From a virus, in the IMG/VR virus record IMGVR_UViG_3300032304_000981, positions 1 through 21,718 of that record: 21,718 nucleotides of DNA; one strand, written 5' to 3'. The notes below the pieces were generated by a model, which was not told the origin of the DNA, did not search any database, and saw only the letters and a list, made by a program, of their open reading frames with translations. Each line of letters opens with the position of its first letter. The first letter of the stretch is position 1. Below, piece by piece: positions 1-21,718 of this stretch. The translations under genes were made by a program, and so were the position numbers.

Positions 1-1
1 C

Positions 2-151
2 AGCGATCATGGAGGAAAGAAAGCCCGACTTTCAGGAGAGGCTGCGGAAGCTCTTATCACCATCGCAGCCGACGCCGACGAAATCGTCTACCAACTAAAA
101 GCTTGTCAGGAGATACTGAGAAATGAAAGAGAACTTCGACGAAGCCCTTAA
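2..151 (+). CDS. C-terminal end of a possible Rz-like (i-spanin) lysis protein, 5' partial
   Basis: The frame is open from the left edge and ends in TAA at 149-151, giving 49 residues. It overlaps the endolysin start by 29 bases. The visible part is an amphipathic, alanine- and acid-rich helix (EAAEALITIAADADEIVYQL) followed by KACQEIL. This resembles the periplasmic C-terminal end of Rz-type inner-membrane spanins, which often lie beside the endolysin, but no membrane segment is in view. The overlap and the protein-like composition argue that it is coding. The spanin identity is inference from position and helix pattern; it could be another lysis-cassette protein. Confidence 0.4.
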   Translation, partial: SDHGGKKARLSGEAAEALITIAADADEIVYQLKACQEILRNERELRRSP

Positions 152-635
152 AGCTATCTTAAAACACGAAGGCGGGTTTGTTAATCATCCAAAAGACCCA
201 GGCGGCATGACGAACTTGGGCGTCACCAAGAAAGTGTGGGAAGAATGGGTCGGCAAAGCTGTTGGCGAAAAAGAGATGCGCGCGTTGACCCCGGCTACAG
301 TGGGGCCGATGTACCGCAAGAAATACTGGGATGCGGTCAAGGCCGACGAGCTGCCAACGGGCCTAGACTATCTGATGTTCGACTTTGCAATCAATGCGGG
401 CCCAGGCAGAGCGATCAAGACAATGCAGAAAGCGATCGGGACGAACCCTGATGGCGCGATCGGCCCCAAGACCATGCAAGCGTTGAAAGACGCTGACCAG
501 AAAGATCTGGTCGCCAAATTTAGCATGGAAAAGGAGCTGTTCTACAAGTCGCTCCCGACGTTCGCAACCTTTGGTAAAGGCTGGATGCGTCGGGTAGCAG
601 AGGCGCAATCACATGCGGTGACGATGCTGGCGTAA
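123..635 (+). CDS. Endolysin, GH108 family N-acetylmuramidase
   Basis: A 170-residue protein that would cleave the glycan strands of peptidoglycan at lysis. The N-terminal region has the GH108 signature HEGGF at residues 15-19, with E16 as the expected catalytic glutamate, followed by a conserved block near NHPKDPGGMTNLGVT. Residues of about 95-165 fit the C-terminal peptidoglycan-binding domain usually fused to GH108 (NPDGAIGPKTMQAL). The length is normal for the family. I see no signal peptide or arrest anchor, so export probably needs a holin that is not in this window. The start is supported by AGGAG at 108-112. The 3' end overlaps the convergent small gene by 27 bases. Confidence 0.93.
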   Translation: MKENFDEALKAILKHEGGFVNHPKDPGGMTNLGVTKKVWEEWVGKAVGEKEMRALTPATVGPMYRKKYWDAVKADELPTGLDYLMFDFAINAGPGRAIKTMQKAIGTNPDGAIGPKTMQALKDADQKDLVAKFSMEKELFYKSLPTFATFGKGWMRRVAEAQSHAVTMLA

Positions 636-797
636 CTGCCGGCAGATCTCACGGTCGCGCGTTGACATGTCAGGCGCGATCTCCGCCACACCGCACTCAG
701 CAGGCGTAGGCCGCCGTGGCTCTGGTACGAAGAACGCCAGAAAGCCCACGGTGGCTACTACAATCGCCGCGTAGTAGACGAGAACAAGTTCTTTCAT
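609..797 (-). CDS. Small membrane protein, unknown function
   Basis: A 62-residue protein and the last gene of the leftward operon. Residues 3-24 (LVLVYYAAIVVATVGFLAFF) form one strong membrane segment, followed by a proline- and arginine-rich linker and a short polar tail with two cysteines and a basic C-terminus. Its ATG overlaps the stop of the preceding gene by four bases (ATGA, 794-797), which implies translational coupling. It sits next to the lysis genes, so a holin- or antiholin-like role is conceivable, but it lies on the opposite strand and nothing in the sequence proves this. Its end runs 27 bases into the 3' end of the endolysin gene. Confidence 0.7.
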   Translation of the reverse strand: MKELVLVYYAAIVVATVGFLAFFVPEPRRPTPAECGVAEIAPDMSTRDREICRQLRQHRHRM

Positions 798-976
798 ACG
801 CTGAGCAGCCGGCCAAACAACTTTACCACAGACGACTCCTGCTGTGGCTTAGACCCCAGCATGATGTCCTGCACGAATCGCTCTTCTGGCGTTGATGGCC
901 GCGAATAGAACTGCGGGATGTAATGCGCGCCGATCTTGGGTGGTTCTTCTCTAATAAAGTATCCATCACGTAGCAT
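794..976 (-). CDS. Hypothetical 60-residue phage protein
   Basis: The ATG at 976 is chosen over the ATG at 982 because AGGAGG (984-989) lies seven bases from the former and only one base from the latter. The product begins MLRDGYFIREEPPKIGAHY and is polar with no membrane segment. The C-terminal third (SSVVKLFGRLLSV) is a short amphipathic stretch. The start lies inside the end of the zinc-ribbon gene (overlap 966-976), and the stop overlaps the next ATG. Operon position and tight overlaps support it as a real gene. I do not recognise the family. Confidence 0.7.
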   Translation of the reverse strand: MLRDGYFIREEPPKIGAHYIPQFYSRPSTPEERFVQDIMLGSKPQQESSVVKLFGRLLSV

Positions 977-1211
977 TGTCATTCCTCCTATCTTCGTTTG
1001 CGCGGCGAACGTCAACAACTTTCTTTTTTATCAACGCTGCCTCGTCATTAGTATAGATCGATTTTCCCACCATTACGTTGCCTGCTATCCACACCTCTGC
1101 TGAGTAGGCATTGTTCTTGCATACTGAACACTTGCGCTGCCGCCGGACGCCGCCTGGCTGCTGGATGGTGTTCACGACAACAGTTTTACCGCCACACTGC
1201 ATACATTTCAT
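966..1211 (-). CDS. Small zinc-ribbon protein, NrdR N-terminal-like
   Basis: An 81-residue protein with two CxxC knuckles, C3-x2-C6 and C28-x2-C31. They are separated by a loop carrying GGVRRQRKC, an arrangement like the N-terminal zinc ribbon of the repressor NrdR (CxxC, then RRRRxCxxC). The ATP-cone domain of true NrdR is absent, so this would be a stand-alone ribbon that binds nucleic acid or protein. Residues 55-80 are basic and acidic mixed. GGAGG lies about ten bases upstream of the ATG at 1211, and the ATG overlaps the stop of the preceding gene (ATGA). Zinc binding is likely; the regulatory role is inference. Confidence 0.75.
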   Translation of the reverse strand: MKCMQCGGKTVVVNTIQQPGGVRRQRKCSVCKNNAYSAEVWIAGNVMVGKSIYTNDEAALIKKKVVDVRRANEDRRNDNAT

Positions 1212-1402
1212 GGACGCACTGCCTCCGCAAGTATCTCGAGCCGTTCACGCGAATCGCGCAAGGCGCAGTAGCGCTGATGCAGGCGTTGTAAATGCGAGAC
1301 ACGCCGCTCGTTTATACGTTCGCTGTTAAGCATTGCAAGCACTTCGTCTTCGGACAGTGCTGCTAGGACGTCATTCAGTTTTCGCCAACTTAATTTTTTC
1401 AT
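1208..1402 (-). CDS. Hypothetical 64-residue helical phage protein
   Basis: The product begins MKKLSWRKLNDVLAALSEDE and continues as charged helices rich in arginine and leucine (RRVSHLQRLHQRY, ALRDSRERLEILAEA). It has no membrane segment or metal motif. GAGG at 1410-1413 lies seven bases before the ATG. The gene starts inside the upstream 57-codon gene (32-base overlap) and its stop overlaps the next ATG by four bases. The general look is of a small helical adaptor or DNA-associated protein, but I do not recognise a domain. Confidence 0.7.
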   Translation of the reverse strand: MKKLSWRKLNDVLAALSEDEVLAMLNSERINERRVSHLQRLHQRYCALRDSRERLEILAEAVRP

Positions 1403-1544
1403 CTTCTATCCTCTTTTGTATGTGTGCTACTTCTTCTAACGCGCGCACAAACGTGCGGTGCGCTTGCGTTGATTCTTTTTCCCGTTGCTTGGTAGACAGT
1501 AAAGCTACCTTCAACTTGGCTTTCCAATAATCCAAACCGCTCAT
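1371..1544 (-). CDS. Hypothetical 57-residue coiled-coil-like protein
   Basis: A short gene between the helicase gene and the 64-residue gene. Its ATG (1544) overlaps the helicase stop by four bases (ATGA) and its last 32 bases overlap the next gene. The product begins MSGLDYWKAKLKVALLSTKQ and is a single long, highly charged amphipathic helix (REKESTQAHRTFVRALEEVA), so a coiled coil or oligomerisation helix is likely. The overlaps on both sides make it part of the leftward operon. Function unknown. Confidence 0.65.
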   Translation of the reverse strand: MSGLDYWKAKLKVALLSTKQREKESTQAHRTFVRALEEVAHIQKRIEDEKIKLAKTE

Positions 1545-2887
1545 TTCAGTGCCTCCATTGCTATGTCGGAAATTGCTCGTTTGTCGTGCAGGGCTGCCCA
1601 GATCTTTTCGTCAACTGTCTTGTCGGCCATAAGGATATACACCCATACGTCGCGCAGCTGACCGGAACGATGCAGGCGTCCGACGGTTTGCTCAAACAAT
1701 TCAAGCGACCAGGGCAGTGAGAGGAAGACCATGTGACATCCTCCGTGTTGAAGGTTAAGGCCGTGTCCGGCGGATTTTGGGTGTACAGCAAGGAGCTGGA
1801 CTTCGCCGGCGTTCCATCGCTCAATAGCGCGGTCATCATCGAGCGTAACCAGTTTCGGATAGCGGCGACGCAATTTCGCCACTTCCTCTTGGAACTGATA
1901 AACAATAAGCGTGTTCGCATGCTGGTTTTCCTCCAGTAGTTCATCCAATCGATCAAACTTGTGGTTGCTAAACCACACCGCCGTCTTGCTGGACGTGAAC
2001 TGACCCGGTACGTCGCTTGCCACGCGGGTGCTGTCATAAACAAAGCCGGACGCCATCTGTTGCAACTTTGATGTAACAGCCGCTGCATTAGCCGCCAGTA
2101 TTTCAGACGACGGGAACTGCACCACGAAGTCTTTCTTCATCTTCTCGTAAGGCTTGCGGTCATCTAGTTGGCAACGCAGCTCGATCACATGGCAGGGCGG
2201 CAGCTTGTCCCTGTACTCGCCAGGCTCCAGCACAAACGTCGCTGGCTTGATGCGCTCCATGACCAGCGGCAAGGCGCCTGGGCGCGGCGCCCACTCGCCG
2301 AAGTCGCGGTTCATGCAGACAAAGTACTGTTGCAAGAAGGCGCCCTTGGCACGGCCTAGCAGTTTCTCATCCACGATCTTGCACTGGCCAAAGACATCTT
2401 CAAGGCCGTTACTAGTAAACGATCCTGTCAGACCCCAGCGTATCTTGAACTGACCGATGATCTTGAGTTGTGCTTTAAAGCGTGTGCCTGATGGGTTCTT
2501 CAACTTCGTCAGCTCGTCGAACACAATCGCGTCAAACGACGACAGGTCCTGCTCGGCTAACCAGCCGATGTTGTCGTAGTTGGTGGCCACTATCTGCACG
2601 AACGAATGAAGCGCTGCGGCTCGTTCTTTAGGCGTACCAACAGCGACGCGGTGGTCCAGCTCTGGCGCCCACTTCATAACTTCGATCGGCCACACGTCAG
2701 TACAGACACGCTTTGGCGCCAAGACAAGGAAGCGTGACGCGTAACCGTCTTGCACCATCGCCTGCATCGCAGTCAACGTGATCGCGGTCTTGCCTGCGCC
2801 CACGGGCGCCAAGATCATCGCCCGATCGCGCTCGTACAGGAAATCGGCGGCTTCATCTTGGTACGGCCTGAGTGCTAATCCACTCAT
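1541..2887 (-). CDS. SNF2-type DEAD/DEAH superfamily 2 helicase
   Basis: A 448-residue superfamily 2 ATPase of the compact kind found in phage replication modules. It would use ATP to move along or remodel DNA. Motif I is APVGAGKT at residues 27-34, motif II is FDEL at 123-126, a motif III-like LTGS follows, and the C-terminal motif VI is QTVGRLHRSGQ at 400-410, the SNF2/helicase-C hallmark. The ATG at 2887 has AGGAG seven bases upstream; an in-frame TTG one codon earlier is less well placed. The start overlaps the end of the VRR-NUC reading frame by 35 bases, a pairing common in phages. Confident on family, less so on cellular role. Confidence 0.92.
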   Translation of the reverse strand: MSGLALRPYQDEAADFLYERDRAMILAPVGAGKTAITLTAMQAMVQDGYASRFLVLAPKRVCTDVWPIEVMKWAPELDHRVAVGTPKERAAALHSFVQIVATNYDNIGWLAEQDLSSFDAIVFDELTKLKNPSGTRFKAQLKIIGQFKIRWGLTGSFTSNGLEDVFGQCKIVDEKLLGRAKGAFLQQYFVCMNRDFGEWAPRPGALPLVMERIKPATFVLEPGEYRDKLPPCHVIELRCQLDDRKPYEKMKKDFVVQFPSSEILAANAAAVTSKLQQMASGFVYDSTRVASDVPGQFTSSKTAVWFSNHKFDRLDELLEENQHANTLIVYQFQEEVAKLRRRYPKLVTLDDDRAIERWNAGEVQLLAVHPKSAGHGLNLQHGGCHMVFLSLPWSLELFEQTVGRLHRSGQLRDVWVYILMADKTVDEKIWAALHDKRAISDIAMEALK

Positions 2888-3137
2888 CAATCATCTCCTT
2901 CGACCATAAACAGGCGTAGTTTTGTTTCAACTGCAACACGTCGTTGCGGAATATCTTTTGCAGTTCAGACAGCCAACCACCTTTGGTTTACAATTCGACA
3001 AACCACGTTGACCCATCAGGCATACAAGCGATGCGGTCACTCACTCCACGTTGCGTTGGCGATCTGAACTTGTACGTCTTGCCGCCGGCACGCTCGACTG
3101 TCCAAACAAAGTACTTCTCAATTTCTTTTTCTAACAT
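2853..3137 (-). pseudogene. VRR-NUC nuclease gene interrupted by a stop codon at the catalytic lysine
   Basis: Read from ATG at 3137, the frame gives MLEKEIEKYF and continues with GVSDR (D34) and WFVEL (E48), then meets TAA at 2988-2990. The same frame then stays open for 45 codons (TKGGWLSELQKIF, then NYACLWSKEMIDEW) to TGA at 2853-2855. This matches a VRR-NUC PD-(D/E)xK nuclease of about 94 residues in which the final E-x-K motif reads E-L-stop, the lysine codon AAA having become TAA. As it stands, only a 49-residue N-terminal fragment can be made. No Shine-Dalgarno sequence is seen, and the ATG lies at about +2 of the predicted transcript. Recent inactivation or a sequence error are both possible. 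Confidence 0.75.
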
Positions 3138-3144
3138 GTTGCGA

Positions 3145-3173
3145 AATATAAAGCATCAAAAAGTATTTGACAA
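3145..3173 (-). promoter_or_regulatory. Sigma70-type promoter for the leftward helicase operon
   Basis: On the minus strand, TTGTCA (3173-3168) is followed after 17 bases by TATATT (3150-3145). The expected start point is near 3138, one base before the ATG of the VRR-NUC reading frame, so the transcript would be nearly leaderless. The -35 box overlaps that of the rightward promoter on the other strand. Confidence 0.6.
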
Positions 3174-3195
3174 GGATTATTTTAGGGACTACAGT
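3167..3195 (+). promoter_or_regulatory. Sigma70-type promoter for the rightward replication operon
   Basis: A perfect TTGACA (3167-3172) is followed after 17 bases by TACAGT (3190-3195). The expected start is near 3202, giving a leader of about 22 bases that contains GGAGG (3215-3219) before the GTG start of the DUF2800 gene at 3224. Because the promoter covers 3167-3195, the in-frame TTG at 3167 cannot be the translation start. Confidence 0.65.
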
Positions 3196-3223
3196 CGAGG
3201 CTCAAACAGTAAACGGAGGTAAA

Positions 3224-4345
3224 GTGAATCACTCTAATATCGTCGGCGGCTCTACTGCCAAGCGCGTCATCAACTGTCCAGCGTCAGTCAAGCTGGTGCA
3301 ACAGATGCCGCCCAAGCCATCAAGCGAACACGCTGATCGTGGCACGCTGTTGCATAACGTTATTGCTGAACTCTTAGAGTTCGACAAGAAGCCAGAGCAG
3401 TGCATTGGCGCGCAATACAAAACACAAATACTTACGCAGGAGCTAATTGATGAGAAGATTATTCCCGCTTTGGAAGCACTCAATGAAATCGACCCCGACA
3501 AGACAATGGAGTACATGGTTGAAACCCGAGTTGGGTTTGGCGATTATTTACCTAATGTATTTGGCAGCACTGATTTACTTGGGCGTAAAGGGAGACGTGC
3601 GATCGTTCTTGATTGGAAATTTGGCGATGGCGTGCTTGTGGATGTTGAAGACAATGCTCAGCTCTTATTTTACGCGGCTGCGGCAATGAGAACCCCGGCA
3701 TGCCAGTGGGTGTTCGAGGGTGTTGAAGAAATCGAATGCGTCATTGTGCAGCCGCCTGCAATCCGTCGTTGGGTCACCACACCTGAACGCGTTAAGCAGT
3801 TTGAAGTTGAGTTAGCTAAAGCCGTGCGTGAGTCGTCATCGCCAGAGGCGTCCATGCAAACAGGCGACCATTGCCGTTGGTGCGCAGCCAAGCCGATCTG
3901 CCCGCAAATGAACGGTGAAGTCGATCGCGCCTTGAAGCTGCAGCTTGCGAATTTGCCCGCCGAACAGATTGCAATGCAGCTGCAACAGGCAGACATGCTT
4001 GAGGATTACATCAAAGACCTGCGCGCGCTTGCGTTCCAGATGCTTGAGAATAATCGTGGTGTGCCAGGCTACAAGTTGGTCGCCAAGCGTGGCACACGTC
4101 AGTGGGTCAATGAAACCACGGCAAAAGATTTTCTGTTAAAGTCGCTTGTCGAGCCGTACAAAGAACTTGAAGTTATATCTCCTGCGCAGGCAGAGAAGTT
4201 ACTAAAAAAGATTAAAGTCGAATTACCGCCGGAGCTAGTTGTATCGGTTTCGTCGGGTAGTACGCTGGCGCCGGAGTCAGATCCGAGGCCAGCGGTGTTG
4301 CAACTAGGTCGTCAAATGATGGCCGCTCTCTCTAAACTTCAATAA
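3224..4345 (+). CDS. DUF2800 / Cas4-RecB-like PD-(D/E)xK nuclease with iron-sulfur cysteines
   Basis: A 373-residue protein, first gene of the replication operon, that would degrade or process DNA ends during phage replication or recombination. The GTG start at 3224 has GGAGG four bases upstream and gives an N-terminus (VNHSNIVGGSTAKRVINCP) of the usual DUF2800 form. Nuclease motifs are visible: RGTLLHNVIAEL (H44), GSTDL (D117), DWK (D130, K132) and a following QLLFYA helix. Cysteines C18, C217, C220 and C226 form the C-n-C-x2-C-x5-C pattern that holds a 4Fe-4S cluster in Cas4 and AddB nucleases. Family assignment is strong; the exact substrate is unknown. Confidence 0.9.
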   Translation: MNHSNIVGGSTAKRVINCPASVKLVQQMPPKPSSEHADRGTLLHNVIAELLEFDKKPEQCIGAQYKTQILTQELIDEKIIPALEALNEIDPDKTMEYMVETRVGFGDYLPNVFGSTDLLGRKGRRAIVLDWKFGDGVLVDVEDNAQLLFYAAAAMRTPACQWVFEGVEEIECVIVQPPAIRRWVTTPERVKQFEVELAKAVRESSSPEASMQTGDHCRWCAAKPICPQMNGEVDRALKLQLANLPAEQIAMQLQQADMLEDYIKDLRALAFQMLENNRGVPGYKLVAKRGTRQWVNETTAKDFLLKSLVEPYKELEVISPAQAEKLLKKIKVELPPELVVSVSSGSTLAPESDPRPAVLQLGRQMMAALSKLQ

Positions 4346-4356
4346 AGGAAACTATT

Positions 4357-4986
4357 ATGTCATTTGCTCTCGCGAATCTTCCAAACGTATCAGCTCTCTC
4401 TACCGCATTGCGTACCCTTGAGAAAGATGTTGGCCCAGTTGGCTTCGTCATTTTGAAAATGGACAAGCGTGGCGATTGGGTTTATGGCGCAAATCAAACT
4501 GAAGTCGAAGCCGAGACGCTGTGGGCAGTCAACCCCGCGTCGTTCGTCCACGGGTACATTGCTTGGGGTGACGCTGTCGTTCTGGGCGAAGTGATGGTGC
4601 CGTTGACCGAACCACTGCCACAAGTACTTGAGGCCCCTGCAGGCGCCGAGAAGGGCTGGCAGATTCAGATCGGCATGGGTTTGAAGTGTGTCAGTGGTCC
4701 TGACAAAGACATGGAAGTGCGCTTCACTGTCACGTCAGTCGGCGGCAAGAAAGCTGTGCAGCAGCTGGGTGTTGCGATTGCGCAGCAGATCGAAGCAGAC
4801 CAGACCAAGCCAGTGCCTGTCGTTAAATTGAAAACAGACTCGTACAAGCACAAAATGTACGGTAAGATTTTCACGCCGGTGTTTGACATCGTTGAATGGG
4901 TAGGCATGGACGGCAAGTCCACCGCGCCCGCTGACGAAGTAACCAGCGAAGAAGCATTGCCAGCACGCCGTCGTCGCTCGGCGTAA
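4357..4986 (+). CDS. Conserved replication-module protein, possible ssDNA-binding protein
   Basis: A 209-residue protein between the DUF2800 nuclease and the DNA polymerase. In related phage modules this slot usually holds a single-stranded DNA-binding protein of the DUF2815 type. I cannot identify a DUF2815 signature here, so the role is inferred from position only. The protein looks beta-rich (GYIAWGDAVVLGEVMVPL, VRFTVTSVGGKKAVQQLGVA). It ends in an acidic stretch (PADEVTSEEA) and then a basic tail, ARRRRSA, which is opposite to the acidic tail of bacterial SSB. AAGGA in the upstream spacer supports the ATG at 4357, eleven bases after the preceding stop. Confidence 0.75.
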   Translation: MSFALANLPNVSALSTALRTLEKDVGPVGFVILKMDKRGDWVYGANQTEVEAETLWAVNPASFVHGYIAWGDAVVLGEVMVPLTEPLPQVLEAPAGAEKGWQIQIGMGLKCVSGPDKDMEVRFTVTSVGGKKAVQQLGVAIAQQIEADQTKPVPVVKLKTDSYKHKMYGKIFTPVFDIVEWVGMDGKSTAPADEVTSEEALPARRRRSA

Positions 4987-4993
4987 GTAACAC

Positions 4994-5020
4994 GGAGGAA
5001 AGCGGATGCCGGGCGGGTGA
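4994..5020 (+). other. Four-codon leader ORF with strong ribosome binding site
   Basis: GGAGG (4994-4998) lies seven bases before ATG at 5006, followed by CCG GGC GGG TGA, encoding only Met-Pro-Gly-Gly. This is the best ribosome binding site in the 153-base gap before the polymerase gene, which itself has none. A translated leader that influences the structured RNA downstream is an inference; it could also be a remnant. Confidence 0.35.
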
Positions 5021-5048
5021 CGGACGCAGCGAGTACTCCACCTTTCAA

Positions 5049-5120
5049 TGGCCCTAGCTATCTAATCATCAGGTTTTCCTTGGTCGGTTCGGCCTGATGC
5101 TGGCAAGATAGTTGGGGCCA
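5049..5120 (+). promoter_or_regulatory. Structured RNA element before the DNA polymerase gene
   Basis: Bases 5049-5063 can pair with 5106-5120 over 15 consecutive pairs, two of them G-U wobbles. Nested inside, CATCAGG (5067-5073) pairs with CCTGATG (5093-5099), leaving a 19-base loop. The whole element ends 19 bases before the polymerase ATG, which has no clear Shine-Dalgarno sequence. Two wobble pairs keeping a long stem intact suggest selection at the RNA level. A protein-bound translational operator, comparable in position to the one by which T4 polymerase represses its own synthesis, is one possible role; this is inference. Confidence 0.5.
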
Positions 5121-5139
5121 CCCCCTTCAGATAAAAATT

Positions 5140-7083
5140 ATGTCCATACTTTGGCTCGACTTCGAGACGCGCAGCCGCTGCGACCTCTCGGCAAAAGGAG
5201 TTTATAACTATGCTCAAGACGGTACCACCGATGTACTTTGTATGTCCTACGCGTTTGACGACGATGAGGTTGTCACCTGGACTCCCGATCAACCGTTCCC
5301 TGACGCTGTACGCCAGCACACCGGGCAGATATACGCGCACAATGCTGCCTTCGAGCGTCTCATCTTCTGGTACGTCTTACAGTGTAACTTTCAACTCGAG
5401 CAGTTCTACTGCACCGCTACGCAAGCGCGTGCTAACTGCTTACCTGGCAGCCTTGAAGACGTCGGTCGCGCCATCTCCAGCGTCATGCGCAAAGACCACC
5501 GAGGAAAGCAACTTATTCGATTGCTTTCCATCCCACGTAGCGATGGAACTTTTAGCACTGACCCGGCCTTGATGGCCGAGATGGTCCAGTATTGCGAGCA
5601 GGACGTTCGAGCCATGCGCGCGGTGTCCAAGGCCATGCGTCCACTGTCCGAGCAGGAGCTGGCCGACTACCACGTCAACGAGCGCATCAACGACCGGGGC
5701 GTGTTGCTTGACTTGCCACTGGCGCAGGCGGCCATGCGGTACGCATCAGTCGAGCTGGAAGAGATCGAGACGCTGGTCGCCGATGTGACCGAGGGCGAGA
5801 TCAAGTCGGTGCGCAGCCCTAAGATGAAACAGTGGGTAATCGACCGCGTCGGACCCCGGGCGTTAAAGATGATGGAGACCTACAAAGACGGCGACTTAAA
5901 GTATTCTATCGACAAGTCAGTACGCGCTAATTTACTTATATTCGCAGAGGAAAATCCCGATGAGATTCCGGCCCATGTTGCGGACGTCATTCAATGCGCA
6001 GATGATCTCTGGGCGTCGTCGGTTGCGAAGTTCAGCCGCCTTGCGAGTCTGGCAGACGAAGACGATCACCGAGTACGAGGTGCTTTCGTATTCGCCGGAG
6101 GCTCTGCCACTGGACGAGCTTCGTCGTACGGCGCGCAGGTCCATAACTTCACACGCAAGTGCGCCGACGAGCCAGACGACGTTAGGCACGCTATGGTTAG
6201 AGGGCACAGCATCACGCCGCGATTTGGAAAACGCGTTACAGATGTTCTCAAGGGAATGCTCCGGCCCGCACTGATACCGGCACCCGGCAAGCAGTTCGTT
6301 GCAGCTGACTGGTCAGCAGTCGAAGCCCGCGTGACAGCCTGGGCATCAGCCGACCCGCAGGCCGAGGACGTGCTGCAAGTCTTTCGCGATGGCCGCGACA
6401 TCTACAAGCGTGAGGCCGCCGGTATCTACCGTGTGGCCGAGGACGCAGTCGATAAAGAGCAGCGCCAGATCGGCAAGGTTGCCATTCTGTCACTTGGCTT
6501 CGGCGGTGCTGTTGGCGCCTTCAGCGCAATGGGGCGTGCATACGGTGTGTATATGGCAGAGTCCGATTCCCGCCGGATTGTAGACGCATGGCGCCGCGCT
6601 AATGCGTGGGCAGTGCGTTACTGGGACAAGCTCGAGAGCGCGTACACACGGGCGCTACGCAACCCGAACCGGGAGTTCTCAGCCGGGCGCGTCACGTATA
6701 TGTACGACGGGCGGCATCTCTGGTACGCGCTGCCGTCGGGGCGTGTGCTGTGTTACCCGTTTGCTAAGTTTGACGGCGACGAGATTACGTACGTCAAGGC
6801 GGCCTGGAAGCCGGCAGCGGATGCGACCGAATGGCCGCGCGCCCGCTTGTGGCGCGGGCTCGCTTGTGAGAACATAACGCAAGCGATCGCCAACGATCTG
6901 CTACGGCATGCTTTACGCCAGCTTTCTGACGTAGTGCTGCACGTACATGACGAGATCGTTCTGGAGACCGCCGACCCTGATGCACCCAATACCCTGCAAC
7001 GAGTGATGTGTACCCCGCCCGATTGGGCGGCTGGGCTGCCTTTGTCTGCAGAAGTAGAAACAATGAGCCGTTACGGCAAATAA
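5140..7083 (+). CDS. DNA polymerase, family A, with 3'-5' exonuclease domain
   Basis: The phage replicative polymerase, 647 residues. The N-terminal proofreading domain shows Exo I LDFET (D7, E9), Exo II HNAAFE (67-72) and Exo III YCEQD (151-155). The polymerase domain has motif A ADWSAVEAR (389-397, catalytic D390), motif B RQIGKVAILSLGFGG (442-456) and motif C HDE (603-605, catalytic D604). All key residues are present, so the enzyme should be active. Motif B carries phenylalanine in GFGG where many family members have tyrosine. The ATG at 5140 gives the usual N-terminus (MSILWLDFETRS) but lacks a good ribosome binding site. No 5'-nuclease domain is fused. Confidence 0.97.
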   Translation: MSILWLDFETRSRCDLSAKGVYNYAQDGTTDVLCMSYAFDDDEVVTWTPDQPFPDAVRQHTGQIYAHNAAFERLIFWYVLQCNFQLEQFYCTATQARANCLPGSLEDVGRAISSVMRKDHRGKQLIRLLSIPRSDGTFSTDPALMAEMVQYCEQDVRAMRAVSKAMRPLSEQELADYHVNERINDRGVLLDLPLAQAAMRYASVELEEIETLVADVTEGEIKSVRSPKMKQWVIDRVGPRALKMMETYKDGDLKYSIDKSVRANLLIFAEENPDEIPAHVADVIQCADDLWASSVAKFSRLASLADEDDHRVRGAFVFAGGSATGRASSYGAQVHNFTRKCADEPDDVRHAMVRGHSITPRFGKRVTDVLKGMLRPALIPAPGKQFVAADWSAVEARVTAWASADPQAEDVLQVFRDGRDIYKREAAGIYRVAEDAVDKEQRQIGKVAILSLGFGGAVGAFSAMGRAYGVYMAESDSRRIVDAWRRANAWAVRYWDKLESAYTRALRNPNREFSAGRVTYMYDGRHLWYALPSGRVLCYPFAKFDGDEITYVKAAWKPAADATEWPRARLWRGLACENITQAIANDLLRHALRQLSDVVLHVHDEIVLETADPDAPNTLQRVMCTPPDWAAGLPLSAEVETMSRYGK

Positions 7084-7084
7084 A

Positions 7085-7108
7085 AAAGCCGCCTGGCAGG
7101 GCGGCTTT
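7085..7108 (+). terminator. Hairpin after the polymerase gene, weak terminator or attenuator
   Basis: AAAGCCGCC (7085-7093) pairs perfectly with GGCGGCTTT (7100-7108) around a six-base loop, starting directly after the polymerase stop. Only three T residues follow on the plus strand, so termination would be partial. It sits 19 bases before the primase start and probably lowers, rather than ends, transcription into the downstream genes. Confidence 0.55.
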
Positions 7109-7127
7109 GATACTACATAGGACAACG

Positions 7128-9431
7128 ATGGAATTCCTTGATTATATAGAAAATCTTGCGCCCGAGGGCGAAACCGCATTAATCGTACGGCAAAAACCAA
7201 TGCTTGATAATGGCCAGCTGCAGTTTCACGCAGACGGCGCCGTCAAGTGCACATGGCCAGCTTACTTACCCAAGCACAAACGTAAGGCGACCGAGAGCTG
7301 GTACGGCAACACCGCGTCGTTCATTAAAGACCGATTTACTGATGGGCGCCCTAGCGCGTCGGCTGCAAACTGTGACTACGTTTTGGTGATGATGTTGGAT
7401 GACATCGGCACCAAGTCTAAGACACCGCCGTTAGCCCCCACATGGATCATGGAGACGTCGCCCGGCTCGTTTCAGTGGGGTTACGCATTTTCCGAACAGC
7501 CCACCAAAGCCGACTTCGCTGCCGCTATCCGAGCGATCGCTGATGCAGGTTACACGGACCCTGGCGCCTGCAATCCGGTGCGCAACTTCCGGCTACCCGG
7601 CTCGATCAACCTGAAACCTGGCCGCGATCAGTTCGCCTCTCGGCTGGTCGAGTTCCACCCAGAGCGCGAGTATTCGCTCGACGACATCTGTACAGCGCTT
7701 GATGTGACGCCAGTTGAGGGCGTAGGTCTTGGACCCACACCGATCCGGCTGCAGGACAACGGCAATGATGACGTCATGCGCTGGCTCTCGGAGCAAGGAT
7801 TATTTCTGCGCCATACGAACCCCGAAGGCTGGGCTGGCGTCATCTGCCCGAACCACGCTGAGCACACCGACGGCAACCCCGAAGGCCGCTACCATCCCGC
7901 GAACCGCGCCTACTGCTGCCTGCACTCGCACTGCATTGACTTCGACTCGCAGACGTTTCTTGACTGGGTAGCGCAAGAGGGCGGTCCAAGACGCGCACCT
8001 GGCCTGCGTGACGAGCTGCTTGCGCAAGTGATGACAACAGCGCTTGCCAAGCTGCCTGACGCTGGCATGTTTGAGGATAACGCTGCGCGTATGATTAAGG
8101 ACGTCGAGATTAAGAACGAGCGCCGCGAATTAAATAAACTAGAAAAGGCCGATTGGTTTGAAAGGTTTGCATATGTACAAGAAGATGAAAGCTTTTTTGA
8201 TCTGGAAGATCGCCGGGAGATTTCTCGATCTACTTTTAACGCACTTTTCCGGCACATCCCATGCCGGTCCATACATAACGGCAGCAAAATTGAGGCGTCT
8301 ACGTGCTTCGACGAGAACCGCACAGCGGAAGGCGCTCATGCGCTGGTCGGCATAACCTACGCAGCAGGCGAACCAAAGATCGTCGAGCGTGAGGGCTTCA
8401 CCTACGGCAACCGCTGGCGCGACGCTCGGCCTGCAGGCATACCGGGCGACGTGACGCGATGGCTCGCGCACGTTGCGCGCATGATTCCGAACGACTTCGA
8501 GCGTGAGCACGTTTTGAACGCGCTGGCCTTCAAGGTCCAAAACCCGAACCACAAGATCAACCACGCTGTTTTAATCGGTGGGCACCCAGGATCCGGCAAG
8601 GACACCATGATGGCGCCATTCTTTTGGGCGATCGGCGGCAAGACTAAGCAGAACTGCAGTCTGGTCAAGAACGAGGACCTGAATTCGCAGTGGGGCTACG
8701 CGCTCGAATGCGAAGTGATGGAGATCGCGGAACTCCGTCAGTCTGAGGCACGCGACCGACGTGCGCTTGAGAACGCGCTAAAGCCCATCATTGCAGCGCC
8801 TCCAGAGCTGTTGCCGATCAACCGCAAGGGCCTGCACCCGTACATGGCTTTGAACCGCGTGTTCGTCGTCGCGTTTTCGAACGAGCGCGCAGCCATCTCG
8901 ATCCCGTCGAACGACCGACGCTGGTTCTGCATCTGGTCCGAGGCGGGCCTTCTGCCGGAAGCAGACGCGCTTGCACTCTGGCAGTGGTACCACTCGGGCG
9001 GCTTCGAGGCGATCGCATCCTACCTGCATACCCGCGACGTATCGGCCTTCAACCCTTCAGCGGCTCCACCGATGACGGAAGCAAAGGCGATTATGATCGA
9101 CCAGGGCCGCAGCTCGGGCGAGTCGTATCTGGTCGAGCTGATCGAGCGCCGCCTGTCTGAGTTTGCGTCTGGCGTCGTCGCGGGGCCATTCCACGCATTG
9201 TGCGACCGGCTGCAGAACGGCGTCACAGGACCGCAGAAGATATACCAGGCGGCACTACTGCACGCGCTACGCGAAGCTGGCTGGGTGGACATGGGCCGTC
9301 TGGCTTCGCGAGAGTACACGACCAAGAAGCATATATTCTGCGCGCCAGAGCTTGCCGGAACCAATAAATCAGAACTTCGGCGCATGGTCGAGGAAGTGCC
9401 GGCACCTGCAGCAGTGCGATTGATGAAATAA
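7128..9431 (+). CDS. Primase-helicase: RepB-type AEP primase fused to D5/VirE-like ATPase
   Basis: A 767-residue two-part replication protein. Residues 1-230 look like an archaeo-eukaryotic-type primase of the RepB class: MMLDDIG (acidic pair D91, D92), ETSPGSFQWGY (109-119) and RNFRLPGSINLKPG (152-165). A metal-binding linker follows, with C240, H243, C263, C264, H266, H268 and C269. The C-terminal half is a superfamily 3-like helicase: Walker A GHPGSGKDT (485-493, K491) and a downstream acidic segment near EVMEIAELRQ. The ATG at 7128 is preferred because it follows the hairpin and has AGGA upstream; longer in-frame starts would lie inside the polymerase gene. It should prime and unwind DNA for the polymerase. 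Confidence 0.9.
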   Translation: MEFLDYIENLAPEGETALIVRQKPMLDNGQLQFHADGAVKCTWPAYLPKHKRKATESWYGNTASFIKDRFTDGRPSASAANCDYVLVMMLDDIGTKSKTPPLAPTWIMETSPGSFQWGYAFSEQPTKADFAAAIRAIADAGYTDPGACNPVRNFRLPGSINLKPGRDQFASRLVEFHPEREYSLDDICTALDVTPVEGVGLGPTPIRLQDNGNDDVMRWLSEQGLFLRHTNPEGWAGVICPNHAEHTDGNPEGRYHPANRAYCCLHSHCIDFDSQTFLDWVAQEGGPRRAPGLRDELLAQVMTTALAKLPDAGMFEDNAARMIKDVEIKNERRELNKLEKADWFERFAYVQEDESFFDLEDRREISRSTFNALFRHIPCRSIHNGSKIEASTCFDENRTAEGAHALVGITYAAGEPKIVEREGFTYGNRWRDARPAGIPGDVTRWLAHVARMIPNDFEREHVLNALAFKVQNPNHKINHAVLIGGHPGSGKDTMMAPFFWAIGGKTKQNCSLVKNEDLNSQWGYALECEVMEIAELRQSEARDRRALENALKPIIAAPPELLPINRKGLHPYMALNRVFVVAFSNERAAISIPSNDRRWFCIWSEAGLLPEADALALWQWYHSGGFEAIASYLHTRDVSAFNPSAAPPMTEAKAIMIDQGRSSGESYLVELIERRLSEFASGVVAGPFHALCDRLQNGVTGPQKIYQAALLHALREAGWVDMGRLASREYTTKKHIFCAPELAGTNKSELRRMVEEVPAPAAVRLMK

Positions 9432-9483
9432 TGCCGTAATATCAATATGCCATTGTCGCGTATCCTTTTAAGGGGTCGCCGTT

Positions 9484-10443
9484 ATGACTAAAGTATCCGA
9501 TGAAGAGTTTTTAGCTGCTTGGAATCGGACACTGTCCGCAACTGAAACAGCAAAACTGTTAGGTCTTAACGTCCGTGCAGTCAACAGCCGGCGCCGCAGT
9601 CTTGAAGAGCGATACGGCACGATCTTACCCAGTAACGACTCGCGCAGTTCTAGTTTCAACGTCACCATCCCTGAGAACGGCGTACGCGTCAAGTTTGAGC
9701 TTGATAGCGGCGTGATCTTAGTTGGTAGTGACTGCCACTATTGGCCTGGCATTGTGTCCACCGCGCACCGCGCGTTTGTCATGTTCGCCAAAGAAATGAA
9801 ACCGAAGGCGATCGTAATCAACGGCGACGCGTTCGACGGCGCGACGATCAGCCGGCACCCGCCTGGCGGCATGTGGGAAGCATTGCCCAACGTCAAGCAG
9901 GAACTAGAAGCATGCCAAGAGCGCTTGTCTGAGATTGAAAACGCATCACTGAATAGCAAACTCCACTGGACCTGGGGGAATCATGACCTCCGTTTCAATA
10001 TCAGATTGGCATCACAAGTAGGCGATGGCTTCAAGGGCATCATCGGCATGAACTTGACTGACCATTTCCCGCGCTGGCGCTTTTCAACGTCGATTATGGT
10101 CAACGGTAACTGTATGATCAAACACCGCTGGCACAATGGATTGCACGCGGTTCATAACAATATTTTAAAGGCAGGGACTTCAGTCGTGACCGGCCACCTG
10201 CACAGCCTAAAGACGGTCCCCTGGACGAATTATTTGGGCACCTCATACGGCGTCGATACCGGCTCACTAGCAGACGTGCATGGCCCACAATTTAGTTATG
10301 CGGAAGACAACGCAAAGAACCATCGCAGCGGATTCGCGGTGCTTACTTTCTATAAAGGCAAGCTTTTGCCGCCGGAGTTATGCGAAGTGTTAGACGAAGA
10401 TGCGGGCGAGATATATTTTCGCGGATGCGTTTTTAAAGTGTAA
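9484..10443 (+). CDS. Calcineurin-like metallophosphoesterase with N-terminal HTH
   Basis: A 319-residue two-metal phosphoesterase. The metal-binding motifs are complete: SDCH (D83, H85), NGD (D115), GNHD (N166, H167), the histidine region KHRWHNG (214-219) and GHLH (H238, H240). Residues 17-42 (LSATETAKLLGLNVRAVNSRRR) look like a helix-turn-helix with a basic recognition helix, so the enzyme may be targeted to DNA. Phage homologues are often called DNA exonuclease or repair phosphoesterase, but the substrate is not known from sequence. AAGGGG before the ATG at 9484 supports the start. It lies 52 bases after the primase-helicase in the same direction. Confidence 0.88.
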   Translation: MTKVSDEEFLAAWNRTLSATETAKLLGLNVRAVNSRRRSLEERYGTILPSNDSRSSSFNVTIPENGVRVKFELDSGVILVGSDCHYWPGIVSTAHRAFVMFAKEMKPKAIVINGDAFDGATISRHPPGGMWEALPNVKQELEACQERLSEIENASLNSKLHWTWGNHDLRFNIRLASQVGDGFKGIIGMNLTDHFPRWRFSTSIMVNGNCMIKHRWHNGLHAVHNNILKAGTSVVTGHLHSLKTVPWTNYLGTSYGVDTGSLADVHGPQFSYAEDNAKNHRSGFAVLTFYKGKLLPPELCEVLDEDAGEIYFRGCVFKV

Positions 10444-10460
10444 TTTTTGAGCCTTAGAAT
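10432..10460 (+). promoter_or_regulatory. Possible weak promoter for the acidic protein gene
   Basis: TTTAAA (10432-10437) and TAGAAT (10455-10460) are separated by 17 bases, matching four and five of six consensus positions. It overlaps the end of the phosphoesterase gene and lies about 40 bases before the acidic protein ATG. A separate strong start for that small gene would be sensible, but AT-rich matches like this are common by chance. Confidence 0.3.
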
Positions 10461-10501
10461 AGATTTACGGCGCGTGCCGTGACACTTTCGGGAGTATCAA
10501 A

Positions 10502-10753
10502 ATGGCAATTACAATCTATACCACTGACGCAGTTGTCGTCATTGATAGCGACCTGTATGAGATCGAATTCGACGACGAAGTTGAGTGCGATGACGAAGTA
10601 GAATCCGAAGATGATGACGGCGTCGAGTACGATGTTGACGGCGTGGCATGGTGGTACGACGAAGAAAACGACGTTGTGTATTTCTTCGACGACGAAGCAG
10701 ACGATTGGGTCGAGTACGAAGGCGAAGAAGACGAAGACGAAGGCGACGAATAA
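10502..10753 (+). CDS. Extremely acidic 83-residue protein, possible DNA mimic
   Basis: I count 39 aspartate or glutamate residues among 83, and no lysine, arginine or histidine. Tyrosines and tryptophans punctuate the acidic runs (VAWWYDEEND, DDWVEYEGEEDEDEGDE). Such a negative small protein recalls phage DNA mimics such as Ocr or ArdA that block DNA-binding host enzymes, though there is no sequence signature of those families. A scaffold for basic proteins or a metal-binding role are alternatives. GGGAG lies upstream of the ATG at 10502, and a strong terminator follows 12 bases after the stop, so this is the last gene of the replication operon. Expression is likely; function is inference. 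Confidence 0.75.
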   Translation: MAITIYTTDAVVVIDSDLYEIEFDDEVECDDEVESEDDDGVEYDVDGVAWWYDEENDVVYFFDDEADDWVEYEGEEDEDEGDE

Positions 10754-10764
10754 CAGCGCCACAG

Positions 10765-10795
10765 CCGCGCCAGGGTGACTTGGCGCGGTTTTTTT
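10765..10795 (+). terminator. Strong rho-independent terminator of the replication operon
   Basis: CCGCGCCA (10765-10772) pairs perfectly with TGGCGCGG (10781-10788) around an eight-base loop and is followed directly by seven T residues (10789-10795). This is a textbook plus-strand terminator. Confidence 0.92.
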
Positions 10796-10807
10796 ATGGG
10801 GTTTGAT

Positions 10808-11008
10808 ATGAAATTCATTCAAAAGCAAATCGAAGCTTCGGAGCGCTTGTATACGATTATGCTCGCCGACCATAAAGAGCGGTTTGATAAAATCGCGGAA
10901 GTTTACGCGTTGAGCGAACATTTGCAAAAGAAATTAGACGCGCGGGACGCTGAAATAGCAGAGCTGCGCCTGCAACTGCGCGCGTATGAAGTGATGGAAC
11001 GCATGTAA
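10808..11008 (+). CDS. Small coiled-coil protein, unknown function
   Basis: A 66-residue, almost wholly helical protein starting MKFIQKQIEASERLYTIML. A long amphipathic helix near residues 28-62 (HLQKKLDARDAEIAELRLQL) has heptad-like leucine spacing and suggests a dimeric coiled coil. The ATG at 10808 has GGGG six bases upstream. An in-frame ATG at 10796 would begin directly after the terminator T-run. Because the gene lies immediately downstream of a strong terminator, it depends on readthrough or on a promoter inside the terminator region. It converges with the minus-strand cassette, whose terminator starts right after its stop. Confidence 0.6.
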   Translation: MKFIQKQIEASERLYTIMLADHKERFDKIAEVYALSEHLQKKLDARDAEIAELRLQLRAYEVMERM

Positions 11009-11032
11009 AAAAAGCCCGGCACTTGGCCGGGC
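11007..11032 (-). terminator. Rho-independent terminator of the minus-strand small-gene cassette
   Basis: On the minus strand, GCCCGGC (11032-11026) and GCCGGGC (11020-11014) form a perfect seven-pair stem with a five-base loop, followed by seven T residues (11013-11007). On the plus strand the hairpin is followed by AAAA, so it works mainly for leftward transcription. Confidence 0.85.
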
Positions 11033-11080
11033 AAAATCTGCAGGAGAGCAGATGACTCAATGCGCGACAGCAGGCGCGCG

Positions 11081-11140
11081 TCATAATCTTCGCACAAATA
11101 CCCATAGTCCGACAATCACTTTAAACAGTAGCACTAGCAT
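11081..11140 (-). CDS. Nineteen-residue hydrophobic micropeptide
   Basis: The ATG at 11140 has GGAGGG six bases upstream and overlaps the stop region of the preceding gene. It encodes MLVLLFKVIVGLWVFVRRL and ends in TGA at 11081-11083. The peptide is one membrane-spanning helix with a basic C-terminal end, like many small bacterial or phage membrane peptides. It is the last reading frame before the cassette terminator. Such short frames arise by chance, so confidence rests on the ribosome binding site and the coupling. Confidence 0.4.
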   Translation of the reverse strand: MLVLLFKVIVGLWVFVRRL

Positions 11141-11391
11141 GTAGGGCCCTCCAGCAGCGCTTCAGCCGCTTCGCGCTCGATATCCTTGATTATATGGTCC
11201 TTCAGTAGGTCTACCACGTCCACGCCGCCAGCGTACGCGTGGATCAACCAGGCGCCGCCGTTCCAGCCTGCAGAGCGATCCGCCGGCTCATAATCGACAA
11301 AGCAGAGCAATTCGGTATCGCCATGCGTGTACGTGTACGGCCAGAGGTGCTGCGGCCATTGCAGGCCGCTGGTGTCAGTTTGCGTCTTCAT
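11134..11391 (-). CDS. Hypothetical 85-residue cassette protein
   Basis: The ATG at 11391 is preferred over an in-frame start at 11427 because GGAGG lies nine bases upstream. The product begins MKTQTDTSGLQWPQHLWPYT and is rich in aromatic residues, with a central segment (GGAWLIHAYAGGVDVVDLLKD) and an acidic helical tail. No known domain is recognised. The start lies 17 bases inside the end of the upstream gene, typical of this tightly packed cassette. Confidence 0.7.
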   Translation of the reverse strand: MKTQTDTSGLQWPQHLWPYTYTHGDTELLCFVDYEPADRSAGWNGGAWLIHAYAGGVDVVDLLKDHIIKDIEREAAEALLEGPTC

Positions 11392-11662
11392 TAGATAGAT
11401 CCTCCAGTAGCGGGATTGTCGGGTCATATAACGCGGCGCTGATGTCGCTTGCGCCGTTATAGTCGATTGATCGCAGATAATTCAGATTATCAAACCGGCG
11501 AATGTAATCGGCCGTTGATACCGTAGAGCTCCAGGCAGGAAACTTGCGGATATCTTTCGGTTTCTTTTGCTTATACGGTTTGCGCGCCGCTTTGGCCAGC
11601 TCGACCGGGTCGCGGTCAAATTTCACTTTGTAGGTAGTACCGTCGATATTTAGCGTTTGCAT
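11375..11662 (-). CDS. Hypothetical 95-residue cassette protein
   Basis: The product begins MQTLNIDGTTYKVKF, then has a strongly basic segment (AARKPYKQKKPKDIRKF) and an acidic C-terminal end (LLEDLSNEDAN). The basic stretch could contact nucleic acid, but no domain is recognised. GGAG lies eight bases before the ATG at 11662. The gene overlaps the upstream gene by 13 bases and the downstream gene by 17. Confidence 0.7.
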   Translation of the reverse strand: MQTLNIDGTTYKVKFDRDPVELAKAARKPYKQKKPKDIRKFPAWSSTVSTADYIRRFDNLNYLRSIDYNGASDISAALYDPTIPLLEDLSNEDAN

Positions 11663-11844
11663 AACTCAATCTCCATTAAATAAGCGTTTATTAGTGTCAG
11701 CGCATACTCAGCGCCGGCGGTAGTGCTTTGGCCGTCAATTGTGGCCGTTAACGCGTTTCTGGCGCGCCAGAGCAGCGATTCATTTGCGCCGATAATATCG
11801 GCGGTTTCCTGTGCGGCGATCGCCGCTTGTTTAAGTTTTCCCAT
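11650..11844 (-). CDS. Hypothetical 64-residue helical cassette protein
   Basis: The product begins MGKLKQAAIAAQETADIIGA and is alanine-rich and helical (LWRARNALTATI, GAEYALTLINAYLMEIEL). GAGGG precedes the ATG at 11844, and only two bases separate it from the previous stop. Its end overlaps the next gene. No family recognised. Confidence 0.65.
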   Translation of the reverse strand: MGKLKQAAIAAQETADIIGANESLLWRARNALTATIDGQSTTAGAEYALTLINAYLMEIELCKR

Positions 11845-11846
11845 AA

Positions 11847-12080
11847 TTAGACCCTCTCAAATTGTTTGCGATCCTCGCGGACCAGGTTTGACGTCAATAC
11901 TTTGGCCGATAAACCTGGCCGGTCCCATTCGATTGTCGCAACGTCCAGGCCATTAGATACCGGCGAGAGACTGATAATCCGGCCTTTTGCGTGCGGTATA
12001 TCGCCGGTCAATTGGCCGGTAGAACGAAGCCACTGGCGCGCGTATTGCACGCGATCGCCGGTTTTAAATAGTGTCACCAT
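11847..12080 (-). CDS. Hypothetical 77-residue SH3/KOW-like protein
   Basis: The product begins MVTLFKTGDRVQYARQWLRS and continues with HAKGRIISLSPV, VATIEWDRPG and KVLTSNLVR. This pattern of short beta strands (GDRVxY, GxIxxL, xxVxWD, xxLxxNLV) is typical of small SH3- or KOW-like barrels that bind RNA, DNA or protein. GGGAGG lies close upstream of the ATG at 12080, which sits seven bases inside the end of the 53-codon gene. The fold is inferred from strand pattern; the function is unknown. Confidence 0.7.
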   Translation of the reverse strand: MVTLFKTGDRVQYARQWLRSTGQLTGDIPHAKGRIISLSPVSNGLDVATIEWDRPGLSAKVLTSNLVREDRKQFERV

Positions 12081-12235
12081 AAAGCCCTCCCATGAGTGTC
12101 GATTGTCGGAACCGCGCGCGCCGATACAGGCACGCGCCGCGTGATATACCGGCCATTAGCCGGCGGATAATCGAGCCATTGAATGACGGCGCCAAAGTCA
12201 TCCAGCCGGCCATATTGCAGGCGATACCGCGTCAT
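12074..12235 (-). CDS. Hypothetical 53-residue cassette protein
   Basis: A short frame beginning MTRYRLQYGRLDDFGAVIQW and ending ATIDTHGR-like with ALW at the C-terminus. Its ATG (12235) overlaps the stop of the GP88-like gene by four bases (ATGA), and its end overlaps the next gene by seven. It is basic (many arginines) and has no membrane segment. There is no separate ribosome binding site, so translation is probably coupled to the upstream gene. It fills exactly the gap between its neighbours, which supports it as real. Confidence 0.65.
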   Translation of the reverse strand: MTRYRLQYGRLDDFGAVIQWLDYPPANGRYITRRVPVSARAVPTIDTHGRALW

Positions 12236-12876
12236 GCCGCCAATTTGATGCGGATAACTTTATTCATCTTGACGCCGTGCGCAGGATAGGCAATCACTTT
12301 TACTTTTTTGTCATAACACGCGCGGCACGGGCCACATGCGCCGCCGTTATCGTATGCGCCGCACAATGTCATGCCGCGCTTTGCATCGGCCGGCGTCGGG
12401 ATAATGACGCTACCGTGCAAACCGCGCGTATATTGACCCGTGACGCTATCGGATGAAAACCGCACGCATACGTTTTTCAACGCTTGCATTTCCGACAATA
12501 CTTGACGAAACTTTGGAAACTTGTGCATGCGTGTCGGCAACCAATGTTTAACCCAGGGCGTGCGGCGCATAACTTCGAGAATCTTTTCAGCGAGCGCCAA
12601 TGTGTACATATCGCCGCTATCAAACCAGCGAAAATGCGTATCTTTAGACAATTCCTGGACCATGTCGTCGGACCATTCGATGCGCTGCCAATCTTCTTTA
12701 TTGTGCCTGCGCGGCGCCTTAACATTCTCAAACCGGTAATTGCCCGTGGTGGCATAACAGCCGGCGCATGCGTCAACTAGCACGCCTGGCGCCGCAATAC
12801 TGCCTGGACAAGTTTCGAGCGCCTGCAATGACCATGAGCGCACGCCGTCAAGTTTTGAAGTGACTGAGATTTTCAT
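12232..12876 (-). CDS. GP88-like cysteine-rich phage protein
   Basis: A 214-residue protein and the largest of the cassette. It resembles the phage family named Gene product 88: an N-terminal SKLDG...CPGS segment, a CAGCYA motif, a central HFRWFDSGDMYTLALAE block (81-97) and WLPTR (112-116). Two cysteine groups are visible: C23, C37, C40 and C172, C181, C184, C187, suggesting one or two bound metal ions or iron-sulfur clusters. The ATG at 12876 is preferred to upstream starts because AAGGA lies before it and the longer version would read through the 28-codon membrane gene. The activity of this family is not known to me; family assignment is from memory of the motifs. Confidence 0.75.
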   Translation of the reverse strand: MKISVTSKLDGVRSWSLQALETCPGSIAAPGVLVDACAGCYATTGNYRFENVKAPRRHNKEDWQRIEWSDDMVQELSKDTHFRWFDSGDMYTLALAEKILEVMRRTPWVKHWLPTRMHKFPKFRQVLSEMQALKNVCVRFSSDSVTGQYTRGLHGSVIIPTPADAKRGMTLCGAYDNGGACGPCRACYDKKVKVIAYPAHGVKMNKVIRIKLAA

Positions 12877-12899
12877 TTTGGCCAGTTCCTTGTGATTGA

Positions 12900-12986
12900 T
12901 TAATAGGCGAGTAACATAAAAACAAATAATGCGAGTGCCGCGAATGCGCCAATGGCGCCACATATTTCAGCAAGTGTCGGTTTCAT
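12900..12986 (-). CDS. Twenty-eight-residue membrane peptide
   Basis: The ATG at 12986 follows AGGGG by six bases. It encodes MKPTLAEICGAIGAFAAL and then ALFVFMLLAY, ending in TAA at 12900-12902. Most of the peptide is one membrane helix with a short polar N-terminus. It stands alone between the 50-codon gene and the GP88-like gene with short spacers on both sides, as expected of a real small gene. Confidence 0.55.
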   Translation of the reverse strand: MKPTLAEICGAIGAFAALALFVFMLLAY

Positions 12987-12998
12987 ATCGTGCCCCTA

Positions 12999-13151
12999 TT
13001 AAATGAATGACAGGCCGGTAATGCGGAAGCATGCGCCGGTAGCGGTTTCAATGTCGATCGTGCCGAATGGATGAACAGCCAAGACAGTGACAGTCTGCAA
13101 TTTGCCGTATACGGGCATTTGGATTTTTTGGCCGATAGTAGGTTTTTTCAT
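12999..13151 (-). CDS. Hypothetical 50-residue cassette protein, likely small beta barrel
   Basis: The ATG at 13151 has AAGGAA upstream; a longer frame would run through the inverted repeat at 13171-13188. The product begins MKKPTIGQKIQMPVYGKLQT and continues VTVLAVHPFGTIDIETATG and FRITGLSFI. It is strand-rich, resembling a small SH3-like or OB-like barrel. No family recognised. Confidence 0.6.
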   Translation of the reverse strand: MKKPTIGQKIQMPVYGKLQTVTVLAVHPFGTIDIETATGACFRITGLSFI

Positions 13152-13170
13152 GGTCAGTTTCCTTAGTTGT

Positions 13171-13188
13171 GGCCGGCTTGCGCCGGCC
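13171..13188. repeat. Perfect inverted repeat between cassette genes
   Basis: GGCCGGC (13171-13177) and GCCGGCC (13182-13188) form a perfect seven-pair stem with a four-base loop, between the stop of the 55-codon gene and the ribosome binding site of the 50-codon gene. There is no T-run on either strand, so an mRNA stability or processing hairpin is more likely than a terminator. Confidence 0.6.
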
Positions 13189-13195
13189 GTTTGAT

Positions 13196-13363
13196 TTAGA
13201 TGTAATTCCAAGCTTTGGCGCCGTATTCTTTGGCAATTCGCTTTGCTTCGGTTTTGCTTTCTACCTGGTATTCGATCACTACAAATTCAGCGGTAATTTG
13301 AGCGCTGCGAGAGATAATCAGTTTCCAGGTTTTCTTTGGCGCTTTGTAAATATGTGCGTACAT
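13196..13363 (-). CDS. Hypothetical 55-residue protein, first gene of the minus-strand cassette
   Basis: The ATG at 13363 is preceded by GGAG (13372-13375), about 34 bases downstream of the predicted transcription start. The product begins MYAHIYKAPKKTWKLIISRS and ends in a lysine-rich helix (ESKTEAKRIAKEYGAKAWNYI), a beta-beta-beta-alpha-like layout with a positive net charge. This could bind nucleic acid or a host protein. As the first gene from a strong promoter it should be made early and abundantly. Function unknown. Confidence 0.7.
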   Translation of the reverse strand: MYAHIYKAPKKTWKLIISRSAQITAEFVVIEYQVESKTEAKRIAKEYGAKAWNYI

Positions 13364-13403
13364 TTTGTTTTCTCCGTTTGATTAATGTTTGCTGCTGAAA
13401 ACC

Positions 13404-13431
13404 AGTATACGGGATTGTTTTGCAATGTCAA
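13404..13431 (-). promoter_or_regulatory. Near-consensus sigma70 promoter for the minus-strand cassette
   Basis: On the minus strand, a perfect TTGACA (13431-13426) is followed after 16 bases by TATACT (13409-13404). The start point should be near 13397, giving a 34-base leader with GGAG before the first cassette gene. An 11-base direct repeat flanks the -35 box. Confidence 0.8.
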
Positions 13432-13444
13432 GCATTGTTTTGCA
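13414..13444. repeat. Operator-like direct repeat around the cassette promoter -35 box
   Basis: ATTGTTTTGCA occurs at 13414-13424 and again at 13434-13444, a 20-base period, with the -35 box between the copies. CAATG and CATTG also form a small inverted repeat across the -35. Repeats on one face of the helix at a promoter are typical of a repressor or activator site. Confidence 0.5.
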
Positions 13445-13473
13445 TTTATTTGTGTTTTTTTGCTTTTGGCGTA

Positions 13474-13731
13474 TTTGTAGGCGATTTGTGGGCGCGTGTT
13501 AGCGGTTTGTAGGCGATTTGTGGGCAAGCGGCGCGGGTCTAAATGCTAGGCTGTATGCGGGTTTTGAGATTTGTAGGCAATGTTGTCATTCATTTGTTAG
13601 AGTTAAGAAAAAAAATATAATATATGGCTGTTTCGCCGTTCGCGCCGGTGGGAAACGCAGAAACGCAAAAAACGCGTAAGGGGTCGGAGCGATTTAAAAC
13701 GCATGACAATATCGCCTACATCGCCTACAAT
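13474..13731. repeat. Iteron-like array of TTTGTRGGC repeats
   Basis: A 20-base sequence (TTTGTAGGCGATTTGTGGGC) occurs perfectly at 13474-13493 and 13506-13525, a 32-base period. Each copy is itself two 11-base units (TTTGTAGGCGA, TTTGTGGGC). A fifth unit is at 13570-13578. Two inverted, slightly diverged units (ATCGCCTACATCGCCTACAA) lie at 13711-13730, just before the next gene. An A/T tract (13605-13625) lies between the direct and inverted copies. This is the form of an initiator-bound replication origin or of a multi-site operator. Which of the two cannot be told from sequence. Confidence 0.65.
13594..13621 (+). promoter_or_regulatory. Possible rightward promoter before the 80-residue gene
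   Basis: TTGTTA (13594-13599) and a perfect TATAAT (13616-13621) are 16 bases apart. The inverted iteron units at 13711-13730 lie in the leader, between this promoter and the gene start at 13767, where a bound protein could block transcription. Confidence 0.45.
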
Positions 13732-13766
13732 TTCTTTATTGATAACTATTTTGGGGAGTTTTGATT

Positions 13767-14009
13767 ATGCCTGCTGGCCGTCCCGCATCGGTTCGTACGC
13801 GATGGTTTACTCGCCCGCTTGACGATCGCGCCCGTTTGCTTTTGGGCGCTGCCGGCGCCGGCGATATATCTGCTGGCTTTTGGAATTCGCTTGATATCTT
13901 CGCCGCTTTGTACGCTCGCGGATATCGTCCGGATATGGATATCGAATTGTTTCTTGATAATCTGAGAGAATTTAACAATTCAAATCAGACGCCAATGGCC
14001 GACGATTGA
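13767..14009 (+). CDS. Hypothetical 80-residue protein, possible regulator
   Basis: The product begins MPAGRPASVRTRWFTRPLDD, a basic N-terminus of the GRP type seen in DNA-binding proteins. Helical segments follow (RARLLLGAAGAGDISAGFWN, LDIFAALYARGY), then an acidic tail (DMDIELFLDNLREFN). The ATG at 13767 has GGGGAG eight bases upstream; the in-frame TTG two codons earlier is less likely. It stands alone between two regulatory-looking non-coding regions and is read away from the iteron-like array, so a regulator or initiator acting on those repeats is a fair guess. No domain is recognised. Confidence 0.6.
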   Translation: MPAGRPASVRTRWFTRPLDDRARLLLGAAGAGDISAGFWNSLDIFAALYARGYRPDMDIELFLDNLREFNNSNQTPMADD

Positions 14010-14385
14010 TGGCCGCCAGGTACCGGCAAAAGGGCCCCTCGCCTTTTCTCATCACGCCATAACTAAATAGCCCACCCCTATCAATTCCTGGCGATCGATA
14101 GTCACCCCTCTCGATCATAGCCGGCGCCTATCAGCCGGTAATCGCCTGCTATATAACGTGCGTTATGTAAAATGCGCCCGATAGCCGGCTGCTATTGATT
14201 TCGTTGCCGTTTTAATAATTATCAGGTTGACAACATAGGGGGGAGGGGGTGTCAGCCTCTATATAATAATTGGGCCACCCTCCAACCCTCTGAAAAAGGG
14301 AAAATGGACTTTTGCCCCCAGTCAGTAGTCTTGTAGCAAAAAAAAGCATACAATCCACGCAGCTTCCCGCTACAGGAAAAAAGCC
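14010..14385. other. Non-coding region before the terminase genes
   Basis: About 375 bases with no supported gene. It contains three dyad-symmetric sites (14117-14195), a G6-A-G5 tract (14238-14249), an isolated TTGACA (14227-14232) and an isolated TATAAT (14262-14267) that are too far apart to form one promoter, and a second -10-like TACAAT (14349-14354). Control of late genes and a packaging site are both plausible here. Confidence 0.6.
14117..14195. repeat. Three dyad-symmetric sites upstream of late genes
   Basis: ATAGCCGGCGCCTAT (14117-14131) and ATAGCCGGCTGCTAT (14181-14195) match at 13 of 15 positions and each has inverted ends. Between them, ATAACGTGCGTTAT (14153-14166) is a perfect palindrome with a two-base centre. 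Clustered dyads of this size are typical dimer-binding operators. Confidence 0.5.
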
Positions 14386-14691
14386 ATGCCAGCACCGATT
14401 AAAGATCCGCCATACGTGCCGCCAGCGACGCTGCCAAAGACTGACAATCAGCGCATCAAAGAATTGAAGAAGATGCTGATTGAAGGCCAAGGCGAGCAAG
14501 TCGTCCAGAAGGTACTAGACATCGCGTTAGAGGATGGCCACCCAGGCCAGATGGCAGCGCTGAAGATGTGCATGGACCGCGCACTGCCTGCCAGTATGTT
14601 TGAGAAGACCGCCGCCCAACGCAGCGCGATCAACATCACCATCTCGGGGCTGACCAGCCCACCCGAACTAAAGGACATCATCGATGGATAA
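14386..14691 (+). CDS. Probable terminase small-subunit-like protein
   Basis: A 101-residue protein directly ahead of the packaging genes. A proline-rich N-terminus (MPAPIKDPPYVPPATLP) is followed by helices including VVQKVLDIALEDGHPGQMAA and LKMCMDRALP. The last is the pattern found in DUF5681-like small proteins that precede the large terminase (ALRLCLDRxLP). It would recognise phage DNA for packaging. AGGA lies before the ATG at 14386, and its end overlaps the next gene by eight bases. Position and motif support the call; the sequence is too short for certainty. Confidence 0.55.
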   Translation: MPAPIKDPPYVPPATLPKTDNQRIKELKKMLIEGQGEQVVQKVLDIALEDGHPGQMAALKMCMDRALPASMFEKTAAQRSAINITISGLTSPPELKDIIDG

Positions 14692-15184
14692 CTGGATATC
14701 CCAATACGAAAAGTTTAGCGCCACGCCTTGGGCACCGACGCAGCTCTCAGACAAAGAAGAGAAGCAGTTCCAGAAATGGCTGCAAAGCACCAAATTGTTT
14801 TCGTCCGTCAAACCTTACTTGGCGCAGGACGCCGGCGTGCCGGTAGAAAAGTTGAGCAATTCGCAAGCAATCAAAATGATGCTTGAACGGCCCGACTATG
14901 ACTATCGCGGCGCCTGGAAAGCCGGCATTACCGAAGTTATCAGTCCTTACGACAACCGCCCGCACTGGCCATCCGCTACGCCGGAAGGGCGCATGTTAAA
15001 AGACCCCACCCACCCCACCGCGTGGAAAGAGTTCTTCATGCGGCAGTACAACAAAGACCCAGACGAGTTGGGGCTAGACACCCTAGACAAGGCGCGCATG
15101 TGGCAGCAACAGCAGCAAATGCCCGCGTCAGCGCCACCCCGACCAGCGTTTGTGTACCAAGATCCGTTTGGCGTGCCGTTCTGA
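14684..15184 (+). CDS. Conserved phage protein between terminase subunits, unknown function
   Basis: A 166-residue protein starting MDNWISQYEKFSATPWAPTQ. The middle part (PDYDYRGAWKAG, HWPSATPEGRMLK, HPTAWKEFFMRQYNKDPDEL) is rich in tryptophan, tyrosine and histidine and looks conserved, and the C-terminal end is Q- and P-rich. It overlaps the small-terminase-like gene by eight bases, and its stop overlaps the large terminase ATG by one base (TGATG), so all three are translated together. A packaging or head-assembly role is likely from context; no fold is recognised. Confidence 0.8.
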   Translation: MDNWISQYEKFSATPWAPTQLSDKEEKQFQKWLQSTKLFSSVKPYLAQDAGVPVEKLSNSQAIKMMLERPDYDYRGAWKAGITEVISPYDNRPHWPSATPEGRMLKDPTHPTAWKEFFMRQYNKDPDELGLDTLDKARMWQQQQQMPASAPPRPAFVYQDPFGVPF

Positions 15185-16443
15185 TGTCGGACCTTAACTT
15201 CCAGCTGCTCCCGTGGCAGCAAGAAGTCTTCAACGACAACACACGCTTCAAGGTGGTCGCAGCTGGCCGGCGTTGTGGCAAGTCGAGGTTAGCAGCCACT
15301 ACGCTGTTAATCGAGGGGCTGCGCTGCCCACCGGGTTCAGCGGTCTTGTACGTGGCGCCCACCAACGGACAGGCGCGCCAGATTATCTGGAACGTCTTGC
15401 TGGATCTGGGTCGGGAAGTGATCGCCGGCAGTCATGTGAACAACCAAGACATCACGCTGATCAACGGCGCGGTGATCTACGTGCGAGGCGCGGATCGCCC
15501 AGACACCTTGCGAGGTGTTAGCTTGACCTACGCCGTGCTGGACGAGGTCGCCGACATTAAGCCAGAAGCTTGGGAGCAGGTCATCCGCGCGTCGCTGTCG
15601 GATAAGAAAGGGCGAGGTCTGTTCATCGGCACGCCCAAGGGCAGGAACTGGTTCAACGACCTGTACAAGTTAGGGCAATCAGGCGAGGACGAGGATTGGA
15701 AGAGCTGGCACTTCACGACCAAAGACAACCCGCTGATCGACCCGAAGGAAATCGAGTCAGCAAAAAAGACGCTATCGACGTTTGCATTTAAGCAAGAGTA
15801 CATGGCAAGCTTCGACAACGCCGGATCTGACATTTTCAAAGAGGAATGGATCAAGCACGGCGAAGAGCCGGAGTACGGCAGCTACTTCGTGGCCGTGGAC
15901 TTGGCAGGATTTGAGGAAGTGGCCAAGCAGGCAGCGAACTCGAAGAAGCGGCTGGATGAGACGGCGATTGCGATCGTGAAAGTGACAGACGACGGCAAGT
16001 GGTTCGTGAAAGACATCCAGCACGGGCGTTGGGACATCCGTGAGACGGCGGCTAAGATTCTCATGGCCATGCGCGACTACCGGCCTTTGAGCGTCGGGAT
16101 CGAGCGCGGCGCGTTAAAAAACGCGGTTTTGCCGTATTTGAGTGACTTAATGCGCAAGAATAATGTATATTCTCACATAGTTGATCTCACGCATGGTAAC
16201 CGGAAAAAGGCTGACCGGATCATCTGGAGCCTCCAGGGTCGGTTCGAGCATGGCAGGATCGTGCTGAACCAAGAAGGTGATTTTGAGACCTTTCTTGACC
16301 AGCTGTTGATGTTTCCAGCGCAAGGCGTCCACGATGACCTACCCGACGCGCTCTCTTACATTGACCAGCTGGCGGTGACTTCCTACTTCGAAGGCGATGC
16401 CGACGATGACTGGGAGCCGATAGACGTAATTTCTGGGGTGTAA
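15184..16443 (+). CDS. terL: Terminase large subunit
   Basis: The ATP-driven DNA packaging motor, 419 residues. The ATPase domain has Walker A AGRRCGKS (27-34) and Walker B YAVLDE (116-121), followed by a coupling segment near FIGTPKG (147-153). The nuclease domain shows the RNase H-like acidic set: VDLAG (D239), GIERG (E307) and HDDLPDAL (D384, D385). Length and motif order are normal. The ATG at 15184 gives the expected N-terminus (MSDLNFQLLPWQQEVF); longer in-frame starts would lie inside the preceding gene. It acts with the small subunit and the portal encoded next door. Confidence 0.96.
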   Translation: MSDLNFQLLPWQQEVFNDNTRFKVVAAGRRCGKSRLAATTLLIEGLRCPPGSAVLYVAPTNGQARQIIWNVLLDLGREVIAGSHVNNQDITLINGAVIYVRGADRPDTLRGVSLTYAVLDEVADIKPEAWEQVIRASLSDKKGRGLFIGTPKGRNWFNDLYKLGQSGEDEDWKSWHFTTKDNPLIDPKEIESAKKTLSTFAFKQEYMASFDNAGSDIFKEEWIKHGEEPEYGSYFVAVDLAGFEEVAKQAANSKKRLDETAIAIVKVTDDGKWFVKDIQHGRWDIRETAAKILMAMRDYRPLSVGIERGALKNAVLPYLSDLMRKNNVYSHIVDLTHGNRKKADRIIWSLQGRFEHGRIVLNQEGDFETFLDQLLMFPAQGVHDDLPDALSYIDQLAVTSYFEGDADDDWEPIDVISGV

Positions 16444-16444
16444 G

Positions 16445-18493
16445 ATGGATCGAAACGATTTTGACGAACCCACGGAAAACGATAAAGAGCTTATCGATTT
16501 CGTGGTTCAGCATTGCGACCGCTGGCGCGATTACCGTAATGTGAACTTCCTCCCGCAATGGGAAGAATATGAGCGCATCTTCCGTGGCGAGTGGGCCGTT
16601 GAAGACAAGACACGCGACTCCGAGCGCTCCCGTATTGTGACTCCAATGACCCAACAAGCCGTTGAGACGCGCCATGCAGAGATCATGGAAGCGATCTTCG
16701 GTTCTGGGGAATACTTCGACATCAAGGACGATATTAAAGACATCGACGGCAACCCGATGGATGTCGAGATGATCAAGCTCCAGATGATGGAGGATCTGAA
16801 GAAAGACAAGTTTAGGAAGTACGTCGATCAGATTGAGTTGTTGGCTGCGATTTATGGCACGGGTATTGCCGAGATTACAACAACAATGGAGAAGGAATAC
16901 ATCCCAGCGACCCAACCGATCCCCGGCATGGCTGGCCAAGCGGCCATCGGCGTGCAAGAGGTGGAGCGCGTCTCGGTCAAACCCATACCGGTGAACCCGA
17001 AGAATTTCTTGTGGGACCCGAACGGCACGACGGTGGACGACTGTATGGGTGTCGCGATTGAGAAGTACGTGTCGATCCACAAGGTGGTAGCTAACATTGA
17101 GAAGGGCGTCTATCGTAAGGTCAATATCGTGCCGACCTACGACGACACCGATTTGGAGCCCACACAAGAGGTCAGTCAGTACCAGAACGAGAAGGTCAAA
17201 CTGCTGACCTACTACGGCCTAGTGCCGAAAGAGTATCTGGCTAAGCTGGACAAAGAAGACGAGGAGATGGTCGATCTGTTCCCGGACGATTCAGTAGCCG
17301 AGGATTACAGCGACTTGGTGGAAGCGATCGTTGTTATCGGTAACGACGGCATGCTGTTAAAAGCCGAAGAGAACCCGTACATGATGAAGGATCGTCCGGT
17401 ATTGACCTACCAGGACGACACGGTGCCCAACCGGCTGCCTGGCCGTGGGACGGTGGAGAAAGCCTACAATATGCAAAAGGCGATCGATGCGCAGGTGAGA
17501 ACGCATCTGGACTCGCTGGCGTTAACAGCAGTGCCGATGGTGGCGATGGACGCCACACGCCTGCCACGCGGTGCAAAGTTCGAAGTGCGGCCGGGTAAGG
17601 CGTTTATGACCAACGGCAACCCAAGCGAGATCTTGTTCCCGTTCAAGTTTGGTCAAACCGATGGTAGCAACTTAACTACAGCGCAGGCGTTCGAGCGCAT
17701 GCTGCTGCAAGCCACAGGCACACTGGACAGCCAAGGCATGGTCACGCAGGTAGCCAGAGACGGCGGCAACGCCGGCATGTCGATGGCAGTGGCAACGATC
17801 ATTAAGAAGTACAAGCGCACGCTGGTGAACTTCCAGGAAGACTTCCTGATTCCGTTTATCAAAAAAGCAGCATTTAGGTACATGCAGTTTGATCCAGAGC
17901 GCTATCCGTCGGTGGACTTGAACTTCATCCCGACCGCCACACTGGGCATCATCGCCCGCGAGTACGAGCAGGCGCAGTTTATTGCGCTCCTGCAGACACT
18001 GGGTCCTGACACGCCGGTGCTGCCACTGATTCTGAAAGGGATCGTGGCCAACAGCTCGCTGTCTAACCGCATGGAACTGATGGAGTCCTTGACGCAGATG
18101 GCGCAGCCGAACCCTGAAGCGCAGGCAGCGCAGCAGATGCAACAGCAGCTGGCCATGCAAGCGGCTCAGTCGCAGATCGCGGTCAACCAGACACAGGCTG
18201 AGCGCAACCGGGCTGAAGCGATCAACACCACGATTGAAACGAAATTGAAGCCAATCGAGGTGCAGAGCAAGATTATGGCGGCCAATACGCAGAATCTGCC
18301 CAATGACGCTGAGCTAGCGTCCAAAGAATTCGACAAACGGGTCAAGATTGCTGAGTTAATGTTGAAAGAAGCCGACATTAAGAACAAATCGAAGATCGTC
18401 GAGATGCAGATGGCGGAAAAGCAAAACAAGATCAGCGGTATGGAAGAGGATTTCTTGGCTGAATTGACCAAGGAGCTGTCTGGTGGACGTTGA
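16445..18493 (+). CDS. Portal protein, long P22-like type
   Basis: A 682-residue portal that would form the dodecameric ring at one head vertex, through which DNA enters and leaves. Residues 1-100 contain the usual helical start (DYRNVNFLPQWEEYERIFRG, then RSRIVTPMTQQAVETRHAEI). The middle holds the typical stem-wing region (VDQIELLAAIYGTGIAEI). From about residue 555 the protein becomes Q- and A-rich (QAAQQMQQQLAMQAAQ) and then a long charged helix to the end, like the C-terminal barrel of P22-type portals. The length is close to P22 gp1 and much longer than HK97-type portals, which favours a podovirus. It starts two bases after the terminase stop. Confidence 0.9.
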   Translation: MDRNDFDEPTENDKELIDFVVQHCDRWRDYRNVNFLPQWEEYERIFRGEWAVEDKTRDSERSRIVTPMTQQAVETRHAEIMEAIFGSGEYFDIKDDIKDIDGNPMDVEMIKLQMMEDLKKDKFRKYVDQIELLAAIYGTGIAEITTTMEKEYIPATQPIPGMAGQAAIGVQEVERVSVKPIPVNPKNFLWDPNGTTVDDCMGVAIEKYVSIHKVVANIEKGVYRKVNIVPTYDDTDLEPTQEVSQYQNEKVKLLTYYGLVPKEYLAKLDKEDEEMVDLFPDDSVAEDYSDLVEAIVVIGNDGMLLKAEENPYMMKDRPVLTYQDDTVPNRLPGRGTVEKAYNMQKAIDAQVRTHLDSLALTAVPMVAMDATRLPRGAKFEVRPGKAFMTNGNPSEILFPFKFGQTDGSNLTTAQAFERMLLQATGTLDSQGMVTQVARDGGNAGMSMAVATIIKKYKRTLVNFQEDFLIPFIKKAAFRYMQFDPERYPSVDLNFIPTATLGIIAREYEQAQFIALLQTLGPDTPVLPLILKGIVANSSLSNRMELMESLTQMAQPNPEAQAAQQMQQQLAMQAAQSQIAVNQTQAERNRAEAINTTIETKLKPIEVQSKIMAANTQNLPNDAELASKEFDKRVKIAELMLKEADIKNKSKIVEMQMAEKQNKISGMEEDFLAELTKELSGGR

Positions 18494-20294
18494 AAGCCTA
18501 GCTAAGCAGTTAATCCTGCAGAACATGACGCCAGAGCAGCAGACTGCTGTTCTGGAGTCGGTTCGTGCAACGCTCCAAGAGGCCAGAGGCAACCAGAAAC
18601 GACGGGTAAGTGAGAACGTCGGGGTGGTGGTCGATGCGCTACGGAAGATTGAAGCCGATATTCGGGCGAAATACGACGATCTAGGCAACAAAATCACGGC
18701 TCGAGTCAACTCGATACGTGATGGACGTGACGGAACCAACGGATCGGACGGCCGAGATGGCTTAGATGGCCGTCCAGGCCGTGATGGCGCTCAAGGACCG
18801 GCTGGTCCGGCAGGTCGAGACGGTGTGAATGGCGTAGATGGCGTCGATGGGGTGTCTGTCACGGATGCCAAGATCGATTTCGACGGATCTTTGGTGATTT
18901 CGCTCTCAAACGGGCGTGAAATCAACGTCGGTGAGGTGGTTGCACCCGATGTAGCCGAGAAAATTCGTATTGTCGCCAATGGTGGTGGCACCTCGCAGAC
19001 GGTCATTGATGCTTTGGCGTCATTACAGACACAAATCAACAACATTTACCCTAGCCAGACAGGCAATGCAGGTAAGTTTCTCACAACCAACGGAACGGCT
19101 GTTTCGTGGGCATCAGTAGCTGGCGGCCTGTCCTACCAAGGTACGTGGAATGCGTCTGCAAATACGCCAACTTTAGCTTCCGGTGTGGGGGTTAATGGGT
19201 ATTACTACATCGTAGCGACTGCTGGCTCAACGAATCTGGACGGCATTACTGACTGGCAGATTGGTGATTGGTTGATGTTCAATGGCACGGTCTGGCAGAA
19301 GATCGACCAGTCGAACTTAGTCACTTCGGTCAACGGCCAAACGGGTGCGGTCAGTCTGACGACAACTAATATCAACGAAGGTACTAACCAATACTATTTG
19401 GATTCGCGCGCTAGGTCGGCTATCAGCGCAGGTACGGGCATTAGTTACAGTTCATCTACTGGCGTTGTCACAAACAGCGCTCCCGATCAAACCGTTGTCT
19501 TGACCGGCGGCACAGGCATTAACACCAGCGGCACATACCCTAGTTTTACGATTACTAATAGCGCCCCAGACCAGACGGTGGCTTTGACGGGCGCAGGCAC
19601 CACCAACATCACAGGCACATACCCTAATTTCACCATCACGTCGAACGATCAGTTTGCCGGTACGGTAACCAGTGTTGGTGGCACCGGTACGGTTAACGGT
19701 ATTAGCCTCTCAGGCACGGTCACATCCAGCGGCAGCCTGACACTGGGCGGCACGTTGTCTGGTGTTAGCCTGTCAACGCAAGTTAGCGGCACGCTGCCGA
19801 TCGCCAATGGCGGTACTGGCCAGACAACGGCTGTTGCGGCCTTTGATGCACTGGCACCGACGACGACTAAGGGTGACTTGATTGTCAATGATGGGACTGA
19901 CAATATCCGCTTGGCAGTTGGCACTAACAACTATGTTCTGACGGCTGATTCTACACAGGCTTCCGGTGTGAAGTGGGCGACAGTGGCTGTAGGCACGACG
20001 GTCGCAGACGACACCACCACGAACGCAAGCTACTACCCAACGTTTGCAACGGCAACCAGTGGTACGTTCTCGACTGCTACGGTATCCAGCACTAAGCTAA
20101 CCTACAACCCGTCGTTGGGTGACTTGAGAGCGACACAATTAGCCGCTTCCAACGGCATCATGTTCACCAACCAGACGATCAATACGTCAGTGACGTTTCC
20201 CACTGGCTACGATGGCATCAGCGGTAGAAACTCAACAATTGCCTCTGGCGTAACGGTGACGGTGCCAAGCGGCGCCACCTGGACGATTGTGTAA
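18483..20294 (+). CDS. Collagen-containing tail-fibre-like protein
   Basis: A 603-residue repetitive structural protein. Residues 1-78 are helical and probably form the attachment end. Residues 81-125 are 15 consecutive collagen-type Gly-x-y triplets (GRDGTNGSDGRDGLDGRPGR and on), which would form a trimeric stalk. A beta-rich, glycine- and threonine-rich region follows, with fibre motifs such as GNAGKFLTTNGTAVSW and GTLPIANGGTGQTT. Residues 331-358 and 359-386 are a tandem 28-residue repeat. The GTG at 18483 has AAGGAG about eight bases upstream and overlaps the portal end by 11 bases. No enzymatic domain or self-cleaving C-terminal chaperone is seen. A host-binding fibre is likely, but a head fibre is possible given its place next to the portal. 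Confidence 0.82.
   Translation: MDVESLAKQLILQNMTPEQQTAVLESVRATLQEARGNQKRRVSENVGVVVDALRKIEADIRAKYDDLGNKITARVNSIRDGRDGTNGSDGRDGLDGRPGRDGAQGPAGPAGRDGVNGVDGVDGVSVTDAKIDFDGSLVISLSNGREINVGEVVAPDVAEKIRIVANGGGTSQTVIDALASLQTQINNIYPSQTGNAGKFLTTNGTAVSWASVAGGLSYQGTWNASANTPTLASGVGVNGYYYIVATAGSTNLDGITDWQIGDWLMFNGTVWQKIDQSNLVTSVNGQTGAVSLTTTNINEGTNQYYLDSRARSAISAGTGISYSSSTGVVTNSAPDQTVVLTGGTGINTSGTYPSFTITNSAPDQTVALTGAGTTNITGTYPNFTITSNDQFAGTVTSVGGTGTVNGISLSGTVTSSGSLTLGGTLSGVSLSTQVSGTLPIANGGTGQTTAVAAFDALAPTTTKGDLIVNDGTDNIRLAVGTNNYVLTADSTQASGVKWATVAVGTTVADDTTTNASYYPTFATATSGTFSTATVSSTKLTYNPSLGDLRATQLAASNGIMFTNQTINTSVTFPTGYDGISGRNSTIASGVTVTVPSGATWTIV
19473..19640 (+). repeat. Tandem 84-base repeat inside the fibre gene
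   Basis: Two adjacent units, 19473-19556 and 19557-19640, each encode 28 residues starting NSAPDQTV and ending FTIT. They differ at several codons, so the duplication is not very recent. Confidence 0.75.
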
Positions 20295-20303
20295 GGAACG
20301 ATT

Positions 20304-20684
20304 ATGCCAATGACATTAAGCGGAGATGGGACGATTACAGGACTAGCGGTAGGTGGTCTGCCTGATGCTACGGTTACATCAGCGGAATTAGCAACGGCTG
20401 TGCAGCCCATTGGTGTTGGCCAGACTTGGACAAACGTAACAAGTAGTAGAGCGCTGTCTACCACATACACAAACTCTACAGGAAGGCCAATTCAGTTATA
20501 CATAGTTTGTACCGGTGGAAATTCAAACGGTGCGGCAGTCACAATAGGCGGGGTAACTCCAGCGTTCGTATATACAAACGTTGCGGGTGGTCGTGTAGCA
20601 CTTTTTGTAATTATTCCAAGCGGAGTAACGTACTTACTTGGCGATTCAGGCGCAACAATTCATTCTTGGTGGGAATTACGTTAG
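20304..20684 (+). CDS. Short tail-fibre-type protein
   Basis: A 126-residue protein beginning MPMTLSGDGTITGLAVGGLP, an N-terminus often found in short phage fibre proteins. Residues 40-126 form a beta-rich C-terminal domain (TYTNSTGRPIQLYIVCTGG, RVALFVIIPSGVTYLL, then SWWELR) suited to receptor binding. AAGGAA precedes the ATG at 20304, nine bases after the fibre gene stop. It may be an interchangeable receptor-binding tip for the fibre or a separate short fibre. Confidence 0.72.
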   Translation: MPMTLSGDGTITGLAVGGLPDATVTSAELATAVQPIGVGQTWTNVTSSRALSTTYTNSTGRPIQLYIVCTGGNSNGAAVTIGGVTPAFVYTNVAGGRVALFVIIPSGVTYLLGDSGATIHSWWELR

Positions 20685-20693
20685 GAATTAAGT

Positions 20694-20957
20694 ATGCCTC
20701 ATTTTAAAAATATAAATAACGAATTATTCTGGCTTGATGATGGTGATGATCCTGCTGTCTGGCTTCCTAATTGCACATTAATTACAGACGAAGAAGCTGA
20801 TGCTTTACGGCCAGCACCTACTTACGCGCAAAAACGTGCAATAGAGTACCCGCCAGTTACAGACTATATTGATGGCGTAGTAAAAGGTGACCAAGCGCAG
20901 ATTGATGCGTACATTGCAGCCTGTCTTGCAGTAAAAGTTAAATACCCAAAGGTTTAA
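20694..20957 (+). CDS. Tail-fibre-associated or assembly-type small protein
   Basis: An 87-residue protein. The first half begins MPHFKNINNELFWLDDGDDP. The second half has AQKRAIEYPPVTDYIDGVVK followed by GDQAQIDAYIAACLAVKVKY, a pattern common in small proteins encoded beside phage fibres and thought to help fibre folding or attachment. AGGA precedes the ATG at 20694. It lies between two short fibre genes, which supports a fibre-linked role; the chaperone idea is inference. Confidence 0.65.
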   Translation: MPHFKNINNELFWLDDGDDPAVWLPNCTLITDEEADALRPAPTYAQKRAIEYPPVTDYIDGVVKGDQAQIDAYIAACLAVKVKYPKV

Positions 20958-20959
20958 CT

Positions 20960-21460
20960 ATGTCATTGAAACTAAATTCATCTGGTGGTGGTAGCGTACT
21001 GTTGCAGGAGCCTAGTACGGCTTCTAATCGCACCTTAACGCTGCCTGATGCAACGACTACAGCAGTCGGAACTGATGCTACTCAAACGCTATCAAATAAG
21101 ACGTTTTCAGGGGCGCAGACATTTGGTACAGCTTCGTTTGCAGAGCCGAGTGGATCAGCACCATTGTTTGCAGCTAGAGCATGGGTCAACTTTAACGGCA
21201 CAGGTACAGTAGCTATTCGTGCTAGTGGAAATGTGTCGAGTATTACGGATAACAATACTGGTGACTATACGATTAATTTTACAACTGCAATGTCTGATAC
21301 AAATTTTGCTGCCATTGGCTCTAATGGATCAGATGTCGCAAGCGGTATATTGGAAGTTAACGGCACTAAAACAGTTTCTAGTCAGCGGGTACTTTCAAAG
21401 AATGGCACAAACAATACAACCGCTGACCAGTCTCTTATTTCAGTCGCTATTTTCCGCTAA
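20960..21460 (+). CDS. Short tail-fibre-type protein
   Basis: A 166-residue protein beginning MSLKLNSSGGGSVLLQEPST and then ASNRTLTLPDATTTAVGTDA, followed by TQTLSNKTFSG. These are standard phage fibre motifs. The C-terminal two thirds are beta-rich (WVNFNGTGTVAIRASGNVSS, TGDYTINFTTAMSDTNFAAI) and would be the receptor-binding part. It starts two bases after the previous stop. It is more A- and T-rich than the replication genes, as expected for exchangeable fibre modules. Confidence 0.8.
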   Translation: MSLKLNSSGGGSVLLQEPSTASNRTLTLPDATTTAVGTDATQTLSNKTFSGAQTFGTASFAEPSGSAPLFAARAWVNFNGTGTVAIRASGNVSSITDNNTGDYTINFTTAMSDTNFAAIGSNGSDVASGILEVNGTKTVSSQRVLSKNGTNNTTADQSLISVAIFR

Positions 21461-21472
21461 CAAGGAGTAACA

Positions 21473-21664
21473 GTGAACTCTCGCATAATTTACCCAACAG
21501 ATGACGGTGGTGTTGCTGTCATTATCCCAGCCGCTGAGTGTGGCTTAACCATTGAAGAAATCGCTGCTAAGGACGTACCAGCAGGTAAGCCTTATGAGAT
21601 CGTAGACGTAGCGGATATTCCTTCAGATCGTACATTTAGAGGGGCTTGGTCATGGGCATCGTAA
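21473..21664 (+). CDS. Small fibre-module protein, unknown function
   Basis: A 63-residue protein read from GTG at 21473 with AAGGAG six bases upstream. It begins MNSRIIYPTDDGGVAVIIPA and ends SDRTFRGAWSWAS. It is acidic and soluble with no membrane segment. Similar small proteins occur next to phage tail fibres, possibly as assembly factors. Its end overlaps the next gene by 13 bases. Confidence 0.68.
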   Translation: MNSRIIYPTDDGGVAVIIPAAECGLTIEEIAAKDVPAGKPYEIVDVADIPSDRTFRGAWSWAS

Positions 21665-21718
21665 TTGACGTAACAAAGGCTAAAGCTATTGGTCACGATA
21701 TGCGTAGAGCTGCTAGGG
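21652..21718 (+). CDS. Start of a further fibre-module gene, 3' partial
   Basis: The ATG at 21652, inside the end of the previous gene, opens a frame to the window edge encoding MGIVIDVTKAKAIGHDMRRA and further residues. The basic helical start and the overlap are typical of the small protein that follows the preceding gene in phage fibre modules. Too little is visible to assign a function. Confidence 0.6.
   Translation, partial: MGIVIDVTKAKAIGHDMRRAAR

Follow-up and report, generated by a model that had tools for sequence, protein, structure and literature searches.

A repeat array in a family of podophages as a probable iteron-type replication origin read by the wing of the phage primase-helicase

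Introduction

Upstream of its terminase genes, the viral record examined in this study (21,718 bp, a fragment from a freshwater phage, referred to in its full length as the window) carries a cluster of short repeats, first direct and then inverted, which raises the question of what the repeats are for and which phage protein reads them. The preliminary description had suggested an origin or a switch region bound by an initiator or a repressor, and had named as possible binders an 80-residue protein encoded beside the array and the HTH of a phosphoesterase. The comparison of related phage sequences presented here indicates that the array is very probably an iteron-type replication origin, and that it would be bound and read by the phage's own primase-helicase through a C-terminal wing.

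The repeat array and its genomic setting

The iteron-like array seen earlier was confirmed and consists of five direct and two inverted 9-bp units around an A+T-rich tract (Table 1). The direct part contains two perfect 20-base copies (13474-13493 and 13506-13525, with a start-to-start distance of 32). Each copy comprises two units at a spacing of 11 bp, and the best definition of the unit is the 9-mer TGTRGGCRA. The 20-base exact repeat exceeds the longest one, 13 bases, seen in 500 dinucleotide shuffles of this intergenic sequence, and TGTRGGC occurred seven times compared to at most twice in 2000 shuffles. The closest near-complete relative (37,312 bp) has seven exact copies of TGTAGGCRA, every one of them inside the array. 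The A+T content of the spacer is 78%, compared to 46.7% for the whole window. The element preceding the inverted block was found at this place with at most two mismatches in 33 of 60 relatives, where the background best match averages 5.0 mismatches, and it is kept ahead of the inverted units although the unit sequences vary between phages.

Table 1. Features of the array, its surroundings and the primase-helicase gene in the window.
Feature	Position	Strand	Remarks
Primase-helicase	7128..9431	+	RepB_primase-like N-terminus, DUF5906 helicase core, C-terminal winged helix; proposed origin-binding initiator
Wing-loop codons 725-732 (LASREYTT)	9300..9323	+	Residues covary with array word
Promoter-like site, leftward genes	13404..13431	-	TTGACA-16-TATACT, 11/12, consensus match only
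Direct pair 1	13476..13495	+	TGTAGGCGA + TGTGGGCGC, spacing 11 bp
Direct pair 2	13508..13527	+	TGTAGGCGA + TGTGGGCAA
Fifth direct unit, TGTAGGCAA	about 13570-13580	+	Two units often present here in relatives
A+T-rich spacer	13579..13632		Position conserved in relatives; candidate DNA unwinding element
Conserved element AGCGATTTAAAA	13688..13699	+	Directly precedes inverted block; conserved in relatives
Promoter-like site overlapping inverted units	13703..13731	+	ATGACA-17-TACAAT, 10/12, consensus match only
Two inverted units	13712..13729	-	TGTAGGCGA x2, exact 9-bp period
80-residue protein gene	13767..14009	+	Adjoins array; not specificity partner

The window encodes an endolysin, a SNF2-type helicase, a PD-(D/E)XK nuclease, a family-A DNA polymerase, the primase-helicase, a phosphoesterase, a terminase and a portal. 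The array is flanked on one side by a leftward block of small genes and on the other by the rightward gene for the 80-residue protein, followed by terS-like, terL and portal genes. The portal weakly resembles those of HMO-2011-like podophages, and a DNA similarity search against named phages gave no match. In the leftward operon, a GP88-family protein (PF17338; 12232-12876, minus strand) is 94-97% identical in several relatives and absent from others. The stop of the primase-helicase gene lies 4,043 bp from the first array unit. Its product scored 39.0 bits for DUF5906 (cut-off 27.6) and 21.8 bits for RepB_primase, which is below the cut-off of 24.3; the latter model scored above its cut-off in two relatives (L040 and L218).

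Conservation of the array in related phages

Searches with the terminase, phosphoesterase and primase gathered several hundred related loci, among which dozens of podophages of ~37 kb carry the same array layout at the equivalent position ahead of the terminase genes. Complete-length relatives measure ~37-38 kb, and three of five have terminal repeats of 104-127 bp. In the layout that recurs upstream of the 80-residue gene, roughly three direct units come first, in many cases with an inverted unit after them; one or two further direct units and an A/T-rich stretch follow, and a AGCGATTTAAAA-like element then precedes two or three inverted units at an 8-9-bp period. A strict detector that was blind to protein sequence identified arrays in 73 of the 153 phages scanned, compared to none when 153 shuffled sequences were used; it found no array in the other 80 phages, some of which show degenerate or mixed arrays. 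The word spelled by the units differs between relatives (TGTGGGTCA, TGAGGGCAA, TGCACGTCA, TGTGGACAA, ATGGTCA, TAGTCA and others), yet the copies within one phage agree closely.

Several further features were observed in individual relatives. Four phages with KSR wings (L285, L310, L313 and L314) have enlarged arrays of 11-15 units. In others (including L183, L189, L193, L194, L196, L207, L337, L343 and L347), clusters of GTTAGTG/CACTAAC repeats spaced ~25-35 bp apart occur ~3 kb downstream of the primase and are distinct from the origin units. In a distant named phage (L360, MW202483.1), whose primase is 51% identical, a similar array is located 3.45-3.8 kb downstream of the primase stop; its word is TTGGTAG, its units surround an A/T stretch, and a second cluster, of GTTTACA repeats, lies nearby. 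A phage contig from a Rhodoferax metagenome assembly has a KSRRHD wing and many TGTGGACA units. L361 and L362, two phage-like contigs binned in one Rhodoferax metagenome assembly, differ in wings and words, and their binning is a possible hint of the host.

Covariation of the array word with the primase-helicase wing

Covariation was assessed in 87 phages, 66 of them non-redundant, in six clades defined by the primase core; words were permuted only within clades and were put in register by hand, with some ambiguous loci left out. Clade-restricted MI in the non-redundant phages ranked residues 726 (z = 13.1), 731 (z = 10.2), 727 (z = 7.8) and 728 (z = 7.4) first, second, third and fifth among 725 variable primase columns. 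At the level of single bases, residue 728 followed base 2 (z = 13.4), residue 727 followed base 3 (z = 7.0), and residue 726 followed bases 4, 5 and 6 (z = 9.8, 11.9 and 10.5, respectively). Primase column 326 scored slightly above residue 726 at base 6, and bases 7-8 tracked primase columns outside the wing. Across ten other proteins (~2,450 columns), z was at most 4.6, compared to 5.8-10.3 for residue 726 in the same phages. An earlier attempt, which combined an 8-residue sliding-window partial correlation with automatically computed word distances, failed to pick out the wing, although 726 and 727 came first as single columns; it was then replaced by hand-registered words and clade-restricted permutation.

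The short segment that tracks the word lies after the sequence W-x-D-x-G-R. AlphaFold models of the C-terminus gave a confident winged helix (pLDDT 86.6 for 110 residues) in the order H-E-H-H-E-wing-E, in which the covarying residues sit in the predicted loop joining the two wing strands. The helix preceding the wing (ALLHAL) is nearly invariant among the phages. Sequence and fold searches of the PDB returned no significant match and only weak winged-helix-like hits.

Pairs of phages with primases at least 95% identical outside the wing differed at 0.43 of eight wing residues when they shared a word and at 4.14 of eight when they did not. In the pair L322 and L027, the primases are 98.8% identical outside the wing, six of the eight wing residues differ, and so do the words (ATGGTCA versus TGAGGGCAA). 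A nucleotide comparison of three such near-identical pairs showed that differences around the wing are mostly silent, while those in the wing change amino acids. This pattern is more indicative of selection on the wing than of swapping of a tiny cassette.

The origin proposed in the preliminary description thus gains support from the covariation of units and wing, whereas its two candidate binders do not. The 80-residue protein is 97% identical in a phage with a different word (L164) and only 55% identical in one with the same word (L092), and its columns reach z values of at most 3.5, compared to 10.3 for wing residue 726. Of the array-bearing relatives that were searched, few were found to have the phosphoesterase. 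Cumulative GC skew, which had been suggested as a check, drifts almost steadily in five complete-length relatives with no turning point at the array, probably following gene orientation, and does not discriminate.

A partly readable wing-to-word code

Several wing sequences pair with particular words: HSR with TGTGGGTCA or TGTGGGCAA, MSR with TAGTCA, NTR with TGCACGTCA, KSR...D with TGTGGACAA, A/G/S-S-R with TGTNGGC, A/G/S-T-R with TGAGGGC or TGCGGGC, HS(A/S/H) with ATGGTCA, and AAQ with TCTGGGTCA. Some of these pairings, such as MSR with TAGTCA and NTR with TGCACGTCA, recur in distant backbones. An eight-class table of this kind assigned 92 of 122 phages correctly compared to 16.6 expected by permutation, a count that comes from the data used to build the table and ignores kinship. 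There are also exceptions: L331 and L333 share the wing of L334 but carry mostly TGTGGGCAA units rather than TGTGGACAA, and phages with KSRAHT have TGTGGGTCA.

The rule was fixed before two further scans, which provided 19 new phages, 12 of them with a detectable array. Wherever R728 was present, Arg728 went with G2 and Ser727 with T3, which is a weak test as nearly all were S-R. Lys726 with Asp731 was accompanied by GGA in four of five phages, while Lys726 with Met or Gln at 731 was accompanied by GGA in none of three and by GGT in all three. New phages with HSRDFNS carry TGTGTGCCA and thereby depart from the rule at base 5; the two ASH phages, with ATTGTCA, depart from it at base 3. Judged by these sequence pairings, the code is imperfect and partly readable. 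It is roughly an even question whether the relationship amounts to a near-colinear, reprogrammable code, in which three or four wing residues of a hexameric primase-helicase specify bases 2-6 and in which diversifying selection makes the family exchange its word and its wing jointly, time after time. If it does, the family would comprise many mutually orthogonal replicons, perhaps avoiding cross-initiation by co-infecting relatives or theft by satellites.

Alternative explanations for the array

There are several other potential explanations for the units. They may be operators of a transcriptional switch, at which the primase-helicase or another protein mainly represses divergent promoters while replication begins elsewhere. 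This is consistent with the position of the array between divergent gene blocks and with the promoter-like sites beside it; however, the covarying partner is a replicative primase-helicase and not a repressor, and two opposed sets of units around an A/T-rich tract form the layout described for PICI origins (PMC6092414), so that operators in place of an origin are unlikely. A second role as operator alongside the origin is possible, as one promoter-like match overlaps the inverted units, which would allow dual use as origin and switch. Less probable than operators in place of an origin is a function as packaging (cos/pac) sites to which the small terminase binds. The putative small terminase gene and terL do lie downstream of the array, but the small terminase was rejected as reader of the word: phages whose words differ have putative TerS proteins that are 84-93% identical, and the TerS columns reach only z = 3.6, compared to 9.2 for primase residue 726. 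Least probable of all is that the direct and inverted units, which are exact complements and change together, act by base pairing (as a cruciform or RNA hairpin) with compensatory mutation and no protein reader, since this does not predict covariation with primase wing residues and no Rfam match was found.

Proposed mechanism and implications

Under the favored explanation, an iteron-type origin read by the primase-helicase, the protein encoded ~4 kb to the left of the array would use its C-terminal winged-helix domain to bind the 9-bp units, probably forming oligomers on both the direct and the inverted set. The protein would then open the A+T-rich stretch between the sets, load the helicase ring and prime synthesis for the phage DNA polymerase. 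The word would be chosen by the wing loop and not by the conserved recognition helix, with residue 728 appearing to track base 2 (Arg with G), residue 727 base 3 (Ser with T, Thr with A or C), and residues 726 and 731 together bases 4-6, such that wing and array would change together between relatives.

A standing question is how specificity can shift jointly in an initiator and in every copy of its origin unit. About 90 natural phages, among them some whose primases are up to 98.8% identical outside eight residues, constitute a ready-made series in which it can be tested. Compared to the open-licence literature, the new elements are the podophage-family setting and the natural, partly readable wing-to-origin specificity code. 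These findings suggest that origins of iterons and an A/T tract, as known from satellites, are common among ordinary podophages as well, and they could yield a set of orthogonal replicons.

Comparison with known systems

Origins of SaPIs and Gram-negative PICIs are described as always having two iteron sets around an A/T-rich region (PMC6092414). DUF5906 also characterises the replication proteins of PICIs, which are encoded next to mapped origins (PMC10111431), and a statement in PMC7581432 citing Ubeda 2007 attributes origin recognition by the SaPI Rep helicase to its C-terminal domain. The podophage array resembles these systems in its short iterons in two sets flanking an A/T-rich region, in its DUF5906 replication protein, and in the C-terminal domain of the primase-helicase, which appears to set iteron specificity here as judged by covariation only. 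In contrast to SaPIs and PICIs, where the origin lies immediately 3' of the rep gene, the array lies ~4 kb from the initiator gene, and the specificity switch localises to the wing loop. In addition, those satellites carry int and alpA without structural genes of their own, while the window encodes terminase, portal and DNA polymerase; the element in question is a complete podophage of ~37 kb that has a DNA polymerase and a terminase of its own.

Phage P4 uses a fused primase-helicase initiator, alpha, with a cognate origin (ori/crr) of short units in both orientations. The podophage system shares the fused primase-helicase and, very probably, a cognate origin with short units in both orientations, but differs in unit sequence, in helicase family model (DUF5906) and in belonging to a separate phage family. 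The NCBIfam P4-type primase model did not match the window primase-helicase even at E values up to 1. The P4 alpha protein and its site are covered in PMC6092414.

In SCCmec, the isolated C-terminal domain of the Cch2 helicase binds origin direct repeats specifically (PMC7581432); that system differs in its five-nt repeats, chromosomal cassette, only three iterons and separate polymerase-primase. In the PLE satellites of Vibrio cholerae, RepA has a DNA-binding domain that covaries with the origin, replication occurs only with cognate pairs, and an origin-directed nuclease selects for specificity switching (PMC8263062). However, PLE RepA is a RepA_N initiator without primase or helicase activity, and PLEs have two specificity groups compared to the many words and residue-level pattern in these podophages. 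As the phages are not satellites and the P4 primase model does not match, the array is best classified as working like SaPI, PICI and P4 origins rather than as a member of those families.
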